Shown piece after piece: positions 1 through 64,000 of a DNA stretch of 64,000 bases; within the stretch, counting starts at the first letter, position 1, and every line of letters begins with the position of its first letter. The DNA is from Alphaproteobacteria bacterium (GTDB lineage Bacteria > Pseudomonadota > Alphaproteobacteria > Rhizobiales > Rhizobiaceae): positions 1 through 64,000 of the forward strand of contig JAJRQF010000133.1 of assembly GCA_024280375.1 (NCBI GenBank), in the 5' to 3' direction. The notes beneath the pieces were generated by a model that was given only the letters and a program-made list of their open reading frames with translations, was not told the DNA's origin and made no database searches. The translations under genes and the position numbers were made by a program.

Positions 1-422
1 GTGCCAATGTGGAAATCGAGGAAGAGGTCGGTTCTGAAAATATCTACATATTCGGCATGACGGCTGGAGAAGTTGAACATACACGAACATCTGACCGTTA
101 TTTCGCCAGCGAGTTTTATCAAAATGATCCGGATCTTGCAGCCGTTATAGATGCGCTTTCTTCCGGTGTTTTATGCCCGGATGAACCCGGCGTATTTGAG
201 CCGATTGCCAATTCGCTAATGGTCGAGGGCGACTATTTCCGCGTGCTTGGCGATTTCCGCGCTTACTTGGAAATCCAGGAAGTTATCGGCAAAGATTTTA
301 CCGACAAGGATCTGTGGATTTCCAAGGTCCTGCAAAATATTTCCCATATGGGCAAGTTTTCCAGTGACCGAACCATTAGCGAGTATGCAGCCGACATCTG
401 GAAACTTGAGAAGTTTATTTAG
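1..422 (+). CDS. glgP: Glycogen/maltodextrin phosphorylase, C-terminal part (cut by window edge)
   Basis: The reading frame is open from base 3 and has no plausible start here, so the gene begins left of the window. About 139 residues are visible. They match the end of the glycogen phosphorylase family: the segment A-N-V-E-I-x-E-E-V-G-x-E-N-I-x-I-F-G, then a F-R-A-Y-L stretch, and the near-invariant closing motif GKFSSDRTISEYAADIW. The enzyme releases glucose-1-phosphate from alpha-1,4-glucan ends and needs pyridoxal phosphate; the cofactor lysine region lies outside the window or cannot be checked. It sits 65 bp upstream of the glycogen/maltodextrin operon, which supports the assignment and suggests a shared role in storage-polymer turnover. 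Stop is TAG at 420-422. Confidence 0.88.
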   Translation, partial: ANVEIEEEVGSENIYIFGMTAGEVEHTRTSDRYFASEFYQNDPDLAAVIDALSSGVLCPDEPGVFEPIANSLMVEGDYFRVLGDFRAYLEIQEVIGKDFTDKDLWISKVLQNISHMGKFSSDRTISEYAADIWKLEKFI

Positions 423-487
423 GCAGCACCAGACTGCCAAGTTTAACTAAATTGAAAATTGATCAACCAACCTGAAGGATTAAAACA

Positions 488-820
488 ATGATCATTAATA
501 CGACTAATCGCGATGACCTGAGTGTTCTTGAAGTTATGAACAACAGGATTGATTCATCATCTGCCGTTGAGTTTAAGGACCATATGAAAGGAATTATCGA
601 TAGCGGTAATCACCAATTGGTGCTGGATCTTGGCCGGGTCGATTTCATCGATAGTAGTGGCATTGGCGCCATTGTCGGGGTGCTTAAATATCTCGGCCAA
701 AAGGGTACGCTCGCCATTGTTGGCATGTCGCAGACTGTCGACCGGGTATTCCGCCTGACCCGCATGGACCGGGTGTTTAGCATCTACCCAACCGTGGAAG
801 ATGCCGTTTCAGCCAGATAA
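488..820 (+). CDS. STAS-domain protein, anti-sigma factor antagonist type (SpoIIAA-like)
   Basis: This 110-residue protein is a single STAS domain of the usual length for free-standing anti-anti-sigma factors. The signature DFIDSSGIGAIVG lies at residues 53-65; the second serine (about Ser57) corresponds to the serine phosphorylated by the partner kinase in SpoIIAA/RsbV. A GAAGGA ribosome site precedes the ATG. The gene opens a run of same-strand genes ending with malQ, and a HATPase of the RsbW/SpoIIAB class lies two genes downstream. In known systems such pairs form a partner switch controlling a sigma factor or another target. No PP2C phosphatase or sigma factor is seen in the window, so the target is unknown. 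Confidence 0.85.
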   Translation: MIINTTNRDDLSVLEVMNNRIDSSSAVEFKDHMKGIIDSGNHQLVLDLGRVDFIDSSGIGAIVGVLKYLGQKGTLAIVGMSQTVDRVFRLTRMDRVFSIYPTVEDAVSAR

Positions 821-857
821 ATCAACCCCTTAAACATCCTCCCAAGGAGTAAGCCCC

Positions 858-2033
858 ATGAAAGCAATGGTTCTTTGTGCGGGGAAAGGTACACGGGTTC
901 AACCGATTACCTTTTCTACCCCGAAACCGATGATCAATATTATCAACCGACCGATTTTGAGTTTCATTCTCGAACATCTCAAGAATGAAGGGGTCGATGA
1001 GGTTGTTATCAATACCAGTTATCTATCGGATCATATTGAATCCTACTTTGGTGATGGCACCGACCATGGAATGAAAATTTCATACTCATTTGAGGGACAA
1101 CTGGTTGACGGCGCGCTGCAAGGCATCGCCGTCGGCTCGGCCGGTGGAATGAAACGCATTCAGGACCGGTCTGATTTTTTTGATGATACTTTTGTCGTTT
1201 TGTGCGGTGATGCAATCATCGATCTCGATATTCGTGCATTGGTAAAATTTCATAAGGAGCGTGGTGCTGTGGCAACGGTAGCGTCACTTAACGTACCGCG
1301 CGAAGAGGTCGATAAATATGGAATAATTGTTGCGGATGACAATGGGGCGATTACGTCGTTTCAGGAAAAGCCGGCTCCACATTTGGCCCAATCTACCCTG
1401 GCCAATACCGGTATTTATGTATTTGAGCCGGAGATTTTTGACCACATTCCATCATTTACAGAGTTTGATATTGGTTCCGAACTGTTTCCGATGCTGATTG
1501 AGCGCAAGGTGCCGTTCTTTGCCATGGAAAGCCAGTTTGACTGGATCGATGTCGGTAATATTGATGATTATATTACCTCAAGTTTCTCGGTTCTGGATGG
1601 CTCGTCTCCTTTGGTGGATATGCCTGGAACCGAAGTAAAGCCCGGCGTATTTGTTGGCAGTAATGTTTCTCTCAACGCGGCATTGCCGATGATTGAAGGG
1701 CCGGTATTCATCGGTGCCGGGGCAACAATCAAGACTGGGGCGGTTATCAAGGGGCCTGCGATCATCGGCGCTAATTCGGTGGTTGAAGCATCAAGTTATG
1801 TGGAGAAATCCATTACCAGCGCTTACACTCATATTCGTGAAAATGCCCATCTAATCGATAAAGTTATCTACGATGGCTGGCTAATTTCAAATGGGTTGCC
1901 ATCGGTAAAACTTGAAGAGAGCGATCTTGCCGGTCAAGTGGGCGATATTCGCCAGCACCCAGACTGCATTTTCTCAGATCACAACATGCAATTGGAGGTG
2001 GTTGATGATGAACGTGGCCTTATGTCAGCCTGA
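858..2033 (+). CDS. Sugar-phosphate nucleotidyltransferase (NDP-sugar pyrophosphorylase, GlgC/GMP family)
   Basis: The 391-residue protein has an N-terminal Rossmann-like nucleotidyltransferase domain. The nucleotide-binding signature AGKGTRVQPITFSTPKPM is at residues 8-25, with a VVLCGD active-site strand near residue 117. The C-terminal third (about 255-360) has the hexapeptide-like pattern of a left-handed beta helix (VFIGAGATIKTGAVIKGPAI). It would join a sugar-1-phosphate to an NTP and release pyrophosphate. It occupies the place where glgC usually sits, immediately before glgA, so it may supply ADP-glucose; family sequence alone does not fix the sugar or nucleotide, and GDP-mannose or UDP-glucose synthesis is possible. 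Its end overlaps the next gene by 29 bp. Confidence 0.8.
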   Translation: MKAMVLCAGKGTRVQPITFSTPKPMINIINRPILSFILEHLKNEGVDEVVINTSYLSDHIESYFGDGTDHGMKISYSFEGQLVDGALQGIAVGSAGGMKRIQDRSDFFDDTFVVLCGDAIIDLDIRALVKFHKERGAVATVASLNVPREEVDKYGIIVADDNGAITSFQEKPAPHLAQSTLANTGIYVFEPEIFDHIPSFTEFDIGSELFPMLIERKVPFFAMESQFDWIDVGNIDDYITSSFSVLDGSSPLVDMPGTEVKPGVFVGSNVSLNAALPMIEGPVFIGAGATIKTGAVIKGPAIIGANSVVEASSYVEKSITSAYTHIRENAHLIDKVIYDGWLISNGLPSVKLEESDLAGQVGDIRQHPDCIFSDHNMQLEVVDDERGLMSA

Positions 2034-2517
2034 AAATCTAACCAGCATTTTGGGGGAAGATGGTGTTAAATGGCATCTCTCACAAACGATAAGCGCCCGG
2101 CTCGCCAATATTGGGCCGGTTAGCGAAATATTTGAGAAGTTCTGCCTGTCGCGATCCAATGCTGATTCTGCCGTACCCATGCTTGGTCCGGATATGAATT
2201 TGGTTTTAAGCGAATTACTGACCAATATTGTCAAACATGCCTATTGCTCAGATGGCCTGAACAAAATTGAAATTCGTGCCCGGTTTCAGGGCCAGTTTCT
2301 GGAGGTGCTGATTGTTGATCAGGGCAGTGAACTTCCAGAACTTGTGCTTAAAAAAACGGAAATTGATTTCGATGGTGATGACCTGTTTGGCCTTCCTGAG
2401 GGTGGTTTTGGCTGGGGCATCGTGCATTCGATTATTGATGAAATTGAATATCAAAGAACTGGCGGCTGCAATCGGCTGCTTTTAAGAAAGAATGTATTTT
2501 TTAATTTGGGGGGATAG
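2005..2517 (+). CDS. HATPase-domain protein, anti-sigma factor kinase type (RsbW/SpoIIAB-like)
   Basis: The frame is open further upstream, but the start at 2005 is preceded by GGAGGTG at the right spacing and gives a 170-residue protein of normal family length; it overlaps the nucleotidyltransferase gene by 29 bp. The GHKL ATP-binding boxes are present: N box ELLTNIVKHAY at residues 70-80, G1-like VDQG near 103, and a glycine-rich G2 region FGWGIVHSIIDEIEY near residue 141. Such proteins phosphorylate a STAS partner and sequester a regulator; the likely partner is encoded at 488-820. Finding the kinase between a pyrophosphorylase and glycogen synthase is unusual and suggests regulation of, or by, glycogen metabolism. 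Confidence 0.82.
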   Translation: MMNVALCQPENLTSILGEDGVKWHLSQTISARLANIGPVSEIFEKFCLSRSNADSAVPMLGPDMNLVLSELLTNIVKHAYCSDGLNKIEIRARFQGQFLEVLIVDQGSELPELVLKKTEIDFDGDDLFGLPEGGFGWGIVHSIIDEIEYQRTGGCNRLLLRKNVFFNLGG

Positions 2518-2522
2518 TTGAA

Positions 2523-4070
2523 ATGCTCAATATTCTGTTTGTCAGTTCTGAATATTATCCATTTATCAAAACCGGCGGGCTGGGTGATGCGGTTGCATCA
2601 CTTTACCGGGCGGTACAGATTTCAGGAGACAATGCGGCAATTTTATTGCCCGGCTATAAGGCGCTGACCGAGAATATTGTCGAGGTAATTGAAGACCACG
2701 CGATTTCTATTCCATTTTCTGTTGTGCTTCAGGCGCGATTGAAAAAAGTGCGCCTGCGCAATCACAGTTCTCTCGTCTGGGTGTTGGATTGTCATCAGTT
2801 TTTTCATCAGCCTGGCGGCATATACGAAGAAATTGAAGGTCGCGAGGGGCATTTAAATACCTTGCGCTTTGCCATGTTGTCATGGGCCGCATCGCAATTG
2901 GCTTGCGGGAATATCACCAACTGGTCTGCAGATATCGTTCATTGCCACGACTGGCATACGGCACTGGTGCCGCTTTTTATCAAAAACGAGGTGCAAGCGA
3001 AAGGATTATCTCGCGCACCTGCTACATTATTGACCATTCATAATCTGGCTTTTCAGGGGCATTGTCGCCGGGAATATTTGGCTATATTGGGGTTGAAGGA
3101 TTTTACGCCTGATCATGTGCAAAGTGAAAATTCATTCAGTTTTCTGGAGCTTGGGATTAAACATGCCGACAGGGTATCAACTGTCAGCCCAACCTATGCC
3201 AAAGAGATATTGAGCGAAGAGCTTGGCTGCGGGTTGCATGAGGTGCTGGCTGCGCGCGCAGATGAAATACAAGGCATATTAAACGGTGTTGACTATAATA
3301 TTTGGCATCCTCAAACAGACAAATACCTTGCGATAACCAACTATGAATTTGATGCGGGCGCGCGTTTGAAAATTAAAATGCTGTTGCAGCGGGAACTGGG
3401 GCTTAAACAAAGTGCCAATACCGCGATGCTGTCTTTCACCAACCGGCTCACCCACCAGAAAATGGCCGATGTTATTATCGATATAATCCCGGCTCTCATG
3501 CGCCAGAACGTACAAATAGTTTCTATGGGCGAGGGGCAGGATGAATATGTCGACGCATTCAGGAAGGCTGCAAAAGCTTACCCCGGACAATTTACCTATC
3601 TGGAAAAATTTGGTGAGCCTATGGAGCACCGCATTCATGCGGGTGCTGATATTTGCCTGTCGCCTTCAAGGTTTGAACCCTGCGGGCTTAATCCGCTCTA
3701 TGCTATGTGCTATGGCAGCGTGCCGGTGGTGCGGGCAACCGGGGGCATATGCGATACGGTTTGCGATGCAAGTTTGAGCAATATCGAAAATGGAACTGCA
3801 AATGGTGTTGTTTTTAAAGATGCCAGCGAAGCCGACTTGCTTGGCTCAATTGAGCGCGCAATCAGGCTTTATGAGAAGCCGGATCAATGGGCGAAACTTC
3901 AAAAAAATGCGATGAATTCATCTTTTTTGTGGCAACGTGCTGCCAGTGAATATCGAAATATTTATACCGATATTGGATGTCAAAAACCGGTTGAGGAATG
4001 CGAAACGCCAAGAGAGCATGTTCCAGATATTCCTTTTGCGCCGCTGCTGAATGCGGTTGGTCAAAGCTGA
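2523..4070 (+). CDS. glgA: Glycogen synthase (ADP-glucose type, GT5)
   Basis: A 515-residue GT5 glycosyltransferase that extends alpha-1,4-glucan from a nucleotide-glucose in the cytoplasm. The N-terminal donor-loop motif KTGGLGDAVASL is at residues 16-27, followed by the HCHDWHTALVP region. The C-terminal GT-B domain contains the SRFEPCGLNPLYAMCYG motif and the downstream VVRATGG motif typical of bacterial and plant starch synthases. Length agrees with GlgA (about 480-520). It starts 5 bp after the HATPase gene and ends 6 bp before the treZ-like gene, so the genes are almost certainly co-transcribed. Confidence 0.95.
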   Translation: MLNILFVSSEYYPFIKTGGLGDAVASLYRAVQISGDNAAILLPGYKALTENIVEVIEDHAISIPFSVVLQARLKKVRLRNHSSLVWVLDCHQFFHQPGGIYEEIEGREGHLNTLRFAMLSWAASQLACGNITNWSADIVHCHDWHTALVPLFIKNEVQAKGLSRAPATLLTIHNLAFQGHCRREYLAILGLKDFTPDHVQSENSFSFLELGIKHADRVSTVSPTYAKEILSEELGCGLHEVLAARADEIQGILNGVDYNIWHPQTDKYLAITNYEFDAGARLKIKMLLQRELGLKQSANTAMLSFTNRLTHQKMADVIIDIIPALMRQNVQIVSMGEGQDEYVDAFRKAAKAYPGQFTYLEKFGEPMEHRIHAGADICLSPSRFEPCGLNPLYAMCYGSVPVVRATGGICDTVCDASLSNIENGTANGVVFKDASEADLLGSIERAIRLYEKPDQWAKLQKNAMNSSFLWQRAASEYRNIYTDIGCQKPVEECETPREHVPDIPFAPLLNAVGQS

Positions 4071-4076
4071 TTTAAG

Positions 4077-5843
4077 ATGAATGAGCTTGTTCGGCATTTA
4101 CCGGCAGATCTGCTGCCGAAGCGGGCTTTTGGCCCTAGAATTTGCGATGATGGTTACTGGGAATTTGCGCTGCACGCGGGCAATGCCCACTCCTTATCGC
4201 TGACATTTTCCAATGACGGACTGAATTGGGTAACCCGCACAATGGCGCGCCAAAGCGATGGGTTTTTTGTGCTACGGAGCAATGAAATTAGCCCGGGTGC
4301 GCGCTATTGGTATGTGATTGATGGGGTTGATGGATTTCCCGACCCCTGGTCGCGCTATCAGCCCGGTGGCCCGCATGAGGCATCTGAACTCGTTAATGAT
4401 CAAGAATTTATCTGGCATGATCAGGATTGGAAAGGTCGTGCATGGAGTGAAGCGGTAATTTATGAATTGCATGTGGGAAGTTTTACGCCCCAAGGCACAT
4501 TTTTAGCGGCCATCAGTAAATTGAAAAGCCTGAAAGAAATGGGCATTACCCTTGTGCAAATCATGCCTATCTGGACAGTGCCCGGCGGCCCAAGCTGGGG
4601 CTATGATGCCAATTATCTGTTTTCAGTCAATGCCGATTATGGCCACCCGGATGATTTTAAGCAGTTTGTCGATAAAGCCCATGCGTTAGGTATTCAGGTC
4701 ATTTTGGATGTTGTCTATAACCATCTTGGGATTGAAGGGAATTACCTCTCTAAATTTGATGATCGATGGCTATTGCCGGATGAGGAAAACCAATGGGGAG
4801 CGAAACTCAATTTTGACCGTCCGGGCAATCATATTACCCGTGATATGGTTATCGCTAATGCGCTCTTCTGGTTGCGTGAATATCATCTGGATGGGTTGCG
4901 CATTGATGCACCGATTGAGATTGAGGATAGGTCCGACAAACATATTCTGATTGAGCTTGCCGAGGTTGTTCGGGATGAATTTTCAGATGATCGTCAAGTG
5001 CATTTGATTTTGGAAAATGATCACTATGCCGGGCGTATGGATATCAATCAACAGGTTCCATTGTTTGGCGCATCAATCAATATTAAAGGCAGCGAATGTC
5101 TGATCGAACTGTTTCAGAGCGATAAGTTTGATCTTGCCAGTGAAAAACTTGTGAACCTGCTGAACTGCATAAAGGGAGGCGTTGGATTTGAGTTTAATGG
5201 GGAATTTCCAGCCGGCATGCGGACCAGCGAATTTTTGCATAGCGACCGCCAAACATTGGGCCTGCAGAACCACGACCTAATTGGAAACAGCGCAGATCCG
5301 CAAAGGCTTTGGGATGGCTTGGACGAGAGACGACGAGAGCTGGCGCTTGCGATCATGTGCCTGACCCCATCGGCGCCTACATTCTTTATGGGCGATGAAT
5401 TTGCCTGCAAGCAGGTTTTTCCATTTTTCTGTCACTTTAAAGATGTGGAAGAGGCCGCCGTGCTGGAAGGCAGGGTTGAGGACTTTGAGTTTTCCAACGA
5501 CCGGCCGGATTACTGGTCGCCTTTTTCGCGACAAACATTTGAAGCGGCTGTGTTGCAATGGCCGGATGATGATTTGCTGGGGTTGGAGGAGAATTATCAG
5601 GCCATATCGAGGCTATTGACCCTTCGCCGCCGCTGGATCAGCCCTTTGTTGCAAAAAAGCGAAGTGGTTTCCTCAAATTATCAGTATGATGACAAGCGAC
5701 ATCGGGTTGTCTGGCAATTTTCCTCCGGGGTGAGATTGGGTTTTGAAATTTTTGCGATCTCATCGAAGGAGAGTTCGCGGGATACCAGGCCTATTTTGCA
5801 GCTTGAAAATGAGCATTGGCAGGCTCGATGGTGGATTGAATAA
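4077..5843 (+). CDS. treZ: Malto-oligosyltrehalose trehalohydrolase-like GH13 enzyme
   Basis: The 588-residue protein has the TreZ layout: N-terminal beta-sandwich (about 1-110), the junction VIYELHVGSFTPQGTF, then a GH13 barrel. The catalytic set is intact: nucleophile Asp in HLDGLRIDAP, acid Glu in LILENDH, and the third Asp in LQNHD; FFMGDEF is the late TreZ signature. TreZ frees trehalose from maltooligosyl-trehalose. Two points are odd. The QWNDDxHH segment that usually follows LENDD in TreZ is replaced by an unrelated sequence, and no treY partner is in the window. A branching or debranching role is therefore possible. Stop and the malQ start overlap as TAATG. Confidence 0.72.
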   Translation: MNELVRHLPADLLPKRAFGPRICDDGYWEFALHAGNAHSLSLTFSNDGLNWVTRTMARQSDGFFVLRSNEISPGARYWYVIDGVDGFPDPWSRYQPGGPHEASELVNDQEFIWHDQDWKGRAWSEAVIYELHVGSFTPQGTFLAAISKLKSLKEMGITLVQIMPIWTVPGGPSWGYDANYLFSVNADYGHPDDFKQFVDKAHALGIQVILDVVYNHLGIEGNYLSKFDDRWLLPDEENQWGAKLNFDRPGNHITRDMVIANALFWLREYHLDGLRIDAPIEIEDRSDKHILIELAEVVRDEFSDDRQVHLILENDHYAGRMDINQQVPLFGASINIKGSECLIELFQSDKFDLASEKLVNLLNCIKGGVGFEFNGEFPAGMRTSEFLHSDRQTLGLQNHDLIGNSADPQRLWDGLDERRRELALAIMCLTPSAPTFFMGDEFACKQVFPFFCHFKDVEEAAVLEGRVEDFEFSNDRPDYWSPFSRQTFEAAVLQWPDDDLLGLEENYQAISRLLTLRRRWISPLLQKSEVVSSNYQYDDKRHRVVWQFSSGVRLGFEIFAISSKESSRDTRPILQLENEHWQARWWIE

Positions 5844-7759
5844 TGATCAATTCGAGCCCGCATCTCGCACAATGTTTGCAGCAATCCTATACCGATAATG
5901 CGGGTAAACGACGTCGTGTCGGCAAGAGGTTTCGTGCAGCAATTGAAGCTGTTGATTATGAATGTGAAGCGAGGAAAATTTATTGCGAACCGGTTCAACT
6001 GGTTGAATTTGGCGCACAATTAATCACCACAAAATTTCTGATTGATATTGGCGAGTTTGTAATAATTGGGTTGACCTTATCTGGTGAAAATCAGAAATTG
6101 AGAACCAGCGTTTTCTACGATGACGCGGAGAATTGCATCAAAATTGAACTGGATCACGGCATTGATTTTGGCTATTTCACGCTGGAATTTGATTTATTCG
6201 ATGGTGTGCAAAGAGAGCGGATCACGCAGTTGATCATTGTCGCGCCCTTGCGTGCTTGGGGTGGACAATTTTCCGATATCCGTAATGTACTGGCTGTTCA
6301 GCTTTATGCCCTGCGCTCCTCTTCCAATTGGGGGATCGGTGATTTTGGCGATTTGAAAAAACTGGCCGAAAAGGCTGGTAAGGCGGGTTATCAATTTATT
6401 GCACTTAACCCGATGCATATGACCCATTTCGATCAATTGGGCGAATGCAGTCCCTATTCCCCGGTCAGTCGATTGCTGCTCAATTGGCTTTATATCGATA
6501 TTCCGGCACTTGAGATATATGACCGGGAAAAACTGATCAATAATTGGCCGTTTGAAGGTGAGTTTATTGCAACGCTCGCCCGGCTAAGGGATTGTGATCA
6601 TGTGGATTACGAAAAGGTTGCGGCGATAAAATTTTGGGTACTAAGTTTATTGTCAGAGCACTTTTGGGAGGGTTTTGAGCAGGCTGATGCAAGCAATCCT
6701 GACTATCAGGTTTTTTCGAAATTTCTTTCAGAAAATCAAAGAACCATAGCGCGCCAGGTTAATGCTCATGGTGGTGGGGTAAATGCGCGCGACAGGAATT
6801 TACGTTTTCATTTGTTTACCCAATTTTGTTGTGCGGTGCAGCTTGAGCAATGTTTTGCCTTAGAAAATGCTGCCAAACCGATCTACGATCTGGCGATTGG
6901 GGTTAAGCCTGACAGTCTGGAAGTGCGGGCCTGTCCGCAAGATTATGTGGCTTCAATGTCGATTGGTGCCCCGCCAGATGCGTTTAATCAATTGGGGCAG
7001 TGCTGGAATATCGCGCCGTTTAATCCAATCACGTTAAGGGAAAAGCATTATCGACCTTTGGTTGAATTGCTGAGGGCCAATATGCCTTTTGGTGGCGGTA
7101 TCAGGATTGATCACGTCATGTGGCTTGCGCGGCAATACTGGATGGCAGATGGAAGTACCGCGCTTGAGGGTGGCTATGTCAGGTTTCCGGTTGATGAAAT
7201 ATTGGCGATTTTGCGGCTCGAAAGCAGGCGACGCCACTGCATTATAATTGGCGAAGATCTTGGCACCGTGCCGCGGGGTTTTCGGGCCAAATTGACCGGC
7301 TCCGGAATTTATTTAATGGATGTTTTGCCATTTTCAATTTCCGATCCGGCGGATCTGGAGGCGATGTCCAATTACTCCCCCAGGGTAGCCGCATTTATTG
7401 GCACCCATGATATGCCGTTATTTGCCGCAATTTGGAGTGAACAGCATGCCAATATCCTGCACAAACTGAAATTATTTTCCGCGAATGAAATGCCGGAGAT
7501 AGGGCGACTTATTCAGCGCCAAAAATGTGTCATTGCCGGACTGATTGGTGAAGAGCTGCCGATATGCGAGGCGGGGCAGGCGTTCCGGTTGCTTGGTCGT
7601 AAACTGAAAAAACGCAAACCAGAATTCTATTTTACCTTGCTGGATGACCTTCTTGGCGAGGTGATGCCGATCAATATTCCCGGCACCATCGATGAATATC
7701 CTAACTGGCGGCGCAAGCACTCCATATGGCTTGAAAACCTGCAGATCGAAATGGCCTGA
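5843..7759 (+). CDS. malQ: 4-alpha-glucanotransferase (amylomaltase, GH77)
   Basis: A 638-residue GH77 enzyme that disproportionates maltodextrins by moving glucan segments between chains. Recognisable GH77 blocks: SNWGIGDFGDLKKL near residue 165, SPYSPVSRLLLNWLYID near 205, the nucleophile region GGIRIDHVMWL near 420, the acid region IIIGEDLGTVP near 470, and IGTHDMPLF near 515. The N-terminal 130 residues form the extra domain of the longer bacterial MalQ type. It is the last gene of the glycogen operon, starting on the TAATG overlap with the treZ-like gene, and an inverted repeat straddles its stop codon. Confidence 0.93.
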   Translation: MINSSPHLAQCLQQSYTDNAGKRRRVGKRFRAAIEAVDYECEARKIYCEPVQLVEFGAQLITTKFLIDIGEFVIIGLTLSGENQKLRTSVFYDDAENCIKIELDHGIDFGYFTLEFDLFDGVQRERITQLIIVAPLRAWGGQFSDIRNVLAVQLYALRSSSNWGIGDFGDLKKLAEKAGKAGYQFIALNPMHMTHFDQLGECSPYSPVSRLLLNWLYIDIPALEIYDREKLINNWPFEGEFIATLARLRDCDHVDYEKVAAIKFWVLSLLSEHFWEGFEQADASNPDYQVFSKFLSENQRTIARQVNAHGGGVNARDRNLRFHLFTQFCCAVQLEQCFALENAAKPIYDLAIGVKPDSLEVRACPQDYVASMSIGAPPDAFNQLGQCWNIAPFNPITLREKHYRPLVELLRANMPFGGGIRIDHVMWLARQYWMADGSTALEGGYVRFPVDEILAILRLESRRRHCIIIGEDLGTVPRGFRAKLTGSGIYLMDVLPFSISDPADLEAMSNYSPRVAAFIGTHDMPLFAAIWSEQHANILHKLKLFSANEMPEIGRLIQRQKCVIAGLIGEELPICEAGQAFRLLGRKLKKRKPEFYFTLLDDLLGEVMPINIPGTIDEYPNWRRKHSIWLENLQIEMA

Positions 7760-7770
7760 AATCGATCTGC
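7741..7770 (+). terminator. Inverted repeat at the end of the glycogen operon
   Basis: GCAGATCGA (7741-7749) and TCGATCTGC (7762-7770) form a perfect 9-bp stem with a 12-nt loop containing the malQ stop codon. A T-rich but not uninterrupted tract follows. It is probably a terminator or a 3'-end stabilising hairpin for the operon; the weak T tract keeps confidence moderate. Confidence 0.45.
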
Positions 7771-7913
7771 TTATGTCTTGCAACGTTAAATAGAAATTAA
7801 CCATAATTCTAATATAAATTGCATAACGAAACTTAAACCCTTTTTAAGTGTGATCGCCGCCAGCTGGTATTTATCTGCATATAAGAGGGTGTTGATCTTT
7901 AGGTGATGCCCTT

Positions 7914-8861
7914 ATGAAATTGTCTGGCCTGCTGACCATTATCGCACTAATTGGGCTACTATTTTCTACGCTGGTTGCTGAGGCAGACGAATATGGTCTG
8001 CCAGTTTGCAAGGTGATCGGCCGGGGGTTTTTTCTGTTGCCGGGCACCGATACCTGCATAAAATTCTCTGGAATTGTTCGTGGTCAGCTTGATTACAATA
8101 TCGATACTAAAATCTACAAAGAGGAAAGCAAGTCCGTACTTTCGTTGGCGATTGGTTCTCAAACTGATTTTGGAAAACTTACTGGAAAGCTCTCATTTGA
8201 AGCGGCTGGAAACCCGGCTGCGAAGAAAATTTCGCCGAAGTTTTCGCAAGGGATCATTGGGCTTAACAGGTTCAAAATTGGATTTAGTGCCTCGAACTGG
8301 GTTCGCTATGAGTGGGGCGGCTTCAACATTAAATCAGGCCCATTCGCCTATCACAAGGCAGATATGCTGGCTTTCGAAGATACAATCATGGGCGTAAAAC
8401 TACGTCTGGCGGCTGAATATCCAGAAAATACCACGCTGCAGCTGCCTTCGGTGATCGCCCATTTCTCCAAGCGCTGGAAAAGTGTCAGCCTGTTTGCATC
8501 TGGAGTATATAGTTTGGAGAAAAATTTGCAGGTAAGAGTGATGAAGACCGGAGTAGTTTTTCGAATAAACAAAATCAAAGAAGGGTTTAGGGTCAAGTTT
8601 CAAGCGACGTCGGGCATAGACGAGATTGGAAAATATATTGAGGGTGACCGCTGGGATTTTATTGCCGCTCTTAGTTTCCCTATTGCCAAAAAGTTGAAAG
8701 CCAACTTTACATTTGGCACCTCTGACATATTCAATCAAAAATATTCATTTGCCGGCAATCTGGTTTGGCGGCCAGTCGAAAAATTTAAAATCATTAGTGA
8801 ACTTAGTTTTGTTCAAGGTGGCTCATTGGGGGGGCTTATACGGGTGCAGCGAACATTTTAG
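7914..8861 (+). CDS. Outer-membrane porin, Hyphomicrobiales Omp2 type
   Basis: The 315-residue protein begins with a clear signal peptide (hydrophobic run to about residue 23, cleavage near VAEADEYG). The mature start has the family hallmark: a cysteine (PVCKVIGRGFFLLPGTDTC) followed by IKFSGIVRGQLDY, as in porins of Brucella and Rhizobium (Porin_2 family), which read C-x(n)-GxGFFxxPGTxTC-x-K-x-x-G. The remainder is alternating amphipathic beta strand sequence, ending in an aromatic residue (RVQRTF), which suits outer-membrane insertion. It would form a general diffusion channel. It is somewhat shorter than typical Omp2 proteins (340-400). Upstream 150 bp are AT-rich and free of genes. Confidence 0.8.
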   Translation: MKLSGLLTIIALIGLLFSTLVAEADEYGLPVCKVIGRGFFLLPGTDTCIKFSGIVRGQLDYNIDTKIYKEESKSVLSLAIGSQTDFGKLTGKLSFEAAGNPAAKKISPKFSQGIIGLNRFKIGFSASNWVRYEWGGFNIKSGPFAYHKADMLAFEDTIMGVKLRLAAEYPENTTLQLPSVIAHFSKRWKSVSLFASGVYSLEKNLQVRVMKTGVVFRINKIKEGFRVKFQATSGIDEIGKYIEGDRWDFIAALSFPIAKKLKANFTFGTSDIFNQKYSFAGNLVWRPVEKFKIISELSFVQGGSLGGLIRVQRTF

Positions 8862-8933
8862 AAATACAACTTAAAGTTTTATTATGAAAATATGTGTATT
8901 CAGATTGTAACAACAACAACTCTGGATATTAAC

Positions 8934-10109
8934 ATGACTGCAGAAAAATCAAATCCCACATCCCGCATGGCTTGGCTGGATACTATCAGGGTTTTTGCCG
9001 GTATTGCAATTATTGGTGTTCATTCATCTGCAGACGCAATGGGTGGGCCATTCTCAAAATACGCAGTCGACGAGCGGATTTTTCCGGTGCTCTTTCGTTC
9101 GATTGTTTATATTGCTCGATCGGAATTGTTCATCATCATATCCTTATTTCTGCTCATCATGTCGCTTGACCGTAAGCCGCGTGATTATTTCACCGTGGTA
9201 AAATCACAAGTGCGACGTTTGTTGGTGCCGTTTGTGTTCTGGGTTGTGTTTTATGCGTTCTGGCGCCTGATAAAAGCAAGCTATTTTGGCTATAGCGATA
9301 ATCTGATTAATGACATGCAATCGCTTACCACATGGCTTAGTTATTTTACACTTGGCAGCGTTCAATATCATATGCATTTCCTGCCAACCCTGTTCGGCGT
9401 GGCGATTATGTTTCCTCTCTACCGGTTGGCAGTAAATCGACCTGAGGTTGGTCTGGCCGTGTTGTTTTGTCTGGGTGCCAAACTCTCGATAGACCAGTTC
9501 TTGTGGGGCAATTTGGCCAAGGAACCCTATTTTGAATATCTGTTGCGGTTTGTAAAAATTCTGACCTATGCCGGATATGGCATGGTGGCTGCAAGTTTCT
9601 ACGGAATTCTCAAGCGGGATTTCAATAAGGAACTGGGCAAACAGATTGGCATGGTTGCAATATTTGTCGGTGTTGTTTTGTTCGTAATCAAGCTTGTGCA
9701 GTCATACAAGGTTATCATGGCAGGCAAGTGGATATACGGATTTGCCCCCGGCTATTGGGCGGATTTCCTAATGCCAGTCGTGCTGTTCATTGCCATCATG
9801 TCTTTTCGCCATCTCAAGTGGCCAGCGGTTTTTTCAAAAATAGCACCATACAGTTTCGGCCTCTATTTGCTGCATCCGGCTATTCTCGATTTGCTTGAAA
9901 TTGCTTTGTCGGGAAACAATTTTTCACCGACTGTACTTGTCCTGGTGAAGTTTTCCCTGGCGCTAACCGGCACGGCCACCGTGGTCTTTATTATCTCCAG
10001 AATCAAACTGCTCGCATGGTCAATCGGTGTTGGTGAACTGCCGTTTGCTCGTCCAGGCAAGCCAAGGCAAAAACAAGCCGCCGAGGTGCTGACCCCGCAA
10101 GATGCTTGA
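8934..10109 (+). CDS. Membrane acyltransferase, acyltransferase-3 family
   Basis: The chosen start gives 391 residues beginning MTAEKSNPTSRMAWLDTIR; the open frame extends 14 codons further, but this start places the family motif WLDTIRVFAGIAIIGVHSS normally. About ten hydrophobic segments follow. The features RMAWLDxxR near the N-terminus, H in IGVHSS, and a late SFGLYLLHP motif are those of the acyltransferase-3 (OafA/ExoZ/WecH) family, which transfers acyl groups to surface glycans at the inner membrane. A DUF3131 gene follows 53 bp downstream, and both may belong to a cell-surface glycan locus. The acceptor cannot be told from sequence. Confidence 0.82.
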   Translation: MTAEKSNPTSRMAWLDTIRVFAGIAIIGVHSSADAMGGPFSKYAVDERIFPVLFRSIVYIARSELFIIISLFLLIMSLDRKPRDYFTVVKSQVRRLLVPFVFWVVFYAFWRLIKASYFGYSDNLINDMQSLTTWLSYFTLGSVQYHMHFLPTLFGVAIMFPLYRLAVNRPEVGLAVLFCLGAKLSIDQFLWGNLAKEPYFEYLLRFVKILTYAGYGMVAASFYGILKRDFNKELGKQIGMVAIFVGVVLFVIKLVQSYKVIMAGKWIYGFAPGYWADFLMPVVLFIAIMSFRHLKWPAVFSKIAPYSFGLYLLHPAILDLLEIALSGNNFSPTVLVLVKFSLALTGTATVVFIISRIKLLAWSIGVGELPFARPGKPRQKQAAEVLTPQDA

Positions 10110-10162
10110 GTAACCTTACTCTCACAATGTAATAATCACCTCTAGTTATTGGAAACCAGATC

Positions 10163-11653
10163 ATGAGTACGATTGGTAATAAAGTTGAGAAAAAACCTAA
10201 ATGCTATTGGTGCATTGGCGTTATTTGCGGTTTGTTTGCGGCAGTTGGTACTGCAGTTGGCATGAACTTGATATCGAGTGAAACCAATATTGGGCCGGGT
10301 GAATTTATTGTTGCGGCCAATGCGCGTGAAGCCATTGAAAAGGCCCCGTCAACAAGAATTAGGGTTGGTAGCGCCAATGTTGGAAAGACAAAAACCAGCA
10401 TTGCCGCCGCCCAATGTATTTCACCATCTGCCGCTATTTTAGCAAAACGGGAACGTAGCCAAATTGTCGATGGGAATGTCGGGTACTTACAAAATGCTGG
10501 TTACCGAAGACCTTATCGTCCGCGTCATTCGCCTTTAACGGTTCGTGAGCTGAAAGCTGCAAAAATAGCCTGGAGCTATTTTGAGCGATTTACCCAGGAA
10601 GCAACCGGGCTGGCAAATTCTGTCGGCAACTATCCCTCTACAACCATGTGGGATACGGCGTCTTATGTGAGCGGTATGGTGGCCGCATATGAGCTTTGTC
10701 TGATCGACAAATTTGAGTTTGATCGGCGCATGTATAAATTGCTGCAGACCTTTCGTAAAATTGATCTGTTTCGCCGGGAATTGCCAAACAAAGTTTATCA
10801 TACAAAAACCGCTGCCAAGGTCGATTATGGTAACAAAAAAGGTGAGATCGGATATTCCGCGCTCGATATTGGCCGATTTCTGATCTGGATGCGAATTGTA
10901 AAAAACCGCTATCCCTATTTTGGCAATACCATCGATAATATGTTGCTGCGGTGGGATTTTTCCAATGTTATTGACGACGAAGGCACCATGTATGGCGCTA
11001 TACTGGCCAAGAACAAAGGCAAGGATAAAACAAAGAAATTCAGAAAAACCATTTATATTCAAGAGGGCCGGCTGGGCTATGAGGAATATGCGGCCAAGGG
11101 CTTTGCTCTTTGGGGATTGATACCGCGTAAGGCGCATCAGGCAGCACCTTATCTGACGGCCGAAATTTATGGTGTCCAGGTTCCCTATGACGGTCGTGAT
11201 CCGCGGATTTTTGAATCGCAGAACTATGTGGTGACCGAAGGCTATATCCTTGATGGTTTGGAGCTGAACTGGGACCTTCCGCAAGATAATACGACATCTG
11301 ATCTGGTGCATTCAGATGGTTGGCGGGCAGAGTTTGCCGACAGGATTTATCTTGTTCAGGAGCGTCGATTTAAGCGTGAGGGTTATTTAACTGCTCGGTC
11401 AGAACACAATGTTAAAGGGAAACCCTATTTCGTCTATGATACGATATTTTCCGGTGGCTATGCCTGGAATACCGTTACCCCGCGCGGGAAATATTCGCCC
11501 AATTTTTCTGCCGTTGCAACCAAGGCCGCCTTTGGTATGTGGGCGCTGTGGAAAACTGACTATACCGACAAGCTAATTGATGCGGTGATTAACTTGTATG
11601 ATCCTAAAAAGGGTATGTATGAGGGTTTGTATGAAAGGGCCAGGGGCCAATAG
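10163..11653 (+). CDS. DUF3131-domain membrane-anchored protein (premature stop from frameshift)
   Basis: As read, the protein has 496 residues: a short cytoplasmic N-terminus, one membrane segment (about 15-36), a low-complexity stretch, then the DUF3131 domain from about residue 130 (ELKAAKIAWSYFERFTQ; MWDTASYVSGMVAAYELCLI; EIGYSALDIGRFLIWM). The family occurs in periplasmic or secreted proteins, often near polysaccharide genes; its biochemical role is not established to my knowledge. The frame stops at 11653, but the next 70 codons in the -1 frame continue the domain, so this product lacks its natural end. See the following entry. It sits between an acyltransferase gene and an unknown exported protein gene. 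Confidence 0.78.
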   Translation: MSTIGNKVEKKPKCYWCIGVICGLFAAVGTAVGMNLISSETNIGPGEFIVAANAREAIEKAPSTRIRVGSANVGKTKTSIAAAQCISPSAAILAKRERSQIVDGNVGYLQNAGYRRPYRPRHSPLTVRELKAAKIAWSYFERFTQEATGLANSVGNYPSTTMWDTASYVSGMVAAYELCLIDKFEFDRRMYKLLQTFRKIDLFRRELPNKVYHTKTAAKVDYGNKKGEIGYSALDIGRFLIWMRIVKNRYPYFGNTIDNMLLRWDFSNVIDDEGTMYGAILAKNKGKDKTKKFRKTIYIQEGRLGYEEYAAKGFALWGLIPRKAHQAAPYLTAEIYGVQVPYDGRDPRIFESQNYVVTEGYILDGLELNWDLPQDNTTSDLVHSDGWRAEFADRIYLVQERRFKREGYLTARSEHNVKGKPYFVYDTIFSGGYAWNTVTPRGKYSPNFSAVATKAAFGMWALWKTDYTDKLIDAVINLYDPKKGMYEGLYERARGQ

Positions 11654-11868
11654 AGATATTTACCGCCAATAATAACGGTATTTTGTTGGCCGCATTATTG
11701 TTCAAGGTTCAGGGGCGCATTTTGACCGCACCGCAGGAAAGTGCTGAAATCTGGTATACGGCGTTTAAGGATCGTACCATTCGTAAAGAGCGTAATTTGC
11801 CAATGCCACCGTCGGTAAAAAATGGCCTTGTCGCAGTGCAATTGCCGATTAATGGTGAGTGGCAATGA
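11635..11868 (+). pseudogene. Displaced C-terminal segment of the DUF3131 gene (-1 frame)
   Basis: In the frame -1 relative to the preceding gene the sequence reads Y-E-K-G-Q-G-P-I-E-I-F-T-A-N-N-N-G-I-L-L and continues to TGA at 11868. DUF3131 proteins typically end with a segment of the form YExGxGxN...TxNTNxxILEALLYK, so this is the missing end. A stop codon in the -1 frame at 11632-11634 and the 0-frame stop at 11651 confine the shift to about 11635-11650, in the runs AAAGGG or AGGGG. The segment ends with an ATGA overlap onto the next gene, which shows it was coding. One missing base, real or from sequencing, explains it; the intact product would be about 568 residues. Confidence 0.8.
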
Positions 11869-13466
11869 GGATTGGGCCTGTCCTTGCGGTTAACTTAATT
11901 CTTGGTTGTACAGCGTTTTCGCCATCTGCTGCCGAGGAGGTAGCACTTTTTGACAGCGGTTTTATTGTCGATACTTCGATTAAATTTTCTACAGGCGCGC
12001 GCGAGCATTTTGTTTCTGCGCGCGGGCCCTATGGACTGCCCAGTTTTCAGCAGGGCTTTGTTGAGAACATGCATTACCGGATTGATCCGGATGGCGGCGC
12101 GCTTTTTTCCCGTGACCCGCGACTGCGCAAGGGCGTTATCGAGATTGAATGCGATGGCAGCGCAGCATCCTGTGTCGCCCAAAAAGGCATGATCCGGCTA
12201 TCAGTCGATGCCGAAGGTCGTGCAAGTTTATCACTTGAGCCGGGCTATGAGAGCGACGATATTTATGTGGGATATGGGGAGTTTGTGCCAGAGAATATCA
12301 ATGATAACTGGAAAAAGCTGAACCTATCTTTGAGCATGGTAACGGCGGATTATCTGGCGGATTATTCGCAATTGGCGGTAGCCCGTGACGGAAAGCTTGT
12401 TGAACAGGTTTCGCTTGATGGGTTCGATGTTGTCGAGGCCTATTTAAAATGGGTCAGGGCGGGGCAACCCGAAAACGAAGCTGAGGGTTCTCAGGATAAT
12501 TTGACTGATAAGAGTACTCCAAAGCCGGCCAGTGAGGGTGCAGCTGAGGGATCGTCGGGCAATGGCGGGCGCATATTTAATGCGGAAGCCAATGGGGGGA
12601 TTTTTTCTCCCCTGGTACAGTTTGTAAAGGCAGAACCTGAGCCATCTGAAAGTGATCGTATACATGCAAAGTGGCCGGTCGATACGAATAATGCGCGTTT
12701 GCTTTTCCAGCAAATTGCACCGAACCCTGGTATTGATCTTGCCAATTTCGACGTAAGCCAATTGTTGCAACTTCAGGTGCAATCGGGCGTCGCCGGCAGC
12801 GTGGTTGCTTCAGGGGTTGGAATAATTGAACCACTTAAAGAACCCAGACCAGTGCTGGTTGCGGCGCAATCTGGCCCGGCGATGTGGGATGGATTGAAAC
12901 AGTCTCATGCCTTGCCTCAAATGCCCAATATTGGTGGTAAAATATGCAAGCCTGCGATCCTGTCTGCGGTTAGCGAGAACAGAGCAATAGGCGTTATTGA
13001 TACTCGCCAAGACCCGAGGCGTGATAATCAGGCGCAATTGAAATACTCAGATCCAAGTGAAGCGCTAAAGGGGCTTGCCGGAATTTATGTTTTTACCGAT
13101 TATCTGGCAGAGCCTGTACACTTGAAAGGCAAATTCAGTGGCCGGGTCCGCGATGAGATAAAAGCAAGGTTGAGGGCCGGCGGTATCAAGGTGCTTACCA
13201 AGGAAGAGCTAAAGCACATACCCGGACAACCCCGAATGGAAGTGTATTTCTCAAAAGCCAATGTGAAAACCGGGTGTTCATTTGCCGTTTGGATAAGTGT
13301 GCGCCAGTCGATTTTGCTGGGTCGAAACAAGGAGGTTCGGCTGCTTTCAGGAACCTGGGGCAGTGGTGGTGCGCATTTGCAGCAATTTAATAAAGCTCCG
13401 GAATTTAACACGATTATGAACCATGTTGACCGGTTTATAGCAGATTTCAAAAAGGCCAACTCGTAA
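11865..13466 (+). CDS. Exported protein of unknown function
   Basis: I do not recognise a family. The start at 11865 overlaps the stop of the DUF3131 segment (ATGA), suggesting translational coupling; an upstream GTG in frame at 11859 is an alternative. The 533-residue product has a signal peptide (MRIGPVLAVNLILGCTAFSPSAAEE; a cysteine at residue 15 makes a lipoprotein possible but the lipobox is weak). Residues about 18-200 look like a beta-rich domain with a CDGSAASC cysteine pair. A Ser/Glu/Gly-rich linker spans about 205-235. The last 130 residues (from about 400) form a separate alpha/beta domain with RVRDEIKARLRAGGIKVLT. Context suggests a periplasmic partner of the DUF3131 protein. Confidence 0.65.
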   Translation: MRIGPVLAVNLILGCTAFSPSAAEEVALFDSGFIVDTSIKFSTGAREHFVSARGPYGLPSFQQGFVENMHYRIDPDGGALFSRDPRLRKGVIEIECDGSAASCVAQKGMIRLSVDAEGRASLSLEPGYESDDIYVGYGEFVPENINDNWKKLNLSLSMVTADYLADYSQLAVARDGKLVEQVSLDGFDVVEAYLKWVRAGQPENEAEGSQDNLTDKSTPKPASEGAAEGSSGNGGRIFNAEANGGIFSPLVQFVKAEPEPSESDRIHAKWPVDTNNARLLFQQIAPNPGIDLANFDVSQLLQLQVQSGVAGSVVASGVGIIEPLKEPRPVLVAAQSGPAMWDGLKQSHALPQMPNIGGKICKPAILSAVSENRAIGVIDTRQDPRRDNQAQLKYSDPSEALKGLAGIYVFTDYLAEPVHLKGKFSGRVRDEIKARLRAGGIKVLTKEELKHIPGQPRMEVYFSKANVKTGCSFAVWISVRQSILLGRNKEVRLLSGTWGSGGAHLQQFNKAPEFNTIMNHVDRFIADFKKANS

Positions 13467-13585
13467 ATATACGAACCCTGTAAATTTGTAACAATTTCTT
13501 GGCCTGTCGCTGAAAATACTAAAGGTTTGTTAATTTAATCTCGCTTAAGTTGTGTTATATAAATTCACTAGCTTAGGATAGAAAA

Positions 13586-15517
13586 TTGCCTCGTCCGGAT
13601 GGAAAAAAACCGATATTGGAACCACTGTCTGGTACTGGCCGGTATACACCGCGCCGCGTACTTCGGGGGGGGATTTCAGATGAATTTGGCAAAGGTATCT
13701 GTGTTTTTACCAGGCAGGAAGAACGTGGTTTTACTGATCAGGTTGAGTTTTCCGCGCGAGAAAATGGCATTGTTGCGACTAATTTCTTTGCTGAACCCAC
13801 GCCTGATGATAATGCGCAATCAACGCCCATAGAGCCATTACTTGAATATCGCTATTCGATTATTCCAGAAGAGGGCTGCGCTGTTGAATATTTGAAAATT
13901 CTGGTTGAAACCAGCGAATTGGATATGGCCGAGTTGAGCCTTTCTCTAAGCTGGCGAGGAGATGGTGAGGCTGAGATTTGCTTAATTGACGCCCCGGACG
14001 TAGAGAAAAAATCACCTACCAAATTTTTACAAAACCAACCGCTTGATCTTGCAGATTTGAATGCGAATAAAACAGGCTTTTATCTTAAAATTCCATCCCA
14101 TTCACTTTCACTATCGCTCAATTGCAAAGGTGACTTTTCGGTTGATCAAAAGGCTTCAATCTCAATTATTGCGGATTGCATTTTTCAAGAGAAATCAAGT
14201 ACCTGGAATAGCTCTCCGCGCGGCGCGCTGTATACCGGTAGCGGCAGAATTCAGCCTGACAAAGTTCATGATATCATTGAAATTGCTGAACAGGGGTCAG
14301 TTTCTGCAAATGCTGAAGAGGACAATGATGCGGATAATAACGGGTCTGATAATCGTACCGATAGTGCGGTTATTGGCGATGCCGAGGCTGAAAGAAGATC
14401 CGCTGGTTCTGCCTATATTGATGTTATTATCAGCCAGAAAATTGAGCTATATCATGGCGAGGATATAATCCTTAATACCTCTGCGCTTTTTGACGAAAAG
14501 GTTGGGCATGATGCAACCTTTGTATCGGCCAGCCTGCCTGAGTGGATATTTCTGGATCAAAGAAATGGTGATTTGATGGGCACGGTGCCCGCCTGCAAAG
14601 AGGATTGCCTTGAACTGGCGTTTGCTATTTATGCGGTTGATTTTGAGGGCAATTCTGCCAAGGCAATTGTACCGGTTGAATGTGCGGCTCCCAGGCTTCC
14701 GGCGGGAGAGGATCTCCATGATTACAGCTTTAGCGAGGGAAGTGCGGTATCCATTGCGACGGTCGGAATGTTTGTTGATTTTGGGTTGAATGTCACCAAT
14801 CTGGAATTTACCGGGAGCGGCCTGCCTGAGGGGCTTAGTGTTGCCAAATCTGATGGGCTGATCACCGGATTTCTAGAAAAAGGGGCGGCCGCAAACGCGC
14901 CCTATAATATCATCGTTACGGCGAGCGAACCTGATGACGCTGGCGGTGGAATTTCAATGCAGTTTCTGCTTGAAGTGGCTGAAAATGAACATCTGACATC
15001 CTTACTTTGCAATCCGGCCTCATCTGAGGCAATTAAAAACCTCTATAAGATGAACCGTGAAAGCGAGCAGATATTAGCAGCCGGCATTATTGGTGAACTG
15101 AATGGAACGGCTGATGGTTATGCCGTTCAGGAAATGCCGTTGACTGGCAGTAATCTGGAGGATGAAAACGATTTTCCCGTGGTTCCCTCTGTTTGTATGT
15201 TTGCACCTGAACGGCACATATATCTGCAGATACAAAATGGTGAAAACGGTGATGAGGTCGATTACCTGTATGAGGTGAATTTGCTGGATCAGAATGATAA
15301 TTTGGATATGATTGAGTGCGCGCCTGATGGATTTATTAAAATCAAATGCATGCCCGATCATCGCTTTGTTGATTTTGAACTTGTTCAAAAAACTAACGAC
15401 GGGGTAGAAAACCTGTTTGATATTTGCGTCGATACATTTGAGGGACGTATGATGCCAGTACATCATCAATCAAATACATTTACCGAAAAGCAATTGCGCC
15501 AGTTAAGTGCCGCATAA
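13586..15517 (+). CDS. Large acidic protein with cadherin/Ig-like repeats
   Basis: The start is TTG at 13586, eight bases after an AGGA site; no better in-frame start precedes the domain region. The 643-residue product is acidic and has no evident signal peptide. Residues about 280-480 contain two segments resembling putative-Ig/dystroglycan-type cadherin repeats: the pattern of LPEWIFLDQRNGDLMGTVP and LPEGLSVAKSDGLITGFLE, i.e. a hydrophobic strand, a D-x-x-x-G-x-(I/L)-x-G turn, then IYAVD or VTASE. A linker rich in Asp/Asn (about 225-270) separates this from an N-terminal part. Such repeats occur in adhesins and calcium-binding surface proteins, often exported by type I systems. Function is unknown. 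Confidence 0.6.
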   Translation: MPRPDGKKPILEPLSGTGRYTPRRVLRGGISDEFGKGICVFTRQEERGFTDQVEFSARENGIVATNFFAEPTPDDNAQSTPIEPLLEYRYSIIPEEGCAVEYLKILVETSELDMAELSLSLSWRGDGEAEICLIDAPDVEKKSPTKFLQNQPLDLADLNANKTGFYLKIPSHSLSLSLNCKGDFSVDQKASISIIADCIFQEKSSTWNSSPRGALYTGSGRIQPDKVHDIIEIAEQGSVSANAEEDNDADNNGSDNRTDSAVIGDAEAERRSAGSAYIDVIISQKIELYHGEDIILNTSALFDEKVGHDATFVSASLPEWIFLDQRNGDLMGTVPACKEDCLELAFAIYAVDFEGNSAKAIVPVECAAPRLPAGEDLHDYSFSEGSAVSIATVGMFVDFGLNVTNLEFTGSGLPEGLSVAKSDGLITGFLEKGAAANAPYNIIVTASEPDDAGGGISMQFLLEVAENEHLTSLLCNPASSEAIKNLYKMNRESEQILAAGIIGELNGTADGYAVQEMPLTGSNLEDENDFPVVPSVCMFAPERHIYLQIQNGENGDEVDYLYEVNLLDQNDNLDMIECAPDGFIKIKCMPDHRFVDFELVQKTNDGVENLFDICVDTFEGRMMPVHHQSNTFTEKQLRQLSAA

Positions 15518-15572
15518 TGCCGTTCAATTGGGTCGTTTAGTTCCTATCGTGCGTCAATGGAAGCGTCGCCAA

Positions 15573-16112
15573 TTATTCGCTTGCGGGAAGTTCTGCATAT
15601 TTTGGAGCGCAGACAAACGCTGCCCAGAGCTGGTCGTTATTTGAATTCCAGATCGGAAAGATACCCCGGTACATGGTGACACTGAGTTGGTTTTTGAATG
15701 GGGAGCGGGTTTCTGCCAATAATATCTGTCTTGTTGCGATGCTACCAAAAATATCCTGAAATATTGTGGCCGGATCGATATCGGTTTCGGCCTTTAAGAA
15801 TTCTGTATAACTCCGACCGCTTGATGAGTCCGGGTCAAAACGGCCTGGGAATTTTTCACCACGCAACATGATTCTGCAATCGGGCTTTCCAAAGCAAATT
15901 ATTGGTGCAAGAAACATGGCATAGTCCGATAATTGCTGTTCGTTTGCATTGAGTAGTTCAGAAATTGACGGCGCCCAGTTTTTACGAATAGTTGAGCGTA
16001 TGTATAAATCATAGGCAATGGCTACAGGATGGTTATCGCGAATTTCTTCACGGCTGATGACGGTTCTGTTTGGCAAAGTGTTGGCGACAGGAATTTGTAA
16101 TATAGCGGCCAT
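15573..16112 (-). CDS. Small protein of unknown function, possibly PAS-like
   Basis: A 179-residue protein with a good AAGGA ribosome site before its ATG. The order of elements (IRDNHPVAIAYDLYIRSTIRK, then an aromatic strand, then FPIWNSNNDQLWAAFVCAP at the end) recalls the PAS-fold proteins of the PAS_5 group found in alphaproteobacteria, whose C-terminus reads as a lightly polar strand with W and a final FxP. The resemblance is loose. No membrane segment or signal peptide is present. It converges on the preceding gene with only about 55 bp between their ends. Confidence 0.5.
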   Translation of the reverse strand: MAAILQIPVANTLPNRTVISREEIRDNHPVAIAYDLYIRSTIRKNWAPSISELLNANEQQLSDYAMFLAPIICFGKPDCRIMLRGEKFPGRFDPDSSSGRSYTEFLKAETDIDPATIFQDIFGSIATRQILLAETRSPFKNQLSVTMYRGIFPIWNSNNDQLWAAFVCAPKYAELPASE

Positions 16113-16221
16113 TGTATAATCCTTGTAGTAAGTGTTATTTACAATTTAACACTTATAAGTTGAATAATATTTAACAAAACCGCATCGAGTGCATATACAA
16201 TGTTGGTAATCCGGTGAATAT

Positions 16222-16329
16222 TAAAGCTTGTCTCCTAAAAGTGGGCACCGGTTTTAGGAATGAAGCCATGCGACTGCAAGTAAAGCTTGTCTCCTAAAAG
16301 TGGGCACCGGTTTTAGGAATGAAGACATG
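16222..16329. repeat. Two direct copies of a 49-bp intergenic repeat containing a hairpin
   Basis: The copies occupy 16222-16270 and 16281-16329 and differ at one base (GAAGCCATG against GAAGACATG). Each starts TAAAGCTTGTCTCC and contains CCTAAAA and TTTTAGG, a perfect 7-bp stem around GTGGGCACCGG. A third partial start (TAAAGCTTGTT) is at about 16344. The core AAGTGGGxACCGGTTTT resembles a motif I recall as very common between genes of Hyphomicrobiales. The preceding 16113-16221 shows nothing recognisable beyond AT-rich sequence. Confidence 0.8.
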
Positions 16330-16384
16330 TGAAAACAGGTAAATAAAGCTTGTTGAGTGAATGCCAATGAAGGCGATATGTTTT

Positions 16385-16800
16385 AATGGCTTAAGTTTTG
16401 CGCTTCGCTTCACTCAACGTGCAACTTAAAATCTCTTAATGGCTTAAGTTTTTCGCTTCGTTTCACTTAACGTGCAACTTAAAATCTCTTGATGGCTTAA
16501 GTTTTGCGCTTCGTTTCATTCAACGTGCAACTTAAAATCTCTCAATGGCTTAAGTTTTGCGCTTCGTTTCACTCAACGTGCAACTTAAAATCTCTTGATG
16601 GCTTAAGTTTTGCGCTTCGTTTCACTCAACGCGCAACTTAAAATCTCTTGATGGCTTAAGTTTTGCGCTTCGTTTCACTCAACGTGCAACTTAAAATCTC
16701 TTGATGGCTTAAGTTTTGCGCTTCGTTTCACTCAACGTGCAACTTAAAATCTCTTGATGGCTTAAGTTTTGCGCTTCGCTTCACTTAACGTGCAACTTAA
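16385..16800. repeat. Eight tandem copies of a 53-bp hairpin-bearing unit
   Basis: The marker GGCTTAAG recurs at 16388, 16441, 16494, 16547, 16600, 16653, 16706 and 16759, exactly 53 bp apart. Each unit runs ATGGCTTAAGTTTTGCGC, a TTCGTTTCACTCAAC middle, then GTGCAACTTAAAATCTCTT, with only a few substitutions. Within a unit, CTTAAGTT and AACTTAA can pair. There are no unique spacers. The last copy runs into the end of the oppF-type gene, and its closing CTTAA supplies that gene's stop codon at 16797-16799. Confidence 0.92.
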
Positions 16801-17570
16801 GCCTCGCGCCGCCGTTGGATGCTGGCTTCCAATAATTGTTTTGTATAGGCTTGGGTTGCCTTCATTTTGCGCATGTCTTTTACGTCCAGCACTTCGACAA
16901 TGCGGCCTAAATTCATTACTGCTATTTTGCTGCACATATGGCCCACAACCGCTAAATCATGGGAAACCATGAGATAGGTGAGATTACGCTCGGCTCGCAG
17001 GTCGGTCAAAAGGTTCAAAATTTCAGCCTGAACGGAAACATCAAGGGCCGATGTCGGCTCATCCAGTAGCAATATAGAGGGTTCGATGATAAGTGCGCGG
17101 GCAATTGCAACGCGCTGGCGCTGGCCGCCAGAAAGTTGGTGAGGATAGCGAAATCGAAAGATCTGGCCCAGTCCAACATCATCCAGCACTTTGACAATTC
17201 TATTATCCGGTTGGTCAAAGCCGTGCAGATAAAGCGCTTCTGAAAGAACATGATCAACAGTTTGTCGTGGATGCAATGATGCATAGGGGTCTTGAAAAAC
17301 CATCTGAACAGCGCTGAAAAATTCCTTGTCGCGGGTCTTGCCAAGTTCTTTGCCAAGTACAAATATTTCGCCCGACCATGTGGGGGCAAGGCCGGTAATG
17401 GCGCGCAAAATGGTGGATTTTCCGGAGCCGGATTCACCAACCAACCCAAAACTACCGCCCAAAGGTACGCTGAATTCTGCGTCTATTACCGCATCAACCC
17501 GTTCCTCATGGTCGCCAAACCAAACATCGAGGTTTTTTATTCGGATTCCTGAATTATCACTGCTGGTCAA
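16797..17570 (-). CDS. Oligo/dipeptide ABC transporter ATPase, DppF/OppF type
   Basis: A 257-residue ABC ATPase. Walker A GESGSGKST is near residue 46, the signature [15 protein letters not shown] near 146, Walker B ILLLDEPTSALD near 168, and the switch histidine in MVSHDLAV near 203. The pattern QMVFQDPYASLHPR at the Q loop is typical of the DppF/OppF branch. It is the last gene of a minus-strand operon of dipeptidase, binding protein, two permeases and two ATPases. Its stop codon lies inside the eighth copy of the 53-bp repeat array, so the array abuts or has grown up to the coding end. It lacks the usual C-terminal oligopeptide-binding extension and is short for the family (about 320). Confidence 0.9.
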   Translation of the reverse strand: MTSSDNSGIRIKNLDVWFGDHEERVDAVIDAEFSVPLGGSFGLVGESGSGKSTILRAITGLAPTWSGEIFVLGKELGKTRDKEFFSAVQMVFQDPYASLHPRQTVDHVLSEALYLHGFDQPDNRIVKVLDDVGLGQIFRFRYPHQLSGGQRQRVAIARALIIEPSILLLDEPTSALDVSVQAEILNLLTDLRAERNLTYLMVSHDLAVVGHMCSKIAVMNLGRIVEVLDVKDMRKMKATQAYTKQLLEASIQRRREA

Positions 17571-17617
17571 TGGTCTGCCTTCAAAATTCCGCTAACGCTA
17601 GGCGCCGTTTGCCAGGC

Positions 17618-18436
17618 CTAATCGCGCTGCAATACGGCCAGCCGGTCGACGGGGTGCTCGAGTTGAGGCAGTGAGTTCAGTAAACCTCGTGTATAGGGAT
17701 GTTTTGCCTCATGCAGCTTGTCTGCCTGACAGGTCTCGACAATCCGCCCGGCATACATGATTAAAACCCGGTCGCAAAAGGCCGACACCACATTGAGGTC
17801 GTGACTGATGAAAATCAGCCCCATGCCGCGTTCGCGCACCAGCTTATCCATGATCTCAAGCACTTCTTTTTGCACTGTCACATCAAGTGCAGAGGTTGGT
17901 TCATCAGCGATCAGGATTTGAGGATCGGGGATTAACATCATGGCAATCATGATGCGTTGTCCCATGCCGCCAGACATCTCATGCGGATAGGCATTGAAAA
18001 CCCGCTCCGGATCGCGGATCAACACAGCTTCCAGCATTTTTATCGTTTTCTCTCGCGCTTCTGCTTTGGAAGCCTTGGCGTGCAACCGGTAGGCCTCGCA
18101 AATCTGATCACCAATGCGCATGACCGGATTAAGAGAAAATTTCGGATCCTGCATCACCATGGAGATTTTATGGCCGCGAATTTTGCGCATTTCTCTTTCT
18201 GATTTGGTTAGCAGGTCTTCACCCTCAAGCGCGATACGTTTGGCTTCGAGAATACCGGGGTGGCGAATAAGCCGCAAAATGGATCGGCCGGTAATAGACT
18301 TGCCGGAACCGGATTCGCCGACAATACCAAGACGCTCACGCCCCAGCGAAAAACTAATGTTGCGCACGGCTTCAAACATGCCGCTACGGGTGGGGAATTT
18401 TACGGTGAGGTTTTCGACTTCAAGCAGATTTGTCAT
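17618..18436 (-). CDS. Oligo/dipeptide ABC transporter ATPase, DppD/OppD type
   Basis: A 272-residue ABC ATPase. Walker A GESGSGKS near residue 37, Q loop MVMQDPKFSLNP near 93, signature MSGGMGQRIMIAMML near 152, Walker B ILIADEPTSALDVTVQ near 172, switch histidine ISHDLNVV. The variant signature MSGGMxQR is that of the OppD/DppD branch. The start overlaps the upstream permease stop by 4 bp (ATGA). It would power peptide import together with the neighbouring DppF-type ATPase. The C-terminal cysteine-bearing region of long OppD proteins is absent. Confidence 0.9.
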   Translation of the reverse strand: MTNLLEVENLTVKFPTRSGMFEAVRNISFSLGRERLGIVGESGSGKSITGRSILRLIRHPGILEAKRIALEGEDLLTKSEREMRKIRGHKISMVMQDPKFSLNPVMRIGDQICEAYRLHAKASKAEAREKTIKMLEAVLIRDPERVFNAYPHEMSGGMGQRIMIAMMLIPDPQILIADEPTSALDVTVQKEVLEIMDKLVRERGMGLIFISHDLNVVSAFCDRVLIMYAGRIVETCQADKLHEAKHPYTRGLLNSLPQLEHPVDRLAVLQRD

Positions 18437-19362
18437 TTGCCACTCTTCTTGGGATCGAGCACATCACGCAGCCCATCACCCAGCAGATTGAACGCCAGTG
18501 ACACAGTGAAAATTGCCAATCCCGGCATGGTGGCAACCCACCAATGATCGAGAATAAACTGACGCCCGGCTGAAATCATCGCGCCCCATTCGGGCGAGGG
18601 TGGTTGTGCGCCAAGGCCCAAAAAGCCAAGACCGGCTGCGGTTAAAATAATGCCAGCCATATCCAGGGTTACCCGGATAACCAGCGAGGATATGCAGAGC
18701 GGCCAAATATGCTTTGTGATCACCCTGAGGGCACCTGCACCCTGTAATTTGATGGCATGAATATAATCTGCATTGCGAATGGTCAGGGTTTCAGCCCGGG
18801 CAATCCGTGCGTAGGGTGGCCAGGCGGTCAAAACAATGGCGAGCACCGCATTTTCGATGCCGGCACCAAGGGCTGATACAAATGCTAACGCCAGAACCAA
18901 ACGCGGGAAAGCCAGAAAAATATCGGTTATGCGCATCAGAACAACATCAACCCAGCCACCAAGATAACCGGCAGCTGTTCCAACAAACAGCCCGACTATG
19001 GGGGCCATTAAAGCAACCAGTGCGACAATATAAAGCGTAATGCGTGACCCATAGATCAGGCGGCTTAATATATCACGGCCAAGCGAGTCTGATCCAAGGA
19101 TATAGTTATTTTCCCCCGGAGCAGAAAGCCGCAGGGCAAGGTCTTGGGCAAAAGGATCGTGCGGGGAAATGATCGGTGCGAATGCGGCGATTGCCAGCAA
19201 AAACAGCAGGATCAACAGGCCAAACATCGCCATCGGATTGGACCGTAGTGCCAGCCAAGAACGGTAATAGGCCGAAAATTTTGCCTGACGTCGCGAGGTA
19301 GGCGCATCGCTCGTTAGCCATTCCCGCAAGCTTGGTTTTTTGTGATCGGATATGTCGCTCAT
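18433..19362 (-). CDS. Oligo/dipeptide ABC transporter permease, DppC/OppC type
   Basis: A 309-residue inner-membrane permease. After a polar N-terminal tail there is a first membrane span (about 48-68, MFGLLILLFLLAIAAFAPII), the periplasmic HDPFAQDLALRLSAP region and LGSDSLGRDILSRLIYGSR, the hallmark of DppC proteins, then five further spans. The EAA-type loop near residue 190 reads RAETLTIRNADYIHAIKLQG. Start and stop overlap both neighbours by ATGA, so the permease pair and the first ATPase are translationally coupled. Confidence 0.92.
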   Translation of the reverse strand: MSDISDHKKPSLREWLTSDAPTSRRQAKFSAYYRSWLALRSNPMAMFGLLILLFLLAIAAFAPIISPHDPFAQDLALRLSAPGENNYILGSDSLGRDILSRLIYGSRITLYIVALVALMAPIVGLFVGTAAGYLGGWVDVVLMRITDIFLAFPRLVLALAFVSALGAGIENAVLAIVLTAWPPYARIARAETLTIRNADYIHAIKLQGAGALRVITKHIWPLCISSLVIRVTLDMAGIILTAAGLGFLGLGAQPPSPEWGAMISAGRQFILDHWWVATMPGLAIFTVSLAFNLLGDGLRDVLDPKKSGK

Positions 19363-20441
19363 TTGGCTCTCGGATCAAAGAATTTATACAAAAGGTCAGA
19401 GAATATATTGAGGCAGACAAATACCAGTCCGACCACAACGGTGCCGCCCAAAACGGCGTTCATATCGGCCGATAATAATGCCGTGGTAATATAGAGGCCA
19501 ATGCCCGGCCAGGAGAAAATGGTTTCCGTCAGTACCGAGCCTTCCAGCAACCCGGCGTAGGAAAGGGCGATCACCGTAATCAACGGCACTTTCACATTGC
19601 CGAGTGCGTGTCGCCAGACAACCGCATGTTCTGACAAGCCTTTAACCCGTGCTGTGGTGATATATTCCTGATCCAACTGTTCCAGCATGAAAGACCGTGT
19701 CATGCGGGAAATGTAGGCCAGTGAATAATAGGCAAGCAGGCCTGCGGGCAAGATTATATGGGAAACTGCATTCCAGAATACGCTGGTGTCACCAGCCAGA
19801 AGACTGTCGATCAGTATCATGCCGGTAACGGTTGGGATAATATCGACATAGAATATATCCAGCCTCCCGGGGCCGCTTATCCAGCCGAGTTTGCCGTAAA
19901 ATACCAAAAGGCCGATCAGGCCAATCCAGAATACTGGCATGGAATATCCGATGAGGGCGACAACACGGGCAATATGGTCGATCCATGTACCCTGCTTTAC
20001 GGCTGCGATAACGCCCAGTGGCACGCCAAGGCCGACACCAATGATAGTGCCGACAGTGGCCAGTTCCAACGTGGCGGGGAATACGCGAATAAGGTCGTCT
20101 AATACGGGTCTTGCGGTAAGCAGTGATTCACCAAAATCTCCGCGAACCACGTCCCAGAGAAATATAAAAAATTGAACAATTATGGGTTTGTCCAGACCCA
20201 GTTGCCGGTAGGCTTCGTCATAGGTGGATTTTGAGGCGCTTTCGCCAACAATAGATAATACCGGGTCAATCGGCATAACCCTGCCGATAATGAAAGTAAT
20301 GAATAACAGGCCTATCATGGTGATTGCCACGGTAAACGCGACGCGACCAAAGCCCATTATCCATGGAGAAAAAGACGACTTTCGCCGCCTTTTTCGTTGT
20401 TCTTGATCAGTGGTTAGTGCCACTTTTTTCAGCCTTGCCAA
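19359..20441 (-). CDS. Oligo/dipeptide ABC transporter permease, DppB/OppB type
   Basis: A 360-residue permease with a basic N-terminus (RKRRRKSS) followed by a membrane span near 33-52 and five later spans. DppB hallmarks are the IGRVMPIDPV segment after the first span, YRQLGLDKPIIVQFFIFL, and the EAA loop RMTRSFMLEQLDQEYITTARVKG. It starts directly after the binding-protein stop codon. Together with the DppC-type subunit it would form the peptide channel. Confidence 0.92.
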   Translation of the reverse strand: MARLKKVALTTDQEQRKRRRKSSFSPWIMGFGRVAFTVAITMIGLLFITFIIGRVMPIDPVLSIVGESASKSTYDEAYRQLGLDKPIIVQFFIFLWDVVRGDFGESLLTARPVLDDLIRVFPATLELATVGTIIGVGLGVPLGVIAAVKQGTWIDHIARVVALIGYSMPVFWIGLIGLLVFYGKLGWISGPGRLDIFYVDIIPTVTGMILIDSLLAGDTSVFWNAVSHIILPAGLLAYYSLAYISRMTRSFMLEQLDQEYITTARVKGLSEHAVVWRHALGNVKVPLITVIALSYAGLLEGSVLTETIFSWPGIGLYITTALLSADMNAVLGGTVVVGLVFVCLNIFSDLLYKFFDPRAK

Positions 20442-22040
20442 TTATTTCGTAATTGGCCAGTAAGAGACCTGTGTGATCGCACCACCGGTATTGAGGCCTT
20501 TCACATTTGAGCGAATGCCTGTTTGCTCAATTTTTTGAAACATTACAGCAAATGGAGCGCGTTTTTGGTGCTCGCGCTGTAGTGCCTCATACATTTTTGC
20601 TCGCGCATCGCGGTCGCTTTCCTGAACGGCTGCCTTGGTGGCTTTTGACATTTCAGGTAGTGCCCAGGAATTACGCCAGGCCAACAGACCGGTTGCTTTT
20701 GCCTCATCGGAATTATCCGGGTTGAAGGCAAATGTACCTGCATTGGTGTTTGGATCTGGATAATCCGGTCCCCATGCACCCACATAAATTTGATGTTCTC
20801 GCGCACGGTAAACGCCAAGGGTCGCCTTGCCGGTTCCAACTTGCAGAGTGATCTTGATGTTGGCCTTGGCAAATGTATTTTGCAGCGACTGGGCAATCTC
20901 AATACGTTCCTGCGCTTCACGCACATTGATTTTCAGCTCAAACCCAGCTTCGACACCGGCTTCCTTTAGCAATGCTTTGGCTTTTTCAATATTGAGGCTG
21001 TAAGGCTTGTCAGCAATTTCACCCAAATAAGTGCGGGGCAAAAATGCCTGGTGAATGGTGTACTGACCTTTGAGGAATGAATCCTGCATGCCCTTATAGT
21101 CGATGAGGTATTTAAGTGCCTCAACAACCTTAGGCTTGGCAAGGTTTGGATCTTTCTGGTTCATGGAAATATACATCAATCGACCGCGTAGATCGCTCAA
21201 TATGGAAATGCCATCTTTACTACCTGCACCGGCGACATCTTGCGGATTGAGGTTGCGGGCAATGTCGATATCGCCTTTTTCCAACAACAGGCGCTGGGTG
21301 GCTGATTCTTGAATATGGCGAACAATAACCCGTTCAATTTTTGGGGCACCCTGATAGAAGTCTTTGTTGACAATCAGTGAATAGGATTCGTTTGGTTTCC
21401 AGTTGACTAGCTTATATGCACCGGATCCCGCAGTATTGGTTTTTAGCCAGTTATTGCCCATGTCGCCATCTTTTTCGTGGCTCATCACAGTTTTAGAATC
21501 GACAATGCCACCGATGGTGGCGGTCAGGCAGTTCAATACAAATGATGTGGCGTATTTTGCATCAGTTGTAATTGAGAATGTCATATCATCAATCTGTTTG
21601 ATGGTTTGATCTGCATTCTCGGCTGAAAAACCGAACTGGGTAAGAATAAAGGCCGGTGTTTTATTGAGCTTTACCGCACGTTGTAGCGAATATACAGCAT
21701 CTGCCGCGGTAACCGGGTTACCGGAATGAAATTTTACACCGGCACGCATTTTAAAGGTGATGGTTTTTCCATCTTCAGAAACGGTCCAGCTTTCAGCCAG
21801 ATCTGGCTGATAACCTTTTGACAGGTCTGTAGGGTCAAAATTGACCAGCTTGCCATAAATATTGCGGGAAAGATCACCGCCAGCAAATTCAAAGGATTGG
21901 GCCGGGTCAAGTGTGGTAATGTCGTCGATACGGTTGGCGATAACCAGAATATTATCGGGTGTTGCCGCAAATGCTGCAGGTGCAGTGGCGGTGATGGCAA
22001 CGGCTGCGACGCCGAGCATTAAGCTTTTGAATGTATTCAT
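20442..22040 (-). CDS. Peptide ABC transporter substrate-binding protein (SBP_bac_5)
   Basis: The open frame extends upstream to 22241, but the start at 22040 follows GGGAGAA and begins the signal peptide MNTFKSLMLGVAAVAITATA with AFA cleavage near residue 26. The 532-residue mature-type protein matches family 5 binding proteins: DDITTLDPAQSFEFAG, the LAESWTVSEDGKTITFKMR motif, GVKFHSGNPVTAADAVYSL, and GAWGPDYPDPNTNAGTFAF. It would capture di- or oligopeptides in the periplasm. A dipeptidase gene lies upstream and the membrane parts downstream, in one orientation. Confidence 0.93.
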   Translation of the reverse strand: MNTFKSLMLGVAAVAITATAPAAFAATPDNILVIANRIDDITTLDPAQSFEFAGGDLSRNIYGKLVNFDPTDLSKGYQPDLAESWTVSEDGKTITFKMRAGVKFHSGNPVTAADAVYSLQRAVKLNKTPAFILTQFGFSAENADQTIKQIDDMTFSITTDAKYATSFVLNCLTATIGGIVDSKTVMSHEKDGDMGNNWLKTNTAGSGAYKLVNWKPNESYSLIVNKDFYQGAPKIERVIVRHIQESATQRLLLEKGDIDIARNLNPQDVAGAGSKDGISILSDLRGRLMYISMNQKDPNLAKPKVVEALKYLIDYKGMQDSFLKGQYTIHQAFLPRTYLGEIADKPYSLNIEKAKALLKEAGVEAGFELKINVREAQERIEIAQSLQNTFAKANIKITLQVGTGKATLGVYRAREHQIYVGAWGPDYPDPNTNAGTFAFNPDNSDEAKATGLLAWRNSWALPEMSKATKAAVQESDRDARAKMYEALQREHQKRAPFAVMFQKIEQTGIRSNVKGLNTGGAITQVSYWPITK

Positions 22041-22068
22041 TATTTTCTCCCTGATACAATATACAACT

Positions 22069-22107
22069 CCCACCGTCGTTAACATGTTTGCTTTTGTCAA
22101 CGGTGGG
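22069..22107 (-). promoter_or_regulatory. Inverted repeat in the leader of the peptide-binding-protein gene
   Basis: CCCACCGT (22069-22076) and ACGGTGGG (22100-22107) are perfect complements separated by 23 bases, 29 bp upstream of the binding-protein start on the minus strand. The minus-strand reading between the arms includes TTGACA. It could be an operator, an intercistronic hairpin that sets the binding protein's expression, or part of an internal promoter. Confidence 0.4.
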
Positions 22108-22192
22108 TCACATCTGTGTGTTATCAGCTTAACCGTCCGGTCAGCTTTGACAAGTGTTTTTATCTTCAATGTTCCTGACGGGTATATGTTGG

Positions 22193-23263
22193 CTATTCTC
22201 CAAAGGTTTTTTCCATCACCCTGATCCAGTTGCCATGGCAAAGCTTGGTCATGGTTTCCTTGTCATAACCGCGCTTGCGCATGGCTTGGCGAAGGGACGT
22301 TAAGCCCGCGACGTCCTTTATTTCTTCCGGAATCATGGCACCATCAAAGTCCGAGCCAAAACCAACACAATCAATGCCCACATGCTCGATCAGATGATCC
22401 ATATGGCGCAACATCTCGTCAATGCTGGTGTCCGAGCGCATTTTGCCATCTGGTCTGATAAAGGCGGTGGCAAAATTAACTCCAACCATACCACCGCTTT
22501 CGCGAATTGCGGCTAACTGCTTGTTGGTAAGATTTCTGGTATGTGGGCAAATCTCGTGGGCATTTGAATGGGTGGCAATCAATGGTGCATCACTGATACT
22601 TGCAACATCCCAAAACCCAGCCTCGTTCAAATGGGACAGATCAATGACCATTTTGAAGAAATTGCACTGGCGAATGAGTTCCTTGCCGCTGTCGGTCAGG
22701 CCGGGGCCGGTATCCGGCGAGCCGGGGTAGCGAAAAGGTACGCCGTGACCAAAGCGGGTTGTGCGGCTCCAGACCGGACCGATGGAGCGCAGGCCGGCAT
22801 TGTATAAAACTTCCAGCGAGTTGAAATCCTCATCAATTGCTTCAGCTCCTTCGATATGCATGATCATGGCAATCGAGCCATAGCGGATACAGTCGCGAAC
22901 ATCCTGTGCGCTACGGCAAATCTTTGCCGCCCCATCCGATTGCCGCTCAATGCGGGCAAGAATTGCGGCCATTGAAAAGAAATGCGGCAAGGCCTTATCC
23001 ATCGGAATTTCCGGTGGCATTGCAAGGTCGTAGGGCGGGTTATTCATTTCCTCATAACGAAGTGCATTGTCTTGCATGGATGGTATATAAATCGCAAAAA
23101 ACCCGCCGCCAAAGCCGCCCTTTTTCATCCGGGGAAGGTCCAGGTGGCCGCCGCGCTCGCCATTTATAAATTTATCCAGCGCGTCTTCATCATTTGACAG
23201 GTGGATGCGCAGAAGAACATCGTTATGACCATCGAATATTAATGGAAACTGGTTTTCATCCAT
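22193..23263 (-). CDS. Membrane dipeptidase family M19
   Basis: A 356-residue zinc dipeptidase of the renal dipeptidase family. Metal ligands are visible: H-x-D in FDGHNDVLLR at residues 11-20, Glu in MHIEGAEAI near residue 139, His pairs in IDLSHLNEAGF and THSNAHEICPHTRNL, and the closing VGFGSDFDGA motif near 310. There is no signal peptide, so it is likely cytoplasmic. It heads the peptide-importer operon and is the natural enzyme for splitting the imported dipeptides, including possible D-amino-acid dipeptides. Confidence 0.92.
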   Translation of the reverse strand: MDENQFPLIFDGHNDVLLRIHLSNDEDALDKFINGERGGHLDLPRMKKGGFGGGFFAIYIPSMQDNALRYEEMNNPPYDLAMPPEIPMDKALPHFFSMAAILARIERQSDGAAKICRSAQDVRDCIRYGSIAMIMHIEGAEAIDEDFNSLEVLYNAGLRSIGPVWSRTTRFGHGVPFRYPGSPDTGPGLTDSGKELIRQCNFFKMVIDLSHLNEAGFWDVASISDAPLIATHSNAHEICPHTRNLTNKQLAAIRESGGMVGVNFATAFIRPDGKMRSDTSIDEMLRHMDHLIEHVGIDCVGFGSDFDGAMIPEEIKDVAGLTSLRQAMRKRGYDKETMTKLCHGNWIRVMEKTFGE

Positions 23264-23389
23264 GGGGTGGGCCTCAAAATTCGAGTTTGAAAGATTAATT
23301 CGGCGGGTTTCAACGATAAGGGGCTGTTGCCTTATCTTGCAAGTGTGTAATTTGGATTTTATAGTTTCACATTTTGGGAGATTGTTTAC

Positions 23390-23863
23390 TTGGAGGGACC
23401 AGAACCTGTAATTCGAGCCGCTAAAGGTGATGACCTTTCAGCAATTATTGCGCTTTTGGCCGATGATCTGCTTGGAAAATCGCGTGAAGATATATCCGTT
23501 CCGCCAAACCAGAAATATCTGGATGCATTTGCTGCCATCGAGCGGGATGAAAATCAACTATTGGCTGTTGTGGAAATCGACCACTTCGTGGCTGGCTGCC
23601 TGCAATTAAGTTTTATTCCGGGGCTTTCACGGCTGGGCATGTGGCGGGCGCAAATCGAAAGTGTTCGCATAGGTGCTAGCTTTCGCGATCATGGTCTGGG
23701 GCAATTGATGATTGAGTGGGCGATTATTGAAGCCGGGAAACGCGGCTGCGGGCTGGTGCAGTTAACCAGCGACAAGAAGCGGCCCAAGGCAATTCATTTT
23801 TATCAAAAGATGGGTTTTGTTGCGAGCCATGAAGGTATGAAACTGAGCTTGCCTGGCAGATGA
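23390..23863 (+). CDS. GNAT-family N-acetyltransferase
   Basis: A 157-residue GNAT protein. The start is TTG, nine bases after GGGAG; no ATG lies before the conserved region. The family core is present: VIRAAKGDDLSAIIALL at the N-terminus, the strand IESVRIGASFRDHGLGQLMIEWAI with the acetyl-CoA loop R-x-x-G-L-G, and the final QLTSDKKRPKAIHFYQKMGF. The acceptor substrate cannot be inferred. It is divergent from the peptide operon and precedes a GST gene on the same strand. Confidence 0.87.
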   Translation: MEGPEPVIRAAKGDDLSAIIALLADDLLGKSREDISVPPNQKYLDAFAAIERDENQLLAVVEIDHFVAGCLQLSFIPGLSRLGMWRAQIESVRIGASFRDHGLGQLMIEWAIIEAGKRGCGLVQLTSDKKRPKAIHFYQKMGFVASHEGMKLSLPGR

Positions 23864-23982
23864 TTGTTCATAACGAAATGGTGTTGGGTGGCTGAAATCT
23901 TCGCTCTTGCCAAAAATGCTAATCCGTGAATTACTCAAGGGTCATGACCTTAAAACCTATAGTTAGCTTGAGAGATTGCGCA

Positions 23983-24864
23983 ATGAATGATTTACCAGAA
24001 TATACGCCACCCAAAGTATGGCAGTGGAACAAGGAAAATGGCGGCAAGTTCGCCAATATCAATCGGCCGATTGCCGGTTCGACCCATGAAAAAGAATTAT
24101 CGGTCGGCAAACATCCCTTACAGCTTTATTCGCTTGCCACCCCCAACGGGGTGAAGGTTACCATAATGCTGGAAGAGCTTTTGGCGCTTGGCCATAAGGG
24201 GGCTGAATATGATGCATGGCTGATTAATATTGGCGATGGTGATCAATTTGGCAGCGGGTTTGTCGGTATTAATCCGAATTCCAAAATTCCTGCCATGATG
24301 GATCACAGCACCACGCCGCCGACAAGGATTTTTGAGTCCGGCGCCATTCTGCTTTATCTGGCTGAAAAATTTGGAGAATTTCTACCGACAGATCATGCAA
24401 AGCGCACAGAGTGTCTTTCCTGGCTGTTCTGGCTGATGGGGGCCGCTCCCTATCTGGGCGGTGGCTTTGGCCATTTTTATGCCTATGCACCGGTGAAAAT
24501 TGAATATTGCATCGACCGGTTTGCAATGGAAGTTAAACGTCAGTTGGATGTGCTTGACCGTCATCTGGCGGAAAATGAATATATGGCGGGCGATGATTAT
24601 TCCATTGCTGATATGGCCATCTGGCCCTGGTATGGATCGCTGGTTGCCAATGTTGTTTACGAGGCGGCGGAGTTTCTCGAAGCTCACACATACACACATG
24701 TTAACCGCTGGAATTTACAGATTGCCGAGCGCCCTGCGGTCAAACGCGGGCGCATGGTAAACCGTTCATTTGGCGAACCCTCGTCCCAATTGCATGAGCG
24801 CCATGATGCCGGTGATTTTGATACTCGCACGCAAGACAAAATTGGTGAGAATAAAGCTGATTAA
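23983..24864 (+). CDS. Glutathione S-transferase, YghU (Nu) class
   Basis: The start chosen at 23983 gives 293 residues beginning MNDLPEYTPPKVWQW, matching YghU-type proteins; the frame is open 19 codons further upstream. The N-terminal extension (GKFANINRPIAGSTHEKEL) is peculiar to this class. The thioredoxin-like domain has LQLYSLATPNGVKVTIMLEE with TPNG at the active site, then the cis-proline NPNSKIPAM and ESGAILLYLAEKFG. The helical domain follows. YghU proteins reduce disulfides using two bound glutathiones. A tRNA gene lies just downstream on the other strand. Confidence 0.9.
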   Translation: MNDLPEYTPPKVWQWNKENGGKFANINRPIAGSTHEKELSVGKHPLQLYSLATPNGVKVTIMLEELLALGHKGAEYDAWLINIGDGDQFGSGFVGINPNSKIPAMMDHSTTPPTRIFESGAILLYLAEKFGEFLPTDHAKRTECLSWLFWLMGAAPYLGGGFGHFYAYAPVKIEYCIDRFAMEVKRQLDVLDRHLAENEYMAGDDYSIADMAIWPWYGSLVANVVYEAAEFLEAHTYTHVNRWNLQIAERPAVKRGRMVNRSFGEPSSQLHERHDAGDFDTRTQDKIGENKAD

Positions 24865-24888
24865 GGGGTGAATTTGCTGGTTGGAAGA

Positions 24889-24965
24889 TGGTGACCCCAG
24901 TGCGATTCGAACGCACGGCCTCAAGATTAGGAATCTTGCGCTCTATCCTGCTGAGCTATGGGGCC
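24889..24965 (-). tRNA. tRNA-Arg (anticodon CCT), CCA encoded
   Basis: The minus strand folds as a full cloverleaf: acceptor GGCCCCA with TGGGGTC (one G-U pair), D arm GCTC/GAGC, anticodon stem CAAGA/TCTTG around TTCCTAA giving anticodon CCT, T arm GTGCG-TTCGAAT-CGCAC, discriminator A, and a genomically encoded CCA at 24889-24891. It would read AGG codons. tRNA genes of this kind are frequent integration sites, but nothing foreign is seen beside it. Confidence 0.96.
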
Positions 24966-25139
24966 GGTTTTGTATTGCAACAACCATAATGGATTGCTTG
25001 TTTTGCAGCCGTCAACTGGCGCCTAAATACCGGACTATTTGATACCATTCAACAGGTGATGTGAATTATTTGTATGTCAGCTGCCGCGAATGATAGGTCA
25101 TCGATGCTTCACTTTTTAATGGGGTCACTCTGCCTACAT

Positions 25140-25232
25140 CTCGCTCACGGCAATTCTGCGCTTTGCGCAGGCCTGCGCGGGCGCGGCACAGGGGTGCCGG
25201 ACAGCTGTTCGCTGCCTGACCGTTTCTGAATA
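25140..25232. repeat. Diverged copy of the interspersed hairpin repeat
   Basis: Begins CTCGCTCACGG, as in the copies at 39741 and 41457, then GCGCTTTGCGCAGGCCTGCGCGGGCGCGG, and a hairpin CGGCAC (25184-25189) with GTGCCG (25194-25199). The central CTCAAG arm pair of the other copies has been lost. The rest of the gene-free stretch 24966-25338 (between the tRNA and tupB) holds no recognisable gene; the tupB promoter should lie in its last 100 bp. Confidence 0.6.
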
Positions 25233-25338
25233 AATGTGAAATGGTCTATGCGCGTTTGGATATTGTTTGGCGCTGGCATTGGATTCGCTGCTTTGCGTTG
25301 CTAGGGTTATTTTAGCGTGACGTAATCTGGAGAAAATA

Positions 25339-26046
25339 GTGGAAGAAATCGGCAATGCTTTTTTGATTGCGTTTGACCTGTTGCGTTCACGCGATGCGGC
25401 GCTGATGGAAATCGTACAATTGTCGCTCTGGGTCTCTATTATTGCTGTTGCAATATCCTGCATTATCGGTTTTTTTATCGGTGCAGCTTTAAGCGTATAT
25501 AGATTTCCCGGACGCAAGGTGATTGTGGTTGTCATCAATGCATTGATGGGCCTGCCGCCGGTGGTCCTCGGGCTGATTGTATATTTGCTTTTATCACGCT
25601 CCGGCCCGCTTGGGGTGCTTGGTCTGCTCTATACTCCAACCGCGATGATTATTGCGCAAATATTGCTGATTACACCGCTGGTCAGCGCCTTATGCCTGCA
25701 GGTGCTGGAAGAATTTAACCGCGAATATGACGAGTTTTTTCGTTCCCTGCGCCTGACTTCTTTGGCAAAAATAAAAACCCTATTATGGGAGGCGCGGTTT
25801 GGCCTTTTAACGGTCGGGCTAGCGGGGTTTGGTCGGGCGATTTCAGAGGTCGGGGCGGTGATGATTGTTGGCGGGAATATCAACCACGCAACCCGAATTA
25901 TGACCACCGCGATTGCGCTTGAAACATCAAAAGGCACGCTGGCGCTGGCATTGGCGCTGGGCATAATTTTGATTATATTTTCAATCGCGGTAAATGCGGC
26001 CGTTATGGCATTGCGAAGCTCGAGTAAGGTGCAGGTTCATGCTTGA
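25339..26046 (+). CDS. tupB: Tungstate ABC transporter permease
   Basis: A 235-residue permease starting with GTG six bases after GGAGA. Five to six membrane spans are visible. The segment VVINALMGLPPVVLGLIVYLL and SRSGPLGVLGLLYTP-TAMIIAQ-LLITPLV are typical of TupB/WtpB-like permeases, and the cytoplasmic loop reads ISEVGAVMIVGGNI-HATRIMTTAIALET. It would form the channel for tungstate (or molybdate) uptake. The ATPase start overlaps its end by 8 bp. Confidence 0.9.
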   Translation: MEEIGNAFLIAFDLLRSRDAALMEIVQLSLWVSIIAVAISCIIGFFIGAALSVYRFPGRKVIVVVINALMGLPPVVLGLIVYLLLSRSGPLGVLGLLYTPTAMIIAQILLITPLVSALCLQVLEEFNREYDEFFRSLRLTSLAKIKTLLWEARFGLLTVGLAGFGRAISEVGAVMIVGGNINHATRIMTTAIALETSKGTLALALALGIILIIFSIAVNAAVMALRSSSKVQVHA

Positions 26047-26803
26047 TCGGGTTGAGCCACAAATTCAATCTGACGCGATGCAGCAGGCACCTGACATTGC
26101 GGTGAGTTTTCGGAATGTCGAGTTTTCCATTGATGGAAAACGGCTCCTGCACAAACTCAATTGCGAAATAGGCAAGGCTGGCAAGACCGTTATTATGGGG
26201 CCAAATGGGGCCGGGAAAAGCATTTTCCTTAGGATGATTGCAGGTCTGCTAAAGCCTGAAAGCGGTGAGATTTTCATTCCACCAAATGACAGTGAGCAAC
26301 AGCGTTCAGCCGATATTTCAATCGTGTTTCAAAATCCGGTGCTGCTGCGCCGCTCAGTATCTGCCAATATTGCCTATGTGTTGAAACAACAGGGACATTC
26401 AAAGAAAACAATCGCCCGGCTGGTGAGCGAAGCACTGGTGCAGGCCAAGCTGGAAGACAGGGCGCAAATGCCCGCAAGGCAGCTTTCGGGTGGTGAACAG
26501 CAACGCCTGGCAATGGCGCGCGCACTGGTGATGGGTTCCTCCATTTTGTTGCTGGATGAGGCAACCGCAAATCTTGACCCGGCCTCGACCTTTATTGTTG
26601 AGGAAATGGTTGATGTGGCATCGCGTGCAGGCACAAAAATAATTTTTATCACCCACGATGTGAGACAGGCAAAGCGGGTGGGTGATGATATTTTATTTTT
26701 GCATAAGGGGCGGATATTGGCCCATAAGCCGAAAGATGCATTTTTCAAAGAACCCGGCAGTGAAGAGGCGCAGGCCTATCTTGATGGCCGGGTTATTGAA
26801 TGA
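26039..26803 (+). CDS. tupC: Tungstate ABC transporter ATPase
   Basis: The start at 26039 overlaps the permease stop and follows AAGGTG; it yields 254 residues. A later ATG (26078) is possible. Walker A GPNGAGKSIFLRM near residue 59, Q loop IVFQNPVLLRRSV near 98, signature LSGGEQQRLAMARALVMG near 146, Walker B ILLLDEATANLDP near 167, switch ITHDVRQA near 205. It energises the TupB channel. The next gene in the run is a DUF1244 gene rather than tupA. Confidence 0.9.
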   Translation: MLDRVEPQIQSDAMQQAPDIAVSFRNVEFSIDGKRLLHKLNCEIGKAGKTVIMGPNGAGKSIFLRMIAGLLKPESGEIFIPPNDSEQQRSADISIVFQNPVLLRRSVSANIAYVLKQQGHSKKTIARLVSEALVQAKLEDRAQMPARQLSGGEQQRLAMARALVMGSSILLLDEATANLDPASTFIVEEMVDVASRAGTKIIFITHDVRQAKRVGDDILFLHKGRILAHKPKDAFFKEPGSEEAQAYLDGRVIE

Positions 26804-26821
26804 TCAAACTGGAGAAAATAG

Positions 26822-27121
26822 ATGGATAAACAAACCCAGACCGAACTTGAGGCGGCGGCTTTTCGCTCGCTTGTTGGCCATTTGCAAAAACGCACAGATG
26901 TTCAAAATATTGATTTAATGATCCTGTCGGGCTTTTGCCGAAACTGCCTTGCCAAATGGTACAAAAAAGCCGCGCTCGAAGAGGGTGTCGAGATGGATTA
27001 TGATCAGGCACGTGAGGCGATTTATGGGATGCCTTACGGGGTCTATAAGGATAAGTTTCAGGCTAAGGCAACGGCAGAACAATTGGAGGCCTTTGACAAG
27101 GCAGACAAGGCTGTAATTTAA
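26822..27121 (+). CDS. DUF1244 protein
   Basis: A 99-residue protein covering the whole DUF1244 family, with the strongly conserved centre GFCRNCLAKWY near residues 41-51 and DYDQAREAIYGMPY near 63-76. The two cysteines in FCRNCL suggest a metal or redox site, but I know of no established function. It is placed 18 bp after tupC and 11 bp before tupA, on the same strand, so it is probably co-transcribed with the tungstate importer. That position hints at, but does not prove, a link with oxyanion or metal handling. Confidence 0.9.
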   Translation: MDKQTQTELEAAAFRSLVGHLQKRTDVQNIDLMILSGFCRNCLAKWYKKAALEEGVEMDYDQAREAIYGMPYGVYKDKFQAKATAEQLEAFDKADKAVI

Positions 27122-27132
27122 GAGATTTGCCA

Positions 27133-27972
27133 ATGAAAATGATATTGTTTTATCGCCTGGCTTTGACAATGAGCCTTGTGGTTTTTGCCAATGTTGTGAT
27201 GCTTGCGGCTGCGTTGGCGCAGCCAGTTACAATTATCGTTCAATCGACAACCTCGACGCAAAATTCAGGTTTGTTTGATTTTATCCTGCCAAAATTTACC
27301 GCACAAACAGGAATTACCGTCAATGTGGTTGCGGTTGGCACCGGTCAGGCCTTGAAAAATGGCCGCAATGGCGATGGTGATGTGTTGCTGGTTCATGCAA
27401 AATCTGCCGAGGAGCAGTTTATCAAGCGAGGCTTTGGGGTTAAGCGGTTTGATGTGATGTACAATGATTTCGTTATTATTGGCCCCAAAAATGACCCGGC
27501 TAAGCTTGGGGGAACGGTGGGCATTTTGGCGGCGCTGGCAAAAATTGTTCAGTCAAAATCGCCATTTATTTCGCGCGGCGATGATTCTGGAACCAATAAA
27601 AAAGAACTGCAACTTTGGCAGAAAGCCAAGATCAATATCGTTGAAAAGGGCGGTAGCTGGTATCGCGAAAGCGGTTCAGGCATGGGGGCAACGCTCAATA
27701 TTGCAGCCGGTATGAGCGCCTATACAATGAGTGACCGGGCCACCTGGCTGGCTTTTAAAAACAAGGCTGGCTTAAAGATTTTGAGTGAAGGTGATCCGCT
27801 GCTGTTTAATCAATATGGGGTGATGCTGATTAATCCTTCAAAGCACCCGCATGTGAATGAAAAAGAGGGACAAATTTTTATTGACTGGCTGACTGGCAAA
27901 GAAGGTCAATCTGCAATCGCCGCCTATAAGCTTGAAGGAAAGCAACTGTTCTTTCCCAATGCTGGAAGATAA
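27133..27972 (+). CDS. tupA: Tungstate ABC transporter substrate-binding protein
   Basis: The ATG at 27133 follows AAGAG at good spacing (a TTG two codons earlier is less likely) and gives 279 residues. A signal peptide ends near ALAQPV. The mature N-terminus VTIIVQSTTSTQNSGLFDFIL carries the TTSTQNSGL motif that binds the oxyanion in TupA. Further family blocks: GTGQALKNGRNGDGDVLLVHA, ISRGDDSGTNKKELQLW, and MGATLNIAAGMSAYTMSDRATW. The periplasmic protein captures tungstate for TupBC. It converges with the MarR gene. Confidence 0.93.
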   Translation: MKMILFYRLALTMSLVVFANVVMLAAALAQPVTIIVQSTTSTQNSGLFDFILPKFTAQTGITVNVVAVGTGQALKNGRNGDGDVLLVHAKSAEEQFIKRGFGVKRFDVMYNDFVIIGPKNDPAKLGGTVGILAALAKIVQSKSPFISRGDDSGTNKKELQLWQKAKINIVEKGGSWYRESGSGMGATLNIAAGMSAYTMSDRATWLAFKNKAGLKILSEGDPLLFNQYGVMLINPSKHPHVNEKEGQIFIDWLTGKEGQSAIAAYKLEGKQLFFPNAGR

Positions 27973-28005
27973 GGGCCCAATGCAGGAAAATAGACTGTTT
28001 CACAT

Positions 28006-28437
28006 TCAATGCTGGGAAAGGCGTTCCAGCAGATTTTTTAATTCAAGTTTCTCAGTGTTATTTAGCCCGCCATCAAAGTTTGGTTCGCATTTTTCCATGT
28101 CCTGCTTGCACTTATCAAATAGTTCAATGCCAAAATCGGTAATGAATACCAGAACCCGGCGATTGTCGTTTTCGTCCTGTTTGCGATGGACAAGTGCGCG
28201 GGAAACCATGCGATCTATGGTTTTCGACAGGGCAGAAAAGCTCATCAAAACCTGATCACACATCGAGCCGACCGCATGGCCCTCACCATCGGATAACATG
28301 GAAAGGATTCGCCATTGCTCAACCGGTAATTTCCGGGATTTAAGGGTGTCGAGCAATCTGCTGTTTACATGTTTATGCGCCCTTGCCAAGGCAAAGGCGA
28401 GGTCATCGGATTGGGCCATTTTGTTGCGGTCGGGCAC
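28006..28437 (-). CDS. MarR-family transcriptional regulator
   Basis: A 143-residue winged-helix regulator. The GTG start lies nine bases after GGAGG. The family pattern is clear: LPVEQWRILSMLSDGEG, the recognition helix LMSFSALSKTIDRMVSRALV near residues 64-83, and the wing RKQDENDNRRVLVFITDFG. It faces away from the AmiC-like gene and the amide operon. An inverted repeat lies 24 bp upstream of its start, consistent with autoregulation. Its ligand is unknown; aromatic acids or amide-derived acids would fit the context. Confidence 0.88.
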   Translation of the reverse strand: MPDRNKMAQSDDLAFALARAHKHVNSRLLDTLKSRKLPVEQWRILSMLSDGEGHAVGSMCDQVLMSFSALSKTIDRMVSRALVHRKQDENDNRRVLVFITDFGIELFDKCKQDMEKCEPNFDGGLNNTEKLELKNLLERLSQH

Positions 28438-28460
28438 TTGTTTGCCTCCTGATAATCCAA

Positions 28461-28473
28461 TGCAAATATTGCA
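28461..28473. promoter_or_regulatory. Candidate MarR operator
   Basis: TGCAAATATTGCA is an inverted repeat (TGCAA/TTGCA around ATA) 24 bp upstream of the MarR start, in the divergent intergenic space, where MarR proteins usually bind. The half sequence TTTACTTTCCT at 28496-28506 also recurs inside the palindrome at 29802. Confidence 0.4.
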
Positions 28474-28684
28474 CCAATAGCCTGCAAATCAGCAATTTAC
28501 TTTCCTGTTCAATTAATCATGAATTTGGTAATCGTCAACAGATTCCGTTGAGTTGCTCTCAATAAACGCGAAAAAAACTCCCAAAATATACATTGTGTAA
28601 TTGCGAAATTCATCGCAGACTGATGTGGCTTGAGCATAACAAAAACCGCCGGGCGACTGTAATACGGGAGATATATGCGCACAT

Positions 28685-29770
28685 ATGAGGCGATCAACCA
28701 GCTCAATTTCATCAAAGCGTTCAGACCTGCTTAGCGTTGGATTGTTTATTCCAACCAGTGGTGCTGCCGGAATATGGGGGCCGTCTTGCCGGGCCTGCGC
28801 GGAAATTGCCTCGGCTGAAATTAATCAGGCCGGCGGTATAAATGGTCGTGAAGTGGTTTTAAAAATATTTGACGCAGGTGATACGCCAGCAATGGTTGCG
28901 GGCACGGCCGAGGATTGTTTTTTTGATGGCGAAATTGATGCAATTGTCGGCATGCATACCAGCGATGTTCGTGAGGCGCTGGCGGGTGCCATTGGCAGTA
29001 AACTGCCTTACGTTTACACGCCGCTTTATGAGGGTGGTGAGCGCACGCCCGGGGTTTTTTGCATTGGGGAAACACCTGCCATGCAATTGTTACCGGCGGC
29101 CAGTGGGCTTTCTGAGCGTTATAAACTAAAGCGCTGGTATCTGGTTGGAAATGATTATATTTGGCCGCGCGCCAGCAATGCTGTGTTCCGCAAAAATCTC
29201 GCCACCACCGGCGGCACGGTTTGTGGTGAGAAATATCTGCCCTTTGGTACGACTGATTTCGATGCGCTTTTGGAAGATATTACTGCCAGCAAGGCTGATG
29301 CGGTTTTGGTGTCGCTGGTGGGTAGCGATACAATTCAATTCAATAAACAATTTGGCCGCTCGAAAATCGCGCAGAAAATATTACGACTATCCTGTGCGAT
29401 TGAAGAAAATGTTCTTTTGGGCATAGGGGCCGATTATAGCGATGGACTGTTTGCGGTTTCGGGCTATTTCAGCGACATCAATACGGCGAAAAACAATTCA
29501 TTCAAGGAACGCTATCACACGCGGTATGGTGCACCCGGCCCGCAGCTTAATTCGATCGGTCAGTCGATCTATGAAGGTATGCATTTTTTGAAAGCTCTTT
29601 CGGTTGAAAGCGAGACGACTGACTGGCGACTGGCGGACCAGAATATTGCCTATGATGGAACCCGCGATGCCGTGTTTTCAGCAAGTCATGGCATGAACTC
29701 GACCATATTTCTGGCCGAGGCTCATGGGCATAATTTGAAGGTTGTCGAGAATTATCCGCTCAGCCGTTAG
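28685..29770 (+). CDS. AmiC-like amide-binding protein (periplasmic-binding-protein fold, no signal peptide)
   Basis: The 361-residue protein belongs to the Leu/Ile/Val-type binding fold: VGLFIPTSGAAGIWGPSCRACAEIASAEIN at the start, then GGINGREVVLKIFDAGDTP. Several blocks follow Pseudomonas AmiC closely in order and spacing: YVYTPLYEGGERTPGV, YLVGNDYIWPRASNAVFRK, and GGTVCGEKYLPFG. The N-terminus is polar (MRRSTSSISSKRS) with no hydrophobic export segment, so it should act in the cytoplasm, like AmiC, which senses amides. No AmiR-type antiterminator is in the window. A strong GGGAG site lies 14 bases upstream, rather far; a short out-of-frame ATG lies closer to it. Confidence 0.75.
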   Translation: MRRSTSSISSKRSDLLSVGLFIPTSGAAGIWGPSCRACAEIASAEINQAGGINGREVVLKIFDAGDTPAMVAGTAEDCFFDGEIDAIVGMHTSDVREALAGAIGSKLPYVYTPLYEGGERTPGVFCIGETPAMQLLPAASGLSERYKLKRWYLVGNDYIWPRASNAVFRKNLATTGGTVCGEKYLPFGTTDFDALLEDITASKADAVLVSLVGSDTIQFNKQFGRSKIAQKILRLSCAIEENVLLGIGADYSDGLFAVSGYFSDINTAKNNSFKERYHTRYGAPGPQLNSIGQSIYEGMHFLKALSVESETTDWRLADQNIAYDGTRDAVFSASHGMNSTIFLAEAHGHNLKVVENYPLSR

Positions 29771-29801
29771 ACGCCTGCTCTGATTAATTTTGGTCATGGC
29801 A

Positions 29802-29827
29802 TTTTTACTTTCCTAGGAAAATAAAAA
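29802..29827. promoter_or_regulatory. 26-bp palindrome upstream of the amide operon
   Basis: The two 13-bp halves (TTTTTACTTTCCT and its complement) match at 12 of 13 positions. It lies 160 bp upstream of the flotillin gene and touches TTGACT (29827-29832), a possible -35 box. It could be an operator for the MarR or another regulator, or a bidirectional terminator after the AmiC-like gene. Confidence 0.45.
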
Positions 29828-29989
29828 TTGACTTCGAAGGTTATTCGGTCAATTCTTGCGTTCGACCAAGGCTTGTTGATCAATCGTTTGAGGCAAGTTT
29901 CAGGTGGGTGCGTAATTTCGCCTGCCTTTCGGCTGTTAAATGGGAAATCGTCATTTGATTAAGAACGCGAAGCAATAACGGGATTGGTA

Positions 29990-31573
29990 ATGGATATTTT
30001 TATTTCGCTCATTGTGATTGTCGTTGTTGTGGCAATCGGCATTGCATTCATGCAGCGGTTTTATCGCAAAGCTACGCGGGAGCGGGCCTTAATCCGCACC
30101 GGAGCAGGCGGTGAACGCGTGGTGCTTGATGGCGGTTTTCTGGCGCTGCCGTTCTTGCACCGGGTTGAGCAGATCAATATGCGAACCATGCGCCTGCAAA
30201 TCCGTCGGATGGGCGAGAAATCCCTGATGAGCGAAGACCGGTTGCGGCTGGATGCGGAAGTTGAGTTTTATCTGCGCGTTGAACCATCAATGGAAGGGGT
30301 GGCAACGGCGGCTCAATCGCTCGGCGCGCGCGCTTTAAACCCGGATGAATTGGGCAATTTATTCAATGGACGGTTCGTGGATGCTATGCAATCTGTTGTG
30401 GCGACCAAGACTATGGACCAGCTGCATGAGGACCGGGGTGGCTTTGTTAAAGCCGTGCGGGCGGAACTGGCCGAGGGAATGAAATCAAACGGATTGCGGC
30501 TGGAATCCGTATCGCTTACCCATCTTGATCAGGCGTCATTTGCTTCGCTGGATGAAAATAATGCGTTCAATGCGGTCGGTATGCGCCGCCTTGCGGAAGT
30601 GGTTTCTTCAAACAGGAAAAAACGCGCCGAAATTGAGGCGGACGCCGATGTTTCTGTGCGTCAGGTTCAGTTGGACAGTTTGAAACGTACACTGCTGATT
30701 GAAGAAGAACAGAAAAAAGCGGAAATTCAGCAAGTGCAAACCATTGAGGCTGCAAAGGCAAATTCTGCGGCCGCGACCGAACTTTCCCGGCAAAATGCCC
30801 AGATGGAAGCGGATCAGGGAAAAATCGGAGCTGATCTTGAAACCCGTAGGCGCGAGATTGAGCGAGACAAAGATTTACGCCAACACGAGGTGCAGGCATT
30901 GCTTGCAGCAGAATCTGCCAAAATTGAAAGTCAGATTGCCCTGGCTAAAAAGCGGGCGGAAGAAAATGCCATTATTGCTGAAACCGAACTGTCGCGGGAA
31001 TCTGTAATTGCCGCACAGGAGAAAATTCAGTCGGAAAAAGAACGTCTGGTTGCTGAACGTGAGTTGAATGCAGCTTTGATTAAAACCCGCCAACAAAGCC
31101 AAACCACCGAAGAACGCACCAAATCCGAGGTTAAAACTTTGCTTGAGACGGTGCAGGCCGAGGCAAAGGCTTCTGATTTACGCGCCGCCGCCAAGCGCTC
31201 AGAGCTGGCTGCGGAAGCAGAAGGCAAGGCTGCGTTGATAAAGGCAGAAAATCAACTGGCCCCGGAAATCATTGCCATGAAGCTCGATATGCATAAGATG
31301 GACAGATTGCCGGAGCTGGCTGAAAAAATGATGAAGCCGCTGGAAAAAATCGACTCCATCCGCATCAATCAGATTTCTGGTCTTGGCATAGGCGATAGTG
31401 GGCAGGCGCAGGCCGGGCCAATTGATGGCGTTGTGGATGGTGCGTTAAAACTTGCGCTGCAAATGCCGGCGATGAAAAAAATTGGTAAGTCTGTCGGGGT
31501 TAATTTTGATTTTGACGAAAAAGTGGAGAAGAAAAAAAGACCAGCTAAACCAAGTGGAAAATCCAAAAAATAA
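29990..31573 (+). CDS. Flotillin/SPFH-domain membrane protein (YqiK-like)
   Basis: The ATG at 29990 is preferred over a TTG two codons earlier. The 527-residue protein starts with a membrane segment (about 3-22), then an SPFH/PHB domain (about 30-200: RTGAGGERVVLDGGFLALP; LDAEVEFYLRVEPS), then a long Glu/Ala/Lys-rich coiled coil (about 205-430) and a basic lysine-rich tail. Flotillins form membrane scaffolds. It ends 19 bp before the binding-protein gene of the amide importer, so it is likely in the same transcript. A flotillin inside a transporter operon is uncommon and suggests a scaffold for the transporter or the amidase. Confidence 0.87.
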   Translation: MDIFISLIVIVVVVAIGIAFMQRFYRKATRERALIRTGAGGERVVLDGGFLALPFLHRVEQINMRTMRLQIRRMGEKSLMSEDRLRLDAEVEFYLRVEPSMEGVATAAQSLGARALNPDELGNLFNGRFVDAMQSVVATKTMDQLHEDRGGFVKAVRAELAEGMKSNGLRLESVSLTHLDQASFASLDENNAFNAVGMRRLAEVVSSNRKKRAEIEADADVSVRQVQLDSLKRTLLIEEEQKKAEIQQVQTIEAAKANSAAATELSRQNAQMEADQGKIGADLETRRREIERDKDLRQHEVQALLAAESAKIESQIALAKKRAEENAIIAETELSRESVIAAQEKIQSEKERLVAERELNAALIKTRQQSQTTEERTKSEVKTLLETVQAEAKASDLRAAAKRSELAAEAEGKAALIKAENQLAPEIIAMKLDMHKMDRLPELAEKMMKPLEKIDSIRINQISGLGIGDSGQAQAGPIDGVVDGALKLALQMPAMKKIGKSVGVNFDFDEKVEKKKRPAKPSGKSKK

Positions 31574-31592
31574 TACACCAAGGGAGAAGAAA

Positions 31593-32813
31593 ATGAAAAT
31601 TGATCGCAGAAAATTTGTGGCAGGAACAGCCGCCGCCGGTACTTTGGCATTCCTGCCCAAAATGGCCATGGCGGGCGAGACCATCAAGGTTGGCTCTATC
31701 CTTGATACGTCCGGTATTTTCGACCTTTACGGCAAGCCAATGGACAAGGCCGTAACGCTTGCCATTGAAGAATTAAATGCAGCTGGTGGTATTGCTGGGA
31801 AAATGCTTGAAAAAGTCGCCTATGACACCCAGTCCAATATGGCACTCTATACCCAGTTTGCCCAAAAGCTTACCCGTCAGGACAAGGTGGATGTGGTGCA
31901 TGGGGGCATTCTTTCAGCATCGCGTGAGGCCATTCGCCCAACATTGCGTAAGTCGAAAACCTTGTATTTTTACAATGTTCAATATGAGGGTGGCGTTTGC
32001 GACCGCAATATTTTCTGCACCGGTGTAACACCTGCCCAGCAGGCCGAAGTTCTGGTGCCCTATGCGATGGAGAAATGGGGCAAGAAAATCTACATTCTGG
32101 CCGCTGATTACAATTATGGCCAAATCACAGCCAAGTGGATTGAGCACTATGCGGGTAAAGCCGGTGGTTCCGTTGTAAAAACAGATTTCTTCCCGCTTGA
32201 TGTGGCTGATTTTGGATCAACTATTGCCAAAATTCAAGAAGCTGCACCGGATATGATCATGTCAGCGCTTGTTGGTGGCGCGCATCTTTCGTTCTATCGC
32301 CAGTGGGCGGCTGCCGGAATGAACAAGAAAATTCCAATGGCCTCCACCACGCTTGGTGCGGGTAATGAGCAGGTTGTTTTGACCAAGGAAGAGGGTGATG
32401 GCATTCTGCTTGCCTATTCCTTTTCCAAGGAACTTGATCGGCCTGAAAACAAGGCGTTTCTGGACAAGTGGCAAAAACGCTTTGGTTCGACCGACGACAT
32501 TCACGAGCTTGCGGTTGCGACCTATCAGGGTATGCATTTGTGGGGTGCTGGCGCTAACAAAGCTGGATCAGTGGAACGTGACAAAGTGGTGGAAGCGCTT
32601 GAATCCGGCGTTAGCATTACCGGCCCCAGTGGCAAGATCACCATTGACCCTAAAACCCACCATGTGGTGACTGATGTGCATATTGTTGAAGTTGGCGATC
32701 AAAAAATGAATGTGGTCAAAAGCTATGATCAACGCCAACCGGTTGATACCCAGGCAGTGTGCGATTTAAGCGCCAATCCGGGTGATACAACTCAATATGA
32801 AATCAAGATTTAG
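31593..32813 (+). CDS. Amide/urea-type ABC transporter substrate-binding protein, Tat-exported
   Basis: The frame runs upstream into the flotillin gene, but AGGGAGAAG followed by ATG at 31593 sets the start. The 406-residue protein begins with a twin-arginine signal (MKIDRRKFVAGTAAAGTLAF). The mature part is the branched-chain-amino-acid/urea/amide fold: IKVGSILDTSGIFDLYGKPM, AIEELNAAGGIAGKML, and YNVQYEGGVCDRNIFCTG, the last resembling UrtA/FmdD. It is related to the AmiC-like protein encoded at 28685. It probably delivers short amides or urea to the two permeases that follow. Confidence 0.87.
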   Translation: MKIDRRKFVAGTAAAGTLAFLPKMAMAGETIKVGSILDTSGIFDLYGKPMDKAVTLAIEELNAAGGIAGKMLEKVAYDTQSNMALYTQFAQKLTRQDKVDVVHGGILSASREAIRPTLRKSKTLYFYNVQYEGGVCDRNIFCTGVTPAQQAEVLVPYAMEKWGKKIYILAADYNYGQITAKWIEHYAGKAGGSVVKTDFFPLDVADFGSTIAKIQEAAPDMIMSALVGGAHLSFYRQWAAAGMNKKIPMASTTLGAGNEQVVLTKEEGDGILLAYSFSKELDRPENKAFLDKWQKRFGSTDDIHELAVATYQGMHLWGAGANKAGSVERDKVVEALESGVSITGPSGKITIDPKTHHVVTDVHIVEVGDQKMNVVKSYDQRQPVDTQAVCDLSANPGDTTQYEIKI

Positions 32814-32844
32814 TTCGCTCATCATTGAGTTAAACCTTGAATGA

Positions 32845-32870
32845 GGGCCGGATCCGTGAGGAATCGGCCC
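32845..32870 (+). terminator. Intercistronic hairpin between binding protein and permease genes
   Basis: GGGCCGGATCC and GGAATCGGCCC pair over 11 positions (one mismatch, one G-U) with a GTGA loop. No T tract follows. Such hairpins after binding-protein genes usually stabilise the upstream message and reduce read-through to the membrane genes. Confidence 0.55.
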
Positions 32871-32891
32871 CAATATCTCCGGGATTAAAAT

Positions 32892-33758
32892 ATGGATTAT
32901 GCCGCGGTTGTGATCGTGGAGATTTTATATGGTATCTCTGTGCTGGTTTTGATCAGTGCGGGGCTGGCCGTCGTATTCGGCATGATGCGGGTGATTAATC
33001 TTGCGCATGGTGAATTTATAACATTGGGTGGCTATGCAGCGATCACCGCCCACTCGCTGGGTGTGCCAATATTTATCTCGACTTTAATTGTTGCTCCCAT
33101 TGTGGTGGCGATATTCGGGCTGGTGGTTGAACGGCTGATTGTGCGTTTTCTCTATGGGCGGTTGATCAATACCATGCTCGCCACATGGGGGTTGAGCCTG
33201 TTGATGATAGGTGGAATGACCATGATTTTTGGCAATACCACCACCGGTATTCCAACTCCTATTTCAGGTTTCACGCTCGGGCGTTATCAGATGAGCGGCT
33301 ATAATCTGTTTGTCATTTTCATGGCCATTGTCACGGTTATGATAATTTACGGGGTTTTGAAAACCACGCGCGCCGGGCTTATCGCGCGCGGTGCCATGCA
33401 GAACCCCGAAATGGCCAATGCATTTGGCTATAATACCTCACGTATATATATGCTGACCTTCACCGCCGGAGCGGCGCTTTCGGGTCTGGCTGGCGGTGTT
33501 ATGGCTCCGCTTGTCGGGCTTAATCCAGCATCGGGGGCCAATTATATCGCCAAGGCTTTTATTACGGTGATTTCCGGCGGCACCTCTGTGGTTTCTGGTC
33601 TTTTATCCAGCGCCACCCTGTTTGGTTCGGTCTCGCAAATCGTCACCTTTATTTCCACATCGGTCGTCGGAGAAATCGCCCTGCTGATTGCAGCGGTCAT
33701 TTTGCTTCGACTACTGCCAACCGGCATAACCGGTCGTTTTTTGAAAGATCGGGTGTAG
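32892..33758 (+). CDS. ABC transporter permease, LivH/UrtB type
   Basis: A 288-residue inner-membrane permease with about eight spans. The HAAT-family signature VVFGMMRVINLAHGEFITLGGYAA lies near residues 25-48, and the cytoplasmic coupling loop GLIARGAMQNPEMANAFGYN near 160-180. It starts with ATG 22 bp after the hairpin described above. With the LivM-type subunit it would form the amide channel. Confidence 0.92.
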   Translation: MDYAAVVIVEILYGISVLVLISAGLAVVFGMMRVINLAHGEFITLGGYAAITAHSLGVPIFISTLIVAPIVVAIFGLVVERLIVRFLYGRLINTMLATWGLSLLMIGGMTMIFGNTTTGIPTPISGFTLGRYQMSGYNLFVIFMAIVTVMIIYGVLKTTRAGLIARGAMQNPEMANAFGYNTSRIYMLTFTAGAALSGLAGGVMAPLVGLNPASGANYIAKAFITVISGGTSVVSGLLSSATLFGSVSQIVTFISTSVVGEIALLIAAVILLRLLPTGITGRFLKDRV

Positions 33759-33759
33759 C

Positions 33760-34797
33760 GTGGGCGGTTTGAAAGAAATTGCGCTCACCATAATCGTGGG
33801 CCTGTTGTTGATGGTGTTGCTGCCATTGGGCGTCGATACGTTCACCCTGACTGTGCTTTGTATCTATGCACTGCTTGGGCTGAGCCTCGGATTCATCTGG
33901 GGGTTTGGCGGCATATTGTGCTTTGGGCAGGCGGCATTCTTCGGGCTTGGAGCCTATGCCTATGCGATTGCGGCGATTAATTTCGGCACGCCCTGGGCGC
34001 CATTTTTTATCGCCATCATTGTGCCTGCGCTGATTGCAGCGGTGTTTGGCGGCATGTTGTTTTTCGGTCGGCTAAACGATGTTTATCTGGCTGTTTTGAC
34101 GCTGGTTTTTACATTGATCCTGTACAAATTTATGAATGTGACAGCGGGTGAAAACTATGTAATCGGCAAGGCCCGGCTTGGCGGGTATAATGGTATCCCC
34201 GGTTTTGAAACCCTGTCGCTACCATGGGATCCATCTGAATATATTTATGGCGACAGCCTGTTTTATTTCTCGCTCACCTTGCTTCTGCTGGTTTTTCTGG
34301 GGCTGCGCTGGTTGCTCAAAAGCCCGTTTGGCCGGGTGATGATTGGGGTGCGTGAAAACGAGCTTCGGGCCGAATTGATGGGCTATGATGTTCGTATGGT
34401 CAAAACTGCCGTGTTCGCTATTGGTGGCGGTGTGGCCGGTCTTTCTGGCTGTCTTTATGCAAACTGGGCCGAGATTGTCACCCCCAATCTTTTCTCACTT
34501 GGCCAATCTGCCGAGGTGATTATCTGGGTGATTGTCGGCGGTGCCGGAACCCTGTTTGGCCCCATTTTGGGGGCGGCGATTATGGGCTATTTGAAGTTCC
34601 TTTTGGGCCAGCAGAGCCTGATTGATAACACGCTGGTGATGGGGGCTGTGTTGGTGCTGGCGGTGCTGCTTTTGCCACGCGGAATATTCCCGGTTATTAC
34701 CGATTTATTCACCCGTCGGGTCGGGCGCGGCAAAAAAGCCAATCGCAAGTCGTCTCGAAGAGGCCGCCGCAGAAGGGAGGGTTCCGATGCTAAATGA
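33760..34797 (+). CDS. ABC transporter permease, LivM/UrtC type
   Basis: A 345-residue permease starting with GTG one base after the LivH stop. The LivM signature GLSLGFIWGFGGILCFGQAAFFGLGAYAYAI is near residues 38-69, and the coupling loop GVRENELRAELMGYDVRMVK near 200-220. The C-terminus is extended and very basic (RRVGRGKKANRKSSRRGRRRREG), which is longer and more charged than usual for the family. The following ATPase start overlaps its stop by 11 bp. Confidence 0.92.
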   Translation: MGGLKEIALTIIVGLLLMVLLPLGVDTFTLTVLCIYALLGLSLGFIWGFGGILCFGQAAFFGLGAYAYAIAAINFGTPWAPFFIAIIVPALIAAVFGGMLFFGRLNDVYLAVLTLVFTLILYKFMNVTAGENYVIGKARLGGYNGIPGFETLSLPWDPSEYIYGDSLFYFSLTLLLLVFLGLRWLLKSPFGRVMIGVRENELRAELMGYDVRMVKTAVFAIGGGVAGLSGCLYANWAEIVTPNLFSLGQSAEVIIWVIVGGAGTLFGPILGAAIMGYLKFLLGQQSLIDNTLVMGAVLVLAVLLLPRGIFPVITDLFTRRVGRGKKANRKSSRRGRRRREGSDAK

Positions 34798-35506
34798 TAT
34801 TGTGGTTGAAGCCCGTGATCTGACCGTGCGGTTTGATGGTGTTGTGGCGCTGGACAATGTAAACTTGAAATTGCAGCGCAACGAATTACGCTGCCTGATC
34901 GGGCCGAACGGGGCTGGCAAAAGCACCTTCTTTAAATGTCTTGCTGGAATGCAGGTGCCAACCAGCGGCGAGATGATTGTCGAGGCTGAAGTTACAACCG
35001 GCTATGATCCTTTTCGGATTGCGCGGCTTGGCATTGGCATCAAGACGCAAGTGCCTAGTGTGATGGATGGGCTTACGGTTCATGAAAATATCTGGCTTGC
35101 GGCACGGCGTACCCAGAGCACGCGCAAGGCCAACGGAATTGTTGATGATATTCTGGAACGGCTGAAATTGGGCGACCTTTCCCGGCTGGATGTCTCTACC
35201 CTTGCCCATGGCCAGCGCCAGATTGTCGAACTTGGTATTGTGCTTGCGGGCGATCCCTGGCTGGTTTTGCTGGACGAACCGGCGGCGGGTTTGACCGGCG
35301 ATGAGGTGGAGCGCATGGTCAATGTGATTAAAGAAATCAACGATTATGCAACGCTGATTGTGGTTGAACACGATATGCATTTTATTCGGCAAATTGCCAA
35401 AATGGTCACCGTATTTCATCAGGGCCGGGTGCTGATCGAGGAAGATGTGGACACGGTTCTAAGCGACCCGATTGTACGCGATGTTTATCTGGGTAAACGC
35501 CGATGA
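34787..35506 (+). CDS. ABC transporter ATPase, LivG/UrtD type
   Basis: A 239-residue ATPase with GGGAGG before its ATG. Walker A GPNGAGKSTFF near residue 39; the signature region is the degenerate form LAHGQRQIVELGIVLAG seen in UrtD/LivG proteins; Walker B LVLLDEPAAGLT near 160; switch VVEHDMHF near 187. It pairs with the second ATPase, which is encoded as the N-terminal half of the next gene. Stop and start overlap as ATGA. Confidence 0.92.
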   Translation: MLNDIVVEARDLTVRFDGVVALDNVNLKLQRNELRCLIGPNGAGKSTFFKCLAGMQVPTSGEMIVEAEVTTGYDPFRIARLGIGIKTQVPSVMDGLTVHENIWLAARRTQSTRKANGIVDDILERLKLGDLSRLDVSTLAHGQRQIVELGIVLAGDPWLVLLDEPAAGLTGDEVERMVNVIKEINDYATLIVVEHDMHFIRQIAKMVTVFHQGRVLIEEDVDTVLSDPIVRDVYLGKRR

Positions 35507-37881
35507 ATGAGAATAGCGAACAAATGATTTTGGAAGTATCATCATTGCGCAGTGGCTATGGGGCAATTCCGGTGCTTCACGGGGCTGAACTTTCTATCAC
35601 TGAAGGCTCAATCATTGGCATACTTGGCCATAATGGCATGGGGAAATCCACGCTGTTAAAAACTATTATGGGCTATTTGCCGGTGACCAGCGGGCAAGTG
35701 AAATTTGATGGTGAAAACATTACCTCGCTGCCGGTGCATGAGCGCGCGCGGCTTGGCATTGGTTATGTGCCGCAGGATCGGGGAATTTTTACCCAGTTGA
35801 GCGCTATTGATAATCTGCGGTTTGCCTGGAGTGAGGATGCTTCAGAATATCCTCTCGATGAAGCAATTGAGCAGACGCTGATTGAGTTTCCGCGGCTAAA
35901 ACCGCTGCTTACCCGGTCGGCTGGCGCGTTGAGTGGCGGAGAGCAACAAATTCTGGCCATTGCCCGTTGTTTGATTGCAGAACCCTATTTGCTTTTGCTG
36001 GATGAGCCGACCGAGGGAATTCAACCCTCGATAATCGACGAGATTGCCGAGACATTGAAATCCCTGCGGGATAATCGCGGGCTAACAGTTGTGGTGGTTG
36101 AGCAAAATCTGGATTTTCTGACCGACCTTTGCGACCGATTGGTGATTTTTGAGCGTGGCGAAGTGAAGGTTGACCTTGCGACCAATGAAACCGATTCAGC
36201 CAGCCTGATTGATGAATTTGTCGGCCTTGGTGCCGGTCGTATGACCAAGGGCGCGCAGTCTCCAACCAGCACTGGCCCAACTGCTCAAAGCAAACATTTA
36301 TCGGCGCAAGAGCGTCCGCAAATTTCAACCGAAATCCCGGCTACGACTGCCGGTAAGGAGGCTTACATGACGGTAAGACGCCCAACGCTGCAGCAGATGC
36401 GCGACGTATCATCGGGCCTTGGCATGACCATGTCAGATGCCGAACTCGGCGAATATATGGAATTGATGGAGGCCAATTTTCAATCCTATGATCTGATTGA
36501 TTCCATGCCGGATGAATTGCCCAAGGTTAAATATCCGCGCACGCCGGGCCATCGCCCATCAACGGCCGAAAACCCAATGAACGCCTGGTATGTGAAATCA
36601 GAAATACGCGGTGCGGTATCTGGCCCGCTGGAAGGGCGCACGATTGTATTAAAGGATAATGTCTGCCTTGCCGGTGTGCCAATGATGAATGGCTCGTCGA
36701 CGCTTGAAGGCTATACGCCGGATATTGATGCGACGATTGTCACACGTATTCTCGATGCCGGCGGTACGATTGTCGGCAAGGCCCATTGCGAGCATTTTTG
36801 CCTTTCCGGTGGCAGCCACACCAATTCAACCGGCCCGGTGCATAACCCCTATAAGGTGGGCTATTCGGCCGGCGGATCTTCATCTGGTTCCGGCGCGCTG
36901 GTGGGGGCTGGTGAAGTTGATATGGCAATCGGTGGCGATCAGGGCGGGTCTATCCGTATTCCGGCATCGTTTTGCGGGTGTTATGGTATGAAGCCAACCC
37001 ACGGGCTGGTGCCTTATACCGGCATTATGCCGATTGAACCAACGATTGATCATACGGGACCGATTACGCAAAATGTGTCGGATAACGCCCTGTTTCTGGA
37101 AGTGCTTGCCGGTGATGACGGGCTTGACCCGCGCCAATATGCACCCAGAACAGACCGCTACACTGAAGCGCTTGGGCGGGGTGTTGGTTCGATGCGCATT
37201 GGTGTTGTGCGCGAAGGTTTCGGTCTTGAAAACAGCGAAGCGGATGTGGACCAGAAAGTGCGCGATGCGGCCGCACTCTTTGCCAAATTGGGTGCGGTGG
37301 TGGAAGATGTATCCATCCCGATGCATCTGCAAGGGGCGGCGATCTGGACCCCGATTGCGCTTGAGGGTTTGACCGACACCATGATGCACGGCAATGGTTT
37401 TGCCACCGGCTGGAAAGGGCTTTATGTGACCAGCCTGCTGGATGCCCATTCCAATTGGCGCAACCGGGCGGATGAATTATCAAAATCGCTGAAAATTTCC
37501 ATGTTTGTTGGCGAATATATGCAAAAGCATTATCGTGGCCATTATTATGCCAAGGCGCAAAATCTAAGCCGTCGGCTGCGGGCTGCTTATGATGATTTAT
37601 TGTCACGCTATGATCTACTGTTGATGCCGACCCTACCGATGAAGGCGACCCCCATTCCCCCGGCCGATGCTTCTATTTCCTTGACGGTGCAACGGGCATT
37701 TGAAATGGTTGGCAATACGGCTCCGTTTGATGCAACTGGCCATCCGGCGATGAGCATTCCCTGCGGTATGAGCCAGGGTCTACCCGTTGGTATGATGCTG
37801 ATTGGCAAGCATTTCAACGAGAGCACGATTTACCGGGCGGCCCATGCATTCGAGCAATCCGGTGATTGGAAAGATATGTAA
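35503..37881 (+). CDS. In-frame fusion: LivF/UrtE-type ABC ATPase with an amidase-signature amidase
   Basis: One uninterrupted 792-codon frame. Residues about 8-238 are a complete LivF/UrtE ATPase (Walker [12 protein letters not shown]; signature [15 protein letters not shown]; Walker [13 protein letters not shown]; switch VVEQNLDF). Residues about 240-285 are a Thr/Ser/Gln-rich linker. Residues 289-792 are a full-length amidase: catalytic Lys in IVLKDNV, the Ser-rich signature [19 protein letters not shown] and [17 protein letters not shown]. Blocks such as [20 protein letters not shown] recall the Rhodococcus amidases that work with nitrile hydratase. It should hydrolyse amides to acids plus ammonia at the transporter. 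Codon 289 is ATG behind a strong ribosome site, so a free amidase may also be made. Confidence 0.9.
36355..36369 (+). promoter_or_regulatory. Internal ribosome binding site and start codon for the amidase half
   Basis: AAGGAGG at 36355-36361, five bases before ATG at 36367-36369, in frame with the fusion. The ATG lies exactly where full-length amidases begin, so a separate 504-residue amidase could be translated from the same message. This is the best-matching ribosome site in the operon. Confidence 0.75.
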
Positions 37882-39644
37882 TGTCCTATTCAACCATTGA
37901 TGATTTATCCAAACCGATAACATCGCTGGATGGTTCGGCAAATAAAGCGAGTGGCGATATGGCCGACTTAAAGCCGCAAGATGGTTCCTATGTGCGGGGT
38001 GATACCGCTAGCCCCCTATGGCGCAAGACTATTTATCAGGTGTTGAAAGATACGGCATCTGAATTTGGCCACCGCGATGCGGCGATTTTTTGCCAGCATG
38101 ATGTGCGCTGGACATGGAACGAACTTTTAAGCAAATGCGATGATTTGGCATCCGGCCTTTTGGCGCTGGGGCTTAAGCCTGGCGACCGGGTGGGCATCTG
38201 GTCGCCCAATCGGCCGGAATGGCTGTTGATGCAATTTGCCACCGCGCGGGTGGGTATTATTCTGGTCAATATTAACCCGGCCTACCGCACTTATGAGCTT
38301 GAATATGCGTTGAATAAATCCGGCTGCAAGGCTTTGGTTTTAGCGGAGAATTTCAAAACCAGCGATTATGTGGCGATGTTGCGCGAGCTTGCGCCGGAAA
38401 TAGATAATTGCGAGCCGAGCACGCTTAATTCGGCAAAACTGCCTGCGCTTCAATCAGCCATCGTCACCGGCGATAATGCGCCAGCTGGATTTTTTGCCTT
38501 TGATGATGTCATGAAAATGGCCGGCCCGGCACACCGGATGCGACTTGATGAAATGTCGGCCGGTCTTGATCCGGATGATCCGATCAATATTCAGTTCACA
38601 TCCGGCACCACCGGCTCGCCCAAAGGGGCGACACTGACCCATTATAACATCGTCAATAATGCACGGTTTGTGGTTGGCACAATGGGCTTTTCAGAAAATG
38701 ATAAATTGTGCATTCCGGTGCCGCTATATCATTGTTTTGGCATGGTTATGGGCACGCTTGGTTGCGCTACCACCGGGGCTGCGATGGTGTTTCCAGCAGA
38801 GGCGTTTGATCCGATTTCCACGTTAAAGGCCATCAGTAGCGAACGATGCACGGCGCTTTACGGGGTGCCAACAATGTTTGTTGCCATGTTGGAATCGCCG
38901 CAAGCTGCACAAAGCGATTTCTCCTCGCTGCGCACCGGCTGTATGGCAGGCGCACCTTGCCCGATCGAAATTATGAAACGGGTGGTTGGCGAAATGAACA
39001 TGAAAGAGGTGACCATCGCCTATGGAATGACCGAAACCAGCCCTGTCTCATTCCAATGCCATGCAGATGATCCACTGGACAAACGGGTTTCCACCGTTGG
39101 CCGTGTTCACCCGCATGTGGAGGTGAAGGCCATTGATGAAAATGGCAAGATCGTACCGGTGGGCGAACCGGGCGAATTGTGCACCCGTGGCTATAGCGTT
39201 ATGCGCGGTTATTGGGATGATGACGAGCGCACCGGCGAAAGCATTGATCAATCCGGCTGGATGCATACGGGTGATCTGGCGACCATTGATGAGGATGGCT
39301 ATTGCGCCATTGTTGGCCGGGTAAAGGATATGCTCATTCGCGGTGGTGAAAATATTTATCCTCGTGAGGTGGAAGAATTTTTGTTTACCCACCCAAAGGT
39401 TGCCGAAGTACAGGTGTTTGGTGTACCGGATGAGAAATATGGCGAGGAGGTTTGCGCGTGGATTGTGCTTAAACCCGATACCAGTGCTGATGAGGCGGAA
39501 ATTCGTGAGTTCTGTAAGGGTAAAATTGCCCATTACAAAGTGCCGCACTATGTGCGTTTCAAGTCAGAACTGCCAATGACCGTGACCGGCAAGCCGCAAA
39601 AGTTCATTATGCAGGATGCCATGATTGAGGAATTGGCCAGTTAA
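37881..39644 (+). CDS. Acyl-CoA synthetase (AMP-binding, FadD/ACSF2 type)
   Basis: The start at 37881 overlaps the fusion gene stop (TAATG) and gives 587 residues. ANL-superfamily motifs: the P-loop-like [20 protein letters not shown] near residue 223, [11 protein letters not shown] near 370, [20 protein letters not shown] near 455 and the catalytic-lysine end [11 protein letters not shown] near 570. It joins a carboxylic acid to CoA using ATP. Coupled directly to the amidase, it most likely activates the acid released from imported amides. The chain length or aromatic nature of the acid cannot be read from sequence. Confidence 0.92.
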
Positions 39645-39701
39645 TTTTTCAGGCTTTGGACATCTTTCAAAATCCGGGTAGGGTATAGAATTCAATACTA
39701 G

Positions 39702-39728
39702 AACGCTTCATTGGTTGATTGAAGCGTT
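39702..39728 (+). terminator. Hairpin after the amide operon
   Basis: AACGCTTCA and TGAAGCGTT form a perfect 9-bp stem with a 9-nt loop, 58 bp after the acyl-CoA synthetase stop. Only a weak T-rich tract follows. Possible terminator; the same kind of AGCG...CGCT arms recurs just after the FGGY kinase gene, so it may instead be part of the repeat element beside it. Confidence 0.4.
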
Positions 39729-39740
39729 CAAATTTGTATT

Positions 39741-39876
39741 CGCTCACGGCTGCTCGAGGCTTTTCTAATGGCTCAAGTATTGCGCTTCGCCTAGATCAGG
39801 TCCGGGCTCAACGTGCAACTTGAGCTGCGCCTCGGCCTACGCGGGTGCGGTGCTAGCACCGGTCGCTTTTCGCGAC
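39741..39876. repeat. Interspersed hairpin repeat, copy A
   Basis: Opens CGCTCACGGCTGCTCGAGGC and TTTTCTAATGG, nearly identical to copy B at 41457. GCTCAAG (39771-39777) pairs with CTTGAGC (39819-39825). A block CTCGGCCTACGCGGGTGCGG follows, then the perfect palindrome CGGTGCTAGCACCG (39848-39861) and GTCGC/GCGAC arms. The inner GCTCAAG-GCGCTTCG-GTGCAACTTGAGC plan is the same as in the 53-bp tandem units. Confidence 0.8.
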
Positions 39877-39927
39877 TTAAGTGCTTCCATGTAAACATGA
39901 GAGACTCTAATCGGACGGTTTTGATCA

Positions 39928-41418
39928 ATGAATTATACGCTTGGAATTGATATTGGCACTTTTGAATCCAAGGGTGTGCTGGTTGATGCAAATGGCAAAA
40001 TTATTGCCTCGGCATCTGAACCGCATAAAATGCTGGTGCCGCAGCCGGGGTGGGCGGAACACCGCCCCGATGAGGACTGGTGGCATGATTTCTGCGCTAT
40101 CTCGAAAAGCCTGCTGGTGCAATCCGCCGTTGATCCTGCTGATATAAAATGCGTATCCTGTAGTGCTATTGGCCCCTGCATGTTGCCGGTTGATGGTGAT
40201 GGCAAACCATTAATGAATGCGGTGCTTTATGGGGTTGATGGCCGTGCGGCGCTTGAGATTGAGGAATTGACCAGCCAAATTGGCGAAGCGCGTATTTTGG
40301 AAAAATGCGGCAATGCACTGACCTCGCAATCGGTTGGCCCGAAGATTTTATGGCTGAAACGCAATCGGCCAGAGCTTTATCAAAAAACCGCAAAAATTAT
40401 CACCTCATCATCCTATCTGGTGTTCAAACTAACCGGTGAAATGGTGATTGATCATCACACGGCCGCAGGCTTCAGCCCGCTTTACGATGCGGATAAACAG
40501 GCGTGGACCGATGAACTTTCAGACGATATTATTCCGCTCGACAAACTGCCGAAACTGATGTGGACGACGGAAATTGCCGGCCATATTACTGATGCTGCAT
40601 CTATTGAAACCGGGCTTGCCATTGGTACGCCGGTGACAACCGGTACGATTGATGCGGCTTCTGAGGCGATCAGTGTTGGATTGCGCGCCAAGGGCGATAT
40701 GATGATGATGTATGGGTCGACCATTTTCATCATTACGCTCACCGAAAACCGGGTGCGCGACGGGCGCTTGTGGTATGCGCCCTGGCTTTTTCCCGGCGGC
40801 CATGCCTCGATGGCGGGGCTAGCGACCAGCGGCACGCTTACCCATTGGTTCCGCGATCAATTTGCCCGCGAACTAACCAAAGAGGAGGCTTTTCCGGTGC
40901 TTGCACAGGAGGCGGAGACCTCGCCGCCCGGTGCCAAAGGCCTGTTGCTTTTGCCGTATTTTTCCGGCGAGCGCACGCCCATTCACGACACAAACGCATC
41001 GGGTACATTTTTCGGGCTTAACCTCACCCATACGCGCGGAGATATGTATCGCGCCCTGCTGGAAGGTATAGCTTACGGCACCAGCCATGTGCTTCGAACC
41101 TACAAGCAGGTTGGCGAAACCCCTTTGCGGCTTTTAGCCGTTGGCGGTGGAACGAAAAACCGGCTTTGGCTACAGGCGACCTCTGATATTGGTGGGTTGG
41201 ACCAGATTATCTGCGAAAATACTTTTGGGGCGTCATTTGGTAATGCATTTTTGGCCGCATGCGCCATTGGAGCGGCAAAACCGGAAGACATAGACCAGTG
41301 GAACCCGGTTGCATCCACCATAACGGCTAAGGCAAATCCTACTTACGAAAAGCAATATGAACTGTTCCGCAGGCTTTATGAGCAGACCAAGGATATTTCA
41401 GCCGAATTGGGAAATTAG
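39928..41418 (+). CDS. FGGY-family carbohydrate kinase (xylulokinase-like)
   Basis: A 496-residue sugar kinase of the FGGY family, close to the usual 480-510. The N-terminal phosphate-binding motif LGIDIGTFESKGVLVD is at residues 4-19, the substrate-loop segment PGWAEHRPDEDWW near 44, and the C-terminal ATPase motifs LLPYFSGERTPIHD near 348 and LLAVGGGTKNRLW near 405. It would phosphorylate a pentulose, hexulose or sugar alcohol in the cytoplasm. It is flanked on both sides by copies of an interspersed repeat and converges on the sugar importer. A link with the neighbouring sugar island is likely but not proven. Confidence 0.9.
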   Translation: MNYTLGIDIGTFESKGVLVDANGKIIASASEPHKMLVPQPGWAEHRPDEDWWHDFCAISKSLLVQSAVDPADIKCVSCSAIGPCMLPVDGDGKPLMNAVLYGVDGRAALEIEELTSQIGEARILEKCGNALTSQSVGPKILWLKRNRPELYQKTAKIITSSSYLVFKLTGEMVIDHHTAAGFSPLYDADKQAWTDELSDDIIPLDKLPKLMWTTEIAGHITDAASIETGLAIGTPVTTGTIDAASEAISVGLRAKGDMMMMYGSTIFIITLTENRVRDGRLWYAPWLFPGGHASMAGLATSGTLTHWFRDQFARELTKEEAFPVLAQEAETSPPGAKGLLLLPYFSGERTPIHDTNASGTFFGLNLTHTRGDMYRALLEGIAYGTSHVLRTYKQVGETPLRLLAVGGGTKNRLWLQATSDIGGLDQIICENTFGASFGNAFLAACAIGAAKPEDIDQWNPVASTITAKANPTYEKQYELFRRLYEQTKDISAELGN

Positions 41419-41456
41419 AGCGCATTATTGTTTGATTGAATCGCTCTGAATGCTTT

Positions 41457-41586
41457 CGCTCACGGCTGCTCGAGGCTTTTCTAATGGCTCAAGTTTTGCG
41501 CTTCGCGTTGCTCAACGTGCAACTTGAGCAATGCCTCGGCCTACGCGGGTGCGGCACATAAGTGCCGGACCTCTCTTCGAGGCCTA
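41457..41586. repeat. Interspersed hairpin repeat, copy B
   Basis: Starts CGCTCACGGCTGCTCGAGGC. GCTCAAG (41487-41493) pairs with CTTGAGC (41523-41529). The block CTCGGCCTACGCGGGTGCGG is shared with copy A, and a terminal hairpin is formed by CGGCAC (41552-41557) and GTGCCG (41562-41567). In copy A the corresponding arms are CGGTGC/GCACCG, so pairing is kept although bases differ. It lies between two convergent genes. Confidence 0.82.
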
Positions 41587-41623
41587 ACTGTTTCCAATTA
41601 GACGTGGAAGTTTTCAAATATCC

Positions 41624-42544
41624 TTACTTCCCGGAACCCGATGCCATGCCCTTGATGATATAGCGCTCAAGCACAATTCCGATAATAACCAGCGGGAAAA
41701 TAGCCGCACCGGAAAGGGCGGCCATTGACCACCAGTTTATGCCTTGAGAACCTGTTTGACTGGCGACCATCACGGGCAAGGTTTTTGCATCCGTACTGGT
41801 TAGCAGGGCGGCGAAAAAATATTCATTCCAGGTCAGCACCAGCGACAGGATAAAGGCCGCGACCAGCCCCGGCAAAGCGATAGGCAAAACGATCGTAAAG
41901 AACGAGCCCCAGACCGAAAGTCCATCCACCAATGCGGCCTCTTCCATTTCCACTGGAATTGCGGCGAATTGATCGCGCATGATCCAGATTACAATTGGCA
42001 AAACGGTGAGCGCATAAAGCAGGATCAGGCCAATGCGGGTATCGAGTAAATCGAGTTCCTTATACAAAACCAGAAAGGGCAGGGCCAGCACCACCGGCGG
42101 GAGGATGAGCTGGCTTAAGAAAAAGAATGAAATATCCGGATTGCGCATGAAACCGAATTTATAATTAAAACGTGAAAGGCCGTAAGCAGCGAGAGAGCCC
42201 AGCACCAGCGCCAGAGAGGACGAACCTAACGCCGCATAGGCAGAGTTGACGATGCGCTTGACAAATTCATCGCGAATGGTGGATTCCAGCCCGATTGTTG
42301 CGGGCGACATGCCAAGCGATTTCCACCCCAGCCATTTGGGCGTATAATCCCACCAGGGCACCATATTGCCGCGCATTACATCCGGGGCGATTTTAAACGA
42401 TGTGGTGATCGTCCAGTAAATTGGAAAAAGGCAAATAATCGTCCAGAATATCAAAATTCCATAGATCACAATGCGCTTGCTCAACCACTTTGTTTTGTGG
42501 CTGAGGTCGCTCTGACTATCGTGAAATATTTGCGTTTCCGCCAT
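41624..42544 (-). CDS. Sugar ABC transporter permease, MalG/UgpE type (CUT1)
   Basis: A 306-residue inner-membrane permease with six spans. A polar N-terminus is followed by IVIYGILIFWTIICLFPIYWTITTSF, typical of MalG-type subunits. The EAA loop is AAIPVEMEEAALVDGLSVWGSF near residue 195, and the C-terminus ends GSQGINWWSMAALSGAAIFP and IIKGMASGSGK, as expected. It lies 16 bp downstream of the MalF-type permease in the minus-strand half of the sugar importer. Confidence 0.93.
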   Translation of the reverse strand: MAETQIFHDSQSDLSHKTKWLSKRIVIYGILIFWTIICLFPIYWTITTSFKIAPDVMRGNMVPWWDYTPKWLGWKSLGMSPATIGLESTIRDEFVKRIVNSAYAALGSSSLALVLGSLAAYGLSRFNYKFGFMRNPDISFFFLSQLILPPVVLALPFLVLYKELDLLDTRIGLILLYALTVLPIVIWIMRDQFAAIPVEMEEAALVDGLSVWGSFFTIVLPIALPGLVAAFILSLVLTWNEYFFAALLTSTDAKTLPVMVASQTGSQGINWWSMAALSGAAIFPLVIIGIVLERYIIKGMASGSGK

Positions 42545-42560
42545 TTAGTTTATTTTCCTT

Positions 42561-43667
42561 TTAGTATCTCGGGTTCATCCAGCGATCGACCAGTTTCATG
42601 AAAATGGTAATCGCTATGACAATCAGCACCAGATAAACCATGGCCAACAGCGTGCCATAACCGACATTGGAGCGGTCGCGGTATTCGCGGAATATAAAGC
42701 TGGTAACGGAATCGGTGGCGCCTCCCGGCCCCCCGGATGTTACATTGATGATGATGTCGGCAAGTTTCAGTTTGAAGATGATACGGATTAAAATTGCGGT
42801 AATTGAAATTGGCAGCATCAGCGGGAATGTAACCTGCCAAAAGGTCTGCCAGGGTGATGCGCCATCAACAATGGCGGCTTCTTTTACTTCCTTTGGAATG
42901 GCCTGAAGGCCGGCCAAAATCATGATCATCATGAAGGGAATAAAGGTCCATGCATCCATGATCATAATGGTGGAACGGGCAATTTCTGCCGAGCCAAAAA
43001 AGGACGGGTTTTCCCAGCCGAGCCAACGGGCAAGGCGGGCCAACGGGCCGAAACGAACCTCCAGCATGGATTTACCAACCATCCACGAGACGGCAACAGG
43101 TGAAAGCATTAGCGGCATTAAGAATGCGACACGAAAGAATTTTTGTGCGCGGATTTCTGAATTGAGCATCAATGCCAGCCCAAACGCGATGGCATATTCG
43201 ACAATGATTGCCAGCGTATAATAGACCATGTTTTTGAGCGCGTTCCAGTAGAACGGGTCGGCCCACATCTGACGAAGATTGTCCAGTCCGTTGAATTTTC
43301 GCCCGTCAAGCGAGGCAAGGTTCCAGTCTGAAAATGAAATGGAGAGGCCAAATAGCAGCGGAAAAACCACCATTGAGACCACGAATAATACGGCCGGCAG
43401 CACAAATAGTGCGCGCTTGCCCTGCTCGCCGCGAATGATGACCTGCGATGCGCAAAGGCAAATGGCCCAAAGAATATAGGCGTAGAGAACTGGTCGCCAA
43501 TTGTTGAAACCAAATGAGGTTTTCTCATATTCAAATAGGGTTTGTACAAGCACAATGCTTAAAAATAATCCGGCTGAACTCCAAACCAAAAAGCGCCCGA
43601 AGGCTGCGCGACGGGGGGTAATATGGTCAGATGTGACCACATGGAGAAGATCGGCCTGGCTGTTCAT
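42561..43667 (-). CDS. Sugar ABC transporter permease, MalF/UgpA type (CUT1)
   Basis: A 368-residue permease, longer than usual (about 290-310) because of two extra N-terminal membrane spans (about 23-42 and 62-82) before the standard core. The core starts FVLPAVLFVVSMVVFPLLFGLSISF, and its EAA loop is AIPKEVKEAAIVDGASPWQTFWQVTFP near residue 258. It pairs with the MalG-type permease. The gene between it and the binding-protein gene is separated by a hairpin. Confidence 0.92.
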   Translation of the reverse strand: MNSQADLLHVVTSDHITPRRAAFGRFLVWSSAGLFLSIVLVQTLFEYEKTSFGFNNWRPVLYAYILWAICLCASQVIIRGEQGKRALFVLPAVLFVVSMVVFPLLFGLSISFSDWNLASLDGRKFNGLDNLRQMWADPFYWNALKNMVYYTLAIIVEYAIAFGLALMLNSEIRAQKFFRVAFLMPLMLSPVAVSWMVGKSMLEVRFGPLARLARWLGWENPSFFGSAEIARSTIMIMDAWTFIPFMMIMILAGLQAIPKEVKEAAIVDGASPWQTFWQVTFPLMLPISITAILIRIIFKLKLADIIINVTSGGPGGATDSVTSFIFREYRDRSNVGYGTLLAMVYLVLIVIAITIFMKLVDRWMNPRY

Positions 43668-43691
43668 TTACAGTGTAATTTTCTAAAATGA

Positions 43692-43720
43692 TGAAAAAGA
43701 ACCGGCGACTGCTCGCCGGT
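43692..43720 (-). terminator. Terminator-like attenuator between binding protein and permease genes
   Basis: On the minus strand ACCGGCGA and TCGCCGGT form a perfect 8-bp GC-rich stem with a 4-base loop, followed at once by TCTTTTT. It lies in the 74-bp gap after the binding-protein gene, so it should cut expression of the permeases relative to the binding protein. Confidence 0.75.
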
Positions 43721-43741
43721 CCTGAATTGTTTGGATATTGA

Positions 43742-45427
43742 TTACATACCAAGCGAAGATTTATAGAGTTTCGTCTGGCTTTCCCGGCCAATCTGGTCGG
43801 TGATTTTATCCCAAGCGGCTGCAATCGCATCCGCACCTTCCTGAGCTGATTTGTATTGGCCCGCATAGATTTTGGCCAATTCATCTTCCGCTACTGAATA
43901 ATATTGGAAGATGCCCGGAATGCGTGGTTCAATTGCTGCATTCGGGTGATTGTAGCTGTCTGCCTCAGATGAGAGGTAGTCCTTGATGAAGGTCTCATCA
44001 TAGCCTGCACCAACCCATTCGGAAATATTGAAATGTGATTTCCGGTATGGCTGGAAGCCGGATGGATAGGCAGATGCCCAAAGCGACAGATCTTTACCGC
44101 CAAGATGAGCGGCCGCAGACCAGGCGGCCTTGTGCTTCTTGGCATCAGAATCAACGCGTGCCATCACATAAACACCCCAGCCGATATAGGCCATATTTGG
44201 TGCATAGTTCGGGCCGGAAGATAGTGTTTCCCACTTGCTTTCCTTGTGGTTCCAAACATCATCGGAACCGGGCAGAATTGAGAAACCTGTCACATCACCC
44301 ACAACAGAAGTATCTGATGTTTTGGCGTTGGAGCCGATGTCGCCCCACCAGCTTAACATGGAGCCGGTGCCGGCAAGGAACTGCTGGAAGCCGGTTGTGC
44401 CGGGGTCGGCATTTATCTGGTCGGTTGGTTGTGTATCCAACACATCCAACACATCCTGAATGGCGCGAACCCATGCGGCATTGTTAACGCGTGGTGACAT
44501 ATCTTCCGGGTTAAACAACCATGCTGGATCATCTGGATGTTTGGCATAAGCTGTTGCGCGGGATGCCAGGAAGTAGAAGCCGAAGCCACCCCAACCTTTG
44601 AGCGGGTCAAGATAACCGTGGGCTGCAAGACCTGAAAGCGGGTCTTTTTTGCCTTTCAGGAATTTGGTAACTTCCTGCACTTTTTGCCATGTGGCAGGCA
44701 CTTCCCATTCGCCCTTGTGACCTTCCGCCTTCCAGGCGGCGGCAAAATCAGCATTGGAGAAATAGTCGGTACGATAGTTGAAATTGTGGCAATCGCCATC
44801 AATTGATACCCGGTAGGTTTTGCCACCCCAGGTGCCAACAGGATCTTTCAGGTAATCAACATAGTCATCCATATCGATGACTTTTTTCACCCAGTCTGGC
44901 ATTTCAGAGGCAAGGCCGCGGCCTGTTACATCGCCTTCAAATGGCGCGCCCATTTCGATGATGTCGAAATCAACGGTTTGGGTGGCAATCGATTGTTGCA
45001 GACGGGCGTTATAATCTGCCTGAGCCAGGTCAACCCAGTTGATTTTGGCTCCGGTATATTTCTCCCAAGGTTTCAGAAATCCACGGAATAAAAAGTTGTG
45101 CAGGTTCTGGTTGTTGAGGCCCATAAAAGTAAGCTCAACACCAGCAAATTCGCCCTCTTTGACGACTTCCTTTGTCGGCCCGAGGGTCATTTCCCCAACT
45201 TTTTGCCAATCGGCATCAGATGGAGACCCTTTGCCTACGCCCGGGATTTTTAAAATGGCGGCCCGAAGGGCAGCACCCTCATGTGCAGCGGACCATGCGG
45301 GACTTGTGCCCATTCCGACAGAAAACCCACCGGCGGCGGCAATTGCGCCAGCACTTGCGGCACCCTTGAGCATGTTTCGGCGGCTCATTTGCGCCTGCAC
45401 GATTTGATTATATAGTTTAACCTTCAT
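43742..45427 (-). CDS. Sugar ABC transporter substrate-binding protein, Tat-exported (CUT1)
   Basis: The start at 45427 follows GGGAGGAA; the frame is open five codons further. The 561-residue protein has a twin-arginine-like signal (QMSRRNMLKGAASAGAIAAA) near residues 14-33 and an AWSAA cleavage region. The mature part has the family-1 solute-binding pattern: GEFAGVELTFMGLNNQNLHNFLFRG, AKINWVDLAQADYNARLQ and a late FQPYRKSHF. At about 530 mature residues it is large for the family, suggesting a bulky or oligomeric sugar ligand. It faces the ATPase gene across a 268-bp divergent promoter region containing an operator-like palindrome. Confidence 0.9.
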   Translation of the reverse strand: MKVKLYNQIVQAQMSRRNMLKGAASAGAIAAAGGFSVGMGTSPAWSAAHEGAALRAAILKIPGVGKGSPSDADWQKVGEMTLGPTKEVVKEGEFAGVELTFMGLNNQNLHNFLFRGFLKPWEKYTGAKINWVDLAQADYNARLQQSIATQTVDFDIIEMGAPFEGDVTGRGLASEMPDWVKKVIDMDDYVDYLKDPVGTWGGKTYRVSIDGDCHNFNYRTDYFSNADFAAAWKAEGHKGEWEVPATWQKVQEVTKFLKGKKDPLSGLAAHGYLDPLKGWGGFGFYFLASRATAYAKHPDDPAWLFNPEDMSPRVNNAAWVRAIQDVLDVLDTQPTDQINADPGTTGFQQFLAGTGSMLSWWGDIGSNAKTSDTSVVGDVTGFSILPGSDDVWNHKESKWETLSSGPNYAPNMAYIGWGVYVMARVDSDAKKHKAAWSAAAHLGGKDLSLWASAYPSGFQPYRKSHFNISEWVGAGYDETFIKDYLSSEADSYNHPNAAIEPRIPGIFQYYSVAEDELAKIYAGQYKSAQEGADAIAAAWDKITDQIGRESQTKLYKSSLGM

Positions 45428-45591
45428 AGAAATTCCTCCCAATTACAATTGTTACAATCTGAGGCTTCGCTTGTGTGCAAATGACTGGTGCAAAATTAGC
45501 CAATATGGGTGTGAAATGCGAAGTGCATCACTCAAAATTTAGGCGAGAGATGCCAGACTAATATATTAATAGTTTCAGTGTTGCTCCAGCT

Positions 45592-45613
45592 TGTCAAGCG
45601 TCTAACATGTTAG
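45592..45613. promoter_or_regulatory. Palindromic operator in the divergent promoter of the sugar island
   Basis: CTAACATGTTAG at 45602-45613 is a perfect 12-bp palindrome. Four bases away, on the minus strand, TTGACA (45592-45597) is a consensus -35 box directed at the binding-protein gene; the -10 box is not clear. The identical palindrome occurs just upstream of the GntR/FCD regulator gene at 50854-50865, so this is very probably that regulator's binding site. Confidence 0.75.
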
Positions 45614-45695
45614 TAAGGTCGATGGCTCGACCGCCGGTGATGGATTAGAAAATATTTGATATCCAGCACCAGAACTATAATAAAACGGGGGCAAT

Positions 45696-46757
45696 ATGGC
45701 CGAAGTAACCATACGCGAAATTCGAAAAAACTATGGTGCACTTGAGGTTCTTCACGGTTTTGACGTCGATATTGCTGATGGTGAGTTTGTCGTGCTTGTT
45801 GGGCCATCGGGATGCGGGAAATCGACATTATTGCGCATGATAGCCGGGCTTGAAGCGATAACTTCCGGGACAATTCAGCTCGGCGGCCGGGTGGTCAATA
45901 ACCTGCCGCCGGCTGAGCGGGATATTGCCATGGTGTTCCAAAACTATGCGCTTTACCCCCATAAAACGGTCGCCGCCAATATGGCTTTTTCCTTGCGTAT
46001 GCGTGGAATGGACAAGAAAGAGATTAAGTCTCGGGTGGATAATGCCGCCGGTATATTGGGGCTTGAACCTTATCTTGACCGTTATCCGCGCGCACTTTCC
46101 GGCGGGCAAAGGCAAAGGGTTGCGATGGGTCGGGCGATTGTACGCGATCCGCAGGTTTTTTTGTTTGATGAACCGTTGTCAAATCTCGATGCCAAATTAC
46201 GTGTTCAAATGCGCAGTGAAATTCGCGCCCTGCATCAGCGGCTTCGCACAACGATGGTTTATGTGACCCATGACCAGGTTGAAGCGATGACCATGGCCGA
46301 TAAAATCGTGGTGATGCAGGATGGATATATCGAGCAAATCGGCTCGCCGCTGGAACTTTATGACTTCCCGGTCAACAGGTTTGTTGCAAGTTTTATCGGC
46401 TCGCCGTCGATGAACCTTTTGGACGGTGTTGTTCGCAGGGGAGACGGGTTTGAGGTTGAGGTAAACGGGGTACGAATTGCCTGCCGCGATATTGATGGAC
46501 TTGATGAAGGACAAAATGTGACCCTTGGAGTGCGGCCTGAACATCTGGAAATATCTGATAGCGGTATTGGTGCAACTGTTTCGCTGGTGGAACCCACCGG
46601 GGCCGAAACCCATGTGATCATGAAATTCGGCGATCAGGATATTGTTGCGGTGTTTAAAGAGCGTCATAATTTTAAGCCGGGTCAGGAGATTTTCCTATCG
46701 GTAAAACCTGAATTTGTTCATATTTTCGATGGAGAAAGTGGCAATCGCCTGTCGTAA
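45696..46757 (+). CDS. Sugar ABC transporter ATPase, MalK/UgpC type
   Basis: A 353-residue ATPase: Walker [14 protein letters not shown] near residue 37, Q loop [14 protein letters not shown] near 80, signature [19 protein letters not shown] near 133, Walker [15 protein letters not shown] near 154, switch [14 protein letters not shown] near 187, then the C-terminal OB-type regulatory domain (from about 240, [12 protein letters not shown] and LGVRPEHLE). It energises the permease pair encoded divergently. A TATAAT box lies about 15-20 bp upstream. The mutarotase gene follows 45 bp downstream. Confidence 0.94.
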
Positions 46758-46802
46758 TCGGTTACCACCAAATAATTACCCGGCGCAGAATGGGAGACTT
46801 AA

Positions 46803-47261
46803 ATGTTAAAAGGAATTGATCCAAGATTGAATGCGGATGTGCTTTATGCGCTGCGTTCAATGGGGCATGGGGATGTGCTGATTATTGCAGATACTAATTT
46901 CCCCTCGCACTCGGTTGCCAGTGAAACCATATTTGGCGAATTGCTGCGCATGGAGAATTTGACCTCGGCAGAGGCGATTGAGGCCGTATTATCTGTTTTA
47001 CCGCTCGATACTTTTGTCGATGATTTTGCCGGGCGAATGGAAGTTGTCGATGCGCCCGATGAGGTGCCACAAGTGCAGCAGGAAGTGCAGGGAGCGATCA
47101 ATAAGGCTGAAGGTGCTGAGCGCAAGATGATCCCCATTGAGCGGTTTGCATTTTATGATATGGCGCGCGAAGCCTATGCGGTAATCCAGACCGGAGAGCG
47201 GCGGTTTTACGGCTGTTTTATGTTGCGCAAAGGGGTCATTCCTCCTGAAGATGTGAGTTAG
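46803..47261 (+). CDS. fucU: RbsD/FucU-family sugar mutarotase, FucU-like
   Basis: A 152-residue member of the RbsD/FucU family, which interconverts anomers of fucose or ribose. The catalytic region MGHGDVLIIADTNFPS with the conserved His and Asp is at residues 20-35. The C-terminal block FAFYDMAREAYAVIQTGE is FucU-like. The usual YGN near the end is YGC here, so one conserved Asn is replaced by Cys. It lies in a run of sugar-catabolic genes and probably readies the imported sugar for oxidation. L-fucose is the first guess; another 6-deoxy or pento sugar is possible. Confidence 0.85.
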   Translation: MLKGIDPRLNADVLYALRSMGHGDVLIIADTNFPSHSVASETIFGELLRMENLTSAEAIEAVLSVLPLDTFVDDFAGRMEVVDAPDEVPQVQQEVQGAINKAEGAERKMIPIERFAFYDMAREAYAVIQTGERRFYGCFMLRKGVIPPEDVS

Positions 47262-47265
47262 ATAT

Positions 47266-48189
47266 ATGTCCGGTGAAATTGTAATTCTTGGGGTTTTTGT
47301 AGCCGATACCAGCTATCGGGCGGATCGACCGCCTCAAATGGGCGAAACCATAATGGGCAATTCATTCGCGCTTGGGCCGGGGGGCAAAGGTTCCAATCAG
47401 GCGGTGGCTGCCGCCATGGCCGGTGGTGATGTTCATTTCCTGTCGAAACTTGGCAAAGACCCGTTTGCCGATATGGCGCTTGATATCTGGAAAAAAGCCG
47501 GGGTTACGCCGCAGGTCAGCCAGCATTCTGACAGCTATACGGGGGCTGCCTATATTTTTATTGAAGAGGCCACCGGAAACAACGCAATTATTGTTTGCCC
47601 GGGAGTGGCGGGAACTATTTCGCCAACAGATATTGATAAATGTGCTGATCTGATTGCCAATTCGGCGATATTTGTAACCCAGCTTGAACAGCCACTTGAT
47701 GCGGCGCTACACGCCTTGCAAATTGCCAAAAACGGTGGCGCAAAAACCATTCTTAACCCGGCACCGGCAACTGATTTGCCGGAGGGAATGTTGGCACTTT
47801 GCGATTATGTGACACCCAATGAGACCGAGACCGAAGGTATTACCGGCATTGCGGTTCACTCAGTAGAGGACGCTAAAAAAGCGGCACTTGCCCTGCTCGA
47901 TAAAGGGGTGGGGGCGGCCGTCATTACGCTTGGCGAAAATGGTGTGCTTTACTGTGACCGTGAACAGGTGGTTCATGTGCCTGCTATAAATGCCGGGCCG
48001 GTGGTGGAAACAACAGGTGCGGGTGATGCCTTCAATGGTGGCTTTGCAACCGCACTTTCCCGTGGTTTTTCGCCGATTGAAGCGGTGAAATTTGGCTGCG
48101 CAACAGCTGGAATTTCTGTCACCCGTGCTGGAACAGCTCCTTCGATGCCAGCCTTGGCAGAGATTGAAGAATTATTGGCCAGAATATAA
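47266..48189 (+). CDS. PfkB-family sugar kinase (ribokinase-like)
   Basis: A 307-residue ribokinase-type kinase. The N-terminal PfkB signature GPGGKGSNQAVAAAMAGG is near residues 38-55 and the C-terminal one with the catalytic Asp, TTGAGDAFNGGFATAL, near 247-262. It starts 4 bp after the mutarotase stop. The tight match to RbsK at both signatures favours a pentose (ribose or arabinose-like) or a 2-keto-3-deoxy acid as substrate. The presence of both a kinase and an oxidative dehydrogenase/lactonase pair in one run leaves the pathway open. Confidence 0.88.
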   Translation: MSGEIVILGVFVADTSYRADRPPQMGETIMGNSFALGPGGKGSNQAVAAAMAGGDVHFLSKLGKDPFADMALDIWKKAGVTPQVSQHSDSYTGAAYIFIEEATGNNAIIVCPGVAGTISPTDIDKCADLIANSAIFVTQLEQPLDAALHALQIAKNGGAKTILNPAPATDLPEGMLALCDYVTPNETETEGITGIAVHSVEDAKKAALALLDKGVGAAVITLGENGVLYCDREQVVHVPAINAGPVVETTGAGDAFNGGFATALSRGFSPIEAVKFGCATAGISVTRAGTAPSMPALAEIEELLARI

Positions 48190-48204
48190 AATCAGGAGCA
48201 GCTT

Positions 48205-49242
48205 ATGGCGCTGAAAACACGGCATTGGGACAGGCTAGGAAATGGTGGTGTCATTTTCACCGAACTTGGCATGGGCACCGCCCCGCTTGGAAACCTTTAT
48301 CGAGCTATCAGCGATGAGGAAGCCCACAATGTGCTTACCTTGGCATGGGATGCGGGCATTCGTTATTTTGATACAGCACCACTTTATGGATTTGGGCTCT
48401 CGGAAACCCGGGTCAATCGCTTTTTGCGCGATAAGCCTCGCGATGAATATATTTTGTCGACCAAAGTGGGACGATTGCTAAAAGCCGCCACAAATGAAAC
48501 CCGCGACGGCATCGGCAAATGGTTCGATGTTCCCAATCGTAAAGAAGTTTACGATTATGGCTATGATGGGGTCATGCGCTCAGTTGAATTTTCGCTGGAG
48601 CGGCTGGGGGTTGAGCGGATTGATATTCTTTATGCCCACGATATTGATCTGGCCAATCATGGTTCGCAAGAAGTGCTGAATGAGAAGTATGACGAGCTGA
48701 TGGGTGGTGGCTATAAGGCGCTGGTTGAATTGCGCGATCAGGGGGTGATCAAGGCCTTTGGGGCCGGTGTAAATGAATGGCAGCCGTGCCAATATCTGGC
48801 CGAACGGGGGGACTTTGATCTGTTTTTGCTGGCCGGTCGTTATACATTGCTTGAGCAGGAGGCGCTGGACAGCTTTTTGCCGCTTTGTGAAGAGCGCGGC
48901 ATCGGGATTGTCATTGGCGGTGCCTATAATTCCGGCATATTGGCGACCGGGCCGGTTGAAGGCGCCTGGTTTGATTATGATATTGCGCCGGGCGAAATTC
49001 TGGAGCGGGTGGGGGAAATTCAGGCCGTATGCGGGGCACATAATGTGCGCATGGTGGATGCGGCTTTTCAGTTTCCGCTTGCCCATCCAAGTGTGGTTTC
49101 TGTCATTCCCGGTGGGCAGGGGGTTGATGAAATGGTGTCGAATATTGCCGCTGCCAAGGCTGAAATTCCACCAGCCCTTTGGGCGCAATTGAAGTCTGAG
49201 GGCTTAATGCGCCAGGATGCACCGGTGAATGTCGGAGGTTGA
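48205..49242 (+). CDS. Aldo/keto reductase, sugar 1-dehydrogenase type (L-fucose dehydrogenase-like)
   Basis: A 345-residue aldo/keto reductase with AGGAGC before its ATG. Family landmarks: LGMGTAPLGNLYRAIS, the catalytic Asp-Tyr in GIRYFDTAPLYGFGLSE (residues about 51-67), Lys in ILSTKVGRLL, and His in DILYAHDIDLAN near 149. It resembles L-fucose / D-threo-aldose 1-dehydrogenases and pyridoxal dehydrogenases. It would oxidise an aldose to its lactone with NAD(P). The lactonase gene that would act next follows 12 bp downstream. Confidence 0.88.
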   Translation: MALKTRHWDRLGNGGVIFTELGMGTAPLGNLYRAISDEEAHNVLTLAWDAGIRYFDTAPLYGFGLSETRVNRFLRDKPRDEYILSTKVGRLLKAATNETRDGIGKWFDVPNRKEVYDYGYDGVMRSVEFSLERLGVERIDILYAHDIDLANHGSQEVLNEKYDELMGGGYKALVELRDQGVIKAFGAGVNEWQPCQYLAERGDFDLFLLAGRYTLLEQEALDSFLPLCEERGIGIVIGGAYNSGILATGPVEGAWFDYDIAPGEILERVGEIQAVCGAHNVRMVDAAFQFPLAHPSVVSVIPGGQGVDEMVSNIAAAKAEIPPALWAQLKSEGLMRQDAPVNVGG

Positions 49243-49254
49243 GGCAATAAGATC

Positions 49255-50097
49255 ATGGTTCAAATAGATGCCCACCAACATTACTGGCAGCCAAAGCGTG
49301 GTGATTACGACTGGATGCCGATGGATAATGCGGTGTTGGCGCGGGCCTATGGGCCGCAAGACCTGGCTCCACATCTTGCCGCTCACGGTATTGATAAAAC
49401 CGTTTTGGTGCAGGCGGCGGCAACGATTTATGAAAGTGAATATATGCTTGGTATCGCTGATGCAACGCCAAGTGTTGCCGGTGTGGTTGGTTGGGTGGAT
49501 TTTGAAAAACCTGATCATTATGAACATTTAAAACGGCTTGCCGCACACCCCAAATTCTTGGGTGTGCGCCCGATGATACAAGATATTGCAGATGTGAACT
49601 GGATGTTGCGCGACGATGTGCAATGGGGATTTCAGGCAATCGTCGATCTTGATTTAACGCTGGATGCGCTGGGCTTTCCTATTCATCTGGAAAATTTTCT
49701 CATTCTGCTTGAACGCTATCCGACAATGCGGGTGGTGGTTGACCATTGCATGAAGCCGCAGATCAGGGATCATGCATCTGATCCGCAGATGTTTCAATTC
49801 TGGGCCGATGGGATTAGCAAATTGGCCAAACGAACCAATGCCTGCTGCAAATTTTCTGGTCTGGTAACCGAGGCCTCAGACGGTTGGACAATGGAAGATA
49901 TTCGGCCCTTTGCTATGCATATTCTCAAAAGTTTTGGTGCGGATCGGGTAATGTGGGGTTCAGATTGGCCGGTATGTCAATTGCAGGCGAGTTATGATCA
50001 ATGGCGAGCATTGGCCACAGAGCTATGTGAGCAGCTAAGCGATCAGGAAAAAGCGGGTATCTTTGGTAGAACGGCTGCACGTTTTTACCGGCTTTGA
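49255..50097 (+). CDS. Amidohydrolase-2 family sugar lactonase (L-fuconolactonase-like)
   Basis: A 280-residue metal-dependent hydrolase. The N-terminal HxH-type site reads VQIDAHQHYW (residues 2-11); LENFLILLERYPTMRVVVDHCMKP gives a further His near 165; the closing MWGSDWPVCQL holds the conserved Asp near 240. L-fuconolactonases and L-rhamnono-lactonases share this layout. It would open the lactone made by the preceding dehydrogenase. No aldonate dehydratase is in the window, so the route must continue elsewhere. Confidence 0.87.
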   Translation: MVQIDAHQHYWQPKRGDYDWMPMDNAVLARAYGPQDLAPHLAAHGIDKTVLVQAAATIYESEYMLGIADATPSVAGVVGWVDFEKPDHYEHLKRLAAHPKFLGVRPMIQDIADVNWMLRDDVQWGFQAIVDLDLTLDALGFPIHLENFLILLERYPTMRVVVDHCMKPQIRDHASDPQMFQFWADGISKLAKRTNACCKFSGLVTEASDGWTMEDIRPFAMHILKSFGADRVMWGSDWPVCQLQASYDQWRALATELCEQLSDQEKAGIFGRTAARFYRL

Positions 50098-50110
50098 CAG
50101 GCCGTTTTTT
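50089..50110 (+). terminator. Terminator of the sugar-catabolic operon
   Basis: CGGC (50089-50092) and GCCG (50101-50104) form a short stem with an 8-base loop, immediately followed by six T residues (50105-50110). It overlaps the lactonase stop codon and lies between convergent genes. Confidence 0.5.
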
Positions 50111-50117
50111 ACAACCT

Positions 50118-50846
50118 TTATGACGGCTCGAACAGTTCTGGTCTTTCGATCTCTAACGGCTCCAGATATTTGATCAATTGGCGTAAGTGATTGCGGGTTG
50201 CCGTTCTGGCCTGCTGGTGATTTCCAGCTTCAATTGCCTTAATAATATTCCGGTGCTCGTTGACCGTTTCCTGGATTCTGCCCGGTGAGGGCAAGTTGAG
50301 ATGGCGGGCTCTATTGACCTGAACCCAGGATGATTCTGCCAGTGTCCGCAATCTTTTAAACCCGGTGAATGACATAATTAATTCGTGCATCTTAGAATCT
50401 TTGACATAAAATGCATCAAAATCGCCGCCGCTGATTAAGGCTTCCTGTTCACCCAGGTTTTGATAAAGTTGCGCAAGCTGGTCGTCGGTGATTTTGTCGA
50501 CAAGATATTCGACGGCAGCGAGCTCCAGCGCCTCGCGTAAAAAGGCACCTTCTTTGATCTCATCCATCGAAAACAACGAAACATAGGTTCCCGCTTTGGG
50601 AACGACGTTCACCAGGCCTTCGCTGGCCAATATGGCGATTGCCTCTGAAACGGGGGAGCGTGACACGCCAAGTTTTCCGCAAATTTCGCGTTTTCGAAGA
50701 ATTTCACCGGGATGATAAACAAGCGATAGAATTGCAGTTCTCAATACAAGATAGACTTTGTTGGCGAGTGAGCCTTCAAAATTTGTAAGGGGCAGCAAAT
50801 TGCGTGTGTTTTGGTTGTTTTTTTGCATCTGAATGACAATATTCAT
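50118..50846 (-). CDS. GntR-family regulator with FCD ligand domain
   Basis: A 242-residue regulator: N-terminal winged helix (about 25-90; SLANKVYLVLRTAIL, then the recognition helix GVSRSPVSEAIAILASEGLV) and C-terminal FCD domain (about 100-230) with metal/acid-binding residues in DAFYVKDSKMHELIM and NEHRNIIKAIEAGN. FCD regulators usually bind sugar acids or organic acids, which fits a fuconate-type inducer. Its own start lies 8 bp from one copy of CTAACATGTTAG, and a second copy sits in the importer promoter, so it probably represses both. Confidence 0.9.
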   Translation of the reverse strand: MNIVIQMQKNNQNTRNLLPLTNFEGSLANKVYLVLRTAILSLVYHPGEILRKREICGKLGVSRSPVSEAIAILASEGLVNVVPKAGTYVSLFSMDEIKEGAFLREALELAAVEYLVDKITDDQLAQLYQNLGEQEALISGGDFDAFYVKDSKMHELIMSFTGFKRLRTLAESSWVQVNRARHLNLPSPGRIQETVNEHRNIIKAIEAGNHQQARTATRNHLRQLIKYLEPLEIERPELFEPS

Positions 50847-50853
50847 GAATTGA

Positions 50854-50865
50854 CTAACATGTTAG
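50854..50865. promoter_or_regulatory. Palindromic operator at the GntR/FCD regulator promoter
   Basis: CTAACATGTTAG, identical to the copy at 45602-45613, lies 8 bp upstream of the regulator's start codon on the minus strand. A site so close to the start suggests autorepression by blocking the promoter or early transcription. Confidence 0.75.
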
Positions 50866-50963
50866 ATTGAATGCGGTCCTGTCAAGGTGACCGATTGCAG
50901 TATTGGCGCCTTTTAACGTCAATTCTGTTATTAGTGCAATTCCCGTTGCCCTGGAATTGGTTT

Positions 50964-51791
50964 ATGTATTCGAAATCAAAGCTCAATAATATTTTCTTCA
51001 TTCCGGTTTGCTGCATTGTTGTTTTGCTGCTCGCATCAGGTATGGACAGGCCTGTTGCCGCAGAAAAATACGCTTGCTCGGCGGAAGTGACAGGGATATC
51101 CACAGTAGATTTTGAACCGCTGTCTCTGGCTTTTCGTGATGCCCGGCAAGGGCGCTATGTTGGCGGAAATATTGTAATTGCCGGGAATGAGTATTTTTCT
51201 GCCACAATTCGCAAGCAAATAGTTGAGGGAGTCGCCAGTACCTTAAATGTTTATAGTGGATTTGCAGATCTTAGTGTTGGTTATATTGCTGTAAATCCGG
51301 ATCGCTATGGTCGAAAAAAAGTATATTTGTTTGGGGAGGCAAATCAGCGTTGGATGCAGTTGGATTTGGTTGAAGCAGGTTTGGCGCTGGTTAACCCGGA
51401 GGATGGCGAGCCAAAGTGTATTGAACAATTGTTTGAGGCTGAAAATATTGCTCGCAAAAACCAAGTGGGGGATTGGCAAATACCCGAACTGATAATGCAT
51501 TCTAATGATGCTGATTGGCAAAAAAGAGTACAGAGTTTTCAACTGGTGGAGGGGACATTGCTATCAGTTGGTAAAACCAGTTCCAGATATTATCTGAATT
51601 TTGGTAATAACTGGAGTGAGGATTTTACTGTTATTGTTGCAAAACGTAATATTAAGCGGTTTAAGATGAAGTATGAAGATTTAAAGCGGCTTGCTGGCAA
51701 GAAGATCAGGGTTCGGGGGTGGCTGATCCAGGATCGCGGACCAATGATTGAGGTATTCCATCCCGGGCAGATTGAAATTGATATCCAGTAG
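50964..51791 (+). CDS. Exported protein with staphylococcal-nuclease-like fold
   Basis: The start at 50964 yields 275 residues with a signal peptide or N-terminal anchor (IFFIPVCCIVVLLLASGM, about 10-27). The segment NPDRYGRKKVYLF, then RWMQLDLVEAGLALVNP and later CIEQLFEAENIARKNQVGDW follows the thermonuclease pattern DRYGR-x(n)-W-x(2)-L-V-x(2)-GLA-x-V-x(n)-EAxAR-x(n)-G-x-W. The first half of the SNase domain with its catalytic acids is not recognisable, so nuclease activity is doubtful. The C-terminal part looks like a second OB-like domain (RVQSFQLVEGTLLSVGKT; RVRGWLIQDRGP). Same strand and close to the M48 gene, so possibly an operon. Confidence 0.7.
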   Translation: MYSKSKLNNIFFIPVCCIVVLLLASGMDRPVAAEKYACSAEVTGISTVDFEPLSLAFRDARQGRYVGGNIVIAGNEYFSATIRKQIVEGVASTLNVYSGFADLSVGYIAVNPDRYGRKKVYLFGEANQRWMQLDLVEAGLALVNPEDGEPKCIEQLFEAENIARKNQVGDWQIPELIMHSNDADWQKRVQSFQLVEGTLLSVGKTSSRYYLNFGNNWSEDFTVIVAKRNIKRFKMKYEDLKRLAGKKIRVRGWLIQDRGPMIEVFHPGQIEIDIQ

Positions 51792-51876
51792 CAATTATTA
51801 TCCAGGCGCAGATATTCCGAGATTCGGTTTAGAAATTGAAGCGGCACAAACGGGCAACCGAAAGCGCGGTTCTGGT

Positions 51877-53325
51877 GTGCGTTTGGCTGTGTTTATATCG
51901 CTCGCCTTTATGGTTTCTTCTTGCACGCTATTTTCCGGTGATAAAAATTCCAAGCTGGAACAGGTGCTGAAACCATTGCCGTTGGCCAATAGTTCGGCAA
52001 ATCCGGAAGAGCGTATTGGCGCTAAGGAACACCCGAAAATAGTTGCTGCAAATGGCGGTGTTTATACCGATCCAAAACTTGCAGGTATGTTGTCAGAAAT
52101 CGCACTGACATTGACCGCGCATTCCAGCAGCAAAATCAAGAATTTTAGGATTACAATTTTAAATTCACCATCCGTCAATGCTTTTGCGTTGCCCGGTGGG
52201 TATCTTTATGTGACCCGGGGATTGTTGGCTTTGGCCAATGACAAGGCAGAAATCGCTGCTGTTTTGGCACACGAGATCGCCCATGTGACGGCCAATCACG
52301 GAATAAAGAGGATTAAGCGGCTTGAGGATGCAAAACTGGCCGACCGCGTTGTGTTGGATGTTTTGTCCAATGACAGGGCGGGAAGAGTTGCTTTGGCCGC
52401 CAACAAGATAAATCTGGCAAAGTTTTCTCAAAATCAGGAATTGCAGTCTGATTTGCTTGGCATTCGTATGTTAGGCGGGGCCGGTTATGACCCCTATGCA
52501 GCGGCGCGTTTTTTGGGTGCAATGAACTCTTATGCAAAATACCAGACTTCGCTTTCCAGCAAAAACGCAGATGCTGATTTTCTTTCATCCCATCCATCAA
52601 CCCCCAAAAGAATAGAATTGGCGAAGCGCCATGCGCGGGCATTTGGGCGCCCGGGAGCCGGTATTTCTAATCGTGATATGTATTTAAATGCGATTGACGG
52701 GATGTTGTATGGTGACAGTGCGCAGGAGGGCTATGTGCGCGGACATCAGTTTTCCCATGCCGGACTTGGCATTACATTCAATGTTCCAAAGGGCTATGAT
52801 ATTGATAATAACGCCAAGGCTGTGGTGATTAGTGGCCCTAATCAAATTGCCATTCGGTTTGATGGAATCAGCCAGCCATCCAGTGTTAGCCTGGAAGAAT
52901 ATCTCACCAGTGGCTGGGTTAACGGTTTAAAGCAGAAGCAAACAATTACCACCATCGTTAATGGTTTGGAGACCGCTTATGGCGAGGCCGAGGCCGATGG
53001 CTGGACTTTTAATATTACGCTGATACGGGTCAATTCACAGATATATCGGTTTATTCTGGCCGCTCCTAAAAATGCTAAAAACCCAGCTCGGATTGCAAGG
53101 CAGGTATCGGAGACTTTTCGCAAACTTGACCGCGTGGAAAAACTTAATTTGAAACCTTTGAGAATAAAGGTTGTACGTGTTGGAGCCAGTGGATCAATTA
53201 CGCAAATTGTAAGCCGTATGCAGGGCGTTCGTCGAAAGTTGGACCTGTTTCGGCTTCTCAACAGATTGAAGCGGGGCGTAAGATTGAAACCCGGTAGCCG
53301 GGTAAAAATTGTGGTGAGCGGGTAA
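51877..53325 (+). CDS. M48-family metalloprotease, probable lipoprotein
   Basis: The frame is open from 51748, inside the previous gene. GTG at 51877 is preferred because it begins a compact lipoprotein signal (RLAVFISLAFMVSSC, Cys at about residue 16); ribosome-site support is weak. The 482-residue product has the zinc motif HEIAH at about residues 132-136 within AAVLAHEIAHVTANHG, and the third ligand in ELQSDLLGIRML. The end is basic, with a pattern (IVSRMQGVRRKLDLFRLLNRL then LKPGSRVKIV) like the terminal domain of rhizobial M48 proteins. Related BepA/YfgC proteins act in the periplasm on outer-membrane protein assembly. Confidence 0.85.
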   Translation: MRLAVFISLAFMVSSCTLFSGDKNSKLEQVLKPLPLANSSANPEERIGAKEHPKIVAANGGVYTDPKLAGMLSEIALTLTAHSSSKIKNFRITILNSPSVNAFALPGGYLYVTRGLLALANDKAEIAAVLAHEIAHVTANHGIKRIKRLEDAKLADRVVLDVLSNDRAGRVALAANKINLAKFSQNQELQSDLLGIRMLGGAGYDPYAAARFLGAMNSYAKYQTSLSSKNADADFLSSHPSTPKRIELAKRHARAFGRPGAGISNRDMYLNAIDGMLYGDSAQEGYVRGHQFSHAGLGITFNVPKGYDIDNNAKAVVISGPNQIAIRFDGISQPSSVSLEEYLTSGWVNGLKQKQTITTIVNGLETAYGEAEADGWTFNITLIRVNSQIYRFILAAPKNAKNPARIARQVSETFRKLDRVEKLNLKPLRIKVVRVGASGSITQIVSRMQGVRRKLDLFRLLNRLKRGVRLKPGSRVKIVVSG

Positions 53326-53351
53326 GCGTGATGCAAACGCGCTACACAAAG

Positions 53352-53385
53352 AAAAACGCGCCGGCAAAATGCCAGCGCGTTTAAA
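53352..53385. terminator. Bidirectional terminator between M48 protease and carD
   Basis: AAACGCGCCGGC (53354-53365) and GCCAGCGCGTTT (53371-53382) pair over 12 positions with one mismatch and a 5-base loop. On the minus strand it is followed by TTTTTCTTT, a strong terminator for carD; on the plus strand by a shorter T/A tract serving the protease gene. Confidence 0.8.
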
Positions 53386-53408
53386 ATAATCAGAATATTT
53401 GAGCTAAA

Positions 53409-54053
53409 CTAAGCGGCAGCTACTTTTTCAGCGGCCTCTGGCTCATTGGTCGAACTACTGGCGGGTTTGCTGGTAGTTTCACTGGTTTTGTCATTGGCCG
53501 TATCGTCAGGTTGTTCGTCAGTTTTTGGCCCGCGTTTTGGTCCAAGCGCAAGGTTTGCTTCAATCAGGTTTACGGCTTCCGTATCCGAGAGCTTGTTTAC
53601 AACAGCAAGCTCGCGCGCCATGCGTTCAAGGGCGGCTTCATATAGTTGGCGCTCGGAATAGGACTGTTCTGGTTGATTTTCTGAACGAAACAAATCGCGC
53701 ACAACCTCTGACACCTGAATCAGGCTGCCCGAATTGATCTTGGCATCATATTCCTGTGCACGGCGGCTCCACATGGTCCGTTTTACCCGGGCGCGGCCTT
53801 GTACCGTTTTAAGTGCTTTTTCAACCAGAGACGTGCTTGATAGCTTACGCATTCCAACCGATATAATTTTGGGAACCGGAACCCGCAAGGTCATTTTGTC
53901 CTTTTCGAAGTTAATGACAAACAATTCCAGAGCAAATCCGGCAACTTCCTGTTCTTCAATATCAATGATCTGCCCAACACCGTGAGCGGGATAAACTACG
54001 TGTTCGCCTGTCTTGAAGCCCTGACGTTGTGTTGCTTTTTTTGCGGTTGCCAT
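53409..54053 (-). CDS. carD: CarD-family transcriptional regulator
   Basis: The start ATG at 54053 is chosen (an in-frame GTG four codons upstream touches the AGGAG site and is too close). The 214-residue product has the RNA-polymerase-interacting domain at about 8-65 (FKTGEHVVYPAHGVGQIIDIEEQE), then the helical DNA-binding part (VEKALKTVQGRARVKRTMWSRRAQEYDAKI; SEVVRDLFRSE). The tail from about 175 is Thr/Ser/Glu-rich and disordered, making it longer than the mycobacterial protein (162). CarD proteins stabilise the open promoter complex. Confidence 0.95.
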   Translation of the reverse strand: MATAKKATQRQGFKTGEHVVYPAHGVGQIIDIEEQEVAGFALELFVINFEKDKMTLRVPVPKIISVGMRKLSSTSLVEKALKTVQGRARVKRTMWSRRAQEYDAKINSGSLIQVSEVVRDLFRSENQPEQSYSERQLYEAALERMARELAVVNKLSDTEAVNLIEANLALGPKRGPKTDEQPDDTANDKTSETTSKPASSSTNEPEAAEKVAAA

Positions 54054-54569
54054 TATTTTGTGCACTCCTATTTTTCATCGGTGATCCGATGTGAAAGATC
54101 AATTCTGCTGGTTGCAGACTGATTTGTCGTTAGCGGGCAGCTGTTTGTTAATTAAGTTGCCTTGCTTCGACGGCCGCCTAAAATATGTAATGGGCGCGGT
54201 ATGCGTTCCAACAGATTGAAAGCGTTCATGATGAACTATTTTCCAGCCTTTGCGCGGTGTCAAAAAACCACGCAATACGCAGATGCGTATTGTTTTTAGT
54301 GGCTGAATTAAATGTGAATCCTTACTTCAGGGAAGTCGGTGTTGTGGTCTCTTGGTCCAAAATCATTAGGGACGGAATCAAAGGGATGATTGATTTTACT
54401 TTCTTTTCCAATTGCCGAACCAGATTAGCCGACGATTTCAATAGTATACACTAAAAAAGCGAAAAAATCAACGGTTTGAGGCCGGGGCGGGTAAATTCAA
54501 CGCGAATGAAGCAAAAGTTGGTAAATTTGGTGACTGTCCCAGTTCAATTTAAAATGCTCAAAAGAGCGA
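54054..54569. other. Gene-free stretch between carD and fdxA with a terminator-like hairpin
   Basis: No convincing gene is seen. CAATACGCA (54273-54281) and TGCGTATTG (54284-54292) form a perfect 9-bp inverted repeat; T tracts lie outward on both strands (GTTTTTA on plus, GGTTTTTTG on minus), so it can terminate in both directions, including read-through from fdxA. The carD promoter should lie between about 54060 and 54250. Confidence 0.5.
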
Positions 54570-54908
54570 TCAATTTCCTTCACCGGGTTCCTTGGAGAAA
54601 AATTTCTCCAGTTTGTTTTCGACGCCATCAAACTTTTCGCCATCGGCCGGCGGTTCGCCCTTGGCAATGATATTTGGCCATTTTTCAGCATACTCAGTGT
54701 TGATTTCCAGCCATTTCTCCAAGCCCGGTTCAGTGTCAGGTTTGATGGCTTCTGCAGGGCATTCCGGTTCGCAAACGCCGCAATCAATGCACTCTTCTGG
54801 ATGAATGACGAGCATGTTTTCGCCTTCATAAAAACAATCGACCGGACATACTTCGATGCAGTCCATATATTTGCACTTTATGCAATTGTCGATGACAAGG
54901 TAGGTCAT
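54570..54908 (-). CDS. fdxA: Seven/eight-iron ferredoxin
   Basis: ATG at 54908 follows GGAGAAAAAC and gives 112 residues, the usual FdxA length. Cluster ligands: [21 protein letters not shown] at the N-terminus (pattern of a 3Fe-4S plus the fourth cysteine of the other cluster) and [16 protein letters not shown] (4Fe-4S) near residues 39-54. The acidic C-terminal extension ([19 protein letters not shown]) is typical of the alphaproteobacterial FdxA. It is the last gene after helicase and S4-domain genes on the minus strand. Confidence 0.96.
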
Positions 54909-54997
54909 GTTTTTCTCCAAGGAATACGGAAAATTTCGAAGGATGCTGTAACTCTTTCAATGGGTAAATACAAGAGCCTGAGGGTTGTGAATTGAAT

Positions 54998-55408
54998 CTA
55001 GAATTCTTCTCCGGCTTTCAGGCGAAATTCAGCCATTTTTCGCCGTTCTCGCTTGGTCGGTCGCCCGGCGCCCTCATCCCTTACAGCCTGTTTGGCCGGC
55101 CTGTTCACAGGTGTCTGGCGTATAACGGGTGGGCTTAAATCTTCATACAAAATTTGCGCTTCGCTTGCGGGTCCCCGGCGGGTGCCGATGGAAATTATGC
55201 GATAGACGAGAATTCTACGCGGTTGGGTAATTGTCAGCGTGTTTTCCGGCCTTACCGTAATGCTTGGCGAACTGGTTTTTACCCCGTCGATGCGGATTTT
55301 GCCCGCGAGTACCAGTTTTTTTGCAATGGTTCTGGTTTTGGCGATTCTAGCAAACCAAATCCACTTGTCCAGTCGAATTTTCTGATTTGGTTCTGCTACA
55401 GAGGTCAT
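54998..55408 (-). CDS. S4-domain RNA-binding protein (Hsp15-like)
   Basis: A 136-residue protein with an N-terminal S4 domain (about 9-60): IRLDKWIWFARIAKTRTIAKKLVLAGKIRIDG. The C-terminus is basic and rich in Arg/Lys (RDEGAGRPTKRERRKMAEF). Proteins of this type, like E. coli Hsp15, bind ribosomal RNA on stalled 50S subunits. The start overlaps the helicase stop by ATGA, so the two are translationally coupled, which suggests a shared RNA-related role. Confidence 0.9.
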   Translation of the reverse strand: MTSVAEPNQKIRLDKWIWFARIAKTRTIAKKLVLAGKIRIDGVKTSSPSITVRPENTLTITQPRRILVYRIISIGTRRGPASEAQILYEDLSPPVIRQTPVNRPAKQAVRDEGAGRPTKRERRKMAEFRLKAGEEF

Positions 55409-58350
55409 TTATTTGATTCGAGGCTGGCTTTCAGGGCTGCAAGTTTGGCAAATGGCGAGTCCGGATCCATTACTTTTTCAGGTTTTTTCTTGTGTCGGTG
55501 CGCGCCTGGTTTTGCCGAATTTCTTGGGTTTTTACGGTCATTTCGATTTTGGTTGTCGTTTTGCCTGGATTTGCCTTTGGCCTGATGTTGGCCCGGTGAT
55601 TTTTTGTGGGAACGGGCATTTGAATTGCCCCGGTTTTGTCTGGCGGGTCGCCAGATTGAAATTGTTTTTTCTTCTTCTTCAGCTTTTGCGGGGTCGGGCG
55701 TCGCAGCTTCCGCCTCTACCTTCTCCGCATCCTTCTCAGAATTGGGTGATGCATCTTCGGCAATTTCACCAGATGGCTCGTCTTTTTTGTTGGTTTGTAT
55801 TTCGACATCACCTGTTGTCGGTTTGGCTTGTTCAGGCTCTGCTTCAATTGTTGATGGGTCGATCAGCGCCAGGCGGTTTTTGACAAACTCTTCGCTTTTG
55901 ATGTCGGCCTGGTAGCCAAGGGTAGAAAGGATTTCGTTCATGTCCTCGTGGGTTGCGCCCAATATCGACATCATGGCCGGTGTCACCATAAACCCGTTGC
56001 CTTCAAATCCGCCATCCGGCCGCACAACATCCTTGCCTTCACGCCACATGATGGCTGGTCTTATCAGATCGGCGAGGCGTTCTAGAATATCAACCCTAAC
56101 GGCCTTTTTGCCAAGAATGCGGAAACCGGACAGGCGGTAAAATTCGGGCAGAAAATCAGGATCAATCGCTACAGAGGTTCGGCCAGCTGCGGAAATTTGC
56201 GGAATTTCTGTCAAACCGCTGGCTTCGATTTTTTCGTGTTTCATTGCCCATAATATGGTTGCGAGCGCTGCTGGAGATGGCTTTAAAAGAGCTGGCATAA
56301 AAATGTGATAGGCACCAAAGCGAACTCCATGCCGGCGCAGCAGGCCACGTGCTTCCTGGTCGAGCGCGCGAATATCATCGGCGATATCGCGGCGGTCAAT
56401 GACACCGAGATTTTCGACCAGACGAAAGGCAACGCCGCGCACAAGACCATCAAAGTCTTTAGCGCTCGCAAGATCAACCAGTGGTTTTAACAATGTTTCG
56501 ATGTGAAAGCTGAGCCAACGCTCAAGCCGGCTTGCGACCTTGTCTCTGGCCGGCCCGGTTAGCTGTTCATCGGCCAGCAAAATTACTTTAGGTTTTAAGA
56601 GTTCATCGCCGGTTGTGGCTTTAGCAACCGGGTCACCCAGCCAACGGATGATACCGTTGGATTCCAGTGCAAAATCGGCATTTGCCCCTGCAGTCAATTT
56701 ATCGGCACGGGATTCAATTTCTGTGCCCAGCGCTTTTTGCGCCGCATTACGTGCAGCTTTTGCATCTTGTCCCTCGGCGGATTTATCAGCAGTGAACCGG
56801 AATCCACTCAATCGGCCAACGTGGTGACCTTCAACTTTAACATCACCGGTATTACTGATTTCAACGTCTAGCATTGCATTTTCTCTAAGTCTTTTCATTA
56901 ACACGCTTGTCCTGCGGTCCACGAAGCGTTTCGTCAACCTTTCATGCAGTGCATCAGACAATCTGTCCTCAATATCACGGGTTTTTTCTTGCCAATGTTC
57001 TGGATCAGGTAACCACCCGACCCGGTTTGAAATAAAAGTCCAGGTTCTAATATGGGCTATCCGGTTGGAAAGTGTATCAATTTCGCCTCTGGTATCATCT
57101 GTTTGCGCAACTTGCTCGGCAAACCATGTTTCGTCAATGGAGCCGGTATCTGCAATATCCTTGAAAATACTTGCTGCCATATCACCATGATTTGCAGGGG
57201 CAATGCGGCGATAATCTGGTATCTGGCATGTTTCCCACAAAAGTTCGACTTTGGCCGTCTCACTCAAGCGCTCGGTAATTGCCTTGTCGCGGGCCAAATA
57301 TTCAAGTGTGCGCTGGTCTGTTGCCGGTGGAGCCTTGACAAGAAGCGGGTTATTGCTTGAAACGTCAAGCGATTGTTGAAGGCTTTTCAGGCTCGATGTA
57401 TCAAGCCTTCTGTTGCGCCATTGTAGGGTTTTTGCAGGTGCAAACGAATGGGTTTCAAGCGCTTCGATCATTTGTTCATCAAAGGGGTCAACCTGGCCGG
57501 TTACGCCAAACGTGCCATCATTGGTGTGACGTCCGGCCCGTCCGGCGATTTGGGAATATTCTGCCGGGGTTAGCTGGCGGTATTGATGGCCGTCGAATTT
57601 CTTGTCCTGGGCAAAGGCCACGTGGTTCACATCCAGGTTTAACCCCATGCCGATTGCATCTGTTGCAACCAGAAAATCCACATCACCCGACTGGTAGAGT
57701 TCAACCTGCGCATTGCGGGTGCGGGGTGAAAGTGAGCCTAAAACCACGGCAGCTCCACCGCGCTGGCGGCGAATAAGCTCGGCAATTGCATAAACTTCAT
57801 CGGCAGAAAAAGCGACAATCGCTGTTCTTGGGGGGAGGCGGGTAATTTTTTTCTGTCCGGCCCAGTTTAGTTGCGACATGCGCGGCCGGGTGATTACATT
57901 GATCCCTGGTAGCAGACTTTCCAGAACCGGGCGAACGGTGGCGGCACCCAGCAACATGGTTTCATCCCTGCCGCGGAGATTTAAAATACGGTCAGTAAAA
58001 ATATGGCCCCGTTCGAGATCAATGGCCAGTTGCACTTCATCAATTGCGACAAATGAAACATCCACCTTGTGAGGCATGGCCTCCACTGTGCAAACCCGAA
58101 ATCGGGCTGATGGGGGAATGATTTTTTCTTCGCCGGTTATTAATGCAACTTCACTGGCACCCAGTCGCTCAACAATACGCTGGTATACCTCGCGGGCTAA
58201 AAGGCGAAGAGGCAGGCCAATGATGCCGTTTTTGTGGGCAATCATTCTTTCGATGGCCAGATGGGTTTTGCCGGTGTTGGTTGGCCCAAGCACAGCGGTT
58301 ACACCACGCCCGGACATTGGCGACAGGTTGGAGGAATTGTTACTTGGCAT
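55405..58350 (-). CDS. SUV3/MgpS-type DExH-box RNA helicase
   Basis: A 981-residue superfamily-2 helicase. Motif I GPTNTGKTHLAIERM is near residue 22, motif II IDEVQLAIDLERG near 108, motif VI QIAGRAGRH near 288. The middle (about 360-800) holds the long helical region of alphaproteobacterial SUV3-like helicases. The last 150 residues are low complexity, acidic then strongly basic with Asn/Gln/Lys (RNRGNSNARSHKKSPGQH), a likely RNA-binding tail. The family unwinds structured RNA; mitochondrial SUV3 works with the degradosome. It starts the helicase-S4-fdxA run. Confidence 0.92.
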   Translation of the reverse strand: MPSNNSSNLSPMSGRGVTAVLGPTNTGKTHLAIERMIAHKNGIIGLPLRLLAREVYQRIVERLGASEVALITGEEKIIPPSARFRVCTVEAMPHKVDVSFVAIDEVQLAIDLERGHIFTDRILNLRGRDETMLLGAATVRPVLESLLPGINVITRPRMSQLNWAGQKKITRLPPRTAIVAFSADEVYAIAELIRRQRGGAAVVLGSLSPRTRNAQVELYQSGDVDFLVATDAIGMGLNLDVNHVAFAQDKKFDGHQYRQLTPAEYSQIAGRAGRHTNDGTFGVTGQVDPFDEQMIEALETHSFAPAKTLQWRNRRLDTSSLKSLQQSLDVSSNNPLLVKAPPATDQRTLEYLARDKAITERLSETAKVELLWETCQIPDYRRIAPANHGDMAASIFKDIADTGSIDETWFAEQVAQTDDTRGEIDTLSNRIAHIRTWTFISNRVGWLPDPEHWQEKTRDIEDRLSDALHERLTKRFVDRRTSVLMKRLRENAMLDVEISNTGDVKVEGHHVGRLSGFRFTADKSAEGQDAKAARNAAQKALGTEIESRADKLTAGANADFALESNGIIRWLGDPVAKATTGDELLKPKVILLADEQLTGPARDKVASRLERWLSFHIETLLKPLVDLASAKDFDGLVRGVAFRLVENLGVIDRRDIADDIRALDQEARGLLRRHGVRFGAYHIFMPALLKPSPAALATILWAMKHEKIEASGLTEIPQISAAGRTSVAIDPDFLPEFYRLSGFRILGKKAVRVDILERLADLIRPAIMWREGKDVVRPDGGFEGNGFMVTPAMMSILGATHEDMNEILSTLGYQADIKSEEFVKNRLALIDPSTIEAEPEQAKPTTGDVEIQTNKKDEPSGEIAEDASPNSEKDAEKVEAEAATPDPAKAEEEEKTISIWRPARQNRGNSNARSHKKSPGQHQAKGKSRQNDNQNRNDRKNPRNSAKPGAHRHKKKPEKVMDPDSPFAKLAALKASLESNK

Positions 58351-58930
58351 GGGTATTTTGTATGGGTCCGTTTTTCGCAGGGCGCATCTTTATCGGTGTG
58401 ACTTAGCACACGGGAGTGGCAGTGCCAATTGTATGTAATATCACAGTTTTGCGCCTTTATGTTAATAATTGGAACGTCGCAAGAACAAAACCGGTCCGAA
58501 TCGCTGACCTGTCTCAGTTTTCTATTTGTTCTCACAAGATGTGGTAATGAGAATTGAACAAATCACAATATTCAGGCATTCATTTTTGCCGGTTTTGTAA
58601 ATTCTCTTCAGCGCGTTAACAAATTGGTTCAAATGAGTGCAGTTGTGTTTGGTTTGAAGTCGATTCCTGGCTGTCTGAATATATTAATAAACTATGACAG
58701 TTGCTGGTGTTGCTAAAGTCATGAGTTGGCCAAAAGTAATCAAATCAGGAACATAGCGGGCACGAATCAGCTTTTGGCCAGCGTATTTGGTTTGTTCTTG
58801 CTCTATATGGTGGAAAATGTGGACGTAACCCTCAAGATATAGACGTGTAATTACCTGAAAAGCTGAAGGCCCGGCAAAGTGTTTACGGGCCTTAACCTAA
58901 TTGTTGTATATTGGCACATATGGCCAGGAG
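58351..58930. other. Gene-free stretch between helicase and DUF3108 genes
   Basis: No gene recognised on either strand. TGGCCAAAAG (58727-58736) and CTTTTGGCCA (58771-58780) form a perfect 10-bp inverted repeat with a 34-base spacer; its role is unknown. The helicase promoter should be in the first 150 bases. A separate hairpin ends the DUF3108 gene. Confidence 0.5.
58866..58893 (-). terminator. Terminator-like hairpin after the DUF3108 gene
   Basis: AAGGCCCG (58866-58873) and CGGGCCTT (58886-58893) form a perfect 8-bp stem with a 12-base loop, 37 bp past the DUF3108 stop. The minus-strand continuation is moderately T-rich (CAGCTTTTC). Confidence 0.6.
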
Positions 58931-59743
58931 TTATTTGATTGTAGATACGTAATAGGAGGGTTTTCCGACCACAGTTCCGTATTTGGTTTTCACTTTGAAC
59001 TGGATCAGGCCGTAGAGAGATGAATTGCCAATTCTTGCCAGTGAAATCTCCATGTTTTTATTGGCGATCAGGCGTTTGATCTCTTTTTTGTGCGGCCGAT
59101 GCCCGGCGATAGGCACATAACGCACGCCACAAACATATGATGTGCCATTAAACCCTCGGGTGACGACTTTTCGCTTGCCCTTGTATCGCATTTTCAAATC
59201 GAAACGGTTTTTTCCGTCATAAACGGGCAGGGTTCTGTTGCAAATGGCTGCACCGTTGCCAACCATGCCTGGGTCAACCGCAATAAGTGTGGTGCTGATC
59301 GGATCCTGGACAGATTTCAAGTGAGATGGTTTGACCATAACCGTGCCGGGTTTAATGGCTTTTTTTGGAGTAACCTTGGCAAACTCGAGACCATTTTTCC
59401 CGAATTTAAGCACAACATTACCCTTCTTCTTCTTGGTTTTGTAGTTAAGACTATGGGTAAAGTTGGTCAGGCGATAATTTTCGTAACGCCCACCACTATT
59501 TGCAGAACCTTTTGCTTTTGAAAACAGTTTTGAGGCCCCGTAGGTTTTTGCAAAGCCGGAAATACTGTATTTGCCGTTGCCAACATTGATATCCATAGCG
59601 AGTTTACCGATCGGGATGCCTGCCATCGATAATATAAGTTTCATTTCGTGGCGTATGGATTCTGCCGCTTGAGCCTGTATGTTTCCGTTTAATGCTGAAA
59701 AGGCCAATAGGGAAAATATAATTGGTTTTTTTAGAAAATTCAC
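58931..59743 (-). CDS. DUF3108-domain exported protein
   Basis: The start is GTG, eight bases after GGAG. The 270-residue protein has a signal peptide (MNFLKKPIIFSLLAFSALNG, cleavage near QAQAAES) and then a DUF3108-type beta-rich domain: ESIRHEMKLILSMAGIPIGKLAMDINV, with YSISGFAKTYGASKLFSKAKG and later IAVDPGMVGNGAAICNRTLPVYDGKNRFDLKMRY. It is likely periplasmic; its function is not known. Two cysteines (in AAICNRT and YVCGVRY) could form a disulfide. The gene sits in the conserved rpmB-helicase neighbourhood. Confidence 0.85.
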   Translation of the reverse strand: MNFLKKPIIFSLLAFSALNGNIQAQAAESIRHEMKLILSMAGIPIGKLAMDINVGNGKYSISGFAKTYGASKLFSKAKGSANSGGRYENYRLTNFTHSLNYKTKKKKGNVVLKFGKNGLEFAKVTPKKAIKPGTVMVKPSHLKSVQDPISTTLIAVDPGMVGNGAAICNRTLPVYDGKNRFDLKMRYKGKRKVVTRGFNGTSYVCGVRYVPIAGHRPHKKEIKRLIANKNMEISLARIGNSSLYGLIQFKVKTKYGTVVGKPSYYVSTIK

Positions 59744-60181
59744 TTTTAATCTCCATTAAAATATTGCGCCCGTATCTCGTAGGTAAGAAACCGGAATAAA
59801 GGCAGAAATTGGGTTTGCCGCATGGGGCGTCTGTTTGCTAAAATTGTGATAGGTGATTGCATCTGAATGGATGATGAACGGTCTGTTCAGCTTGCTATAT
59901 CAAGGGTGTACTGCCTTTGGAAATAAAATCAGCGTCTGCCATTTTGAATTTAGTACAGGTAACCATGGGTTGGCGAATTATTCAAATATCAGAATCGGGT
60001 GTTTGCTCGAAGAATTACTTGACTGTTGTGGCTATGGTGCCTATAGACGGGCAACTTTTCCGCCTCGGTTGAAAATATGAATATGCTTGGCTTCGCTTGA
60101 TCGAATTCTATGTGTTATTTGTGTCGCAATTGTTGCAAGCACCCTCCCGCGGATTAACGATAATAAATAAAGGTTTTGATT
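59744..60181. other. Gene-free stretch between the DUF3108 gene and rpmB
   Basis: Both genes are transcribed outward, so this 438-bp stretch must hold two promoters. A 75-codon frame at 59853-60080 lacks a ribosome site and any recognisable pattern and is not called. No strong hairpin or operator was noticed. Confidence 0.5.
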
Positions 60182-60475
60182 ATGTCACGGCGTTGTGAGT
60201 TAACCGGTAAAGCGGTTCTATTTGGAAATAATGTGAGCCACGCAAATAACAAATCGCGTCGCCGTTTTCTTCCTAACCTGTGTAATGTCACGTTGATGAG
60301 CGATGCGCTTAATCAGGGTGTTCGGTTGCGTGTTAGTGCAAATGCGCTGCGCACTGTTGAACATCGCGGTGGGCTTGATGCATTTTTGATGAAATCAAAA
60401 GAGCGCGATCTTTCCCCAAAAGTTCAGATTTTGCGCCGTCAGGTTCAAAAGAAACTTGCAGAAGCTACTGCTTAG
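60182..60475 (+). CDS. rpmB: 50S ribosomal protein L28
   Basis: A 97-residue L28 of the longer alphaproteobacterial type. The ATG at 60182 begins [29 protein letters not shown], where the family signature SRRCELTGK-x(n)-NxVSHAxxKTxRRFxPNL is clear. The C-terminal extension ([28 protein letters not shown]) is usual in Hyphomicrobiales. AAAGG lies upstream. yhhQ follows 80 bp downstream, probably on its own regulated leader. Confidence 0.96.
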
Positions 60476-60528
60476 CTTTTTCAAATGCATCGAAAATCTG
60501 GGCTGTGCTGTATAGTGTAGCCCGTTGG

Positions 60529-60558
60529 CTGGTTCCATTACCCAGGATTAAAAAAATG
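60529..60558 (+). promoter_or_regulatory. Candidate preQ1-I-like riboswitch in the yhhQ leader
   Basis: CTGG (60529-60532) pairs with CCAG (60542-60545) around TTCCATTAC. As in the known class-I aptamers there is G-G-U-U-C on the 5' side, an unpaired C (60541) directly before the closing strand, and an A-rich tail (AAAAAAA) reaching the ATG. Loop bases CAT could pair with the ATG start codon as a pseudoknot, and the AGGA ribosome site is partly inside the stem. The loop is shorter than in the Bacillus example, so this is a proposal, supported by the gene it precedes. Confidence 0.45.
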
Positions 60559-61203
60559 ATTACTTCTGAAAAGAATGCGCCCGTAAGGCTGCCGATATTT
60601 ATTGCCGCTATGTGTATTGTGGTGGCACTTTCCAACTACCTTGTGCAATTTCCGTTTAAACATTTCGGCATGGGTGAAATTCTCACCTGGGGCGCATTTA
60701 CCTATCCCGTTGCGTTTTTGATAACCGATCTTGCCAACCGCCGATTTGGGGCTGAAAAAGCGCGTAAAATTGTGTTTTTTGGGTTTGTTCTGGCCGTTCT
60801 ATTGTCTATCTGGTTGGCCACACCACGCATTGCAATTGCATCAGGTTCAGCGTTCTTGGTAGCGCAGATGCTCGATATTTCGATATTCAATCGGTTGCGC
60901 AATGGTCAATGGTGGTCTGCGCCGTTATTATCTTCGATTATTGGTTCGGCGGTTGATACTTTGCTGTTTTTCTCGCTGGCCTTTGCCGGGCGTTTTGCCG
61001 CAATTGATACAATGTTTGGGGCGGAGGATGGCTCACTGGCATTTTTGGTTCCGTTTTTTGGTTTTGGTGTGGAGGTTCCGTTGTGGGTCTCACTTGCCGT
61101 CGGCGATTACGGTGTAAAACTTCTGATCGCGCTTTCGATGCTCATTCCGTATCGGGTATTGATAGGGCACTTACAGCCAAAGAAAAATGCCACTGCCGTT
61201 TGA
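60556..61203 (+). CDS. yhhQ: Queuosine precursor transporter (VUT family)
   Basis: The ATG at 60556 gives 215 residues beginning MITSEKNAPVRLPIFIAAM; the frame is open upstream but through the structured leader. Six membrane spans are visible. The family motif LTWGAFTYPVAFLITDLANRRFGAEKARKIVF near residues 45-75 and SSIIGSAVDTLLFFSLAF near 138-155 identify the YhhQ/VUT family, which takes up the queuosine precursor preQ0 or preQ1. It converges on the phytase-like gene with 19 bp between. Confidence 0.9.
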   Translation: MITSEKNAPVRLPIFIAAMCIVVALSNYLVQFPFKHFGMGEILTWGAFTYPVAFLITDLANRRFGAEKARKIVFFGFVLAVLLSIWLATPRIAIASGSAFLVAQMLDISIFNRLRNGQWWSAPLLSSIIGSAVDTLLFFSLAFAGRFAAIDTMFGAEDGSLAFLVPFFGFGVEVPLWVSLAVGDYGVKLLIALSMLIPYRVLIGHLQPKKNATAV

Positions 61204-61222
61204 CAGATTGCGACTTTGACTT

Positions 61223-62233
61223 TCACTTCTCTTCAATCAACTTAAATTCCAGATAGAGGTTTCGCTGCAATAACGAATGATTATCATCGGAGATGAGGGA
61301 GAAAAATATCTCACCCCTGTCATTGGTGGTGATTGACAAGCCTTCCATATTATCAACCTGGTGGGAAACATCTACTTTTAGCAGTGATTTGCCTTTCAAT
61401 GTTGCGCCTGGCTTGATCTTTCCTGCCTTGATCCGTCGCAGCCTTATGCCAAGCCCGTCGGCAAGATTGAAGCGGCGTTCCAGCAAAACAAGATCGCCAT
61501 TTGGCAGAAAATCACCATCGGTAATATCGAACTTTCCTTTACGTTTGACGGTAAATTGTCCCTTGTCCGGGCCGCTCAAAATGGCCGCCTTTATACGTTT
61601 CTTGGCGGCAAAGGATCGCTCGCTGATGATAATTATTGCGCCCTGTTGCCTGCTTGAGAGCGGCGATTTTAAAATGGTTTCCAATCCCTTGTTGGGGCGC
61701 AGCAGGCTTACATCGAGATTGAGTTTAACATTTTCAGGAGTGGATGAAAAATTCTCCAAATCGAGTTTGTATTTTGAAACCCTATTATCGCGCTCAAATG
61801 AAATCAGCGCGTAATCGCCATCAATGATGATGGATTCAGCATCCGCATTCCATTTATGTTTGTAAGGCTTGCCGTTCTTGTCCAGCAAGGGGGCCATTTT
61901 GGCGTTATCAAACCCAAGAGGTTTCCCGTTGGGTCCGCGTTTGATTTTTGCGGTAAACCAAAAGCCTGTATCGGTTACTGCAACAATCTTGCTTCTGTTT
62001 TCGATCAGTGCCAGGCCCGATAGGGCGCCCACATGCGCGTTGTCAGAGGTGAATTCAAGCCCGCCGATAAATTCCAGCTTGCCAAATATTTTTTGCTCAC
62101 TGCCGGGCAGGAAATTGGTGATTGGTTTTGCGGTAATTTCCACATCAAAAGGAGCGGCACTTGAAACCAGGGTTGCAAATATTATCAATGCATTGGCAAG
62201 ACTGAACTTCAGAAATGCGCTTAGGGGCCTCAT
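61223..62233 (-). CDS. Esterase-like activity of phytase family protein, exported
   Basis: A 336-residue protein with a signal peptide ([20 protein letters not shown], cleavage near SAAPFDVE). Residues about 45-320 follow the phytase-like beta-propeller family: [69 protein letters not shown], and [26 protein letters not shown]. The family sits beside cobalamin genes in many Hyphomicrobiales but its substrate is unknown. The start overlaps the cobT stop by ATGA, so the two are coupled. Confidence 0.88.
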
Positions 62234-64000
62234 GAACCCACCATGCTGGATGCCCTGGCGCGTTTGGCCGGTCGGCTTTTTCTGGATTTGGGGGTCTCGG
62301 CAAACAGGCTGGCCAATTGATCTGTCATCGCACCTGCAAGTTCTTCTGCATCAACAATGGTGACGGCGCGGGCGTAATAGCGTGTCACGTCATGGCCAAT
62401 GCCGATCGCCAGTAATTCCACCGGAGAGCGGGTTTCTATTTCCTCGATAACATGGCGTAAATGGCGTTCGAGATAATTGCCGGGATTTACTGAAAGGGTG
62501 GAATCATCCACCGGCGCACCATCTGAAATCATCATCAGAATGCGGCGTTGCTCTGGCCGTGCAAGCAGGCGATTATAGGCCCATTCAAGCGCCTCGCCGT
62601 CGATATTTTCCTTCAACAATCCTTCGCGCATCATAAGGCCGAGATTACGCCGCGAGCGTCTCCATGGTGCATCAGCCGCCTTGTAGATAATATGGCGAAG
62701 GTCGTTCAGACGTCCGGGGTTTGCGGATTTTCCGGCCTTGGCCCAGGATTCTCGCGCCTGTCCGCCTTTCCAGGCGCGTGTGGTAAAGCCCAGAATTTCG
62801 ACCTTTACACCGCAGCGTTCAAGAGTTCTGGCGAGAATATCGGCGCAGGTGGCGGCAACCGTAATCGGACGACCGCGCATGGAGCCTGAATTATCCAGCA
62901 GCAGGGTGACAACCGTATCGCGAAACTCTGTATCGCGCTCGCGTTTAAACGATAGCGGCGCAGTTGGGTCGGTAATAATACGGGTTAATCTTGAGGGGTC
63001 CAGATAGCCTTCCTCGAGATCAAAATCCCAACCACGGTCCTGTTGGGCCATTAGGCGGCGTTGCAGGCGGTTGGCCAGACGCCCTACCACGCTTTGCAAT
63101 GAGGCAAGTTGCTTGTCTAAAAATGCGCGCAGCCGGTCAAGTTCTGCTTCATCGCACAATTCTTCCGCCTTGATAATTTCATCATGGGCGGATGAATAGA
63201 CCCGGTAATCGCTTTTTTGTGGCAGGTTTGAAAGCGGCTGATCACTGCGTTGCCCTTCGGCGGGCGTATCCGCATCGGCCTGTTCTTCTAAAAATTCATC
63301 ATTTCCAGCTTCTGAGGATTCAAGCTCACCAACCTGATGGTCTTCGCCAGATGCTTCCTGATCGTCTCCGGCGGCATCTTCTTCGCCTTGCGTTTGTTCG
63401 GAATTTTCGTCCTGATTTTCCTGATCGTCCTGTTGCTGGTCGTCCTCTTCGCTTTCCTCGTCTTCCGCATCCGGGTCCTGGCCCAATTCATCAGACATAT
63501 CCAATGATGCGATCATTTGGCGAATGGATTTGGCAAATTGTTTTTGATCAGCAAGGCAAGTGCTCAGGTTATCAAGATCGCCGGCGGCTTTCTCCTCAAT
63601 CCATTCACGCCATTGGTCAACCATGGGTGCTGCACTTTTGGGCGGTGCGCGGCCGGTCAGCTTTTCGCGTACTATCAGGGCAACGGCATCTTCAAGCGGT
63701 GCATCTTCGCGCGTTGTAACCTCGTGGTAATTGGCCTTGAAATATTTATCCTCAAGCATTTGAGCAATGTTGTCGCCGGCTCCCTGCATCGCCAGAGAGC
63801 CGAGCGATTCAACCCGTGCCTGCTCGACCGCATCAAAAATTGCGCGGGCGTTTTGGCCTTCCGGCAACAGGTTTGAATGTATGGAATTATCATGCATGGC
63901 GGCCCGCATGGCCATTGAATCACTCAGGCCACGGGTAATCGCAACGTTTTGTTTTGATGTGCTTTTACCCGGATCGGGCAGCCGTGCCTGCCCCGGTGTC
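62230..64000 (-). CDS. cobT: Aerobic cobaltochelatase subunit CobT (N-terminus beyond window)
   Basis: The frame stays open to base 64000; upstream of the first internal ATG (63915) the codons read T-R-G-L-S-D-S-M, a conserved CobT stretch, so the true start lies outside. About 590 residues are visible. They include the N-terminal helical part, the very acidic Glu/Asp/Gln linker (63270-63480 region), and the C-terminal von Willebrand A domain with the MIDAS motif [18 protein letters not shown] and [10 protein letters not shown]. CobT works with CobS and CobN to insert cobalt into hydrogenobyrinate diamide in aerobic B12 synthesis. Confidence 0.95.

Follow-up and report, generated by a model that had tools for sequence, protein, structure and literature searches.

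The question raised by this locus is whether a single gene yields one protein, in which a transporter ATPase is joined to an amidase, or two, with a free amidase translated from a start codon inside the same frame. The gene lies in the window, the whole stretch of DNA that was analysed (64,000 nucleotides of a Rhizobiaceae contig), and forms a single open frame of 792 codons (Table 1). As the preliminary description had proposed, an ABC ATPase, a linker and a complete amidase share this frame. Pfam places ABC_tran at residues 25-170 and Amidase at residues 367-776 of the 792-residue protein, with PF00005 scoring 111.8 bits against a gathering score of 25. The amidase half, residues 289-791, aligns with positions 1-505 of NF005565 (PRK07235 amidase) at 822.7 bits, above the cut-off of 545. 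Since the model begins at residue 289, codon 289 is the start point of the free amidases of this family, in agreement with the earlier claim. The ATPase half had been called LivF/UrtE-type; its closest likeness is to UrtE (TIGR03410), at a score of 247.1 bits that stays below the cut-off of 285.8, and the LivF model (NF008626) gives 145.9 bits against a cut-off of 441. Simple motif patterns for Walker A, Walker B and the signature are present in 82, 83 and 84 of the 85 fused loci described below. Residues K384, S459 and S483, which we take to be the Lys-Ser-Ser catalytic triad of amidase-signature enzymes, are invariant in all 85 and in 146 of 146 aligned amidases. Because motifs and catalytic residues are retained, both halves of the fusion should work, judging from the sequence.

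Table 1 Features of the fused gene and its operon, in positions of the window
Feature	Position	Strand	Basis or remark
MarR-type regulator	28006-28437	-	divergent from second binding protein gene
Second UrtA/AmiC-like binding protein	28685-29770	+	profile matches
Flotillin/SPFH protein	29984-31573	+	profile match
UrtA-type binding protein	31590-32813	+	profile matches
UrtB-type permease	32892-33758	+	profile match
UrtC-type permease	33760-34797	+	profile matches
UrtD/LivG-type ATPase; stop overlaps the start of the fusion	34787-35506	+	frame overlap, profile match
Fused gene: ABC ATPase, linker and amidase, 792 aa	35503-37881	+	open frame, domain matches
UrtE/LivF-type ABC ATPase domain, residues about 8-238	35524-36216	+	PF00005, TIGR03410 matches
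Linker, residues 239-288; 241-288 predicted disordered	36217-36366	+	composition, AlphaFold
Putative internal Shine-Dalgarno site AAGGAGG	36355-36361	+	then five bases, then ATG
Putative internal start codon ATG 289	36367-36369	+	retained in 83 of 85 fused loci
Putative nested amidase gene, 504 aa	36367-37881	+	NF005565, 822.7 bits
Putative catalytic Lys384	36652-36654	+	invariant
Putative catalytic Ser459	36877-36879	+	invariant
Putative catalytic Ser483	36949-36951	+	invariant
Acyl-CoA ligase; begins in the amidase stop (TAATG)	37881-39644	+	profile matches, junction sequence

The surrounding operon consists of a divergent MarR-type regulator, two binding proteins with a flotillin between them, two permeases, a first ATPase, the fusion and an acyl-CoA ligase. 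In fused loci with sufficient flank, relatives of UrtA, UrtB, UrtC and UrtD accompany the gene in 51 of 51 cases, a flotillin in 47 of 47 and the acyl-CoA ligase in 52 of 53; the flank of split and lone loci was too short for such counts, and SBP1 was left out of them, as its matches land on UrtA. All importer parts scanned fall below the curated urea and Liv cut-offs, the urea binding protein models TIGR03407 and TIGR03669 reaching 252.1 and 358.4 bits against 492.75 and 494.8. If the fusion's own start is taken as the closest ATG or GTG, a loose test finds it adjoining or overlapping a stop in 62 of 76 loci, and translation of the fusion is therefore probably coupled to urtD. No Rfam family was found within positions 28000-40000 of the window. 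The flotillin/SPFH gene is a constant member of the operon, that is, a membrane-scaffold protein travelling with an ABC importer. The second binding protein, which adjoins the divergent regulator, has no obvious signal peptide by eye and is perhaps a cytoplasmic sensor.

The fusion is not peculiar to the window. Loci were collected from a contig search (the best 80 of 101, by patterns not touching the amidase start) and from matches in whole genomes of the order (46 of 397), the phylum (22 of 398) and the class (46 of 385), with thresholds that differ between these sets. Removal of duplicates left 148 distinct amidase loci, of which 85 are fused, 25 were called split, 30 lack an upstream ATPase (none within 2 kb or within the available flank, often 1.5 kb) and 8 are cut by a contig end. 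Contig loci were ranked by how closely their amidase resembles that of the window, so the proportion of fusions here gives no estimate of frequency. The 85 fused loci are related, some being nearly identical. Three of the 25 split loci (L070, L098 and L099) proved to be second amidases behind a fused gene and one (L168) has a gap of 1562 bases, which leaves 21 relatives whose unfused amidase gene directly follows a separate ATPase gene. The two-domain architecture that the preliminary description suggested looking for in related genomes is thus common in the set, and homologues are not always split, the pattern it had named as counting against it.

Within the genus, a full-length frame occurs in three of four genomes, the window's own included; the fourth genome is 72% complete. 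Beyond it, the fusion occurs in genomes named Rhizobiaceae, Rhodobacteraceae, Rhodospirillaceae and others. Eight fused loci (L024, L031, L038, L042, L067, L071, L080 and L083) come from MAG contigs labelled Gammaproteobacteria, SAR324 or Burkholderiales, through gene transfer or binning error. The genome of locus L063 (G1138) has two amidase matches, at 69 and 68%, both in fused-length frames of 794 and 827 aa. The draft genome containing the window comprises 133 contigs, and an assembly error or frameshift might have joined two genes. The same join, however, recurs in 85 distinct loci, named isolates included, and at the same operon place a complete plasmid of Sulfitobacter alexandrii carries a 2382-base gene annotated 'amidase' (a match by annotation and length). 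We give this explanation practically no probability and reject it.

Amidase trees point to a single event. In a FastTree phylogeny of 146 amidases, from which two of the 148 loci had been dropped beforehand, the 85 fused loci and 6 contig-cut rows form one group with a support of 0.84. In an IQ-TREE phylogeny of 99 thinned rows, the fused label requires one change (SH-aLRT 89). On neither tree was a split gene found inside the fused group. The fusion thus has one apparent origin, with no reversal seen among the 85 fused loci. Split ATPase and amidase genes are the likely ancestral state, as split and lone relatives, for example in Pleomorphomonas, surround the fused group on trees for which no root was inferred.

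The linker had been described as rich in Thr, Ser and Gln; these residues do abound in it, and its composition is wider, with Ala, Gly and Pro as well. Its length ranges from 33 to 107 residues in the 85 fused loci (median 59), and its sequence is scrambled between them, while the Met after it is retained. None of the 85 linkers contains an in-frame stop, whereas the other two frames hold stops in 43 and 29; the stop or frameshift that would have spoken against the fusion is therefore not seen in these loci. The disorder prediction comes from an AlphaFold model built on 37 aligned sequences (mean pLDDT 70.7), which was used for the linker and the ATPase only, the amidase core being partly poor. 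A long, disordered linker rich in Ala, Pro, Ser and Gly could also be the place where a protease cuts the fusion into a separate ATPase and amidase. In the 14 linker columns examined, no conserved residues were found, and cleavage leaves the codon choice at the ribosome site, described below, unexplained. We regard it as very unlikely.

An arrangement noted earlier, AAGGAGG five bases before ATG 289, was located in the sequence as described. The internal Met is kept in 83 of the 85 fusions, in the same column in 81 and shifted by one codon in 2, and is lost in two loci (L070 and L088). On the tree it changed 2 times, compared with 18-54 changes in the 14 preceding linker columns. The amidase columns +4 (Arg) and +5 (Pro) are conserved as well as the Met, which could thus be kept for structural reasons, and its conservation alone is no proof of a start.

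We next consider the ribosome site. Mean pairing with the 16S tail is -8.49 at the internal site. The starts of 50 non-fused amidases, each set at the ATG closest to the aligned start, average -8.50, and 2589 further in-frame ATGs average -4.12. The internal site thus equals the non-fused starts and pairs twice as strongly as other ATGs. Pairing is -6 or stronger at 64 of 85 sites and weaker at 21, for example in L157, L097, L023 and L024. Exact complements of the 16S tail of at least 5 bases occur at 63 of 85 internal sites and at 267 of 2589 control ATGs; complements of at least 4 bases occur at 80 sites, 75 of which end 5-10 bases before the ATG. A 16S tail longer than the 8-base core was read in two fused genomes (...GGATCACCTCCTTTCT), and three anti-Shine-Dalgarno lengths were compared. 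A search with a 16S-tail pattern gave no match in 21 genomes, and an RNA-family search for 16S gave a match in 2 of 10 genomes.

Codon choice appears to maintain this site. Synonymous recoding weakens mean pairing from the observed -8.49 to -5.30. The observed site is stronger than the recoded one in 78 of 85 genes; two shorter anti-Shine-Dalgarno strings give 71 and 67. Each of the three strings shows this in 25 of 28 clusters, and in all 8 of the deep ones. At the controls, 425 amidase ATGs and 255 other linker sites, no recoding effect was found. The three lengths agree in direction and the longest gives the strongest effect; the 8-base core shows a clear peak at the site with mild recoding p values per gene (median 0.25; mean mid-p 0.253; 8% of genes below 0.05). 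The residues encoded at the ribosome site differ by group (for example GKEAY, PREYP, QERMSY, IQEAIY and LVTN), a pattern to be expected where conservation acts on the nucleotides. RNA folding at the internal ATG is the weakest of 22 positions and is weaker than in recoded sequences in 74 of 85 loci; a smaller effect in the same direction is seen at linker positions -60 and -120 (58 and 52 of 85).

Alternatively, only the fusion might be made, with the internal ATG and ribosome site being leftovers of a once separate amidase gene. The 21 relatives with a separate upstream ATPase gene, among them Pleomorphomonas, suggest that start and ribosome site were probably present at the time of fusion. 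Between deep clusters, however, agreement at four-fold degenerate sites is 0.42, against 0.35 by chance from composition. With synonymous sites this near saturation an unused ribosome site should have faded, and linkers are scrambled, yet pairing still equals that of non-fused starts and codon choice keeps the site in all deep clusters. Mere leftovers are therefore improbable. The locus shows the three marks looked for in a gene within a gene, namely a conserved in-frame start, a ribosome site above chance and under selection, and an open RNA structure. The interpretation in the preliminary description is partly supported overall. For two products from one frame the comparison speaks strongly, from the one apparent origin to the conservation of the ATG, of the ribosome site with its codon choice, and of the open RNA structure.

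A separate free amidase (E <= 1e-110) is present in 9 of the 85 fused genomes. Directly after the fused gene in L070, L098 and L099 lies a second free amidase that is 55-57% identical to the window's. Mean pairing at the internal site is -5.12 with and -8.89 without a free amidase (uncorrected p < 0.001), and the same contrast by cluster gives p = 0.019, 0.009 and 0.051 at three cuts. A sign test on the tree, with only 4-5 independent pairs, is not significant. Loss of the internal ATG in L070, with a free amidase next door, fits a relaxation of the site. L097 has a weak internal site and no free copy. In L088 (Pseudosulfitobacter koreensis), where ATC stands in place of the internal start codon, the genome shows no further close amidase at E <= 1e-110. 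We do not claim that a free amidase relaxes the internal site.

We consider it probable, from these comparisons, that the locus is a nested gene giving a transporter-tethered amidase plus a free amidase, in an operon for amide import and use. Initiation at codon 1, probably coupled to urtD, would yield the 792-residue protein, whose ATPase half would work in the importer and would keep the amidase, flexibly tethered, at the cytoplasmic face. Initiation at codon 289, from the conserved Shine-Dalgarno site inside the linker, would yield a free amidase of 504 residues. The amidase would convert the imported amide into acid and ammonia, and the downstream ligase would turn the acid into acyl-CoA. 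The free amidase would be made in excess, and the tethered and free enzymes, perhaps as mixed oligomers, would speed the capture of scarce amides. We infer that both proteins are made, that the ATPase half serves the importer, that the free amidase is in excess, and that the two forms together make amide capture faster; an amide substrate and its channelling are likewise our reading of the operon.

The free amidase could instead be the main enzyme and the attached copy a tolerated by-product, with loss of the stop serving translation coupling or transporter stability. This would agree with the stronger pairing at the internal site than at the presumed start of the whole gene in 56 of 76 loci, and with a linker of widely varying length and predicted disorder. 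It has the internal start in common with the tethered-plus-free reading, and were the join useless, split genes would be expected inside the fused group, where none is seen. We judge a tolerated by-product to be unlikely. Beyond the tethered-plus-free reading itself, we tentatively propose a nested-gene transport metabolon, in which each importer may carry its own amidase, free subunits may join tethered ones, the two ribosome sites may set the ratio of pump to enzyme, and flotillin may gather the complexes in the membrane.

Internal in-frame starts are already known. For Cas11b in cas8b and RpnS in rpn, one frame likewise encodes a full-length protein and, by way of an internal start, a product of its C-terminal part (PMC11899642, PMC10327210). 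In these cases the short product serves as a small subunit or as an inhibitor, whereas the one predicted here is a whole enzyme, a second copy of which is attached to a transporter ATPase. The PRK07235 amidases (NF005565) and the Rhodococcus amidase (3a1i, 3a1k) belong to the same enzyme family over nearly the whole length; they are free enzymes, in contrast to the amidase fused here to an importer ATPase. The Urt and Liv importers for urea and branched-chain amino acids share the same parts, a binding protein, two permeases and two ATPases. They differ in that the parts found here score below the curated cut-offs and the second ATPase carries an enzyme. A plasmid of Pleomorphomonas sp. SM30 likewise encodes binding proteins, permeases and ATPases followed by an amidase, but livF and amidase are two genes there, with a gap of 85 bases, and neither a flotillin nor a CoA ligase is annotated in the stretch shown. 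Peptidase-containing ABC exporters also join an ABC protein to an enzyme that acts on what is transported. Those systems export, whereas the present one is an importer in which the internal start would also free the enzyme. In the open-licence literature, outside which most subscription journals lie, we found neither an ATPase-amidase fusion nor an importer that holds the enzyme for its cargo on a tether and has its own internal supply of that enzyme in free form.

The annotation in the one record looked at is solely 'amidase', which hides both the transporter half and the putative second product. The locus also shows that codon choice and RNA structure can reveal, ahead of any expression measurement, ribosome sites within fused genes. 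If the proposed reading is true, nature would here have combined in one gene the coupling of an importer to the enzyme acting on its cargo and the production of that enzyme in excess.
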